Source of the DNA: Paludibacter sp.
GTDB taxonomy: Bacteria; Bacteroidota; Bacteroidia; Bacteroidales; Paludibacteraceae
Direction of reading: 5' to 3'
Assembly (NCBI GenBank): GCA_017882285.1
Contig: JADGPS010000022.1
Location: 1-40,750 of the forward strand
DNA: 40,750 nucleotides
Of the stretch, positions 1 through 40,750 are shown one piece after another. The position numbers and the translations under genes were made by a program. Position 1 is the stretch's first letter. Every line of letters begins with the position of its first letter. A model generated the notes under the pieces. That model searched no databases. It saw only the letters and a list, made by a program, of their open reading frames with translations, and was not told the DNA's origin.

Positions 1-85
1 GAAGTCGATCTATGCATGGAACATATCCGAATTAGACACAGGAAAAGACAAGCAGATATAGACAGATATTATGTTAAAATCTAAT

Positions 86-1489
86 TTAGTAAAGTAGAAC
101 TAAATAATTTGCAAAATTTAAACCCGCTTTAAGACGTACATAGATATTTGTTGAATTAATAATTCCTGCACTTTGTGTTAAAGTTATTGGTGTACCTACA
201 AAGCCCGAACCAGATGTTTTTGATAGTTGAAGATTTGCTGAAGGAGTTAAAATAATGTCAGATTCCAACACAGATCCACTGATTGAAAATGATTGTTCGG
301 CAGAAGGTCCCAACCCTTTATTGTAATTCAGATTTGAAAGAGATGTTATAGAGGGAGTGATTGTTGGACCAACGACAGTACCAGAACAATAAACCTTTTT
401 AATTGTAGCATCATTTGATGATACTAATATACTGTCAGTATAATTATCAAAATTTAAACCCGCTTTTAATCGAACATAAATTGTTGTTATATCTACACTT
501 CCAGCATTCTGTGTTAGTATTATTGGTAAACTTGTAAATCCAGACCCGGATGTTTTTGAAATCTGAAAGTTAATTGGAGGTGCGATAGTTATATCTGACG
601 TTAAGTTATACCCAACTAAAGAGAAAGTTTGTTCTGCAGATGGTCCAGCTCCCTTATCATAAGTAAACCCATTTAATAGATTTGGTGCTAATTGAATATA
701 AGGAGCAGTCGTGTCAATTCCCAAAAAAATGGAAGACCAAGATTGACCTACACGAAGACCATCCAATCTTAATGTTGGTGCTGAAGCAGAACTTCCCTGA
801 CGGATATTAATTTCACCAATTCCTGCTGCTGTTGGAATATTTGTACCTCCAACACCTCCATTTGCAGGAGACGAACTTGTAATCCAAAAGGCAGCAGCTG
901 GTTCAGAAGATCTAATTGCTGGATTAATTATTAATGAGGAAGTTCCTGTGATAACATCTACTTTCACAACTGCTAAATAAGTAACATTAAGATCATAAAT
1001 TGAAGTTGTATAAGTAACAGTATAAGTACCTCCTGAATTATTTAAAATTCCAAAAGCAATTTTTGCACCATCCAATTTGACATATAGACGACCTAAATAA
1101 AACGAAGAAGAAGACGGTTCTCCTAAGGTCAAAAAATAATCACCAGTTTGGGCAGCTGAAGTATTAACTAATACTGAATAGTATATAGTACCAGAATACT
1201 GTGGAGTGAACTGATCTGCTATATCTTGACCATTATTTGCTACTGATACTTCATTTCCAACTTCAGAACCGTGGTATCCTAGATAGGCAATTGCAGGAGA
1301 GCCTGGAGCAGTAGTAACAAGTGCATTTACAGTTGAAGTTCCAAGAATGATCCAACCAGCTTGTCCAATTAATCCGGTTCCGGCTGCATAAGGAAAATTT
1401 TCAATCAGGGGTAAGGATTGAGTTTGAGCTTGAACTTGTGAAACTAATACACAAGCAATAAAAGCTAATAAAAGAGTAAGTTTTTTCAT
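86..1489 (-). CDS. Secreted repeat protein, probable type IX cargo with lost C-terminus
   Basis: The protein has 467 residues and begins with a clear signal peptide (MKKLTLLLAFIACVLVSQVQAQ), so it should be exported. Residues about 25-260 look like a beta-rich, lectin-like region, which I do not recognise further. Two tandem repeats of about 100 residues follow, each with a GPSAEQ(T/S)FS block, a (L/I)SKTSGSGF block and an IYVRLKAGLNF block. The first repeat continues after LKAGLNF as DNYTDSILVSSNDATIKK. The second breaks off after NFANY and ends in the unrelated LVLLY and a stop. Bacteroidota proteins of this style normally end in a sorting domain, which is missing. The gene is therefore either truncated by rearrangement or damaged by an assembly junction near 86-115. 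Extracellular location is inferred; no enzymatic role is visible. Confidence 0.72.
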   Translation of the reverse strand: MKKLTLLLAFIACVLVSQVQAQTQSLPLIENFPYAAGTGLIGQAGWIILGTSTVNALVTTAPGSPAIAYLGYHGSEVGNEVSVANNGQDIADQFTPQYSGTIYYSVLVNTSAAQTGDYFLTLGEPSSSSFYLGRLYVKLDGAKIAFGILNNSGGTYTVTYTTSIYDLNVTYLAVVKVDVITGTSSLIINPAIRSSEPAAAFWITSSSPANGGVGGTNIPTAAGIGEINIRQGSSASAPTLRLDGLRVGQSWSSIFLGIDTTAPYIQLAPNLLNGFTYDKGAGPSAEQTFSLVGYNLTSDITIAPPINFQISKTSGSGFTSLPIILTQNAGSVDITTIYVRLKAGLNFDNYTDSILVSSNDATIKKVYCSGTVVGPTITPSITSLSNLNYNKGLGPSAEQSFSISGSVLESDIILTPSANLQLSKTSGSGFVGTPITLTQSAGIINSTNIYVRLKAGLNFANYLVLLY

Positions 1490-1624
1490 GGTGATAAATT
1501 TTTTAGAGAATGATTTTTATTTAAAAATTTAAGTAATTTGTGAGTCGGTGAGCAATGGCTTCACATTTCACCCGTCCTGTCGGATTTCCACCTCTCTTTA
1601 AGTGTATAAAATTTGTGCGTTGTC

Positions 1625-1666
1625 GTTGGGATCCCGATACTCGGGACAAGTTATGCTTATCCCAAC
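1625..1666. repeat. Nested palindromic repeat
   Basis: GTTGGGAT (1625-1632) pairs with ATCCCAAC (1659-1666), and inside this lies CCCGA-TAC-TCGGG (1633-1645). A related ATCCCGAT..TCGGGA palindrome occurs near 26600, and the segment TCGGGACAAGTTATGC is echoed near 31798. The rest of 1490-2107 holds no convincing gene: the 75-residue frame at 1602-1829 has no recognisable features and contains this repeat. Confidence 0.6.
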
Positions 1667-2069
1667 AGTATGTATTCTTTGGATTTTTAATCCAATTTAC
1701 GAAACAAAATGCATTTTGCCCTCAAAGATAAAAACTATTCTTCACATTAATAACAAATTATTTAATTTATTTTCAAAATTTTTTGCATGGATTTTTAAAA
1801 CAATCACAATAATCGGTTATAAAGCATAATTCAGGATTAGTGCTGTGTGTTTTTATCGTGTAGCCGGGTTTGCAGCCCAAATGCACTTTCAATTTGAAAG
1901 ATAAAAGAAAATAAACTAACCTTTTTGAACACCTTCTTATTGGTTTAAAGTTTTCTATTTAGTTTCAATACGCTCTACCATTTAGACCTCGTTGCGAACT
2001 AGGAATAGGTGTGTAGTTTTACTGAACATTGCTTTTCTGTTAGTTGTTTTAAATTACAGTATTATTTGG

Positions 2070-2077
2070 TACTTTTG
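2070..2077 (+). promoter_or_regulatory. -7 promoter box for queDE
   Basis: TACTTTTG matches the Bacteroidota TAnnTTTG -7 consensus and lies 30 bases before the chosen queD ATG. A TTG at 2044-2046 is a loose -33 candidate, slightly too far away. This placement argues against the longer open frame that starts upstream, at 2009. Confidence 0.5.
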
Positions 2078-2107
2078 CAGAGAAATAAAAAAAACTTCAA
2101 TCACACT

Positions 2108-2458
2108 ATGTTTACCATTTCCAAAGAATTTCAATTTTCGGCAAGTCACCAGTTATACGGTCTGGAGAAAAATCATCCTTGCGGTCGAATTCACGGTCAT
2201 AATTATGTTTTGAGAGTTTTTCTGCGTGGAGAACTTAATAAAGAGGGTTTTGTGCAGGATTACAACGATTTGTCTCCAATTTCTGACTGGATTGAAAACA
2301 CGCTTGAACACAGGCATTTGAATGAAGTTTTCGATTTCCAGACATCCGTTGAAAATATGAGTAAATACGTTTATGATCTTTTTAAACTTCAATTTCCATT
2401 GTTATTTGCAGTCGAGATGAGCGAAACGCCCAAAACAAGTTGTCGGTATGAAGAGTGA
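2108..2458 (+). CDS. queD: 6-carboxy-5,6,7,8-tetrahydropterin synthase (QueD)
   Basis: QueD converts dihydroneopterin triphosphate to 6-carboxytetrahydropterin, the second step towards preQ0 and queuosine. The product is 116 residues, close to the family's usual 115-120. It begins MFTISKEFQFSASHQL; the SASH histidine, together with the HGH of the PCGRIHGHNY block, provides the zinc ligands, and the cysteine four residues before HGH is the expected catalytic one. Near the end, EMSETPKTSC carries the conserved glutamate region. The frame is open further upstream, but those residues (MCSFTEHCFS...) are not family-like and the promoter box lies inside them, so the ATG at 2108 is preferred. It overlaps queE by 11 bases, indicating translational coupling. 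Confidence 0.93.
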   Translation: MFTISKEFQFSASHQLYGLEKNHPCGRIHGHNYVLRVFLRGELNKEGFVQDYNDLSPISDWIENTLEHRHLNEVFDFQTSVENMSKYVYDLFKLQFPLLFAVEMSETPKTSCRYEE

Positions 2459-3080
2459 TTCGGGGTTGGAAACGGTACTTAAAGTTGTTGAGATTTTTCA
2501 TTCCATACAGGGAGAAGGTGCAAATGCAGGTAAATCAGCTGTTTTTGTTCGGTTGGCAACTTGTAATGAAAATTGTTGGTTTTGCGACACCGATTGGAGT
2601 CAGGGACACGAAATGACTGTTTCACAGATTCTTGATGAAGTTAAGAAGTTTTCCAAACCGAAAAATTATCAGAATAATCTTCTCATATGGACCGGTGGCG
2701 AACCTACTTTACAGCTTACTGACGCCATACTGGATTATTTCTCCGAATTTTATAATTGCATTGAAACCAACGGTACAAATCCGGTTCCTTCCGGAATTCA
2801 ATATATTTCGTGTAGTCCGAAAGTGGATAATGAGGTCTTAAGGAGAAATTTCAAACACGTAAATGAGTTTCGTTACCCGATTCAGGTTGGCGATAGTTTG
2901 CCTGATATTGCTGAATTGCCGATGGCTGATAATTATTTTGTCAGTCCCATTTTTGGTGGAGAACCCAAAAAACGCTTTGAACAGGTTGATGAAAATATAG
3001 AATATGCCATCAATTTTGTAAAGAATAATCCTAAATGGAGGTTATCTGTTCAGGTTCACAAAATGATAAATATCCGTTAA
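2448..3080 (+). CDS. queE: 7-carboxy-7-deazaguanine synthase (QueE), radical SAM
   Basis: QueE performs the radical-SAM ring contraction of 6-carboxytetrahydropterin to 7-carboxy-7-deazaguanine, the step after QueD. The product is 210 residues. VVEIFHSIQGEG (13-24) is the family's N-terminal signature. C39, C43 and C46 in TCNENCWFCDTDW form the CX3CX2C cluster that binds the 4Fe-4S centre, and TGGEPTLQ is the SAM-binding GGE motif. SVQVHKMINIR is the conserved C-terminal end. Its ATG lies inside the end of queD. queC and queF are not in the window, so only two steps of the pathway are seen. Confidence 0.95.
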   Translation: MKSDSGLETVLKVVEIFHSIQGEGANAGKSAVFVRLATCNENCWFCDTDWSQGHEMTVSQILDEVKKFSKPKNYQNNLLIWTGGEPTLQLTDAILDYFSEFYNCIETNGTNPVPSGIQYISCSPKVDNEVLRRNFKHVNEFRYPIQVGDSLPDIAELPMADNYFVSPIFGGEPKKRFEQVDENIEYAINFVKNNPKWRLSVQVHKMINIR

Positions 3081-3140
3081 AAACTGAGTTGTTGGGAATG
3101 GAATGGCTGTAGTTAAGTATAACGTTGAAATTATTTTTAA

Positions 3141-3264
3141 TGACCTCTATCCCTGACCCTTTCCCCCAAGGGGAAAGGGAAAACACCTCGCAATAATGAG
3201 ATGTATTTCTAAAAAAGCACAGCACAAGTCCCTCTCCTCGGGAGAGGGATTTAGGGAGAGGTCA
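3141..3264. repeat. Hairpin-ended intergenic element, diverged type
   Basis: The element starts TGACCTCT (3141-3148) and ends AGAGGTCA (3257-3264), so its tips are inverted. Each end folds into a hairpin: CCCTTTCCCC/GGGGAAAGGG on the left and CCCTCTCC/GGAGAGGG on the right. The architecture (inverted tips, one pyrimidine-purine hairpin at each end, AT-rich middle) is like the elements at 19983 and 35857, but the sequence differs. It occupies most of the 265-base gap between queE and the transporter gene. Confidence 0.65.
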
Positions 3265-3345
3265 AAATGAAAAATAATACTATTCTAAACTTGAGCCAAT
3301 GGATTTTATAATTCATTAAATAACAAGGTATTAATTGTTTTACGA

Positions 3346-3972
3346 ATGAAAACTAAACAAGAGCTGTTTAAGGATGCATTTAACTTAAGTCTTTTTACAA
3401 TTTTCTATAACATTATTGAAGGTATTGTTTCAATGGTTTTGGGTTATGAAGATGAAACGCTGACTTTGTTTGGTTTTGGTGTGGATAGTTTCATTGAAGT
3501 TATTTCGGGAATTGGAATTGCCATTATGGTCATTAGAATCAAACAAAATCCCGAAAGTTCAAAAAGTAATTTCGAAATAAATGCCTTAAAAGTTACAGGC
3601 ACATCCTTTTATTTATTATCCGCAGGATTAGTTGCAGGAATAATTTTAAATTTGATTCATCATCACAAACCTGAAACGACTTTTTGGGGAGTCATAATTT
3701 CAATGGTTTCCATACTTGTAATGGTTTGGCTGATGAATGCAAAAAAGAATGTGGGTAAAAAATTAAATTCCGATCCTATTATTGCTGACAGCAATTGTAC
3801 AAAGGTATGTGTCTATATGTCAATAGTCTTACTTGCGTCAAGTTTAATCTATCAATTTACCGGATTTGTATATGCGGATGTAATTGGAGCAGTGGGATTA
3901 ATCTACTTTTCAATTTCAGAAGGAAAAGAAGCTTTTGAAAAAGCGAAAGATAAAGAATGTGATTGTTGTTGA
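3346..3972 (+). CDS. Small cation-diffusion-facilitator-like membrane transporter
   Basis: This 208-residue protein has about six hydrophobic segments and resembles the membrane part of the cation diffusion facilitator family. GFGVDSFIEVISG (44-56) corresponds to the metal-binding aspartate region of helix 2, and SDPIIADSNCTKVC (142-155) to that of helix 5. The usual cytoplasmic C-terminal dimerisation domain is absent; instead there is a short tail ending KDKECDCC. With C151 and C155 this gives a cysteine-rich cytosolic face that may bind metal. Substrate unknown (zinc, cadmium or iron possible). It converges on maf with only one base between the stop codons. Confidence 0.78.
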   Translation: MKTKQELFKDAFNLSLFTIFYNIIEGIVSMVLGYEDETLTLFGFGVDSFIEVISGIGIAIMVIRIKQNPESSKSNFEINALKVTGTSFYLLSAGLVAGIILNLIHHHKPETTFWGVIISMVSILVMVWLMNAKKNVGKKLNSDPIIADSNCTKVCVYMSIVLLASSLIYQFTGFVYADVIGAVGLIYFSISEGKEAFEKAKDKECDCC

Positions 3973-3973
3973 A

Positions 3974-4558
3974 TTACTCTTTCCAGCGTTTCAATTCAGT
4001 GTAAAGTCGTTGAACAGGCAGTCCCATCACGTTAAAGTAAGATCCTTCAATGTGTTCAACTCCCACATAGCCAATCCATTCCTGAACTCCATAAGAACCG
4101 GCTTTATCATAAGGTTCGTAGTTTTGCAGATAGTATTCAATTTCTTCGGATGAAAGTTGTGCAAAATGAACTTCAGAAATTACATGAAATGTCTTCCGTT
4201 TATTCAAGGTGCTGAGGCAAACTCCTGTGATGACCTGATGCGTTTTACCGGAAAGTGATTTTAGCATTCGGGTTGCATCTGCTTTATTGATTGGTTTTCC
4301 AAAAACTTGCCCTGCGTGCCAGACAATGGTATCTGCAGTAATAAGCAAGGTGTTTTTTTCCATTTTATCTGCAAATGCATTTGCTTTTTTCTCTGCTAAA
4401 TACATGGGAATATCGACTCCCACAAGCTGTTCCGGATAACTTTCTTCTATATCAATTGCCTGAACATCAAAGGGTATATTCAATCCTCTTAAGAGTTCCT
4501 GACGACGTGGAGATTGAGAAGCCAGAATGATATGGTATTTTTTCAGATGAGAAAGCAT
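3974..4558 (-). CDS. maf: Maf-type nucleoside triphosphate pyrophosphatase
   Basis: Maf proteins hydrolyse non-canonical or modified nucleoside triphosphates (dTTP/UTP or m7GTP types) to monophosphates. The 194-residue product has the signature SQSPRRQELL (14-23), the catalytic-region aspartate D76 in ITADTIVW, and the GKP and KSLSGKTHQVITGV blocks. It follows the UbiA gene on the same strand, with 20 bases between, and is the last gene of the minus-strand run. This gene order (DUF2520, UbiA, Maf) recurs in Bacteroidota. The substrate class cannot be told from sequence alone. Confidence 0.92.
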   Translation of the reverse strand: MLSHLKKYHIILASQSPRRQELLRGLNIPFDVQAIDIEESYPEQLVGVDIPMYLAEKKANAFADKMEKNTLLITADTIVWHAGQVFGKPINKADATRMLKSLSGKTHQVITGVCLSTLNKRKTFHVISEVHFAQLSSEEIEYYLQNYEPYDKAGSYGVQEWIGYVGVEHIEGSYFNVMGLPVQRLYTELKRWKE

Positions 4559-4578
4559 TTGTATAAATATAAAGGTAT

Positions 4579-5565
4579 TTATTTTAGGATAAACAAATTA
4601 AATAAACTGATTCCAAACGTTTTAGCTTGTAAGTAATAAAACAAAAAGCTGTACAAAACACCAATAATCATAATGACTTTTAATAGAGTGGAAGCTTGAT
4701 GAAAATCAACAGGTGTTTTAGTCCTGAAAATTAAATAAATCAAGGCTGCAAAAGGCAATACCAGGCCAAAAATCATATACCGGATAGTCAACGTTCCTTC
4801 AAAATGAATAAAAAACTCATTTGCCAAAAACAATCCTGCTACTGTTATTAAAATTAATCCGTACAAAAACAATTTAGTATTATTTATTCCCCATTTTATT
4901 GGCATGGTATGACATTCCATTTCCCGATCTCCTTTTTCATCTTCTATGTCCTTAATGATTTCACGAATCCAGGTACAAAAGAATGCAAAAGTTGCAAAAC
5001 CGCCTATCCAGCCATAAAATTGTTGCGGTATAGGAGTTTCGAATATCAATTTACCAAATTCTTTTTGAAGAAACGCCAACTGAGTAATCCCTACCACTAA
5101 AATTGAAATTGCGGACAAAAAAGCAATGACAATATTTCCAATCATAAACTGTCGTTTGTAACTGGCTGAATAAAACCATAATAAACCCGGAACAACAATA
5201 AAAATAAAACCCAAAGTGAAACTTCTGCCAAAATAAGCCAATGCTAATCCGCATAAAATGCCTAAACCGGTTAGAATTTGATGCATGACCATTGCTGTTT
5301 GTCGACTTATTTTTCGGCCTACAATTTGTTTATCGGGATGATTGATGGCATCAATTTTCACATCGAAATAATCATTTAACACATATCCTCCGGCAGCAAT
5401 TAATAAAGTTGAAGTAATTAATAAAATCAACATTCCATTGTCCAACGATGCATCAAACCCGAAAGTCTGTAAAATTGGCACAAGAACAACCTGCCGCATA
5501 ACAAACTGAATACAGGCTAGAAAAATAAGATTCTGGAATCGTATGACTTTTAAATAGGAACCCAT
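4579..5565 (-). CDS. UbiA-family prenyltransferase, GGGP-geranylgeranyltransferase-like
   Basis: This 328-residue integral membrane protein has about eight to nine hydrophobic segments and two aspartate-rich motifs typical of UbiA enzymes: NDYFDVKID (64-72) and DIEDEKGD (206-213). These bind the Mg-diphosphate of the prenyl donor. The YxxNDYFDxxxDxxNHPDK pattern resembles the archaeal-type geranylgeranylglycerol-phosphate geranylgeranyltransferases that are annotated in Bacteroidota next to Maf. The true acceptor is uncertain; menaquinone or haem prenylation is less likely because the partner genes are absent. The protein acts in the inner membrane. Confidence 0.85.
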   Translation of the reverse strand: MGSYLKVIRFQNLIFLACIQFVMRQVVLVPILQTFGFDASLDNGMLILLITSTLLIAAGGYVLNDYFDVKIDAINHPDKQIVGRKISRQTAMVMHQILTGLGILCGLALAYFGRSFTLGFIFIVVPGLLWFYSASYKRQFMIGNIVIAFLSAISILVVGITQLAFLQKEFGKLIFETPIPQQFYGWIGGFATFAFFCTWIREIIKDIEDEKGDREMECHTMPIKWGINNTKLFLYGLILITVAGLFLANEFFIHFEGTLTIRYMIFGLVLPFAALIYLIFRTKTPVDFHQASTLLKVIMIIGVLYSFLFYYLQAKTFGISLFNLFILK

Positions 5566-5613
5566 TGAATAGAAAAGTGTGCTTTGATAATTAATTTGCT
5601 TACTGTGAATATA

Positions 5614-6387
5614 TTAGTTGTTCGGATTATGCCTTTTGTTTATGTCATAGGTTAATAACTTGTATATTTTCTTTAAATCTCTTTTTTTATTCAACATAGA
5701 AAGATGGGCAGATATCGTTTTTTTATCCATCCGCATTGCTGGTCCTGTTTGTGCATCGAATGGAGTCATTGTTTTAATTTTCTCTGCCGTTTCTAAAATC
5801 AAAGGTTGAATAATTTCAAAATCAATACCGCTGTCTTGGAGTATTTTATAAGCTGCATCATACAAATAATTGGTGAAATTACTTGCAAAAACTGCTGCCA
5901 AATGCAGGCTTTTTCTTTTTTCGGAATTAATAATATAGGTTTTTTGTGAAATTAAACCGGCTAATTCTACCAGTTTTTTTTGAACTTCCATACTGACAGC
6001 TTCAATGCAAATAGGGATATTGCTGAAATCGACCGGTTTATTGATAGAAAATGTCTGCAAAGGATAAAACACTCCGAATTTAGATGCAAATCCTTTAAAG
6101 ACATTCATTGAGATACTTCCACCTGTATGAACATGTATTCCGTCAGGGATATTTATTTTTTTTAAAACACTCCGAAGTACGCTGTCTTTTAGTGCATAAA
6201 TATAAATATCAGCTTTCCTGTAAATATCAGAAATATTAGAAATGTAAGAAACATTTAATTTTTTCCCTAATTTTTCGGCATGAATTATATTATTACTATA
6301 AACCTGTTTTACAGTAACATTTTTGTCTTTTAACGCTAAACCTAATTGAGTAGCTACATTACCGGAACCAATTAAAACTACTTCCAT
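5614..6387 (-). CDS. DUF2520 Rossmann-fold protein
   Basis: The 257-residue product begins MEVVLIGSGNVATQLGLAL, a dinucleotide-binding GxGxxA fold. Then come the NADP-reductase-like half and a C-terminal helical DUF2520 half, with HLAAVFASNFTNYLY near residue 165 and TGPAMRMD near 225. The family resembles pyrroline-5-carboxylate or ketopantoate reductases, but its substrate is not established. It lies upstream of the UbiA and Maf genes in the same direction (48-base gap), the usual association in Bacteroidota. A redox step connected with the neighbouring lipid or cofactor genes is only a guess. Confidence 0.85.
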   Translation of the reverse strand: MEVVLIGSGNVATQLGLALKDKNVTVKQVYSNNIIHAEKLGKKLNVSYISNISDIYRKADIYIYALKDSVLRSVLKKINIPDGIHVHTGGSISMNVFKGFASKFGVFYPLQTFSINKPVDFSNIPICIEAVSMEVQKKLVELAGLISQKTYIINSEKRKSLHLAAVFASNFTNYLYDAAYKILQDSGIDFEIIQPLILETAEKIKTMTPFDAQTGPAMRMDKKTISAHLSMLNKKRDLKKIYKLLTYDINKRHNPNN

Positions 6388-6444
6388 AACTTCTCGTTAT
6401 TTGTTGAAATAGAAACGGTTAATGATTTTATTAGTCGGGAAAAA

Positions 6445-6771
6445 TTATTTGCCCTTTTTAATTCCAAAAATCAGTATTCCACCGGCAAGAATAAGCAATA
6501 CAGGCCAAATAAAATCTGAAATGTGCCTTGTGAGTTGAATTATTTCGGATAACCTGAAAAGTAAACCGACCACAATCAAGACAATACCTATGTTTTTATT
6601 ACTATGACAAAGCAGAAAAATCACTCCCATAAAGAAAGGATAATTTTTAAAGTCGAAGATATAAGATTCAATTTCAACCGGTAGAATATGAAGTTGACGA
6701 ATTAAAAACATACATCCAAAAAAGAGAAGTGTAACACCCCAGGCCAAACGGTTATCTTTTTTTGCAGTCAT
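6445..6771 (-). CDS. Small membrane protein, LiaI/LiaF-like
   Basis: The product has 108 residues and four hydrophobic helices with short polar loops. The repeated pattern of a tryptophan/glycine start, FFGCMFLI, and late WPVLLILAGGILIFG is typical of the LiaI/LiaF-like transmembrane domain (DUF5668). Such proteins often accompany envelope-stress systems, but no regulator or adhesin-like partner is next to it here. It is separated by 30 to 60 bases from its same-strand neighbours, so it is probably cotranscribed with the nitroreductase. Function unknown. Confidence 0.65.
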   Translation of the reverse strand: MTAKKDNRLAWGVTLLFFGCMFLIRQLHILPVEIESYIFDFKNYPFFMGVIFLLCHSNKNIGIVLIVVGLLFRLSEIIQLTRHISDFIWPVLLILAGGILIFGIKKGK

Positions 6772-6801
6772 AAAATTGAATTATTAGGTATGAATAATAA
6801 G

Positions 6802-7332
6802 TCAGTTGAATTTGTCAGAATGAATTTTATCAACAGCAAGTTTATGAATCTCATGCGCTTTCTTTTCTTCGTCAGGATATCCAATTGAAATAATACAAAG
6901 AACTGCAAATTGTTCAGGTATCCCAAGTAATTGACGAACATACGATTCTGAAGTAATGTGTTTGTCTTTCTCCCGATGATAAACCTGAATCCAACAACTC
7001 CCCAATCCTAAATCCTGAGCCTGAAGTTGCATTATAATTGCAGTTATTGAAGCATCTTCTATCCAGATATCACTCTTTGTAGCATCAGCAATTACAACAA
7101 TTCCTAGAGGTGATTTTGCTAAAAACTGTGATTCATGTGGTCGGCAATCTGAAAGTTTCTGAAGCATTTCTTTGTCTTGAACAACAATAAATTCCCATGG
7201 ATTACTTCGCTTTGATGCAGGTGACATCAAAGCTGCATTCGTAATCTGAGCTATTTTTTCCGGTTCAATGGCTTTCGAAAGATATTTCCGAATGCTGTGT
7301 CGGGTCTTTAAAAGATCAAAGAATGAATTCAT
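6802..7332 (-). CDS. Nitroreductase-family FMN oxidoreductase
   Basis: The 176-residue protein has the short nitroreductase layout: RHSIRKYLSKAIEPEKI (11-27) with the FMN-phosphate-binding arginines, SPASKRSNPWEFIVV (37-51), and the C-terminal GLGSCWIQ ... GIPEQFAVLCIISIGYPDEEKKAH. It should be a cytosolic FMN-dependent NAD(P)H oxidoreductase. The natural substrate is not predictable in this family. It lies between the LiaF-like and DUF3298 genes, 14 bases after the latter. Confidence 0.88.
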   Translation of the reverse strand: MNSFFDLLKTRHSIRKYLSKAIEPEKIAQITNAALMSPASKRSNPWEFIVVQDKEMLQKLSDCRPHESQFLAKSPLGIVVIADATKSDIWIEDASITAIIMQLQAQDLGLGSCWIQVYHREKDKHITSESYVRQLLGIPEQFAVLCIISIGYPDEEKKAHEIHKLAVDKIHSDKFN

Positions 7333-7346
7333 ATAAATCAGAATAA

Positions 7347-8192
7347 TTATTGTTTAATCTGTTTTTCAACAAGATAAGCAATTATACTGTTTGGTTTTAA
7401 GATATCTGCAAGTCTGTTATAGGGCAACGTAACTTCGGTTTGTCCCATGTAGTAGGGCGCAATTTCGTAAGGATTAAAGACGTAATTAATTCCTTCGTCC
7501 GTAATATAAAAATTACCGTTAGGTTTTATTGAATCTGTCCAAAAATCGGTATCCTCTAAACTTATAATGGGTTCAGTATCTTTAGAATCTTTTATTTCTT
7601 TGCTTTCTTCTACAATCCTTTTTTTGATAAGTTCTGAAAGTTCTGAAACATAATTTGGTTTAAATAAATCTTTTTCTGCAATTAACTTCCCTGTTTTTAA
7701 ATCGAAATTATAATAATTGCGTGTTTCAAGTCCGTGTGCACCGCCCATATCCACATAACGTTCAATGCCATAAACATATATTTTTTTATCACTTAATAAA
7801 CTAAAACCGGATATATCATATTCATTATTAAATGAATAGTTGTTTGCACTATCCTTTACATTCAATAACGGTTCATTATTTTCTTTGTATTCGGTAAAGA
7901 GTTCAGAACTAAATAAATGAACTAGTGAATCGTTTGACTGTGAAATGTATTCATCACCCAACAAATTTGAAATAAGTGTAGCACGAACTGATTTCAGAAC
8001 AGTTGTATCAGCAAAAGCAACAGGAATTTCAATCTCAATATCCACAGTTAAAGTTCCTTTTAGTGTATCGGAGGTCAAATAAAATTTTTTTACCAAATCC
8101 TTTTCTTCGGTTTTAATAGTTTTATGGGAACATGAAATAAATAAAACTGAAGTTAAAGCGCAGTAAATTAATAAAATAGATTGTTTTTTCAT
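7347..8192 (-). CDS. DUF3298/DUF4163 (RsiV-like) lipoprotein
   Basis: The N-terminus MKKQSILLIYCALTSVLFISC is a lipoprotein signal with a lipobox cysteine near residue 21, so the protein should be membrane-anchored and face the periplasm. The rest of the 281 residues has the pattern of DUF4163 followed by DUF3298: the YVDMGGAHGLETRNYYNFDLKTG block is the family hallmark, and NFYITDEGINYVFNPYEIAPY is typical of DUF3298. RsiV-type proteins bind lysozyme in Firmicutes; a similar role here is not shown. A -7-like box (TAAATTTG) lies about 30 bases upstream. Confidence 0.82.
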   Translation of the reverse strand: MKKQSILLIYCALTSVLFISCSHKTIKTEEKDLVKKFYLTSDTLKGTLTVDIEIEIPVAFADTTVLKSVRATLISNLLGDEYISQSNDSLVHLFSSELFTEYKENNEPLLNVKDSANNYSFNNEYDISGFSLLSDKKIYVYGIERYVDMGGAHGLETRNYYNFDLKTGKLIAEKDLFKPNYVSELSELIKKRIVEESKEIKDSKDTEPIISLEDTDFWTDSIKPNGNFYITDEGINYVFNPYEIAPYYMGQTEVTLPYNRLADILKPNSIIAYLVEKQIKQ

Positions 8193-8221
8193 GATGAAAT
8201 TAATATGTTTATTTTTCGGAA

Positions 8222-8229
8222 CAAATTTA
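8222..8229 (-). promoter_or_regulatory. -7 box for the DUF3298 operon
   Basis: On the minus strand this reads TAAATTTG, matching TAnnTTTG, 29 bases before the DUF3298 start. It could drive the lipoprotein, nitroreductase and following genes. No good -33 TTG at the expected spacing was seen. Confidence 0.4.
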
Positions 8230-8343
8230 CAATAATTAAGCAGATAATCTCTAAATCAGTAAAAAAAATCTGATATATTATCTGGCCTTTAGAAAAGTGG
8301 ACCTTTAAAACTATTAAATTTCATCAAATATTGACCTTTTTTG

Positions 8344-8374
8344 TTGGCAAAATTTTGGAATGTGCTTATATTTG
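8344..8374 (+). promoter_or_regulatory. Promoter of the Lys/Cys-rich protein gene, long leader
   Basis: TTG at 8344-8346 and TATATTTG at 8367-8374 are separated by 20 bases, the expected Bacteroidota spacing. A second TATATTTG at 8407-8414 lacks a -33 partner. Transcription from the first would give a leader of about 180 bases before the ATG at 8561. I see no strong hairpin or known riboswitch in that leader. The 8193-8560 gap otherwise holds nothing recognisable. Confidence 0.55.
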
Positions 8375-8560
8375 CGATATAAACTAATTACAAAGTTAAT
8401 CAAATCTATATTTGACGTGTTTCAGTCTTGAGATTTTGGCCGTTAAAGCTGATAAATTTAATTGAAAATAGTTATAAATTGAAATGACGATATTATTTAT
8501 ATGTCTGTTAATCGGATATTTTCGAAACAATAATCAAACAAAATAATTAATTAAAAAAAA

Positions 8561-8890
8561 ATGAAAACAAAAAGTATTATTTTATCGCTGGCAGCGATTT
8601 TTATGTCAGTTGCATTCTTAACTGCGCAAACTACAGCTGTTAAAGCCGAAAAAGCCAAAGTAAAAACTGAAGTTAAATGCGAAAAGAAAATGGATGCAAA
8701 GGCATGTTCCAAAGATGCAAAAGCAGAAGCTTGTTCTAAAGATATGGCAGCATGTTGCAAAAAAGGAAAAACAGAAGCTTGCTCCAAAGATAAAAAAGAG
8801 TGTATGAAAGCAGGTGACAAAAAAAGCGATGCAAAAGCATGTGCAAAAACGTGTGATAAAAAAGCTGAAGTAAAGAAACCAGTTACTTAA
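8561..8890 (+). CDS. Exported Lys/Cys-rich repeat protein, possible metal binder
   Basis: The 109-residue product has a signal peptide (MKTKSIILSLAAIFMSVAFLTAQ). The mature part is low complexity, made almost only of Lys, Ala, Cys, Glu, Asp and Ser, with nine cysteines in recurring (K/E)ACSKD units (about residues 46, 55, 70), plus ACCKKG, ECMKAG, ACAKTC. It has no hydrophobic core. The composition suggests a disordered periplasmic or secreted metal-binding or redox-sink protein; that is inference only. It has its own promoter and a strong terminator, so it is a monocistronic unit and perhaps abundant. An overlapping reverse frame at 8551-8820 is a shadow. Confidence 0.75.
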   Translation: MKTKSIILSLAAIFMSVAFLTAQTTAVKAEKAKVKTEVKCEKKMDAKACSKDAKAEACSKDMAACCKKGKTEACSKDKKECMKAGDKKSDAKACAKTCDKKAEVKKPVT

Positions 8891-8927
8891 AAGAAATGAT
8901 AATCTATTTCCATTTCAAATTAAAAAT

Positions 8928-8967
8928 AAAGCTCTTAATCCTCAGAGATTAAGAGCTTTGTTTTTTT
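8928..8967. terminator. Bidirectional intrinsic terminator
   Basis: AAAGCTCTTAATC (8928-8940) pairs with GATTAAGAGCTTT (8947-8959) around a six-base loop. TTTTTTT follows on the plus strand and, read backwards, an A/T-rich TTTATTTTTA tract follows on the minus strand. It lies between the converging Lys/Cys-rich gene and pyrF, serving both. Confidence 0.85.
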
Positions 8968-8981
8968 ATTATGCTATACTG

Positions 8982-9821
8982 CTATTGAATCAAATCAGCT
9001 TGAAAAAGAATTTGTTCCATTTCCAGTTGCATTTTCTCTGCTTCGAGGCGAGCTGCTTTGGCAAAATCTTTTTCTGATGAAGCATAAATTATCTGACGTG
9101 ATGAGTTTACCAACAATCCACACGTACTGTTTAAGCCGTATTTAGCTACTTCCGCCAGACTTCCGCCTTGTGCTCCAACGCCCGGAACCAGCAAGAAATG
9201 TTCAGGAATTATAGCACGAATGTCTGTCAACATTTCGGCTTTGGTGGCACCAACCACGTACATCATATTTTCGTCAGTTCCCCAATTGAGTGAAGTTCTC
9301 AGCACTTTTTCGAATAACCGTTCGCCGGTTTCAGCGTCTTTCATAAATTGAAAATCGTAAGCACCTTTGTTGGACGTTAAAGCCAGCAATGTTACCCATT
9401 TTCCTTCGTAAGTCAGGAAAGGCGTCACCGAATCTTCGCCCATGTAAGGCGCCACTGTTACCGAATCGAAATCCATGTTGCCAAAGAAGGTGCGGGCATA
9501 CATAGTCGACGTATTGCCGATGTCGCCACGTTTGGCATCGGCAATGATAAACTGATCGGGATAAGTTGAACGGATATAATCCACCGTGCGCTCCAACACT
9601 TCCCATCCTTCGAGACCGAGACTTTCGTAAAATGCCAGATTGGGTTTATATGCTACACATAAATCGGCTGTGGCATCGATAATGGCTTTATTAAATTCAA
9701 AAATCGGATCTTCCGTTTCGTCGAACAAATGTTCGGGAATTTTATTTACATCCGTATCCAATCCGACGCAAAGAAATGATTTCTTGCGTTGTATATTTTC
9801 AAAAAGTTCTTGTTTGGTCAT
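8982..9821 (-). CDS. pyrF: Orotidine 5'-phosphate decarboxylase, type 2
   Basis: PyrF decarboxylates OMP to UMP, the last step of de novo UMP synthesis. The 279-residue length and [13 protein letters not shown] (92-104, with catalytic D95, K97 and D100) are those of the long type 2 (TIGR02127-like) enzymes. Other conserved parts are FLCVGLDTD (17-24), [12 protein letters not shown], and [11 protein letters not shown] for phosphate binding near residue 217. It ends close to the shared terminator. There is a 100-base gap to the AbiEii gene upstream. Confidence 0.95.
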
Positions 9822-9921
9822 CTCTTTATTTACTCTTTAATCATCCGCCAAAAGTCGGACAAGTTTTACAATTTGCGATTGATTGGAGTCATTTCGCGAA
9901 TATCATTAAAACAAAGCATTT

Positions 9922-10548
9922 TTAACTAAGAAATTCTCTTACTTTTTCTTTGATAATTGATTTCACATTGTCCCACGTTATAGGTTTGATAGTTACAGGT
10001 TCTTCGCTTTCGTCAGCATCAACAAAATAGGTTAAAGCCTGTGGAATAGAAATTCCCAACATTTGGTTTGGGTATTTGGCTTTGTGACAGGCTATCATTT
10101 CTTCTAATGAATAATGTTCCAATAATTCAGCAATATCCCAAAAATCCTTTTTTTTGCCTCGACCAAGTATAGCTTGTATTTTCATTGCTATCAAGTCATT
10201 GTCGTGATAAATACGAATGTCAGAATACTTTTCTATTGGATGAATGATAGAATGAGGATAATAAACAATATCAACTTTTACGTTTTCTATCTGACAAAAT
10301 ATTCCCCATTTTGTGAAATTTCCACGATACACAAAACCATTTCCGAAAACCTTTTGCAAAGATTCAATGATTGGTTCATGCTCAAAGTTTTCGGTTGAGA
10401 ATAAATCTAAATCAATGGATAAACGATGTCCGTATTTTAATGAAAGAGCAGTTCCACCCACCAAACTAAATTGTTTTAGTTCAGCAATTTTCATCAATGA
10501 ATTTAATACGGATAAAGTCCCGGGTTCAATTGTCTGAGTTTGTAGCAT
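9922..10548 (-). CDS. AbiEii/AbiGii-type nucleotidyltransferase toxin-like protein
   Basis: The 208-residue protein has the nucleotidyltransferase signature LVGGTALSLKYGHRLSIDLDLF (29-50), with GG (31-32) and metal-binding D46 and D48, then LIAMKIQAILGRGKKKDFWDIAELL, the usual AbiEii middle block. Family members act as type IV toxins or phage-abortive proteins that transfer nucleotides, for instance to tRNA. It overlaps the upstream DUF6922-like gene by 46 bases, so the two form one unit. Toxicity is inferred from family only. Confidence 0.85.
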   Translation of the reverse strand: MLQTQTIEPGTLSVLNSLMKIAELKQFSLVGGTALSLKYGHRLSIDLDLFSTENFEHEPIIESLQKVFGNGFVYRGNFTKWGIFCQIENVKVDIVYYPHSIIHPIEKYSDIRIYHDNDLIAMKIQAILGRGKKKDFWDIAELLEHYSLEEMIACHKAKYPNQMLGISIPQALTYFVDADESEEPVTIKPITWDNVKSIIKEKVREFLS

Positions 10549-10793
10549 CTAAATTCAGTTATTTCTTTGTCAATAATGGCTGCTGCAAAATACATGGTGT
10601 GTTCGGGTAAAAAGCGAGTATTTAATAAAGCTTCTGTTACCTTTTCGTCACCATAATACCTACGACATTGACGAATATCTTCCACATCGCCACGCTCAAA
10701 AACCCTGGCAATAACAAAATTGGCTTTTTCGTCAATATCGAGTTTATCGAAATCAACATCCCAAAATATCCGTCTCTCAAATACAGGTTTCAT
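10503..10793 (-). CDS. DUF6922-like partner of AbiEii protein
   Basis: This small 96-residue protein has IFWDVDFDKLDIDEKANFVI (9-28) followed by ARVFERGDVEDIRQCRRYYG, resembling DUF6922 proteins that sit in front of AbiEii genes. It is likely the antitoxin-like or regulatory partner. The long overlap (46 bases) with the toxin gene suggests coupled translation. No helix-turn-helix is obvious. The 78-base gap upstream to prfA contains no clear -7 box. Confidence 0.72.
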   Translation of the reverse strand: MKPVFERRIFWDVDFDKLDIDEKANFVIARVFERGDVEDIRQCRRYYGDEKVTEALLNTRFLPEHTMYFAAAIIDKEITEFRCYKLRQLNPGLYPY

Positions 10794-10871
10794 AATTTAC
10801 AAATTTCAAACAAAGTAAGGACTTTATTTCAAAACCAACAAATCCTATTATCACATTATCTCATTGGCACA

Positions 10872-11957
10872 TTATAATTCACTGCCCTTCAATCTTTCAG
10901 CATTCTCAGCCACTATCAATTGATCAATAACACCCTGAATATCACCACCCATAAAGGCAGACAGGTTGTAAATGGTGAAATTAATACGGTGATCTGTAAT
11001 GCGCCCCTGAGGGTAATTGTAGGTACGGATTTTAGCCGAACGATCGCCGGTTGAAACCATGGTTTTACGTTTAGAACCAATTTCATCTAAGTATTTCTGA
11101 TGTTCAATGGCATAAATACGTGATCGAAGCTCAATCATTGCCTTGGCTTTGTTTTTATGTTGTGATTTTTCGTCCTGGCATTGAACAGTAATTCCGGTGG
11201 GAATGTGAACCAGTCGAATGGCCGAGTAGGTGGTGTTTACAGACTGTCCACCGGCACCCGACGAACAGAAAGTATCTACACGAACATCAGATTCTTTCAA
11301 ATCAATATCAAATTCTTCCGCTTCGGGAAGCACAGCCACCGTTGCTGCCGAAGTATGAACACGGCCTTGTGTTTCAGTTTGCGGTACGCGTTGCACACGG
11401 TGAACACCCGATTCGTATTTCAATGTTCCGTACACATTTTCGCCCGACACCGTAAAAATTACTTCTTTAAATCCACCCGAAGTTCCTTCGCTGGTATTGG
11501 TCACTTCCACTTTCCAGCCTTTTGTTTCACAGTATTTCTGATACAATTTGAAAAGATCACCTGCAAAAATTGCCGCTTCGTCGCCACCGGTTCCTCCACG
11601 AATTTCGACAATCGCATTTTTATTATCTTCCGGGTCGGCGGGAATCAACAGCAATTTGATGTTCTCTTCCATTTCGGGAATCTTCGGTTCAATTTCATCC
11701 ATTTCCGCTTTGGCCATTTCGCGCATTTCAGGATCAGATTCGCTGTCGAGCAATTCTTTCGCTTCAGCCAAATGCGACAAAGCGGTTTTGTATTCCGCCT
11801 GAGCCTCCATGATGCGTTCCAGTTCGCGGTACTCTTTGTTGAGTTTCACATACCGCTTCATATCGCCCATCACGGCGGGGTCGGTTATCAAGGTCGAAAT
11901 CTCTTCGAACTTATGTTGTAATCCTTCTAATTTTTCTATAAGTGTTTTTTCAGCCAT
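10872..11957 (-). CDS. prfA: Peptide chain release factor 1
   Basis: RF1 recognises UAA/UAG stop codons and triggers peptide release. The 361-residue length is normal. The catalytic GGQ is at 236-238 in SSGAGGQSVNTT, and the codon-recognition PxT tripeptide is PQT at 192-194 in RVQRVPQTETQGRVHT. The N-terminal coiled domain, the VEIRGGTGGDEA block (117-128) and the C-terminal RITDHRINFT block are all present. prmC, a common neighbour, is not next to it. Confidence 0.97.
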   Translation of the reverse strand: MAEKTLIEKLEGLQHKFEEISTLITDPAVMGDMKRYVKLNKEYRELERIMEAQAEYKTALSHLAEAKELLDSESDPEMREMAKAEMDEIEPKIPEMEENIKLLLIPADPEDNKNAIVEIRGGTGGDEAAIFAGDLFKLYQKYCETKGWKVEVTNTSEGTSGGFKEVIFTVSGENVYGTLKYESGVHRVQRVPQTETQGRVHTSAATVAVLPEAEEFDIDLKESDVRVDTFCSSGAGGQSVNTTYSAIRLVHIPTGITVQCQDEKSQHKNKAKAMIELRSRIYAIEHQKYLDEIGSKRKTMVSTGDRSAKIRTYNYPQGRITDHRINFTIYNLSAFMGGDIQGVIDQLIVAENAERLKGSEL

Positions 11958-12012
11958 ATAGTGTGTTGAATCGTTTAATTGTTTAGTTGTTTAGTTGGCA
12001 ACTGATTAATAT

Positions 12013-12678
12013 CTACAGTTTTTTTTTCACTGAAATCTTTTCTCTTTTTTCAGCTTCATCCCGTAAATTATGCATAAACAGCTTTAATCTCCATTCCATA
12101 ATGGTTTTAAAACGGTTTTGAGTAATAAATATATCAAAAAACCAACCAAACTTAACATGCGTTTCTAGTATATACCAATTACCTTTATTCTTAATTGGAA
12201 TAACTGAAAATGAGTTATACATACTTCTGATAAAACCTTTAGCACTCAGCATACTAAGTTTAAAATTACTTTTTCCATTACTAAAAACCTTTGAAGAAAG
12301 TTGACTTTCAACAATAATATTAGGAATTGTGATTAATCCCGGAACTATCACATCTCCATCACATTTTAAAACATTTGTTTCTTTGTTGAAAGAAGTTGAT
12401 TTAAGGTAGAACATCATCAATTCATTTTTTTCTTTTCGCAAATTCATTCCTTTCAAAGCCCAACTAAAAAGCGCATCCAAATCGTAACGCATCTGATTAT
12501 CATAATCTAAAGCTGTATTATAGCTAATACTATCCGATGCTTTTACCCAAACCTGACAATATGTTACATATTCACTATTTTTATAAACAGTAGAAATTGA
12601 ATCGGTTGTAGATGCAGATAATGTCGTCAGACATAATAAATTAAACAGGATAAGAAAACTTCTTTTTTTCATTTGCAT
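12013..12678 (-). CDS. Secreted protein of unknown function, paralogue A
   Basis: The product has 221 residues with a signal peptide (MKKRSFLILFNLLCLTTLSAS). The start may be the ATG at 12678 or the second ATG at 12672, which gives the usual MKK beginning. It is clearly related to the next gene upstream: both have TDSIST(V/I)Y near the start, LF(S/N)WALK(G/D) in the middle, and (V/I)(K)(F/I)RFGWFF-like (H)VKFGWFFDIFIT with a basic RFKTIMEWRLK stretch at the end. I do not recognise a family. The pattern resembles small Bacteroidota periplasmic proteins of unknown function. Confidence 0.75.
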   Translation of the reverse strand: MQMKKRSFLILFNLLCLTTLSASTTDSISTVYKNSEYVTYCQVWVKASDSISYNTALDYDNQMRYDLDALFSWALKGMNLRKEKNELMMFYLKSTSFNKETNVLKCDGDVIVPGLITIPNIIVESQLSSKVFSNGKSNFKLSMLSAKGFIRSMYNSFSVIPIKNKGNWYILETHVKFGWFFDIFITQNRFKTIMEWRLKLFMHNLRDEAEKREKISVKKKL

Positions 12679-12726
12679 GTGATTAAACCGATGAATTATC
12701 GACTTATTGAAATCAATAAAGCGGAT

Positions 12727-13377
12727 TTAATTAATTCCGGGGTTTTGTCTTTTAAGACATTCATTTTTAAAATTCTCAGTAAACTTTTTAATTCTCCACT
12801 GAACAATGCTTCGGTATCGATTTTTAGTAATAAACAGATTGAAAAACCAGCCAAACCTTATTTTTACGTTTGTAATTAGCAATTGTTCATTGTTAATCTG
12901 TGGAATTATGGTCAAAGTGCCTAATGCATTTTTCATTAATAAACTTGAATAAATGATATTGGCGGTAACTTTTGTCACTCCGTTATAATATTTTGTTTTT
13001 GAAACAATAGCATCTACTTTTATCCCGCCGAAAGTTGTAATATTCGGAATCACAATGTCGAATATTCCGTGAGTAATATCCGTTTTCGTGTCATTTGTTG
13101 ACGATTTAAACACGATTATCAGTTCATTGGATTTGTTTTGTAATCCTAAATCTTTCAACGCCCAATTAAAAAGATTTTCAGGTGAATTATGAAAATCATT
13201 TACGAGATAATCAGCTACATCATTTGCAATTTTATTTGATACCTTTAATTTTGTCTTATATTGAGTAGTAAATTCGCCATCGGTGTAAATTGTTGAAATT
13301 GAATCAGAAGTCGCATTAATTGCATGCGAAAATGATGAAAATAATATTAATAGAAAGAGTATAGTTCGTTTTTTCAT
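12727..13377 (-). CDS. Secreted protein of unknown function, paralogue B
   Basis: With the start at 13377 the protein has 216 residues and a clean signal peptide (MKKRTILFLLILFSSFSHA). The open frame extends 15 codons further upstream, but that extension would bury the signal peptide. It shares TSDSISTIY, LFNWALKDLG, VIPNITTFGGIKVDAIVS and KIRFGWFFNLFITKNRYRSIVQWR with its downstream neighbour, so the pair arose by tandem duplication. The spacing of 48 bases suggests cotranscription. Function unknown. Confidence 0.75.
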   Translation of the reverse strand: MKKRTILFLLILFSSFSHAINATSDSISTIYTDGEFTTQYKTKLKVSNKIANDVADYLVNDFHNSPENLFNWALKDLGLQNKSNELIIVFKSSTNDTKTDITHGIFDIVIPNITTFGGIKVDAIVSKTKYYNGVTKVTANIIYSSLLMKNALGTLTIIPQINNEQLLITNVKIRFGWFFNLFITKNRYRSIVQWRIKKFTENFKNECLKRQNPGIN

Positions 13378-13496
13378 CTTAATTCCCCCAAAGCGGATAG
13401 TTTTAAAATTATAAGTTAACAAAACAAATAAATCATATTTATGTTCGACGGGTAATATTGAACTTCAGGTTGAGCATTAACATTTTGTGTTTGTTT

Positions 13497-16400
13497 CTAT
13501 AGATTCTTTTCCACCCATTTTCTCGCATTTACAAACGCTTCTACCCATGGAGTGATTTGGTCGTTTGCTCTGCGGTCAGCCGGATAATGCGCCCATTGCC
13601 AGGGGAAAATAGCCCGTTCGGGATGTGGCATCATGGCCAAATGACGACCATCAGTCGAACAAATTCCGGCTACACCATAATCCGAACCGTTTGGATTTCC
13701 CGGATAGGCTGAATAGGAGTATTTGGCAATGATATTGTATTCGTTTTCATCCTTTGGAAAATAGAATTTTCCTTCGCCGTGTGCCACCCAAACGCCCAGT
13801 TTACTGCCCGATAAGGAACCTAACATCACCGAATTGTTTTGGGGAATGGTCAAACCCAAAAAGCCAGATTCAAATTTATGCGAATCGTTGTGCAACATGC
13901 GTGGTTTTACGTCGTGTTCGAAATTTATCAAATCAAGTTCAATCATCAACTGGCAACCGTTACAAATTCCCAAACTCAGCGTATCATTTCGTTTGTAGTA
14001 ATTATCCAGTGCCAGTTTGGCTTTTTCGTTAAATAAAAATCCTCCTGCCCAACCTTTGGCAGAACCGAGTACGTCTGAATTGGAAAAGCCACCGCAGAAC
14101 ACAATCATATTAACATCTTCCAGCGTTTCGCGTCCGGTTGCCAAATCGGTCATGTGAACATCTTTTACATCGAAACCGGCTATGTAAAGCGCATAAGCCA
14201 TTTCGCGGTCACCATTGGTTCCTTTGTCGCGAATTATGGCAGCACGAACGCCACTTGGTTTGCGGTCTTGCGAAATGCCAAATTGCGAGAATTTTCCCTT
14301 GAAAGTTTTATCGAAATTGAACTCCAGCACTTGGTTTTTATAATTATTGAAACGGGCAGACGCACATATTTCTCCACTTTGTTTGCGGTCGAGCAAATAC
14401 GACGAGCGGAACCAAACATCGCGCAATTCATTGATGGAGAATGTGTATGAAATGCTTTTCTTATTAATTTCCAATCGGCGTTCGGCAATTGGAGTGGCAA
14501 CGCGGGCATAACCAACTCCGTTGCCTTCCAATATTTTCTCAACCGCTTTTTTATCTTTTACCTGAATCAAAACGCCCGGATTTTCGGCAAATAAGATATT
14601 CACCAAAGAAGTTTCTGCAATATCGTCCAATTTTACATTCAAGCCACCGGCCGAATTTGCAAAATTCATTTCGAGCAAAGCGGTGAACAAACCACCTTCC
14701 GAAATATCATGGCCGGCAAGAATCAAATCTTTCGCAATCAGTTCCTGAATACTGTCGAATGCAGCTTTAAAGTATTCGGCATCTTGCACGGTTGGCACGT
14801 CATCGCCCAGTTTGTTGAGTGTTTGTGCCAATACCGAACCACCGAGTTTGTAATTATCAAACGAAAAATCGATATAATATACAACCGATTTCGGATCGTT
14901 TACCAATACCGGACTAACTGTTTTCTGAACATCCGATACTTCCGCGCCGGCCGAAATAATAACTGTTCCCGGCGAGAATACTTTTTCGTCGCCGTATTTT
15001 TGAGTCATCGACAAACTGTCTTTTCCGGTTGGAATATTAATTCCCAACGAACAAGCAAAATCACTGCAAGCTTCTACAGCTTTGTAAAGACGTGCATCTT
15101 CGCCCGGATTCTTACATGGCCACATCCAATTGGCACTCAGCGAAACGCTGTCTAAACCATCAGTCAGCAGTGCCCAAACAATGTTTGTCAATGCTTCGGC
15201 AATTGCCAATACCGAGCCGGCTTCGGGATTTACCAAAGCGGCTAACGGTGCATGACCGATAGAAGTAGCAATACCTGTTTTTCCACGATAATCGAGTGCA
15301 ACCACACCCAAATCGTTCAACGGCAATTGAATTTCGCCGGCACATTGCTGACGGGCAATTTTACCGGTAATCGAACGGTCAACTTTGCTTGTCAACCAAT
15401 CTTTACATGCCACCGATTCAACCTGCAAAACATTTTGAATGTAAGTCAGTAAATTATCTTCGCTAACTTCTATTGGGGCATAATTCTCTTCTATTGTTTG
15501 GTCGGTAATCACCGTGCGAGGTGGTTTGCCAATCAAATATTCCAGTGGCAAGTCAATAGGAGCTGCCCCCCAACCCCCTAAAGGGGGAGTTTGATTTGCT
15601 AATTCAGTTTTTATTGTATTAAGAACATGGTCAATATTACCTATAACTTCTTCATTAGTAAATCGAATTACTTTGAAACCATATTCCTGAAATAGTTGAG
15701 TACGAAGTTCATCGTATTCTTTTATTTCAGGTTCGTTGTGGTACTTACCATCAACTTCAATTACCAAACTTTTTTGTAAACATACAAAATCTGCAATACA
15801 ATCACCAATAATATGTTGTCTTCTGAATTTGTAACTGTCAAGATTCTTACTTTTAAGTTGTTCCCAAAGAAATTCTTCTGCCTGAGTAGGATTATTTCTG
15901 TGTTTAACAGCTAATTCTTTTAAACGTGAGTACATTGAAGGATAAGCTGTTTGTACTCCTGTTTTTTGTTCCCCCTTCAGGGGGTTAGGGGGCAGAAACG
16001 TCAATCTCATATCGCCGGTAGTTTCGCCCACCACGTACATTGGAGCGCGTTCGCGTTCGGCAATGCGACGTACACTTTCAATATCATCATGTTTGATAAT
16101 CATACCCATACGTTCCTGACTTTCGTTACCAATAATTTCTTTGGCACTCAAAGTTGGATCACCAACAGGAAGTTTCGATATATCAATTTTTCCACCGGTA
16201 CTTTCCACCAATTCCGAAAGGCAATTCAAATGACCGCCTGCACCGTGATCGTGAATGGAAACAATTGGATTTACATCCGCTTCAGCCAGCGTACGAATCA
16301 CATTCGAAACGCGTTTTTGCATTTCGGGGTTGGCACGTTGAACCGCATTTAATTCTATTGCATTGTTATATTGACCGGTTTCTACCGAAGAAACTGCACC

Positions 16401-17633
16401 ACCGCCCATTCCGATGCGGTAATTGTCACCGCCCATAACCACTACTTTTTCACCAACTTCAGGAATACCTTTCAGCGCATCGCGTCGTGTACCGAAACCA
16501 ACACCACCGGCCAGCATGATTACTTTATCATAACCGTATTTTTTACCATTTTCTTCGTGCTCGAAAGTCAGCAATGAACCGCAAATCAGCGGTTGACCGA
16601 ATTTATTTCCAAAATCGGAAGCTCCGTTCGAAGCTTTAATCAGAATTTGTTCGGGAGTTTGATACAGCCATTTGCGTGGAGTTGTAGCTTTTTCCCAAGA
16701 ACGTTCATTTCTGTTAGCTGAACCGTTCAAGTCGGGTCTCGGATAACTGGTCATATACACGGCTGTGCCGGCAATTGGTAAACTGGCTTTTCCACCACCC
16801 AGACGGTCGCGGATTTCGCCACCGGTTCCGGTAGCGGCACCGTTGAAAGGTTCAACTGTTGTTGGGAAGTTATGTGTTTCAGCTTTTAGCGAAATGACTG
16901 ATTCAATTTCTTTTGTCTGAAAAAAATCGGGTTTATCACCGCTGGCTGGAGCAAACTGTTCTATTTTTGGTCCTGCGTTGAATGCCACATTATCGGTATA
17001 AGCCGATACCAAGCGATTTGGATTTTTTTCGGAAGTTTTCCGAATCATTTTGAACAACGACATTTCTTTTTCTTCACCGTCAATAATAAATTGACCATTG
17101 AAAATTTTATGACGGCAGTGTTCGGAATTTACTTGTGAGAAACCAAAAACTTCACTGTCAGTTAGTTTTCGTCCAATTTTTTCGCTGATATCATTCAAAT
17201 ATTCAATTTCATCAGGACTTAATGCCAAACCTTCCTGAGCGTTGTAAGTGGCAATATCATCAATGGATAAAATTGGTTCCGGTTGTTTGTTTACCGTGAA
17301 AATATCTTGCCCCAAACCTGTATAAATTCGTTGCAACATCGGGTCATATTCCAAACCACCTTTGGCAGATGGAGTTTGCGGTACGGCTGTGTATTCTTCA
17401 ATACGAATAATGCCGGAAATTCCCATATTTTGAGTGATTTCAACGGCATTCGTACTCCAGGGTGTTATCATTTCGCGGCGCGGACCGACGTAATTTCCTT
17501 CGACAGTTTGATGAATTAGCAATATCGCTTCACCAAAAAGCCATTCTAACTTTCGGACATCTTCGGCTGCAAGTGCTTGTACCAATTGCACCGCATAAAT
17601 GTGTTGTGCCGGAGTTTTGAAAAATTGAATCAT
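13497..17633 (-). CDS. purL: Phosphoribosylformylglycinamidine synthase with in-frame DUF559 insertion
   Basis: PurL makes FGAM from FGAR, glutamine and ATP, a step of de novo purine synthesis. This is the large single-chain form: an N-terminal PurS-like domain, a linker, two PurM-like halves, and a C-terminal glutaminase with nucleophile C1224 in SLGICNGCQL and the late MMPHPERAIFPWQW. Conserved blocks include the SEHCRHKIFNG region, LKAETHNFP and SLSANWMWPCKNPGEDARLY. At 1378 residues it is about 145 longer than expected. The excess is residues about 547-690: after GDMRLTF and before PIDLPLEYLIGKPPRT, E. coli-type enzymes have only a short loop, but here a whole DUF559 endonuclease domain is present (see 15563-15995). 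All purL motifs on both sides remain in frame, so the enzyme is probably still active. Confidence 0.96.
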   Translation of the reverse strand: MIQFFKTPAQHIYAVQLVQALAAEDVRKLEWLFGEAILLIHQTVEGNYVGPRREMITPWSTNAVEITQNMGISGIIRIEEYTAVPQTPSAKGGLEYDPMLQRIYTGLGQDIFTVNKQPEPILSIDDIATYNAQEGLALSPDEIEYLNDISEKIGRKLTDSEVFGFSQVNSEHCRHKIFNGQFIIDGEEKEMSLFKMIRKTSEKNPNRLVSAYTDNVAFNAGPKIEQFAPASGDKPDFFQTKEIESVISLKAETHNFPTTVEPFNGAATGTGGEIRDRLGGGKASLPIAGTAVYMTSYPRPDLNGSANRNERSWEKATTPRKWLYQTPEQILIKASNGASDFGNKFGQPLICGSLLTFEHEENGKKYGYDKVIMLAGGVGFGTRRDALKGIPEVGEKVVVMGGDNYRIGMGGGAVSSVETGQYNNAIELNAVQRANPEMQKRVSNVIRTLAEADVNPIVSIHDHGAGGHLNCLSELVESTGGKIDISKLPVGDPTLSAKEIIGNESQERMGMIIKHDDIESVRRIAERERAPMYVVGETTGDMRLTFLPPNPLKGEQKTGVQTAYPSMYSRLKELAVKHRNNPTQAEEFLWEQLKSKNLDSYKFRRQHIIGDCIADFVCLQKSLVIEVDGKYHNEPEIKEYDELRTQLFQEYGFKVIRFTNEEVIGNIDHVLNTIKTELANQTPPLGGWGAAPIDLPLEYLIGKPPRTVITDQTIEENYAPIEVSEDNLLTYIQNVLQVESVACKDWLTSKVDRSITGKIARQQCAGEIQLPLNDLGVVALDYRGKTGIATSIGHAPLAALVNPEAGSVLAIAEALTNIVWALLTDGLDSVSLSANWMWPCKNPGEDARLYKAVEACSDFACSLGINIPTGKDSLSMTQKYGDEKVFSPGTVIISAGAEVSDVQKTVSPVLVNDPKSVVYYIDFSFDNYKLGGSVLAQTLNKLGDDVPTVQDAEYFKAAFDSIQELIAKDLILAGHDISEGGLFTALLEMNFANSAGGLNVKLDDIAETSLVNILFAENPGVLIQVKDKKAVEKILEGNGVGYARVATPIAERRLEINKKSISYTFSINELRDVWFRSSYLLDRKQSGEICASARFNNYKNQVLEFNFDKTFKGKFSQFGISQDRKPSGVRAAIIRDKGTNGDREMAYALYIAGFDVKDVHMTDLATGRETLEDVNMIVFCGGFSNSDVLGSAKGWAGGFLFNEKAKLALDNYYKRNDTLSLGICNGCQLMIELDLINFEHDVKPRMLHNDSHKFESGFLGLTIPQNNSVMLGSLSGSKLGVWVAHGEGKFYFPKDENEYNIIAKYSYSAYPGNPNGSDYGVAGICSTDGRHLAMMPHPERAIFPWQWAHYPADRRANDQITPWVEAFVNARKWVEKNL
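15563..15995 (-). mobile_element. Hairpin-ended DUF559 endonuclease element inside purL
   Basis: The ends are inverted copies, CTGCCCCC(C/T)AACCCCCT on each strand, 24 of 27 bases matching, each folding as CCCCC-loop-GGGGG. Read with purL, the ends become LPPNPLKGEQ and TPPLGGWGAA. Between them, from M567 (codon at 15933-15935), lies a complete DUF559 domain: NNPTQAEEFLWEQL, FRRQ (603-606), D615 in IADF, E626 and D628 in LVIEVDG, H632, then RFTNEEV. These are the PD-(D/E)XK residues of Vsr-like nucleases. The insert is about 144 codons, has no stop, and lacks intein splice residues at its borders. Exact borders may be off by a few bases, because no target duplication was certain. Confidence 0.88.
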
Positions 17634-17726
17634 GATATATTTGAAGTTATAGAAATTACAGAATATACGGAAGTGTCAGATTATAAAGTAGCTACCTGTA
17701 TTTCCTGTACACCTTCAATTTGAACG

Positions 17727-17734
17727 CAAAGATA
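17727..17734 (-). promoter_or_regulatory. -7 box for purL
   Basis: On the minus strand this reads TATCTTTG, a good TAnnTTTG match, 93 bases before the purL ATG. No clear -33 TTG is at the right distance. The leader between holds no evident purine riboswitch that I can fold by eye. Confidence 0.45.
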
Positions 17735-17787
17735 GTCAAATTATATGTTGCTTGAAATAGCCAAAAGCCAAAAAAATCAAAGATATT

Positions 17788-18963
17788 TTATGTTTCCAAC
17801 AGCGTTTCAAGATAATGTTTTTCTATGCCATATAATTTTTTAATTGCAGCGATATTATTTAAAATCTGCTCTTTATTTGGTTTTGCATCTGAAACTTTTT
17901 TACCAACAATCATCACGTTTTTAGGAGTGTGTTCCAACGAAATAAACTCAAAAACGTTGGTTTTATAACCATACGCTTCCAGTATCATGGCGCGTAAAGT
18001 GTCGGTAATAATTTCGGCTTGTCGCTCTTTTAAAATGCCAAATCGTGTAACGTTGCTGAGTTCGTTTGTAACATTCATTGCTTTTCTGATTTGTTTGTGG
18101 CAACAAGGTGCGCAAACAATCAAGGCTGCTTCGGATTTTATTCCACGATAAATAGCTTCGTCGGTGGCGGTATCGCAAGCATGAAGGGCAATCAAAATGT
18201 CAATGTGCTCAAGATCCGTTTTTTCAATTGTTCCTTTCACAAAAGTAAGGTTATCGAAATTCGCTTTTTTGGCAATGGCATTGCAGGTATTTACCAACTC
18301 TTCGCGAAACTCAACACCAGTCATTTTTACAGTAAGTTTCAGATTATTAGTCAAATAATCGTACAATGCAAAAGTCAAATATCCTTTTCCAGAACCCATA
18401 TCGACCAAGTGATACGTTTTCGAAAGCGACAATTCAGTTAGATTCGGTGCTAAAAGTTCAATGTATTGATTAATTTGTTTATACTTATCGCTCATTTCGC
18501 GCCGAATTTCCCAAATGGCATTGGTGATTTCCAGTTCGCGTAAATAAATGTTTTCGTGCGTGTTAATCAATCGATCTTTGGGTTTATCGTGTGAGAAAGT
18601 AGAAGGTGCCACCATGGTTGGTTTGTTAGTTTTTATTTGCTGGTTTCCGTTCGGCAAAATGATAAGATTTATATTTTCTGTTTTGGTAAACATATCCCCA
18701 TTATAAAAGTCGTTTTCAAGTGCATTTTCCAACAACTTTAAACCTTCTGCAATTTCAAAATTCTTCGTAATGTCCTTTGTATTATGCCGGTATATGAAGT
18801 TTAAGCAATATCCTTTTTTTAGTTCCACCGCGGTAACAATCAACTTTTTCAGGTCGGAAGTTTTATCTCTTTTACCGGCTAGCGTTAGTTTTATCAACTC
18901 TTTTTTATTGATAAAAGATTGAAGTTTGACGAAAAATATATCTGTTTGAGAATTTGAATTCAT
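17788..18963 (-). CDS. SAM-dependent methyltransferase (Methyltransf_32-like)
   Basis: The 391-residue product has an N-terminal region of about 130 residues with weak similarity to nothing I can name, then ENIYLRELEITNAIWEIRREMSDKY, a conserved lead-in, and a Rossmann methyltransferase with motif I VDMGSGKGYLTF (187-198), a later HACDTATDEAI acidic/histidine block and CAPCCHKQIR. The CAPCCHKQ block is typical of the Methyltransf_32 proteins (related to eukaryotic METTL25/GSTCD-type). The two adjacent cysteines may bind metal. The substrate, possibly RNA or protein, is not known. Confidence 0.83.
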   Translation of the reverse strand: MNSNSQTDIFFVKLQSFINKKELIKLTLAGKRDKTSDLKKLIVTAVELKKGYCLNFIYRHNTKDITKNFEIAEGLKLLENALENDFYNGDMFTKTENINLIILPNGNQQIKTNKPTMVAPSTFSHDKPKDRLINTHENIYLRELEITNAIWEIRREMSDKYKQINQYIELLAPNLTELSLSKTYHLVDMGSGKGYLTFALYDYLTNNLKLTVKMTGVEFREELVNTCNAIAKKANFDNLTFVKGTIEKTDLEHIDILIALHACDTATDEAIYRGIKSEAALIVCAPCCHKQIRKAMNVTNELSNVTRFGILKERQAEIITDTLRAMILEAYGYKTNVFEFISLEHTPKNVMIVGKKVSDAKPNKEQILNNIAAIKKLYGIEKHYLETLLET

Positions 18964-19117
18964 GAAATTGTTTGATTATTAAAATTAAAACAAAGGTAAC
19001 AATTTTAGTCTGATTTAAAGTTCAATGATGGGTTTAAAAACGCAATGAGAATCTTACGGTAAGGAAGACTCTCATTGTAAATTATTTAATCAAACACTCA
19101 AAACGGTTAAAAACCTC

Positions 19118-19483
19118 TTAAATTTTCGTAATTTTATTATACGTAAAATACGAAACAGCTAGGATCGCAAAAGCAATAATTGGAAAAATGGCTGCTTTTA
19201 ATGGATCACCACTGGAAATGTGGGCAATAAATGCTGAAACAAAGACAATTGTAAATCCGGAATAAGCAAATTCTTTTATTTTAATCGGAATCCAAGGTAA
19301 AATCAACGCAATTACTCCCAGAATTTTAGCAGTTCCAAGTTCAATTCTGAAATAATCAGGATAACCAAGATGGACAAAACCAACTTTAGCAGCCGGATCT
19401 GTAAAATATGCAAATGCAGCAAACAACATCATAATTGAAATAAATGCCGTGCTAATCCAGTAAATAATTTTATTTGTTTTCAT
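19118..19483 (-). CDS. DoxX-like membrane protein
   Basis: This 121-residue protein has four hydrophobic helices. KVGFVHLGYPDYFRIELGTAKILGVIALILPWIPIKIKEFAYSGF in the middle is the DoxX-like pattern (YP..F....G..KI.G...L..P...K...YAG). DoxX-like proteins are membrane proteins often tied to redox or thiol stress. It is downstream of bcp with a 24-base gap, so the two may be cotranscribed. Substrate unknown. Confidence 0.82.
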   Translation of the reverse strand: MKTNKIIYWISTAFISIMMLFAAFAYFTDPAAKVGFVHLGYPDYFRIELGTAKILGVIALILPWIPIKIKEFAYSGFTIVFVSAFIAHISSGDPLKAAIFPIIAFAILAVSYFTYNKITKI

Positions 19484-19507
19484 GTTTTTTTTGAATTTAG
19501 TTGATAA

Positions 19508-19963
19508 TCAAATTGTTATTTGAGAAGCGTGCTCTTTTGTGTTCACTTCTTTAGGCAGGATTACGCGGGTTATAATTCCGGCTTCGTCAATAATAAAAGT
19601 AGTGCGGAACATGCCCATATATTGTCTTCCGTACATTGATTTTTCGCCCCAGGTGCCGAAAATTTCTGATAGTTTTTTGTCGGTATCGGCAATCAGATTA
19701 AAGGGTAAGTTTTGTTTTGCAATGAATTTTTGGTGAGATGCGGCACTGTCGGCACTTACGCCAATGACTTCGTAGCCTGCTTTACGTAATTCATCATAAT
19801 TGTCTCGCAGACTGCATGCCTGAGCCGTGCAACCCGGTGTGTTGTCTTTCGGGTAAAAGTACAAAACCAATTTTTTTCCGGCAAAATCTGCCAGCTTTAT
19901 TTCTTTACCTTCCTGATTTACTCCTAAAATCGCCGGAACTTTGTCGCCTACTTGTAATGCCAT
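19508..19963 (-). CDS. bcp: Thioredoxin-dependent thiol peroxidase (Bcp)
   Basis: Bcp is an atypical peroxiredoxin that reduces hydrogen and organic peroxides using thioredoxin. From the ATG at 19963 (MALQVGDKVPAIL) the protein has 151 residues. FYPKDNTPGC gives peroxidatic C45, and TAQACSLRD gives resolving C50, the E. coli-type spacing. An ATG further upstream (19990) is in frame but lies inside the hairpin repeat at 19983, so it is not used as the start. The C-terminus (KEHASQITI) is slightly unusual but complete. Confidence 0.94.
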   Translation of the reverse strand: MALQVGDKVPAILGVNQEGKEIKLADFAGKKLVLYFYPKDNTPGCTAQACSLRDNYDELRKAGYEVIGVSADSAASHQKFIAKQNLPFNLIADTDKKLSEIFGTWGEKSMYGRQYMGMFRTTFIIDEAGIITRVILPKEVNTKEHASQITI

Positions 19964-19982
19964 AATATGTATTGTTTTAAAG

Positions 19983-20140
19983 ACCCCCAACCCCCTAAAG
20001 GGGATTTCTTTGGAGGAAGATTAGTGTTTTTGTAATTCAGCAGAAATTTACTGTTTTATGTTTAACGCAATAAACACACAAGAGTTCAATTCAGGAGATA
20101 AAAAGCAACTATTTAAAACTCCCCTTTAGGGGTTGGGGGT
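19983..20140. repeat. Hairpin-ended element without coding sequence, copy 2
   Basis: The left end ACCCCCAACCCCCTAAAGGGG (19983-20003) is inverted against the right end CCCCTTTAGGGGTTGGGGGT (20121-20140). Each end folds as CCCC-TAAA-GGGG. The AT-rich middle of about 115 bases has no open frame of note. The ends match those of the purL DUF559 element, so this looks like its non-autonomous relative. The right end supplies the last codons and the stop of the radical SAM gene. Confidence 0.8.
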
Positions 20141-21052
20141 AAAAAGTTTTCCCTGCCAGGTATCTCTTTCTTTCAACCGTTTCTCTATTTTTGCAGTAAA
20201 TTCAAAGTTTTTCAGACCCCATTCCGGTGCAATCAGCAATTCTTTGGGTGATTGCGACACAAAGCGTTCTATGGCAATTTTCGGATTCAATTTTTCCAAA
20301 AAGTCAATGGCTAAATCGATATATTCGTAAGCTGTATAAAGATGAAACCATTCGGGATGTTCGGTAAATTGTTGTGCCATCTTTGTGCCTCTTATTAATT
20401 GTAACTGATGAATTTTCAGTACATTAATTGGTAATTTTGACAATAAAACGGCATGAGAAAGTATGGTTTCACGACTTTCATTCGGTAAACCGAGGATGAT
20501 ATGTACGCAGGTTCGGATACCATGTTTTGCCGTTTCACGAATCGCAAGTTCGGCACAGGCATAATCATGACTACGATTGATAAACTGTAACGTTTCATCG
20601 TTTGTCGATTCAATACCATATTCAATCATAACGTAGTATTTCTTAGTCAGTTCAGCAAAATAATCCAGCAATTCATTGTTCACACAATCGGGACGAGTGC
20701 CCACCACCAAACCAACCACATTCGGGAAGGAAAGGGCTTCTTCGTAAATTGCTTTCAGATTTTCAATTGAATCGTAGGTGTTGGTGTACGACTGAAAATA
20801 GGCCAGATAAAGTTGAGCCTGGTATTTGTGATGAAAAAAAACGATTCCTTCTTCCACTTGTTCACTCACACTTTTGGTCGATTTACAATATTCGGGACTG
20901 AATGTCTGATTATTACAATAAGTGCAACCGCCGGTTCCTTTGCTTCCATCGCGGTTTGGACATGTAAAACCTGCATTAATGGAAATTTTCTGAACACGTT
21001 CTGCGAATTCGGCTTTCAAAACCTGGTTATAATTGAGATAACGGATTTTCAT
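20126..21052 (-). CDS. YhcC-like radical SAM protein (TIGR01212 family)
   Basis: From the ATG at 21052 the protein has 308 residues, close to E. coli YhcC (about 309). SINAGFTCPNRDGSKGTGGC (24-43 of this start) begins the radical SAM cluster; the third cysteine is at CTYC. TRPDCVNNELLDYF, GIESTNDETLQFINRSHDY and HIILGLPNESRETI are family blocks. The molecular role is not established. Seven codons upstream another ATG is in frame but lies on the -7 box. Oddly, the last codons FTPNP and the TAA stop come from the repeat at 19983-20140. Confidence 0.9.
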   Translation of the reverse strand: MKIRYLNYNQVLKAEFAERVQKISINAGFTCPNRDGSKGTGGCTYCNNQTFSPEYCKSTKSVSEQVEEGIVFFHHKYQAQLYLAYFQSYTNTYDSIENLKAIYEEALSFPNVVGLVVGTRPDCVNNELLDYFAELTKKYYVMIEYGIESTNDETLQFINRSHDYACAELAIRETAKHGIRTCVHIILGLPNESRETILSHAVLLSKLPINVLKIHQLQLIRGTKMAQQFTEHPEWFHLYTAYEYIDLAIDFLEKLNPKIAIERFVSQSPKELLIAPEWGLKNFEFTAKIEKRLKERDTWQGKLFTPNP

Positions 21053-21070
21053 AAAAATATATTTCGGGAA

Positions 21071-21078
21071 CAAAGATA
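21071..21078 (-). promoter_or_regulatory. -7 box for the YhcC-like gene
   Basis: On the minus strand this reads TATCTTTG, 18 bases before the ATG at 21052. It supports that start rather than the upstream one at 21073. It is paired with a divergent box at 21096. Confidence 0.55.
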
Positions 21079-21095
21079 TACATTAGGTTTTTTAT

Positions 21096-21103
21096 TATTT
21101 TTG
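21096..21103 (+). promoter_or_regulatory. -7 box for the PHP phosphatase gene
   Basis: TATTTTTG matches TAnnTTTG and lies 18 bases before the ATG at 21122. The two divergent boxes share a 69-base intergenic region, so binding at one probably affects the other. Confidence 0.5.
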
Positions 21104-21121
21104 TAAAACAGAAAAATATTC

Positions 21122-21982
21122 ATGTATTGGTCAAATTATCATAGTCATTGTACGTTTTGTGATGGACGAAGTTCGATGGAAGAATTTATTAAATTTGCCA
21201 TTGCCAAAGGCGTGAAAAAATATGGGTTTTCATCGCATTCACCGCTTCCATTCCTCACTTTCTGGAATATGAAAATAGATGATCTTGCTGATTATCAGAC
21301 TGAATTTTATCGATTGAAACAAAAATATAATTCCAATATTGAATTGTTCCTTGGACTGGAAATAGATTATATCGATAATTTTTTTGAAGTACGAAACGAA
21401 TTATTTAATACGGAAAACTTTAATTATCTGATAGGTTCCATACATTATCTGGATCAATTGCCAACAGGTGATTTTTGGACAATTGATGGGGATTTTTCTA
21501 AATTCGATATAGGACTTAATCTGCTTTTCGGAGGCGATATCCGCTTAGCAGTTAAACGATTCTTTGAAGTCAGTTCATTAATGATTCAAAAAGGTGGTTT
21601 CGATATTGTCGGCCATTTTGATAAAATAGCACTGAATGCGAGTCACTATAAAGATTTTGACAGTACTGATAATGAATATAAAAATCTGATAGGTGAAACA
21701 CTGCAATTGATTAAAGATAAAGCGCTTATTCTCGAAATAAATACAAAATCACTGAATGAAAAGGGATTTACTTACCCAAATCAGCAATTTTTCCCTTTAA
21801 TGAAGGAGTTGCAAATTCCTATTACGGTAAACTCCGATTGCCATTATCCCACCAATATTATCGATGGATTTGAACCAACATTTAAAGTGCTGAAAGAAGC
21901 AGGATTCAATACTATGCATCAACTGGTAAGAGGCACGTGGCAAGCGGTGGAATTTAATGAAAAAGGGATGACAGGATTCTGA
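21122..21982 (+). CDS. PHP-family histidinol-phosphatase-like protein
   Basis: The 286-residue protein begins MYWSNYHSHCTFCDGRSSMEE, with the HxH metal motif of the PHP superfamily, and continues GVKKYGFSSHSPLPF, a HisJ/HisK-type signature. FLGLEIDYI, IGSIHYLD, DIVGHFDKI and the closing VNSDCHYPTNI carry the remaining histidine, glutamate and aspartate ligands. It most likely dephosphorylates histidinol phosphate in histidine synthesis, though no other his gene is in the window, so another phosphoester is possible. It is transcribed divergently from the YhcC-like gene. Confidence 0.85.
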   Translation: MYWSNYHSHCTFCDGRSSMEEFIKFAIAKGVKKYGFSSHSPLPFLTFWNMKIDDLADYQTEFYRLKQKYNSNIELFLGLEIDYIDNFFEVRNELFNTENFNYLIGSIHYLDQLPTGDFWTIDGDFSKFDIGLNLLFGGDIRLAVKRFFEVSSLMIQKGGFDIVGHFDKIALNASHYKDFDSTDNEYKNLIGETLQLIKDKALILEINTKSLNEKGFTYPNQQFFPLMKELQIPITVNSDCHYPTNIIDGFEPTFKVLKEAGFNTMHQLVRGTWQAVEFNEKGMTGF

Positions 21983-21999
21983 ATTGTGCAATTTATTCT

Positions 22000-22971
22000 T
22001 TACGAAACGTAAACTTCTAATAAAGTCACTGCGGTTTCGGGAATCAAACCCAACTCTTCAATGCAAGCCGGAATTAACACCGTGTCACCTTTGTTGACAA
22101 CGGTTTTTTCGCCGTTACATTCAATTACCATATTTCCTTCGAGGCACATATACGTTACAAACGAATCCATTGGACCATAATTGCGTGTCATTGCTGCATC
22201 AAGTCGGATCAGGTTGGTTGTAAAGTATTCGCATTCAATTAACAAAGTAATTTCATTCCATTGAGCTTTGTAGGAAGTCTTCGGTTCTTTTGAAGCCGAA
22301 AAATTAATAACATCCAACGCTTGTTCTGTATGTAATTCGCGTTGGTGACCTTGTGCGTCGGTGCGTTTGTAATCGTAAATACGGTAAGTAATGTCGCTGC
22401 TTTGTTGAATTTCGGCCACCACCACACTTTTTCCTATGGCATGAACCAGTCCTGCAGGAATAAAGAAAACATCGCCTTTTGTCACCGGCACTTTTTGCAA
22501 TAAAGTTTCAACTTTATCATCTTCCAGTGCATCAAGATATTCATCGCGAGTGCAATCTTTCATGAAACCGATAATCAGTTCAGCTCCCTTGTCAGCGTCC
22601 ACCACGTACCACATTTCTGTTTTTCCATACGAATTATGACGTTCAGCAGCAATTTCATCGCCCGGATGAACCTGAATGGAAAGGTTTTCGTTGGCATCAA
22701 TCAGTTTAAAAAGTAAGGGGAATGACAAACCATATTCGTCGTAGAGTTTATCTCCAAGCAGATCACCCATGTAGATTTCAATCAACTCGGTCAGATTATT
22801 TCCGGCTAAAAAACCGTTAGTTACAACTGATTCATCTCCTTCGTAACCCGAAAGTTCCCAACTTTCGCCTAACTTGTCCGTTTGAGCTTCTTTTCCGAAA
22901 ATGTTTTTCAGTTTATTACCGCCCCAGATTTTATCTTTCAGAATGGGTTTGAATTTTAGTGGATATAACAT
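22000..22971 (-). CDS. manA: Mannose-6-phosphate isomerase, class I
   Basis: ManA interconverts fructose 6-phosphate and mannose 6-phosphate. The 323-residue length is that of the short bacterial class. LSIQVHPGD (97-105) contains zinc ligands Q100 and H102, and KTEMWYV (117-123) contains E119. GDVFFIPAGLVHAIG is the later metal and active-site block, and the jelly-roll C-terminal half ends normally. It converges with the PHP gene (17 bases between). With galE and the nucleotidyltransferase it suggests a local group for sugar-nucleotide or exopolysaccharide precursors. Confidence 0.94.
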   Translation of the reverse strand: MLYPLKFKPILKDKIWGGNKLKNIFGKEAQTDKLGESWELSGYEGDESVVTNGFLAGNNLTELIEIYMGDLLGDKLYDEYGLSFPLLFKLIDANENLSIQVHPGDEIAAERHNSYGKTEMWYVVDADKGAELIIGFMKDCTRDEYLDALEDDKVETLLQKVPVTKGDVFFIPAGLVHAIGKSVVVAEIQQSSDITYRIYDYKRTDAQGHQRELHTEQALDVINFSASKEPKTSYKAQWNEITLLIECEYFTTNLIRLDAAMTRNYGPMDSFVTYMCLEGNMVIECNGEKTVVNKGDTVLIPACIEELGLIPETAVTLLEVYVS

Positions 22972-22978
22972 AAAAGTC

Positions 22979-23013
22979 AGTAGTTGGTAGTATGTAGTTG
23001 GTAGTATGTAGTT
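22979..23013. repeat. Low-complexity GTAGTTGGTAGTAT repeat
   Basis: The units AGTAGTTGGTAGTATGTAGT are repeated twice in a row just upstream of manA. Similar GTAGTTGGTAGT units occur in both orientations at 39572-39720. This looks like a dispersed simple repeat. The rest of 23014-23136 holds nothing convincing. Confidence 0.6.
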
Positions 23014-23136
23014 TAAGAAAAAAACAAAGAAAAATTAATATACTGAAAATCAGACAATTTTTATTGTTTCATGTTTCGCGTTCCGGGTTCTTTATTCTAT
23101 TGTCTTTGTTCTTTTGTCTTGGTTTCCGGTTATTCT

Positions 23137-24171
23137 TTACTCTGCTTTTGCACGTTGAGCCAGATTCTGCTCCCAAACCCAGGCGCTACGAAGTGTTTCT
23201 TCAACAGTTTCGTTGGCAATCCAACCCAATTCATTGTTAGCATAAGAAGGATCTGCCCAAACCTTTTCTATATCTCCTTCACGACGGCCAACAAGTCTAT
23301 AGGGAACTTTAACTCCCGTCACTTCTTCAAATATTTCAATTATTTCCAATACCGATAATCCGCGCCCTGTGCCAAGGTTAAAAGTTTCGACGCGTGATTT
23401 TGTTTTATGATTTAATATCCGTTGTACTGCAATTACATGCGCTTTTGCTAAATCCACCACGTGAATATAATCACGAATACATGAACCATCAGGTGTATTG
23501 TAATTACTACCAAAAACCTGCAAATGTTTTCGTAATCCGATAGCAGTTTGAGTGACAAAGGGTAATAAATTGTTTGGAACTCCGTTTGGCAATTCACCTA
23601 TTTCGGCAGAGCTATGAGCTCCAATCGGATTAAAGTAACGAAGTATAATGCTCTGATAGCAAGGATTTGCATAAATTGTATCACGAATAATTTCTTCGCC
23701 AATTTGTTTTGTATTTCCGTAAGGGGAAAGAGCCGGTTTAATCGGAGCGCTTTCGGTTACCGGTAAAATATCAGGTTGTCCATAAACAGTGCATGACGAC
23801 GAAAACACAAAATTATTTATTTTGTGAATTGGCATTAATTGTAATAAATTGATAAGCGACACCAAATTATTGCGATAATACAACAAAGGTTTTTCAACTG
23901 ATTCACCAACGGCTTTACTGGCAGCGAAATGAATAATAGCCTCAATATCATTGTATTTCTCGAACATGCGATCCATACTCAAGTAATCAACACAATCTAT
24001 ATTTTCAAAAGCCGGACGAATGCCTGTAATTTTTTCAATACCATTCAATACATCAATATTTGAATTGGAAAGATTGTCAACAATTACAACCTCAAAACCA
24101 ACCTTTTGCAATTCAACAACCGTGTGCGAACCGATATAACCGATACCTCCGGTTACTAAAATTTTTGCCAT
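23137..24171 (-). CDS. galE: UDP-glucose 4-epimerase
   Basis: GalE interconverts UDP-glucose and UDP-galactose using tightly bound NAD. The 344-residue protein has the NAD-binding TGGIGYIGSHT (7-17), SSSCTVYG (124-131), and the catalytic YxxxK pair Y151 and K155 in SPYGNTKQIGE. The LRYFNPIGAH and CIRDYIHVVDLA blocks are classic. It follows the sugar nucleotidyltransferase gene by 14 bases, so they form an operon. Confidence 0.96.
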   Translation of the reverse strand: MAKILVTGGIGYIGSHTVVELQKVGFEVVIVDNLSNSNIDVLNGIEKITGIRPAFENIDCVDYLSMDRMFEKYNDIEAIIHFAASKAVGESVEKPLLYYRNNLVSLINLLQLMPIHKINNFVFSSSCTVYGQPDILPVTESAPIKPALSPYGNTKQIGEEIIRDTIYANPCYQSIILRYFNPIGAHSSAEIGELPNGVPNNLLPFVTQTAIGLRKHLQVFGSNYNTPDGSCIRDYIHVVDLAKAHVIAVQRILNHKTKSRVETFNLGTGRGLSVLEIIEIFEEVTGVKVPYRLVGRREGDIEKVWADPSYANNELGWIANETVEETLRSAWVWEQNLAQRAKAE

Positions 24172-24185
24172 AAAATCTTTGCTAT

Positions 24186-25091
24186 TTATTTAAATAATTT
24201 CTCGGGATAAATACCCTTACGAACTAATTCATTAATTTTTAAAACCACTTGTGGACGATCTTCAGCATAGGTTACACCAAACCATTTTGAAGGTGTATCA
24301 AGTACTTTGCATGTTACTTTTTCTTCGATAATCAGATTATTTACCGCCAGGGGTATGTAAAATTCCGATTTAAGTTTTTGTCCGTTTTCTTTCAGAAATT
24401 CTTTGAAAATTTCTTCAGAATAATCAAAATAATCAGGTGTAAATCCCCACATATTCATCGATACAGGGGTATTAGGAAGCAACTGAACTTCTTCTCCTTT
24501 TTCATCCAGATAATTGATTGTACCGCCTTTTTCCTCTATATGAGTCCGCTCAACCACATTCTGTAACAACTGATTCTCATCCACCACACATACTCCACGA
24601 CTCACGGCACCACTTTCGGACAAAGTATTTCCAACACGGTAACCAATCATGCAATATTCATTTTTCTTTCCTTCAACTTTACGTAGAAAATCTGCCAATG
24701 TGGCAAATGATTCCTGCCCGTAAAAATCATCCGCGTTGATTACAGCAAAAGGCTCATGAATAGCATCTTTTCCCATCAAAACAGCGTGATTTGTTCCCCA
24801 TGGTTTCTCACGTTCGGGGTTATAGATTGAACCCTCCGGTACTTTATTAATTTCCTGAAATACAAGATCCGTATCTATTAAATTCTTAAATTTATCTATT
24901 ACCACCGTTTTAAAATCTTTTTCAAAACTTCCACGAATAACAAATACAACCTTTCCAAATCCTGCTTTGATTGCATCATAAATTGAATAATCCATGATTG
25001 TTTCACCGTTCGGACCCAAGCCATCTAATTGTTTCAAACCGCCATAACGACTACCCATTCCTGCTGCAAGTACAAATAAAGTTGGTTTCAT
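24186..25091 (-). CDS. Sugar-phosphate nucleotidyltransferase family protein
   Basis: The 301-residue protein begins MKPTLFVLAAGMGSRYGGLK, with the nucleotide-binding LAAGMGSRYGGLKQ (8-21), and has AVINADDFYG as the metal-binding aspartate block. It belongs to the NTP-transferase family that makes activated sugars (glucose-1-phosphate thymidylyl- or uridylyltransferase types). The exact sugar and nucleotide are not readable from sequence. The -7 box at 25117 lies about 26 bases upstream. The next gene, galE, would use or make related UDP-sugars, which favours a role in that pathway. Confidence 0.87.
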   Translation of the reverse strand: MKPTLFVLAAGMGSRYGGLKQLDGLGPNGETIMDYSIYDAIKAGFGKVVFVIRGSFEKDFKTVVIDKFKNLIDTDLVFQEINKVPEGSIYNPEREKPWGTNHAVLMGKDAIHEPFAVINADDFYGQESFATLADFLRKVEGKKNEYCMIGYRVGNTLSESGAVSRGVCVVDENQLLQNVVERTHIEEKGGTINYLDEKGEEVQLLPNTPVSMNMWGFTPDYFDYSEEIFKEFLKENGQKLKSEFYIPLAVNNLIIEEKVTCKVLDTPSKWFGVTYAEDRPQVVLKINELVRKGIYPEKLFK

Positions 25092-25116
25092 ATTATTTTT
25101 TTTAGATTAAGAGGTG

Positions 25117-25124
25117 CAAAGTTA
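25117..25124 (-). promoter_or_regulatory. -7 box for the nucleotidyltransferase-galE operon
   Basis: On the minus strand this reads TAACTTTG, a good consensus match, 26 bases before the nucleotidyltransferase ATG. Confidence 0.5.
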
Positions 25125-25271
25125 ACTATTTTATTTGGATTGAAGAAAACAATGGACTTTCAATTTATGAACAATTAAACCTGTAAATTTTAAAATTTTT
25201 AAAATTAATCACCTTAGCAAAATTGTTGAAAACTTATTCATTTTCCTACTGGTTCAAATGGACAAAAACCG

Positions 25272-25279
25272 TAACTTTG
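25272..25279 (+). promoter_or_regulatory. -7 box for the DUF5715 gene
   Basis: TAACTTTG matches TAnnTTTG, 18 bases before the ATG at 25298. It is divergent from the box at 25117. Confidence 0.5.
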
Positions 25280-25297
25280 CAAAATATACATTAGGTT

Positions 25298-26050
25298 ATG
25301 GTAAGAAAAAGACGAAGAAAAAAATCAAATAAATATATATTAATCTTTATATGCATAGGCATACTTACATTATTAAGTGTTTTAATAGTAAATAAATATA
25401 AACCGCCAAAAAAAGAAAATATACATTACATTTCCGATTGCGATCATGTCAGGTTTGCCAATGAGCCCATTGTACCCAGTAATAAATTAAAAGATCCAAA
25501 TGAGCTTCAATTGATTCATGCTCAAAAAAACGGATTGAAAAAGCCTTTTACTACCGACGAAGAATTTATTTCAAGTTTGGATAGCTTGAAACGGAACTCA
25601 ATTCTGGTTGAAGTTACCGAAAACCGATTCTATCAACTGAAATCATTGACACATTCACAACCCTATTTAATACCCGAAGCCATAGACCTGTTAAATGAGA
25701 TCGGATATCGCTTTCAGGAAAAGCTGAAAGAGAAAAAATACAACAATTACCGCTTTCGGATTACATCGTTACTTCGGACAGAAGAAGCACAAAAAATCCT
25801 GCACCATCACAATGGAAACGCCATCGATCGGTCAACCCATGTATATGGTACTACAGTTGATATTTCGTATAAAAACTTTTATAATACCAAGACTGATACA
25901 ATAGAAAGCAGCTACGAAGCTGTCCAGACACTTACAAAAGTATTGTTGGAAATGCGCCAGGAATGCAAATTATTGGCAGTTCGCGAACATCATCAATCCT
26001 GTTTTCATATAACCGTTGTCGTTTGCCGACCTGAATCAACAAAAAATTAA
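25298..26050 (+). CDS. DUF5715 peptidase-like protein (M15/VanY fold)
   Basis: The 250-residue protein has a basic N-terminus and one transmembrane segment (about residues 12-31), so the rest should lie in the periplasm. FRITSLLRTEEAQ (153-165) and STHVYGTTVDISY (179-191) resemble the arginine and SxHxxGxxxD motifs of D,D- or L,D-carboxypeptidases. H181, D188 and a late histidine (H237 in SCFHITV) would bind zinc. Peptidoglycan trimming is a reasonable but unproved function. The stop lies 85 bases before the tRNA. Confidence 0.82.
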   Translation: MVRKRRRKKSNKYILIFICIGILTLLSVLIVNKYKPPKKENIHYISDCDHVRFANEPIVPSNKLKDPNELQLIHAQKNGLKKPFTTDEEFISSLDSLKRNSILVEVTENRFYQLKSLTHSQPYLIPEAIDLLNEIGYRFQEKLKEKKYNNYRFRITSLLRTEEAQKILHHHNGNAIDRSTHVYGTTVDISYKNFYNTKTDTIESSYEAVQTLTKVLLEMRQECKLLAVREHHQSCFHITVVVCRPESTKN

Positions 26051-26095
26051 TGTTCTTTTTTTTAGTCGAAATGAACTAAAAAATAATTTTTTGAT

Positions 26096-26103
26096 TAACT
26101 TTG
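26096..26103 (+). promoter_or_regulatory. -7 box for tRNA-Lys
   Basis: TAACTTTG lies 32 bases upstream of the tRNA's first base, a sensible distance. No good -33 box was seen. Confidence 0.45.
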
Positions 26104-26135
26104 CAGCCGTTTTAAAAAAAGACAAAACATTCAAT

Positions 26136-26208
26136 GACTTCGTAGCTCAGTTGGTAGAGCAACAGACTCTTAATCTGTGGGTCGTGGGTTCGATCCCCAC
26201 CGGGGTTA
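26136..26208 (+). tRNA. tRNA-Lys (anticodon CUU)
   Basis: The 73 bases fold as a cloverleaf. The acceptor GACTTCG (26136-26142) pairs with CGGGGTT (26201-26207) with several G-U pairs. The D arm has GCTCAGTTGGTAGAGC. The anticodon stem is ACAGA/TCTGT with loop CTCTTAA, so the anticodon is CTT (26169-26171). The T arm is GTGGGTTCGATCCCCAC. No CCA is encoded. A frame at 26016-26261 that runs across it is not a gene. Confidence 0.97.
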
Positions 26209-26210
26209 CT

Positions 26211-26255
26211 AAAAAAACTCAATCAGTTGATTTTCAACTATTGAGTTTTTTGTTT
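26211..26255 (+). terminator. Intrinsic terminator after tRNA-Lys
   Basis: ACTCAATCAGTTGA pairs with TCAACTATTGAGT around a short loop, with one bulge or mismatch, followed by TTTTTTG and more T. It starts within a few bases of the tRNA end. Confidence 0.8.
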
Positions 26256-26274
26256 TTATAATTATACCAATTGT

Positions 26275-26306
26275 ACGTATAAAACAGTCCAAACTGTTTT
26301 ATACGT
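26275..26306. repeat. Perfect 14-bp stem hairpin
   Basis: ACGTATAAAACAGT (26275-26288) is exactly inverted in ACTGTTTTATACGT (26293-26306), with loop CCAA. There is no T-run after it, so it is not an ordinary terminator. It begins the gene-free stretch 26256-26700. ACTGTTTTATA recurs at 26549. Confidence 0.8.
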
Positions 26307-26313
26307 TTACTGT

Positions 26314-26423
26314 TGTTAATGCCGATTGTAGCGAAGCGAAAATTCCGATTTATCGGAACAAATAAATAGTACAATAAGACGAAGTCGAAATTGGACTATA
26401 TAATTTGTGCAATCGGTATTAGC
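26314..26423. repeat. Short element with inverted ends
   Basis: TGTTAATGCCGATTG near 26311-26328 is inverted as CAATCGGTATTAGCA near 26410-26424 (two mismatches). Inside is CCGATTTATCGG (about 26346-26357), the palindrome shared with the 26511, 28970 and 31622 repeats. Nothing coding is seen here. Confidence 0.6.
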
Positions 26424-26510
26424 ACAACATTCGCACAACTCCCTATTTTTTTTCACACCGATCTACTTATCGCAAGCAAAACGGTTTTTTACAAACTTCA
26501 CCCGTACAGT

Positions 26511-26556
26511 ACCGATAAATCGGCATCTTCACTTCGTTTCGATTTGTAACTGTTTT
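26511..26556. repeat. ACCGATAAATCGGCAT dispersed repeat, copy 1
   Basis: ACCGATAAATCGGCATCTTC and the following ACTTCGTTTCGATTTGTAAC recur almost exactly at 31622-31668, and the first 16 bases recur in the 23-base insertion at 28970. The repeat contains the palindrome CCGATAAATCGG. Confidence 0.75.
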
Positions 26557-26636
26557 ATATCGTTGAAGTTATAAACTTCTTTTGTTTCCAGTTTAATTTA
26601 TCCCGATCCTTCGGGAAGTTACGACTTCGTCTAATG

Positions 26637-26662
26637 AACTATTCAGTGTGTGCAAACTTGGA
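26637..26662 (-). repeat. Partial inverted copy of the long direct repeat
   Basis: Reverse-complemented, these 26 bases match the start of the long repeats at 27455 and 28900 with one mismatch (TCCAAGTTTGCAC then ACACTGAATAGTT). The match stops abruptly afterwards. Confidence 0.7.
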
Positions 26663-26697
26663 CTAAATAGGGGTTGAAATAAACCGACAGACATATA

Positions 26698-26725
26698 AAA
26701 GCCCGCTAAAACTTAGCGGGCTTTT
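26698..26725 (-). terminator. Terminator overlapping the toxin gene end
   Basis: AAAGCCCGCTAA (26698-26709) is inverted in TTAGCGGGCTTT (26713-26724) around AAC, with T-rich sequence on the minus strand after it. The last codons KKPAKF and the stop TAG of the toxin lie inside the stem. Confidence 0.85.
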
Positions 26726-27041
26726 TGAATGGTTGAAGAAGATAACGTATAAAATCATCATTTACATTTTCCATTTCGCTTTTATCGTAAATGTAAAGTA
26801 GAATTACTTCGTCATTCACAATCTCATAATAAAAAATTATCCGACCGCCGCCGCTTTTACCCTTGCCCTTACTCTTAATAGCTATACGTGCTTTTCGGCA
26901 ATTGGCTATAATTTCATCACCAATAAAAGGGTTTTGCTCCAGTTCGTCAAGGAACAGAATATAATCGTCTTTTAGAGATTTGTATTTTTTGGATAATTTC
27001 TTGAGCGATTTTTCAAACTCGGAGGTAACTTCAAATTTCAT
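26706..27041 (-). CDS. RelE/ParE-type toxin-like protein
   Basis: The 111-residue basic protein has the RelE/ParE layout: MKFEVTSEFEKSLKKLSKKYKSLKDD, then DELEQNPFIGDEI, ARIAIKSKGKGKSGGGRIIF and ILLYIYDKSEMENV. SGGGRIIFYY with LLYIYDKSE is the usual beta-strand core of type II mRNA-cleaving toxins in this group. It overlaps the upstream antitoxin gene by 11 bases. Its last codons are also a transcription terminator, an economical arrangement. Activity is inferred from family. Confidence 0.85.
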   Translation of the reverse strand: MKFEVTSEFEKSLKKLSKKYKSLKDDYILFLDELEQNPFIGDEIIANCRKARIAIKSKGKGKSGGGRIIFYYEIVNDEVILLYIYDKSEMENVNDDFIRYLLQPFKKPAKF

Positions 27042-27201
27042 TGGCTAATTGACGTGCCGATTTTAGTTGCGTTTTACCTAATTTTGCTTGATTTATTTCC
27101 TGAAGCCCACGTTTTATCCCGCGTACAATTTTTTCGGCTTCCTTGAACGACTCAAATCGTTTTAATTCCTGTTCGTTCATCGTTACTGTTACTGTTTTCA
27201 T
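27031..27201 (-). CDS. Antitoxin-like partner of the RelE-type toxin
   Basis: From the ATG at 27201 the protein has 56 residues, MKTVTVTMNEQELKRFESFKEAEKIVRGIKRGLQEI..., short and charged with a predicted helix and a flexible end. The upstream extension of the open frame (to 27336) crosses the promoter-like inverted repeats and should not be translated. Placement before the toxin with overlapping ends, plus the operator-like palindromes upstream, supports an antitoxin. I do not recognise its family by name. Confidence 0.8.
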   Translation of the reverse strand: MKTVTVTMNEQELKRFESFKEAEKIVRGIKRGLQEINQAKLGKTQLKSARQLANEI

Positions 27202-27230
27202 ATAAATATTGGATAGAAATTTCTTGATTG

Positions 27231-27298
27231 CAAAGATAGAAAAACTTTTCTGTAGTCTAAAAACTACAATTGTAGTATATAAACAACAATAGTTGTTT
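27231..27298 (-). promoter_or_regulatory. Promoter and operator-like palindromes of the toxin-antitoxin operon
   Basis: Minus-strand -7 box TATCTTTG is at 27231-27238. Upstream of it are three inverted repeats: TGTAGT/ACTACA (27251-27268), the perfect ACTACAATTGTAGT (27263-27276), and AAACAAC-AATA-GTTGTTT (27281-27298). Such a stack is what an autorepressing toxin-antitoxin complex would bind. No clear -33 at the right spacing. Confidence 0.6.
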
Positions 27299-27324
27299 GT
27301 TGAATGTTTTGATTCTAATATCTT

Positions 27325-27436
27325 GGTGCGCTGCACCTGAATTTTAAATAGACGATTATTAATGTTTTTAGGTGCGGAGCACCGTCAATATTTGTAGCAA
27401 ATTAGCAATCCACGATATTAAAGGTGCAGCGCACCG
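27325..27436. repeat. Three GGTGC..GCACC palindromes
   Basis: GGTGCGCTGCACC (27325-27337), AGGTGCGGAGCACCG (27370-27384) and AGGTGCAGCGCACCG (27422-27436) are short palindromes with variable three-base centres within about 110 bases. They look like one dispersed palindrome family. No gene is seen in this stretch. Confidence 0.7.
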
Positions 27437-27454
27437 AAATCTTATCCTTTTTTG

Positions 27455-27603
27455 TTCCAAGTTTGCACTCACTGAATAGTTCAAGTCTGAGTGCAACGGA
27501 GACTTGGACTGAAAATTTGGAAGTTTTCAACTTCCATGTCAGTTTACAAACTGACTTATTTCCAGCACAAGTTACGCTTTGCTAAACTTGCGCTATGCTG
27601 AGC
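27455..27603 (+). repeat. Long direct repeat, copy 1
   Basis: This 149-base unit is repeated at 28900-29071 with near-identity. It contains four nested or successive inverted repeats: CCAAGTTTGCACTCA with TGAGTGCAA..ACTTGG, GGAAGTT/AACTTCC, GTCAGTTTACAAACTGAC, and GCACAAGTT/AACTTGCGC. The two copies flank the orphan gene at 27784-28767. Confidence 0.9.
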
Positions 27604-27703
27604 CAAAATTACAAAAATAATTTTATTGTACAACAAAACTAATTGAAAAGACAAATCCGGCTGAACTTTAATAACGAAACTCAGTCGGATTTGGTTTATT
27701 TTT

Positions 27704-27749
27704 GCAAAGCGGAGCTTTGCTTTTAGCTGCGACGTAGGCAGAGCCTACG
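27704..27749. repeat. Pair of three-base-loop palindromes
   Basis: GCAAAGC-GGA-GCTTTGC (27704-27720) and CGTAGGC-AGA-GCCTACG (27733-27749) are perfect 7-bp stems with three-base centres, of the same style as the GGTGC palindromes upstream. Confidence 0.65.
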
Positions 27750-27783
27750 CCGAACCAGGGGGCCTAAGTATTAGCGGCAGCAT

Positions 27784-28767
27784 TTATCTTAGTCGTTCTA
27801 AATTTGTAATATATTTTTTACAATATCTTCTTGTTCTTATGTCTCTAAGTCCCTTGTTTAATGAATATCCACCACCTAAAATAACACCAAGACCCCCAAG
27901 AATTTCTTTTACGTATTCAGGTGTAGTTGCTTGTTTGTTTTGTATTAGAATATAAGCGGCAAGTGGAATTGATGCAATTCCAATACCTTGTAACAAAATT
28001 TCGCTACTGAATTCAGAGTAAATATTATTATATCTATCAATGAAGTCTTGATGGGTATAACCTTCTCCAATTCGGTTCTGGACATTGTCAAGTTCTTCAT
28101 TAAATGAAGTAATTAGGTTTCTGTTTCTATTTCTAAATTCAATCAGTCTGTCGAATGGAATATCTGCTAAATTTTTAGGAACGATCAAGTTAAATAGTCC
28201 TTTGGCAAAGTTTGTTCGTTTGACGATTGTTGGAGTTGTTGATCTTGAATAATTGGTAAAGTTGTCAAAGCGATTATTGTCAGTTATTATAGCAGCTGAT
28301 TCTCTAAATGCAATCTCTTTTGCTAGATAAGTCATAAACATAAAAGCAAGTTCTTCTGGGAGTAAAATCCCGTCGTTTGTTCGTATCCCTATATTATTGT
28401 GCTCACAGTAATACAACCAATTGTCTGAAAATTTCTCATTGTAAACAAGAAAGTTCCAGTTGGAAGGTTCTCTCCAACTTCTTAAGATATTGACATGATT
28501 AAATAATGGACTCCTATCATAAGTGTTATTCAAGATTTTATCTACTTCCTCAATTGCTTGTAACGATGCTCTATATCCATCGTCATAATTAGGTGCATAA
28601 AGGGTTATTAAGTCTGTTTCATTCTCAATTCGTCTGAAATCATCGCTGATTAGGTGACGCCTATTGTATGGCACTATTGGTTTGAAATTTTCAAAATACA
28701 ACAATGAAAACTTTAGCCAAATATCTGATGGTGGCTCAAATGTAGGATAGTAAATTAATGGCTCCAT
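27784..28767 (-). CDS. Orphan protein, possibly DUF6236-like
   Basis: From the ATG at 28767 the protein has 327 residues; a TTG ten codons upstream (28797) is a weaker start. It opens MEPLIYYPTFEPPSDIWLKFSLLYFENFKPIVPY, which resembles the YYP..........LK.ALLYWD.I..I.P opening of DUF6236 proteins. A long polar middle has no recognisable catalytic motif. Near the end is a hydrophobic region (about 250-315) with the glycine-rich EILGGLGVILGGGYSLNKGL, perhaps one or two membrane helices. It has no same-strand neighbours close by and stands alone between long direct repeats, so it looks like cargo. Function unknown. Confidence 0.7.
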   Translation of the reverse strand: MEPLIYYPTFEPPSDIWLKFSLLYFENFKPIVPYNRRHLISDDFRRIENETDLITLYAPNYDDGYRASLQAIEEVDKILNNTYDRSPLFNHVNILRSWREPSNWNFLVYNEKFSDNWLYYCEHNNIGIRTNDGILLPEELAFMFMTYLAKEIAFRESAAIITDNNRFDNFTNYSRSTTPTIVKRTNFAKGLFNLIVPKNLADIPFDRLIEFRNRNRNLITSFNEELDNVQNRIGEGYTHQDFIDRYNNIYSEFSSEILLQGIGIASIPLAAYILIQNKQATTPEYVKEILGGLGVILGGGYSLNKGLRDIRTRRYCKKYITNLERLR

Positions 28768-28899
28768 TTCTTTTTTATTAAATTTGGTTTGTGTCAACTG
28801 CTATTTTAATTAGTTTCATACATTCTTGGATAGAAAATCCATATATGATTTTTGAATTTTTAAATAGTTTACAAGCTAACGCTACGATTCCCCTTTTTC

Positions 28900-29071
28900 T
28901 TCCAAGTTTGCACTCACTGAATAGTTCAAGTCTGAGTGCAACGGAGACTTGGACTGAAAATTTGGAAGTACCGATAAATCGGCATGTACCATTTTCAACT
29001 TCCATGTCAGTTTACAAACTGACTTATTTCCAGCACAAGTTACGCTTTGCTAAACTTGCGCTATGCTGAGC
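28900..29071 (+). repeat. Long direct repeat, copy 2, with 23-base insertion
   Basis: Same unit as 27455-27603 in the same orientation, except for 23 extra bases at 28970-28992 (ACCGATAAATCGGCATGTAC then CAT) placed within the GGAAGTT/AACTTCC hairpin. The flanking sequence otherwise matches. It fills most of the 28768-29117 gap. Confidence 0.9.
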
Positions 29072-29117
29072 TAATTCCATTTGTTTTACAGACATTCAAC
29101 CTTACGACTTTATAAGC

Positions 29118-31427
29118 TTATTTTTTATCTTTTACACTAATTTCTTTAACGTATCTGTCAGGGTAAAGTACATAATGCTCTTTTTCGACAATAGTGCTTT
29201 TATCTAAATTGAACGATGCCGTTGCTTTTATGTCGCGGGATGAAGCTCCAATCTTCACTTCATATCTTCCTGCATCAGCCACCCATGCGCTAATACCGCT
29301 CCAATAGGAAGCCAGCGCACGTCCATCAAGCGTAAATGTCAATGTCTGGCTTTCGTTAGGTTTCAACAGATTTGTTTTTGCAAAACCTTTTAGCTCCTGG
29401 ACAGGTTTTTCAATTTTGTCTTGTGGTGCACTCAGGTACAATTCAACAACCTCTTTTCCTGCAACTTTTCCGGTATTGGTAATTGTAACAGTTACTTCCA
29501 TTTTGTCATTGAAAGTCGGGCTGCTCAGTTTTAAATCAGAATACTTAAAGGTTGTATAAGAAAGTCCGTAACCAAATTCGTAAGAAGGTTTCACATTGAA
29601 AGAATCATAATAACGATATCCTACATAAATGCCATCGGTATAGAATGAGATGATCGGATTTTCAGAAGGTTCTCCCGGAAAAGTAGATGAAGATGGAACA
29701 TCGGCATATTTTACAGGAAATGTTTGCGCTGTTTTTCCTGATGGATTGACTTTTCCACTCAAGATTTCAGCAATTGCATTACCTCCTTCTTGTCCGGTTT
29801 GCCATGCCAAAAAGATAGCGTCAGGATAGTTCTTCCAACTTTCAGTTTCGATAGGTCCACCGATATTTAAAACGACAACCACTTTCTTTTTTGCAGCATG
29901 ATAAGCGTTACATACTTTGCGAATCATATCTTGTTCGGCATCTGAAAGTACAAAATAGTCGTTTTCCTTTCTATCCCATCCTTCACCGGTAGTGCGGCCA
30001 AGCGTGATTATGGCAATGTCTGAAGTTTTTACTGATGAATTTATCAACTCATCCGAAAGATTTATTTCATTCATCCGATCGATGGCGAATTTCCGTTTTC
30101 CCCCAACACTTTTATCATTGTCAATTTTCTTACTAAGTACCGAATCAATGATATTTACATACTGATTTTTCAAAGGCACTGTTAACTTATATTTTGCATT
30201 TTCCAACCCTTCCTGCAACGAGACAGCATGATTGTAATTCACCTCTCCACTACCGGTTCCACCGGTGATAAAATGATACGATGTTTTACCAAACAAAGCC
30301 ACTTCTTTCACTTTTCTGAATGGCAAGGTATTATAATCATTTTTGATTAATACCATTGCTTCTTCGGCAGCCTGAAGAGCTACCAGAGCATTTTCTTTCA
30401 GATTTGGTTTATTCGAATAATGATAATCTTTAAAACGGGGTGTTTTCATTATATATTCGAGAATGCAAGAAACGTTTTTGTCAAGTACTTTTTCATCTAA
30501 ACGATCCTCTCTAACGGCTTTCAACAGCTCTTCAGCTTGCTTTTTATCACCGGGCATTATCATTTCGTTGCCGGCATACATTTGATTTACCCAGTCAGTA
30601 CCACTCGTCCAATCGGTCATAACCATCCCTTTGAATCCCCATTCTCTGCGAAGGATAGTTGTCAGCAAATCATAATTTTCAGCTGTATGAAAACCATTTA
30701 TGCGGTTGTATGATGACATTACAGTCCATGGACTTGACTCTTTGATGGCAATTTCGAATCCGCGCAGATAAATTTCTCTCAATGCCCGTTGGCTTATAAC
30801 TTCATTTATCGAATGTCGATTTGTCTCTTGATTGTTGGCTGCAAAATGCTTAACTGAAGTTCCTACACCTTGGGATTGAACGCCTCGTACAAATGCTGCA
30901 GCCATTTTGCCGGCAACTACCGGATCTTCGGAAAAATATTCAAAATTGCGTCCATTTAATGGATTGCGTTGGATATTCATGGCCGGTGCCAACAAGACAT
31001 CGCAACCATATTCCAACACCTCATTTCCCATTGCTTTACCCACATTTTCCTCTAAATCGGTATTCCATGTGGATGCCATAGCCGTAGCTGTTGGAAATGC
31101 AGTACAATAACGGGTGCCGTCTGCATTATCAGGTTTTGCGATAATACGTAATCCTGCAGGTCCATCTGCCAGTATTGTCGGGGTGATTCCCAAGCGGGCA
31201 ATACTATATGTGCTTCCGGCAGCACCCGGAACAATAACAGTCGGTTTGCCTTCTTTTGGATTCTTCCATGAGTCTCTACCCATGCCCATTACAATACTTA
31301 CTTTCTCTTCGAGTGTCATTGCTGCAACGACATCCTTTATTTTATCTTTTCCCAGCTGAGGAGCCGATTGTGGAAAAACCTGCCCGGCAAGCAGGCACAA
31401 AATAAGGGCTAAATCTAGTTTCTTCAT
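29118..31427 (-). CDS. Glycoside hydrolase family 3 beta-glucosidase-like
   Basis: The 769-residue protein has a signal peptide (MKKLDLALILCLLAGQVFPQ) and the three-part GH3 layout. The N-terminal barrel has KHFAANNQETNRH (193-205) and nucleophile D272 in GMVMTDW. The second domain has E482 in GEGWDRKEND, at the position of the acid/base in Thermotoga-type enzymes. The C-terminal third is a fibronectin III-like domain (VVELYLSAPQ..., ELKGFAKTNLLKPNE). It should be periplasmic and cleave terminal beta-linked glucose or xylose; the exact sugar is not known. The divergent MFS transporter 628 bases away may import its product. Confidence 0.93.
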   Translation of the reverse strand: MKKLDLALILCLLAGQVFPQSAPQLGKDKIKDVVAAMTLEEKVSIVMGMGRDSWKNPKEGKPTVIVPGAAGSTYSIARLGITPTILADGPAGLRIIAKPDNADGTRYCTAFPTATAMASTWNTDLEENVGKAMGNEVLEYGCDVLLAPAMNIQRNPLNGRNFEYFSEDPVVAGKMAAAFVRGVQSQGVGTSVKHFAANNQETNRHSINEVISQRALREIYLRGFEIAIKESSPWTVMSSYNRINGFHTAENYDLLTTILRREWGFKGMVMTDWTSGTDWVNQMYAGNEMIMPGDKKQAEELLKAVREDRLDEKVLDKNVSCILEYIMKTPRFKDYHYSNKPNLKENALVALQAAEEAMVLIKNDYNTLPFRKVKEVALFGKTSYHFITGGTGSGEVNYNHAVSLQEGLENAKYKLTVPLKNQYVNIIDSVLSKKIDNDKSVGGKRKFAIDRMNEINLSDELINSSVKTSDIAIITLGRTTGEGWDRKENDYFVLSDAEQDMIRKVCNAYHAAKKKVVVVLNIGGPIETESWKNYPDAIFLAWQTGQEGGNAIAEILSGKVNPSGKTAQTFPVKYADVPSSSTFPGEPSENPIISFYTDGIYVGYRYYDSFNVKPSYEFGYGLSYTTFKYSDLKLSSPTFNDKMEVTVTITNTGKVAGKEVVELYLSAPQDKIEKPVQELKGFAKTNLLKPNESQTLTFTLDGRALASYWSGISAWVADAGRYEVKIGASSRDIKATASFNLDKSTIVEKEHYVLYPDRYVKEISVKDKK

Positions 31428-31588
31428 ACGTTATTTTTTATTTTGTAAAATTATTTATTGTCAGATTGATAAACTCTTATGTAATCAATTTTGAATTGGG
31501 CTGGAAATATACTCCTTTCTCGTCCAAGTCTGATAAATTAAATACTCTGAATAATACAAAAGTATGAGCGAAGCAGGGAATTGGACCT

Positions 31589-31668
31589 GCCTGCCGCAGG
31601 CAAGCTGATAATCAGTTCTGCACCGAAAAATCGGCATCTTCACTTCGTTACGATTTGTAACTGCTTTT
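31589..31668. repeat. Palindrome and ACCGATAAATCGG-type repeat in the GH3 leader
   Basis: GCCTG-CCG-CAGGC (31589-31601) and the repeat copy ACCGAAAAATCGGCATCTTC (from 31622), which continues to 31668, lie between the GH3 start and a candidate promoter at 31704. The 31428-32055 gap holds no gene that I can support. Confidence 0.65.
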
Positions 31669-31703
31669 TACAATCAGATTATGTTTTATTGGTTAATTAT
31701 TAG

Positions 31704-31711
31704 CAAAGGTA
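31704..31711 (-). promoter_or_regulatory. Candidate -7 box for GH3
   Basis: Minus-strand TACCTTTG matches TAnnTTTG, but lies about 277 bases before the GH3 ATG; the intervening leader carries repeats. It is only weak evidence, without a clear -33. Confidence 0.3.
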
Positions 31712-32055
31712 AGAGTTTGTTTTTAATAATTAATGTTCTTTTTAAATATTTTCACCACATCCTGCAGTTTTAAGCCAAACGGTAACTTTTCATCAAGTCG
31801 GGACATGTTATGCAGGAAATAAAATCGATAATGTGCAGACCGTATATTCTATTTTCAACCGGTTCAGATAGATCGGACTTACCAATTATTAAGAGTTTTA
31901 TCATGCAATGCGCGAACTTTCCAATTTCAGCAAACGTTTGCAATTAATTTTCTCATTTCTCTTTTTAAGTTAGTATGGATTTTTCATCAAAAATGAATAT
32001 CATTGCATTAAATTTCTTAAAGTCTTGATTCCTGGCTCTAAAATCTAAAAATACC

Positions 32056-33561
32056 ATGCTAAAAATTCAAAAGAAAATGAGCAATGCTTTTCTGGCGTTG
32101 CTGGGATTGCCTGCCACTGCTGTTGGTTTTGCGTTGTCCACTCAAATTGCTGCCCTGAGCTGGATTCTTTCCAATAAATATCATCTTGACATTCATGATG
32201 TGGCTTTCGTGTGGTTAGCCGGACCGATTGCAGGGATTTTCGGTCAGGTAATCGTCGGATTGTTGAGCGATAATGTGTGGTTTATGGGTGGCCGCCGTCG
32301 TCCGTTTATTATTATCGGCGGATTGGTCAGCACCATTGCTTTCCTCACGTTGCCGCACATTCGCGGAATTTCTCATATTACCGGCATTTCCGATATTATT
32401 CTCATTGCTTCGGTTATCGCGTTGTTTCTGGATTTATCCATAAACGTAACGTTCAATCCTGCTCGTTCCATTATTGCCGATTTGACTCCAGAAGGTAAAG
32501 TGCGCACTTCCGGTTATGTGTGGATGCAGATTATGTCCGGCTTTTTCGGCGTTTTTGCGTATTTTCTTTCCATGGTTTTCGGCAATGAAACCTTGCTTTA
32601 TATTGCTGCCGGAATTGTATTTCTGACTGCCGTTTTCCCTGTTTTGTTTATTCAGGAAAAGAAAGAACAGGATGAGGCAAAGGTTGAGGAACAGGCAAAG
32701 TTTGGTGTTTGGCAGATTTTTAAAGAAATTTTCCCGCTTTATGGTTTTCTCGTTTTTGGTGTTTTTAGTTTGTTCTATCATTTCTTTACAGAAGCGTTGA
32801 CTGTATGGCACAATCCGGTTTTGATTGCAGCTTTGGCTTATTCGGTCATTATTGGTACAATCATTATTATTCAGGGATTAAAGAAAAAATCCAATCGAAA
32901 CGAGTTCCAAAAAATCATGCTGGCTCACTCCTTTACGTGGGTGGCTTTCCAGAGTATGTTTATTTTATCCGGTTTCTTTATCGAAAACCAGATTCTTCCG
33001 AATGTAAATATTTCGAGCATTACGGCGAACTGGTTTGCCGAAAAACTAACCGGTGTAACACAGACTTCGGCTTCGTCAGTCGGTAATATTGTTTCGCTCG
33101 GCTTCTTTATCCTTAACCTGATTGGCGCTATTTTCCCCTTGATTTTACAGTCAGTTGCCAAGAAAATCGGTCGTGTAAAAACGTATATTGCAGCGCTGAC
33201 TTTTTCGGCTGTTGGTTATTTTTATATTGCTTATTTCAGTCATGTGGAAATCGATTTTTATATCGGCATGTTCCTTGTCGGAATAGGTTGGTCGGCTGTG
33301 ATTTCCATCGTGTTTGCCATTATGAGCGAACGTGTGAATCCTGCCAAGATGGGCTTATATATGGGCGTCTTTAATCTGGCAGTAGTTCTTCCGCAAATGA
33401 TGAGCAACGGTGTGGCAAATGTGATTAAAGCTACCGGAAATCACCAGTTGTTGTACATTTTCTGCGGATTGTTGGTTTCAACTTCGGTTATTTTCTGGAT
33501 GTTTGTAAAAGAACCCGAATCATCGAACACAAAACAAAATATTCCATCGGGAGGACATTAA
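32056..33561 (+). CDS. Sugar-type MFS transporter (SLC45/GPH-like)
   Basis: The 501-residue protein has about twelve hydrophobic helices. GQVIVGLLSDNVWFMGGRRRPFIIIGG is the loop 2-3 motif of the major facilitator superfamily, in the form seen in sucrose/maltose and SLC45-like carriers. ARSIIADLTPE and the later GIGWSAVISIVFAIMSERVNPAKMGLYMGVFN are family blocks. An ATG seven codons later is a possible start. It is the nearest divergent gene to the GH3 enzyme and likely imports a glucoside or disaccharide by cation symport. Specificity is inferred. Confidence 0.87.
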   Translation: MLKIQKKMSNAFLALLGLPATAVGFALSTQIAALSWILSNKYHLDIHDVAFVWLAGPIAGIFGQVIVGLLSDNVWFMGGRRRPFIIIGGLVSTIAFLTLPHIRGISHITGISDIILIASVIALFLDLSINVTFNPARSIIADLTPEGKVRTSGYVWMQIMSGFFGVFAYFLSMVFGNETLLYIAAGIVFLTAVFPVLFIQEKKEQDEAKVEEQAKFGVWQIFKEIFPLYGFLVFGVFSLFYHFFTEALTVWHNPVLIAALAYSVIIGTIIIIQGLKKKSNRNEFQKIMLAHSFTWVAFQSMFILSGFFIENQILPNVNISSITANWFAEKLTGVTQTSASSVGNIVSLGFFILNLIGAIFPLILQSVAKKIGRVKTYIAALTFSAVGYFYIAYFSHVEIDFYIGMFLVGIGWSAVISIVFAIMSERVNPAKMGLYMGVFNLAVVLPQMMSNGVANVIKATGNHQLLYIFCGLLVSTSVIFWMFVKEPESSNTKQNIPSGGH

Positions 33562-33602
33562 AGAATTTGCAATTTAATCATTTACAATTTACAATTTACT
33601 TG

Positions 33603-33610
33603 TATCTTTG
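33603..33610 (+). promoter_or_regulatory. -7 box for the uptake operon
   Basis: TATCTTTG matches TAnnTTTG, 102 bases before the binding-protein ATG, leaving a leader of about 95 bases that contains the hairpin at 33625-33685. Confidence 0.5.
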
Positions 33611-33624
33611 CGGAAAATAAAAGC

Positions 33625-33685
33625 CGCAGAGTTTCACAAGCATTTTTTTGAGAACCGCGGAGTTAACTCTCAGCGGTTCTCTGCG
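33625..33685 (+). promoter_or_regulatory. Structured leader, alternative stems
   Basis: CGCAGAG (33625-33631) can pair with CTCTGCG (33679-33685), and GAGAACCGC (33650-33658) can pair with GCGGTTCTC (33673-33681). The two stems share bases and compete, and a GAGTTAACTC palindrome lies in the loop. It may be a regulatory leader, or just a member of the dispersed CCGCAGAG repeat. No cobalamin riboswitch core was seen. Confidence 0.4.
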
Positions 33686-33712
33686 TTTTACCGCTACGTC
33701 TAAAAACTGAAA

Positions 33713-34837
33713 ATGAAAAATATTTCTCTCATAACACTTTTTATCTGTCTTTCCCTTTCGTGTACTCCTAAAAGCACAAAAACTGAAAATACACAGACTT
33801 CTGATTCGCTAAAACTCAACTATGCAGAAGGTTTTGCTATCAAATATTTTTCCGGTTATAAAGAAGTGATTGTTTACAGCCCGTGGGTAAAAGGCTCGGT
33901 TTATGCCCGATATTATCTGGTAAAAGATACCAAAATCCAAACGCCAACCGATGGAACAAAAATCAAGATTCCGCTTCAAACAATTGCTGCCACATCGGTT
34001 ACACATTTCGAATTCCTGAGTTTGTTGGGGGAAATAAATACTGTTATAGGAGTTTGTTCTCCTAAAATTATTTACAATCAGGAAATCAACAAAAGACTGG
34101 GAGAGGGCAAGATTGCCGATTTGGGTGACGCGTTCAGTATGAATGTGGAAAAGACTTTGCAGTTAAAGCCGGGAGCGGTGATGATGAGCGGTTATAATCA
34201 AAACGATCCGTATGCACAACGTGTTTCACAAGCCGGAATTCCGGTGGTATTCAATAACGAATGGATGGAAACCTCGCTGCTGGCACGAGCGGAATGGATA
34301 AAGTTTGTGGCTGTATTTTACGATAAGGAAAAACTGGCCGACAGCATTTTTACGGCTGTGGATAAGAGTTACAATGAGATAAAAACCAGGACTGCTGCCG
34401 TAAAAACCAAACCCAACATCATGGCAGGTTCCAATTTTCGTGGTACTTGGTATATGCCAGCCGGACGAAGTTTCATGGGGAAACTCTTTGCCGATGCCGG
34501 AGCTAATTATTATTTTGCAAACGATACTACAGCCGGAAGCCTGCCGTTGAACGTGGAAACGGTACTGAAAAACTTTTCCGAAACCGATATATGGCTTAAT
34601 TGTAATTTTAATTCGATAACCGATTTAGTAAAAGCCGACTCGAAACACGCACTTTTCCGTCCGGTAAAGTTGCATCAGGTTTATAATTTCAATAAACGCC
34701 TGTTGCCTTCCACTGCCAACGATTTCTGGGAAAGTGCCGTGGCACGACCCGATTTGTTGCTTTCTGACGTGATTGCCATTTTGCATTCCGAATTGTTGCC
34801 GGGATATAAATTGGTTTATGCGGAAAAATTGAAATAA
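33713..34837 (+). CDS. Periplasmic-binding lipoprotein of a cobalamin/siderophore ABC importer
   Basis: MKNISLITLFICLSLSCTPK is a lipoprotein signal with the lipobox cysteine at residue 17, so the protein should be tethered at a membrane, facing the periplasm. The 374 residues show the class III binding-protein fold (PF01497): TSVTHFEFLSLLGEINTVIGV, GDAFSMNVEKTLQLKPGAVM and later GRSFMGKLFADAGANYYF. These proteins bind iron chelates or cobalamin and deliver them to a FecCD-type permease. The next two genes supply permease and ATPase. The ligand cannot be told from sequence. Confidence 0.9.
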   Translation: MKNISLITLFICLSLSCTPKSTKTENTQTSDSLKLNYAEGFAIKYFSGYKEVIVYSPWVKGSVYARYYLVKDTKIQTPTDGTKIKIPLQTIAATSVTHFEFLSLLGEINTVIGVCSPKIIYNQEINKRLGEGKIADLGDAFSMNVEKTLQLKPGAVMMSGYNQNDPYAQRVSQAGIPVVFNNEWMETSLLARAEWIKFVAVFYDKEKLADSIFTAVDKSYNEIKTRTAAVKTKPNIMAGSNFRGTWYMPAGRSFMGKLFADAGANYYFANDTTAGSLPLNVETVLKNFSETDIWLNCNFNSITDLVKADSKHALFRPVKLHQVYNFNKRLLPSTANDFWESAVARPDLLLSDVIAILHSELLPGYKLVYAEKLK

Positions 34838-34859
34838 TTAACCATACAAATTAAAATTA

Positions 34860-35855
34860 TTGAAGAATCGTAATCTCATATTATTCCTCACCCTTTCGCT
34901 TCTGATGTTGGGTCTTTTCCTGGCCGATTTGGCTTGGGGAAGTATACCTATTTCGTTGCGTGAGATTGTATCGGTGTTTTTTGGAAAAGGAACGGAGGGA
35001 ATTAATTCGGAGATTTTGCTGAACTTCCGCTTACCAAAAGCTATTACAGCTATTTTGGCCGGAGCATCCTTATCGGTGGCAGGGTTGATGATGCAAACGC
35101 TTTTTCGCAATTCATTGGCCGATCCGTATATTCTGGGAGTCAGTTCGGGTGCCAGTCTGGGTGTGGCATTGGTCATGATGGCAGCTTCGGTATTGCCGGT
35201 AGCATTTGTCAGCAGTGGTTGGGCATTGATTGTTGCGGCTATTATTGGTGCATCGGTGGTTTTGGTTTTGGTGGTGGGAGTTTCATTTAAAGTGCACAAT
35301 GCCGTGTCGTTGTTGATTGTGGGATTGATGTTCGGAACCATTGCCGGATCATTGGTGAGTGTATTGCAGAATTTTAGTAATCCGGATGCGATCAAACTTT
35401 TCGTTATGTGGACTTTCGGGAGTCTGAGTGCAGTAACCTGGAATTATATGCAGGTGCTGTTGCCCGTGGTTTTGATTGGAATAGGCATTGCTTTTTTCCT
35501 GCAAAAACGGCTAGACGGATTGTTGCTGGGTGAAAATTATGCACGTGGTTTGGGCATTTCCATACAACAAACACGATTTTTAATCGTCATTGCCACAGGA
35601 TTATTAGCTGGCGGAATTACGGCATTTACCGGTCCCATTGCATTTGTAGGTGTAGCCGTTCCGCATATTGCACGTGGACTTTTCCGAACATCAAGTCATA
35701 AAATACTGATGCCGGCAACTATACTTTGCGGAGCATCGCTGATTTTGGTTTGTGATATTATCTCACAAATACCGACATATACTTTGCCGATAAACACGAT
35801 TAGTGCTTTGTTTGGTGCACCTATTATTATTTGGATAATATTAAAGAAAAGATAA
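34860..35855 (+). CDS. FecCD-family ABC permease
   Basis: The 331-residue product has about ten hydrophobic helices and family blocks LRLPKAITAILAGASLSVAGLMMQTLFRNSLADPYILGVSSGASLG-like near 50-95 (LNFRLPKAIT..., LFRNSLADPYILG) and FTGPIAFVGVAVPHIARGL near 255-273. It forms the inner-membrane channel of the importer. The start is TTG (34860); the next ATG would remove part of the first helix. It begins 22 bases after the binding-protein gene. The ATPase gene follows after a hairpin element. Confidence 0.93.
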   Translation: MKNRNLILFLTLSLLMLGLFLADLAWGSIPISLREIVSVFFGKGTEGINSEILLNFRLPKAITAILAGASLSVAGLMMQTLFRNSLADPYILGVSSGASLGVALVMMAASVLPVAFVSSGWALIVAAIIGASVVLVLVVGVSFKVHNAVSLLIVGLMFGTIAGSLVSVLQNFSNPDAIKLFVMWTFGSLSAVTWNYMQVLLPVVLIGIGIAFFLQKRLDGLLLGENYARGLGISIQQTRFLIVIATGLLAGGITAFTGPIAFVGVAVPHIARGLFRTSSHKILMPATILCGASLILVCDIISQIPTYTLPINTISALFGAPIIIWIILKKR

Positions 35856-35856
35856 A

Positions 35857-35951
35857 GCCCCCAACCCCTAAAGGGGAGTAAGATGGGGAATGTATTGCAA
35901 AAGATTAACAAGACGAAACTATTTTAAGTTCCCCTTTAGGGGTTAGGGGCC
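35857..35951. repeat. Hairpin-ended element without coding sequence, copy 3
   Basis: The left end GCCCCCAACCCCTAAAGGGG (35857-35876) is inverted against the right end CCCCTTTAGGGGTTAGGGGC (35931-35950). The last 30 bases of the interior resemble those of the 19983 copy (AACTATTTTAAGTT before the right hairpin). At 95 bases it fills the whole space between the permease stop and the ATPase ATG and may affect ATPase expression. Confidence 0.82.
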
Positions 35952-35952
35952 T

Positions 35953-36951
35953 ATGTCAATTCTAACCACATGCCATCTTTCTATCGGCTATTCCAAAAAA
36001 AGGAAAACCGATGTTATCCAATCCGAACTGAATTTGCAGTTGAGGGCAGGTGAATTGGTTTGTCTGATTGGTCCGAATGGTAGCGGAAAATCGACTTTGT
36101 TGCGTACGCTTACCGGTTTACAAAAGCCTTTATCCGGTAAAACGTCTATTGATGGAAAGGAAATTTCGAAACTCAAACAACTTGAAAAGGCATTGCTGAT
36201 AGCATTGGTTTTGACTGAACGAGTGGATATTGAAAATGCCACGGTTTATAATCTTGTTTCGTTGGGTCGTCATCCGCACAGTAATTGGTGGGGAAATATA
36301 ACTGAGAAAGAAGACTTGATTATCCGTGAAGCCATTGAAATGGTTCATTTGGAGCACAAAATACATCAGAATATCAATGAACTTTCGGATGGTGAACGCC
36401 AACGAGCCATGATTGCCAAAGCATTGGCGCAGAATACGCCCATTATTATGCTCGATGAACCGACTGCCCATCTTGATTTACCCAACCGGGTAGAAATTAT
36501 GCTTTTGCTACATAAATTGGCTCATAAAACCGATAAAGCCATTCTCCTTTCCACACACGAACTGGATATAGCTTTGCAAGCTGCTGACCGCATTTGGCTT
36601 ATCAGTTCTGAAAAGGGGGTGGAATGTGGCGTACCTGAAGATTTAGTGTTTAATGGCAATTTCAATCGGGCTTTCGAAAGTAAATCGTATGTTTTTAACG
36701 CTGCAAACGGTAATTTTTCTATGAATTATCCAATGTCGAGAGACGTTTGGGTAACAGGCGATAAAACCCGTATGTATTGGACGCTTAGGGCATTGGCACG
36801 TGCAGGATACAAGGTGGTTGAAGATGCACAATTCCGCATTTTGGTTACCGAAAACGGATGGATTTTGAATGAAAAAAATATTTCTACTGTGGAACAATTG
36901 TTGGTTGAATTGAGTCATCAATACGTTGAATCCGGTAATTATGAATTATGA
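35953..36951 (+). CDS. ABC importer ATPase with C-terminal extension
   Basis: The 332-residue protein is the ATPase of the importer. Walker A GPNGSGKST is at 40-48, the signature LSDGERQRAMIAKAL begins at 144, Walker B IIMLDEPTAHLD is near 164-175, and the switch histidine is H202 in LSTHELD. Typical FecE/BtuD enzymes are about 255 residues; here a tail of about 80 residues follows (SMNYPMSRDVWVTGDKTRMYW...), which looks folded (alternating hydrophobic residues) and is found in Bacteroidota homologues as far as I recall. Its role is unknown. Its ATG lies one base past the hairpin element. Confidence 0.92.
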   Translation: MSILTTCHLSIGYSKKRKTDVIQSELNLQLRAGELVCLIGPNGSGKSTLLRTLTGLQKPLSGKTSIDGKEISKLKQLEKALLIALVLTERVDIENATVYNLVSLGRHPHSNWWGNITEKEDLIIREAIEMVHLEHKIHQNINELSDGERQRAMIAKALAQNTPIIMLDEPTAHLDLPNRVEIMLLLHKLAHKTDKAILLSTHELDIALQAADRIWLISSEKGVECGVPEDLVFNGNFNRAFESKSYVFNAANGNFSMNYPMSRDVWVTGDKTRMYWTLRALARAGYKVVEDAQFRILVTENGWILNEKNISTVEQLLVELSHQYVESGNYEL

Positions 36952-36978
36952 ATTTTTAATTATGAATTATCTTTATTG

Positions 36979-36986
36979 TATTTTTG
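36979..36986 (+). promoter_or_regulatory. -7 box for the TonB receptor gene
   Basis: TATTTTTG matches TAnnTTTG, 94 bases before the receptor ATG. It suggests that the receptor can be expressed apart from the importer genes. Confidence 0.4.
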
Positions 36987-37080
36987 TCAGAAATTCATAT
37001 ATCAAGTAAAATAAACAGCTTTAATTTCCGTTAAAATAGGGTTGTAAATCCATTTCCATCAGAATCGACACACTCATTGC

Positions 37081-39573
37081 ATGAAGAAGAGCTTAATTTT
37101 TATTCTTTGTATTTTACTTTTTAAGGTGGGCTTGTCGGCACAAACCAAAGTGCGTGTTTATGGATATGTGATAGATACCAACAATCGCGGAATTGAACTT
37201 GCCAATGTGTTTTTTGATAAAACTTCAGTTGGCACAACCACCAATCAAAATGGGTATTATGAACTGACAATAAATATTAAAGATTCAGCTACTATTGTTT
37301 ATTCCATGTTGGGATATCAAACTATCAAACATACCATTCATCCTCATCAACAAGTCATTCAAATCTCTGTCGAACTTCAAACTTTGTCAAAACAAATGGG
37401 TGAAGTAAATGTCGTTGGGCAACGTCGTCAAACTTCCACGCTCGACATGCTCGATCCGGCAAAACTTAAAGTAATGCCCAACGCAGCAGGAGGAATTGAA
37501 TCGCTTTTAATCACTTTTGCAGGAGTTAGTTCAAGCAACGAGCTCAGCTCGCAATATAATGTGCGTGGTGGAAACTTTGATGAAAATGCCGTGTATGTAA
37601 ATGGATTGGAAGTGTATCGGCCTTTGCTTATCAGAGCCGGTCAGCAAGAAGGATTGAGTTTTATCAACCCCGATATGGTTCAGAATGTGGGTTTCTCGTC
37701 CGGTGGTTATGATGCCAAATATGGTGATAAAATGTCATCGGTACTCGATATTCAGTATAAAAAACCGACCGAATTTGAAGCTTCGGCATCGTTAAGTTTG
37801 CTGGGTGCTTCCGCCTTTATAGGTACTTCCAATAAAAAATTCACACAAATGCATGGAATCCGGTATAAAACTAACGGTTACTTGCTTGGAACGCTTGACA
37901 CAAAAGGAGAATACAATCCTTCGTTTGTTGATTATCAAACATATCTGACCTATCAATTTAATCCGAAATGGGAATTGACATTTTTAGGCAATTTTTCGCA
38001 AAACAGCTATCGTTTTAAACCCGATTCCAGTTCCATATCTTTTGGAACTTATAGCACTCCCAGAAATCTGATAATTTATTATGAAGGAGAAGAAAAGGAT
38101 TTATTTCGAACATCATTTGGTGCATTTACGCTTAATTATAAACCAATAAAAGGCATGAAACTGAGTTTGCTGGCTTCTGCTTTTTACACCAACGAAAATG
38201 AAACTTACGATATTTTGGGTGAGTATATTTTAAGTGAAGTAAAACTGGATTTGAATACCGAAAACAAAACCGGCGCATCGCTTGGAGTTGGAAAATACCA
38301 GCAACATGCCAGAAACCGATTGAATGCTTCAGTAAGTAATATTGCTCATTTAGGTGAGTTTGATACAGGAAATCATAAAATGAAATGGGGTATCAATATA
38401 CAAAATGAAATTATTTCCGACAAAATAAATGAATGGGAATGGCGCGATTCGGTTGGATACTCTCTTCCTTTCAGTGATACTCAAGTGAATTTATTCTATA
38501 ACATGAAAGCTTCTTCGGTATTGTCCACATGGCGATCGACTGCTTTTTTTCAGGATGCCTATAAGTTGAATTCAGAACTTGGAACGTTTTCCTTTACCGG
38601 TGGTTTACGAGCAAATTATTGGACATTTAATAAAGAATTATTGGTAAGTCCACGTTTTTCAGTTTCACTATTACCGCGTTGGAAAAAGGATTTTAGTTTT
38701 CGTTTTGCAACAGGAGTTTATTATCAGGCTCCCTTTTACAAAGAAATCAGGGATACCATTACTGATGGATTAGGTAATGTAAATATTCAACTTAACCCGA
38801 ACATAAAAGCTCCCCGTTCCTTGCACTTTGTGCTAGGTGGCGATCATTATTTCCGGGCCTGGGGACGACCGTTTAAATTTACAACCGAAGCCTATTTAAA
38901 ACTTGCCGACCGGGTAATTTCTTATACAGTGGATAATGTTCAAATACGATATTCGGGTAATAATGATGCCAAAGCATATATGGCAGGAGCTGATTTTAAA
39001 CTTTTTGGCGAATTAGTTCCCGGAGCCGATTCATGGATAAATCTTTCGCTTATGAATGCGAAAGAGGATATTGCCGGAGATTCATATATAAGTCATACGT
39101 TCGATGCTAATGGAAAAATTCTGACTTCCACAACGGTTTATCCCGGTTGGGTTTCTATGCCAAGTGAACAACGCTACACTTTTTCCATGTTGTTTCAGGA
39201 CTATTTGCCAAACAATCCCAAATATAAAATGCAATTAAAATTTATATGGTCGGATGGTTTGCCTATTGCAGCACCTTTTAATTCACCTTATGCTGCTGCA
39301 TTTAGAGATAAAGCAAATCGTGCACCGGCTTATCGTCGGGTGGATATTGGTGCATCCCGTGTATTGGTAAGCGGCACGGATAAAGTAATGGAAAAATTGT
39401 GGCTGAAACATGTGAAAAATATATGGCTAAATGTGGAAGTCTTCAATTTGCTGGACTTTCATAATGTAAATTCCTATTATTGGGTTACTGATATATACGG
39501 TCAACAAATGGCAACGCCAAATTATCTTACCGGTCGTCAGTTTAATCTCAAGATTATGGTGGATTTGAAGTAA
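37081..39573 (+). CDS. TonB-dependent outer-membrane receptor
   Basis: The 830-residue protein has a signal peptide (MKKSLIFILCILLFKVGLSAQ), a CarboxypepD_reg-like domain (about 25-105: VRVYGYVIDTNNRGIELANV, YSMLGYQTIKHTI), a plug domain (about 120-240: PNAAGGIESLLITFAGVSSSNE, YNVRGGNFDENAVYVNGLEV, FSSGGYDAKYGDKMSSVLDI), and a barrel to the end. It imports a large ligand through the outer membrane with energy from TonB. Next to the complete binding-protein/permease/ATPase set, it probably serves the same substrate. It has no SusD partner, unlike polysaccharide loci. No TonB box was identified. Confidence 0.92.
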   Translation: MKKSLIFILCILLFKVGLSAQTKVRVYGYVIDTNNRGIELANVFFDKTSVGTTTNQNGYYELTINIKDSATIVYSMLGYQTIKHTIHPHQQVIQISVELQTLSKQMGEVNVVGQRRQTSTLDMLDPAKLKVMPNAAGGIESLLITFAGVSSSNELSSQYNVRGGNFDENAVYVNGLEVYRPLLIRAGQQEGLSFINPDMVQNVGFSSGGYDAKYGDKMSSVLDIQYKKPTEFEASASLSLLGASAFIGTSNKKFTQMHGIRYKTNGYLLGTLDTKGEYNPSFVDYQTYLTYQFNPKWELTFLGNFSQNSYRFKPDSSSISFGTYSTPRNLIIYYEGEEKDLFRTSFGAFTLNYKPIKGMKLSLLASAFYTNENETYDILGEYILSEVKLDLNTENKTGASLGVGKYQQHARNRLNASVSNIAHLGEFDTGNHKMKWGINIQNEIISDKINEWEWRDSVGYSLPFSDTQVNLFYNMKASSVLSTWRSTAFFQDAYKLNSELGTFSFTGGLRANYWTFNKELLVSPRFSVSLLPRWKKDFSFRFATGVYYQAPFYKEIRDTITDGLGNVNIQLNPNIKAPRSLHFVLGGDHYFRAWGRPFKFTTEAYLKLADRVISYTVDNVQIRYSGNNDAKAYMAGADFKLFGELVPGADSWINLSLMNAKEDIAGDSYISHTFDANGKILTSTTVYPGWVSMPSEQRYTFSMLFQDYLPNNPKYKMQLKFIWSDGLPIAAPFNSPYAAAFRDKANRAPAYRRVDIGASRVLVSGTDKVMEKLWLKHVKNIWLNVEVFNLLDFHNVNSYYWVTDIYGQQMATPNYLTGRQFNLKIMVDLK

Positions 39574-39720
39574 GTCGGTAGTTATTAGTTGGTAGTTATT
39601 AGTCGGTAGTTAATAGTTAGTAGAATAGTGTTGATGCCTGAATAACGTTGACCGTTTTGTTACTTATTTTTTCTTTTAAATTTCAACTACTTACTACCGA
39701 CTACCGACTACCAACTACTT
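39572..39720. repeat. Inverted GTAGTTGGTAGT low-complexity repeats
   Basis: GTCGGTAGTTATTAGTTGGT units run from 39572 to 39622, and their reverse-complement form (CTACTTACTACCGACTACC) runs from about 39685 to 39720. Transcribed, these could fold into a long imperfect stem, possibly terminating the receptor transcript. Tandem TGATAACTG units follow near 39836-39860. Confidence 0.6.
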
Positions 39721-39761
39721 ACTCTTAAAAAAAAATCCTTTTTTTCTTGGGTAATTTTCAC

Positions 39762-39769
39762 TAATTTTG
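39762..39769 (+). promoter_or_regulatory. -7 box for the aminotransferase gene
   Basis: TAATTTTG matches TAnnTTTG, 94 bases before the ATG at 39864. No clear -33 box. Confidence 0.4.
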
Positions 39770-39863
39770 CGGCTTATATTAATTACGTAAGTTTCAGTCG
39801 TTCGCACAATGTAAAGAAATGCATTGCCCTGTCACTGATAACTGTCAACTGATAACTGAAAAT

Positions 39864-40750
39864 ATGCCACACACATCACAACGGGGGCAGGCAATGCCCG
39901 AATCGCCAATTCGTAAATTAGTACCGTTGGCTGATAAAGCCAAAGCACGCGGTATTAAAGTGTATCATCTCAATATCGGACAACCCGATTTGAAAACACC
40001 TCAAGTCGCGTTGGATGCCATTCGGAATATTGACCGTACTGTGTTGGAATACAGTCCAAGCGACGGTATTAAAAGTTTGAAAACCAAACTTGCAGCCTAT
40101 TATCATACGTTCAATATTGACGTTACTGAAGATGATATAATCGTTACTACCGGAGGTTCGGAAGCAGTGAATTTTGCATTTATGAGTTGTCTCGATCCGG
40201 GTGATGAAATTATCGTACCTGAGCCGGCTTATGCCAATTATACAGCCTTTGCAATAGCCGCAGGAGCAGTTGTCCGTCCGGTTGTTTCCACCATCGAAGA
40301 AGGTTTTTCATTACCACATGTTGATAAATTTGAAGAACTTATTACATCCAAAACCAAAGGAATTCTGATTTGCAACCCAAATAATCCAACCGGTTACCTC
40401 TATACGCGTTCGGAGATGAATAAAATTCGTGATTTGGTGAAGAAGTACGATTTGTATCTTTTTTCCGACGAAGTGTATCGTGAATTTTGCTATACCGGGG
40501 CTCCTTATATTTCTGCTTTTCATTTGGATGGAATTGAAGAAAATGTAATTTTAATTGATTCTGTTTCAAAACGCTACAGTATGACCGGTGTTCGCATTGG
40601 TGCTATAGTAACCAAAAATAAAGAAGTTCGCAAAAATGTGATAAAATTCTGTCAGGCACGTTTGAGTCCCCCGTTATTAGGGCAAATTGCGGCTGAAGCT
40701 GCCATGAACACGCCGGCTGAATACATGCTTGAAATGTATAACGAATATGT
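39864..40750 (+). CDS. Class I/II PLP aminotransferase, aspartate-type, partial
   Basis: The frame begins ATG (39864), reads MPHTSQRGQAMPESPIRK... and stays open to the window edge with 295 codons and no stop. It is cut by the window end. YHLNIGQPDLKTP, TTGGSEAVNFAF (PLP phosphate), NPNNPTGYLYT, and DEVYREF are class I signatures, and the PLP lysine is in DSVSKRYSMTGVRIGA. It is probably an aspartate- or aromatic-type aminotransferase; the missing C-terminal quarter would contain the small-domain arginine that helps tell substrate. The gene is absent from a plain ORF list only because it has no stop. Confidence 0.93.
   Translation, partial: MPHTSQRGQAMPESPIRKLVPLADKAKARGIKVYHLNIGQPDLKTPQVALDAIRNIDRTVLEYSPSDGIKSLKTKLAAYYHTFNIDVTEDDIIVTTGGSEAVNFAFMSCLDPGDEIIVPEPAYANYTAFAIAAGAVVRPVVSTIEEGFSLPHVDKFEELITSKTKGILICNPNNPTGYLYTRSEMNKIRDLVKKYDLYLFSDEVYREFCYTGAPYISAFHLDGIEENVILIDSVSKRYSMTGVRIGAIVTKNKEVRKNVIKFCQARLSPPLLGQIAAEAAMNTPAEYMLEMYNEY

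Follow-up and report, generated by a model that had tools for sequence, protein, structure and literature searches.

DUF559 endonuclease domains in frame inside PurL and other Bacteroidota housekeeping enzymes: a putative class of unspliced homing elements

Here I discuss a 40,750-nucleotide stretch of a Paludibacter genome (the window; contig C135 of a 3.18 Mb source assembly with 98% completeness) in which purL carries an endonuclease domain of the DUF559 family, read in frame with the host enzyme and bounded by palindromic ends. A first-pass annotation had drawn attention to this insert alone; its scope has since widened, for the PurL insert has many counterparts across several housekeeping enzymes of the Bacteroidota. 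Because the sites recur, the lineages are largely faithful to their sites, the hosts are patchy, the nuclease is maintained and there is no sign of splicing, I propose that the insert is a selfish homing endonuclease gene carried as an unspliced extra domain in a tolerant loop. I favor this reading by a modest margin only, since homing is inferred and there are no cleavage, homing or expression data.

The nuclease block in purL

The features of the gene are as follows:

13497..17633, minus strand: purL, FGAM synthase, 1378 aa, with the insert in frame
15561..16007, minus strand: 447-nt block of 149 codons; empty alleles have 33 nt (11 codons) here
15996..16007, minus strand: four codons encoding RLTF, present in 8/8 inserted PurL alleles and in 0/22 of the uninserted alleles read
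15969..15995, minus strand: palindromic end 1, on the 5' side in the PurL sense; CTGCCCCCTAACCCCCTGAAGGGGGAA; encodes LPPNPLKGE
15600..15926, minus strand: DUF559/EDxHD-like nuclease domain, its conserved acidic and His residues intact
15563..15589, minus strand: palindromic end 2, on the 3' side in the PurL sense; end 1 inverted, 24/27; within the stretch encoding TPPLGGWGAA

The host is a phosphoribosylformylglycinamidine synthase above the NCBIfam cut-off, and Pfam places PurL domains on both sides of DUF559 (PF04480; aa 570-678, E 1.2e-31) within a single open frame, which upholds the first-pass claim of a complete DUF559 domain in frame. Its 27-base inverted ends also held exactly as described (24 of 27 positions agree between 15563-15589 and 15969-15995), and so did the residues it named, D615, E626, D628 and H632, whose spacing (11, 2, 4) equals that of D56, E67, D69 and H73 in the alignment of inserts and all four of which the window possesses. 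Its description of an insertion at a short surface loop needs correction: in empty alleles 11 codons (xFVFEQADGEK-like) separate GDM from PIDL, whereas in the window RLTF and the element together take up 149, or 138 codons more on balance, and against such alleles the element is a loop replacement rather than a plain insertion. A second PurL was not seen among the three of four matches read from the window genome, these being the window PurL and two DUF559 matches.

An inverted-repeat search with a seed of 7 recovered the arm pair (26 nt, 92%), which the default seed of 9 had overlooked, and the flanks of the window DUF559 reach an inverted-similarity score of 22 vs a 99% control of 18, the control being 3976 random placements pooled over all loci. 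Beyond DUF559 the block provides only some 10-30 codons per side, in which Pfam finds no other domain. The insertion point is a variable loop, at which a solved PurL chain (9n9w_A) has another length too; a low-confidence model of a 945-residue fragment of PurL plus insert, made from 29 rows (pLDDT 44), leaves the position of the domain relative to the active site unresolved.

The insert was itself modeled by AlphaFold with a pLDDT of 88, and under E 0.001 a fold search returned only NGO0050 (E 2.8e-7) and I-Bth0305I (catalytic domain E 7.5e-5, TM 0.76 on target), three chains in all, followed by weaker matches to PvuRts1I, mitoribosomal proteins and Vsr (E about 0.04); a sequence profile also matched I-Bth0305I (3.2e-6). 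In an alignment of 56 inserts D56 and E67 are each present in 56/56, H73 in 55/56, and D69 and E27 in 54/56 each, and I take these conserved D/E/H residues to be the catalytic ones. D69 has been lost from two of the eight PurL inserts (G034 and G060), in which the PurL frame is still open. By predicted fold and conserved residues the insert is thus likely an endonuclease of the Vsr/EDxHD type. DUF559 has already been placed in the EDxHD homing family (PMC9403480), whose enzymes are reported to have extra DNA-binding parts for long targets (PMC3943268); Pfam shows no such part in the short PurL insert. The dN/dS of the PurL insert is 0.11-0.35, so the nuclease is under purifying selection and hence kept; insert dN often exceeds that of the core. 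An anti-phage defense reading was considered and rejected, as PADLOC gave no more than two matches, both weak (E 0.00046 and 0.00087).

Recurrent sites and patchy hosts

A search of the 48 genus genomes with PF04480 yields 99 matches from 37 of them; frames of 550 aa or more hold 44 of these matches, and in 39 (24 genomes) DUF559 lies inside another protein. Five of the 44 long frames (L096-L099 and L101) were dropped because they match only in part and belong to other proteins that have their own nuclease-like domain; L095, L100 and L103 were also left out of the insert count, and L088 was counted though the sequence beyond its insert is masked. The sites are the MetH linker (10), PurL (8), LeuRS (6), IleRS site B (4), IleRS site A (3) and ValRS (3), together with methyltransferase or restriction genes (3), UvrA (1) and one other host. 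These hosts were mostly named by conserved motifs; for PurL, LeuRS, IleRS, ValRS, MetH, UvrA, RecG, MetRS and urocanate hydratase (HutU) a single example apiece exceeded an NCBIfam cut-off for the enzyme in question, and Pfam places DUF559 between host domains in PurL and six other fused proteins. As a separate observation, the IleRS of G022 (L065 3588-7898) holds two different DUF559 elements and an apparent third, lone in-frame palindrome (KSPKGDLGG).

In the wider order a DUF559 match is found in 124/295 genomes, and the 25 frames read (an incomplete list, most of 500 aa or more) include the LeuRS site nine times, IleRS site B four times and ValRS once, all outside the genus. Scanning named genomes with the insert alignment yielded at least 559 confirmed relatives, the best being a PurL in a Paludibacter MAG and the best ones nearly all Bacteroidota by record title; the best 80 divide into 66 whose frames reach 440 aa or more and 14 whose frames span 67-180 aa, the share in long frames being biased upwards because the query was built from fused inserts, and three of the records (L199, L200 and L215) repeat genus genomes. 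Cultured isolates with a RecG insert belong to Tenacibaculum, Polaribacter, Aequorivita, Flavobacterium difficile, Maribacter (e.g., Maribacter luteus) and Tamlana, those with a MetH insert to Winogradskyella (e.g., Winogradskyella sediminis), Salegentibacter and Aquimarina, and those with an IleRS insert to Marinilabilia and Flavivirga. The first-pass annotation had allowed that an assembly chimera would refute it; this is unlikely because eight assemblies have the PurL insert, and chimeras are ruled out as an explanation because cultured isolates of many genera carry inserts. The sample comprises one genome per species and many MAGs. One RecG with a DUF559 insert (L219) comes from a MAG titled Limnohabitans, which is not a member of the Bacteroidota; the contig may be contamination, or the bin may carry the wrong name.

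PurL was searched in 60 relatives, which gave six filled alleles, and the genus DUF559 search added two for a total of eight. Reading the site in full shows no insert in 20 alleles of the same genus and two from other families, nor does one further allele read in part have one, so the other stated refutation, that the insertion is ancient and present in all orthologues, fails as well, uninserted alleles being present at the same site in close relatives; the site was read in only part of the 48 genus genomes (8 filled, 20 empty and one partial). On a host tree of 30 rows (8 filled), built after cutting out the insert together with some ten flanking columns per side, the filled rows need 7 changes vs a shuffled mean of 7.2, well-supported branches alone force 6, and a single clade for the filled PurLs is rejected (p-AU 7.6e-79); an earlier tree with 6 filled rows needed 6 changes. 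The filled G002 and the empty G011 are PurL sisters only 0.025 changes per column apart. The presence of RLTF in every filled allele and in none of the empty ones fits one original event and later spread. For LeuRS the search matched all 48 genomes, some (e.g., G061, G065, G020 and G025) weakly, through paralogues or DUF559; 29 genes were read, of which six are filled and fall in five places on the drawn tree (no statistical test), with the window genome filled and its sister G015 empty.

The inserts themselves largely sort by site. On the genus insert tree, for which 15 stand-alone copies were tried and 10 extracted, 10 site groups need 10 changes vs 33.1 when shuffled, and PurL (8), LeuRS (6), IleRS-B (4), IleRS-A (3) and ValRS (3) each form one supported clade, the MetH and methyltransferase groups needing 2 changes each. 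Across the phylum (119 inserts, 99 of them labeled, in 10 groups; 16 rows had no site label and 4 are alone in theirs) 16 changes are needed vs 66.5 shuffled, with RecG (13) and PurL (8) as one clade each, while the grouping is imperfect for IleRS-B (7 changes), LeuRS (6), MetH-B12 (3) and ValRS, IleRS-A and MetH-pterin (2 each); many forks of this tree are weak because the rows are short. L078, L131-L134, L136 and L138 were excluded from the insert alignment and the phylum tree (divergent DUF559 type or no long frame), L081 from the alignment for its protein identical to L080, and L199, L200 and L215 from the phylum tree as the genus-genome repeats; L213 was kept there beside L125 (G223), so at least one record is in twice.

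At silent sites many insert pairs are likely younger than their hosts. NG86 dS of the PurL insert is below that of the core in 28/28 pairs, and a composition-corrected four-fold measure is lower for the insert in 19/28, with 9/28 pairs lacking any core window as low as the insert; of the nine pairs without reduction, six span the two host lineages and the other three, each involving G034, fall within a single lineage. The deep split of the PurL inserts parallels the deep split of their hosts, and the history may therefore be vertical in part. When all PurL pairs were pooled, a test for co-conversion of the flanks was negative (permutation 0.14-0.66). In the single pair G002/G011 the right flank stands at 0.65 vs 0.91 for the core, which is suggestive of co-conversion. 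The ValRS genes of G013 and G024, 0.97 identical at the insert vs about 0.85 outside it, are suggestive in the same way, but the sharing could reflect descent, the two being LeuRS sisters. The identical insert protein in the LeuRS of G026 and G069 was set aside as uninformative, the whole loci being about 99% identical.

Palindromic ends and in-frame remnants

Two further features of the window carry the end motif of the PurL element:

19984..20140, no strand: short inverted pair with the same end motif, MITE-like, no DUF559
35857..35950, no strand: another short inverted pair bearing this end motif (up to 2 mismatches), again without DUF559

Over the genome, with up to 1 mismatch allowed, the motif is present at 188 places (94 on each strand) vs 0 for the reversed control, and the 30 loci read (some being the two ends of one pair) are mostly inverted pairs spanning about 90-210 bp, none of the 30 lying inside a frame over 250 aa. 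The MITE criterion of terminal inverted repeats with many short copies is met, as is the criterion for Rickettsia palindromic elements (RPEs) of a palindromic repeat in frame in a protein gene. Inverted flanks exceed the 99% control in 28/39 fused genus copies, 39/77 named copies and 4/15 stand-alone copies, and four of the eight PurL copies (L006, L007, L010 and L086) are at or just under the control line. The stand-alone C8 copy sits between two end motifs, a pair that the 150-base window of the inverted-flank scan overlooked. By eye there is no target-site duplication at the PurL junctions, where the loop is replaced. The palindromes could be a substrate of the nuclease, a repeat already resident that the element picked up at its ends, or linkers retained for in-frame readability, each no more than a possibility.

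The window genome possesses another DUF559 inside LeuRS, with palindromic ends of a different sequence, and two stand-alone DUF559 copies, and it is LeuRS that shows what the element may leave behind. At the first LeuRS site the nuclease is absent from G024 (L155), G013 (L143) and G060 (L146), and a palindrome-like remnant stays in frame where the nuclease element would be; the other 20 LeuRS genes hold no plain remnant, although a trace is possible in G018. A second site in LeuRS carries, in 4/27 genes (G000, L102/L139; G027, L140; G034, L141; G013, L143), an in-frame mini-element without nuclease that is some 35-50 codons long and has a palindrome at either end; these need 4 changes on the LeuRS tree. 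A split LeuRS frame in G031 was considered as an insert case and discarded, its break being downstream and its site empty. The inserts of LeuRS, IleRS site A and ValRS sit just before a conserved T-rich motif, which I take to be the editing-domain motif of the three enzymes, and an apparently equivalent loop is thus hit in three paralogous synthetases (L102, L065 and L069), hinting at possible spread between paralogous sites.

Homing, its rivals and its relatives

In the proposed mechanism the DUF559 endonuclease would be made together with the host enzyme, as an additional domain within a variable loop, and Pro/Gly-rich linkers encoded by the palindromic ends would connect the two; the in-frame location and the nuclease fold are directly supported, and the activity of the fused nuclease and of the fused host enzyme is inferred. 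With an empty allele in the cell, the nuclease would cut near its loop, and repair would copy the element into the cut allele, so that it could spread between related species at the same site. Recurrent sites, patchy hosts, site grouping, purifying selection and many inserts that are younger at silent sites support this directly; the cutting of empty alleles and the repair-driven copying are inferences. Decay would follow with the loss of nuclease residues, then deletion of the nuclease, until only an in-frame palindrome is left, or recombination may bring the empty allele back; the palindrome remnants and the mini-elements are direct observations and the order of decay is inferred. The negative pooled co-conversion test and the imperfect phylum-wide site grouping weaken the homing reading.

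The nearest rival is a MITE-like transposon, in which mobility resides in the palindromic ends, DUF559 serves as a transposition nuclease or merely rides along as a passenger, and the element lands anywhere, its sites recurring in essential genes only since in-frame landings in tolerant loops survive there. The abundance of the end motif, absent from the reversed control, its short inverted pairs outside long frames, the inverted flanks of most fused genus copies and the C8 copy between two end motifs all speak for it. However, same-site inserts are mostly closest relatives across species, a pattern not expected from free transposition within each genome, few stand-alone copies exceed the control (with the caveat that the scan overlooked the C8 pair), and the PurL junctions show no target-site duplication by eye, and I consider this rival unlikely. 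One ancient insertion per site with vertical inheritance and many losses finds support in the two main PurL insert lineages matching the two main host lineages; against it, excision cannot restore the replaced 11-codon loop, so each loss needs an empty allele to recombine with, silent sites make many inserts younger than their hosts, and filled LeuRS genes are scattered, which leaves it quite unlikely. Harder still to sustain is an accessory or regulatory domain adopted by the host: purifying selection on the domain would suit it, but the domain is patchy between sister species, occurs in several unrelated host enzymes, and has lost D69 in G034 and G060 while the PurL frame stays open.

I give just as little credence to removal of the insert after transcription or translation by an unrecognized form of splicing, leaving a mature enzyme without it. 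The location in an essential enzyme does resemble that of inteins and introns, and the inverted ends could pair in RNA. Inteins follow a junction rule of a nucleophile at the junction and a His-Asn end. Yet Pfam detects no intein (Hint) domain in PurL or in six other fused proteins, and intein-type junction residues are absent from the PurL block, which opens with RLTF/LPP and closes with GWGAA before P, so the intein reading was rejected; a group I or II intron was likewise rejected, Rfam showing no intron RNA structure over 13400-17700 at E up to 1 and only one weak snoRNA match. Moreover, the frame is open through both ends of the fused copies, which RNA removal would not need (the copies were, however, chosen by open frame), and a variable-loop site makes removal unnecessary.

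Returning to the homing reading, the first-pass annotation is supported where it saw a protein-tolerated mobile element without intein motifs, similar in logic to RPEs and carrying its own nuclease. Its word "domesticated" fails, as the elements are patchy, largely site-faithful and selected as nucleases, with some copies decaying, and its idea of mobility is refined, the pattern favoring homing into fixed sites over free transposition.

The element shares features with several known systems. Like the EDxHD homing endonucleases (I-Bth0305I) and the Vsr fold, it has a fold and profile match, acidic and His residues, patchy spread and recurrent conserved sites; unlike I-Bth0305I, a mobile intron protein according to its PDB entry, it comes with neither intron nor intein as far as Rfam and Pfam show, and its nuclease frame is part of the host frame. 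Inteins are also in frame in housekeeping enzymes at recurrent sites, with a nuclease domain, patchy hosts and nuclease-less mini forms, whereas the DUF559 insert lacks a splicing domain and junction residues, replaces a loop and has palindromic ends. RPEs are palindromic repeats in frame inside proteins that are likely functional (PMC3733652), but the PurL insert has a nuclease (none is mentioned for RPEs in the sections of PMC3733652 bearing on it), occurs in other bacteria and recurs at fixed sites across species. Short inverted palindromic ends and many nuclease-less copies per genome recall MITEs and REP/RAYT, in contrast to which the 27-base PurL ends carry no GTAG/CGTC tag and the insert has no transposase domain by Pfam. 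I found no description of in-frame DUF559 elements in the open-access literature searched; fused entries may sit unremarked in protein databases.

The niche of recurrent sites in essential enzymes seems to be filled without splicing, in many genera and including cultured species, by elements that can pass unnoticed as part of housekeeping proteins. They provide a natural catalogue of loops that take a 140-residue domain (in aminoacyl-tRNA synthetases, PurL, MetH and RecG), a candidate explanation for where in-frame palindromes without a known origin come from, and a system resembling a gene drive that is open to direct testing. A bolder reading, which I would as readily doubt as accept, is that they are a widespread Bacteroidota homing class that avoids harm to the host gene without splicing, as a tolerated loop domain at a few recurrent sites, with palindromic linker ends shared with a MITE family, leaving in-frame scars and perhaps explaining RPE-like palindromes elsewhere.

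Apart from these elements, there is a second, divergent DUF559 type (near NLPYNPxLKERARELR) in L078, L131, L134 and L136, with L133 and L138 similar, found mostly inside apparent restriction or methyltransferase genes and also with repeated ends.
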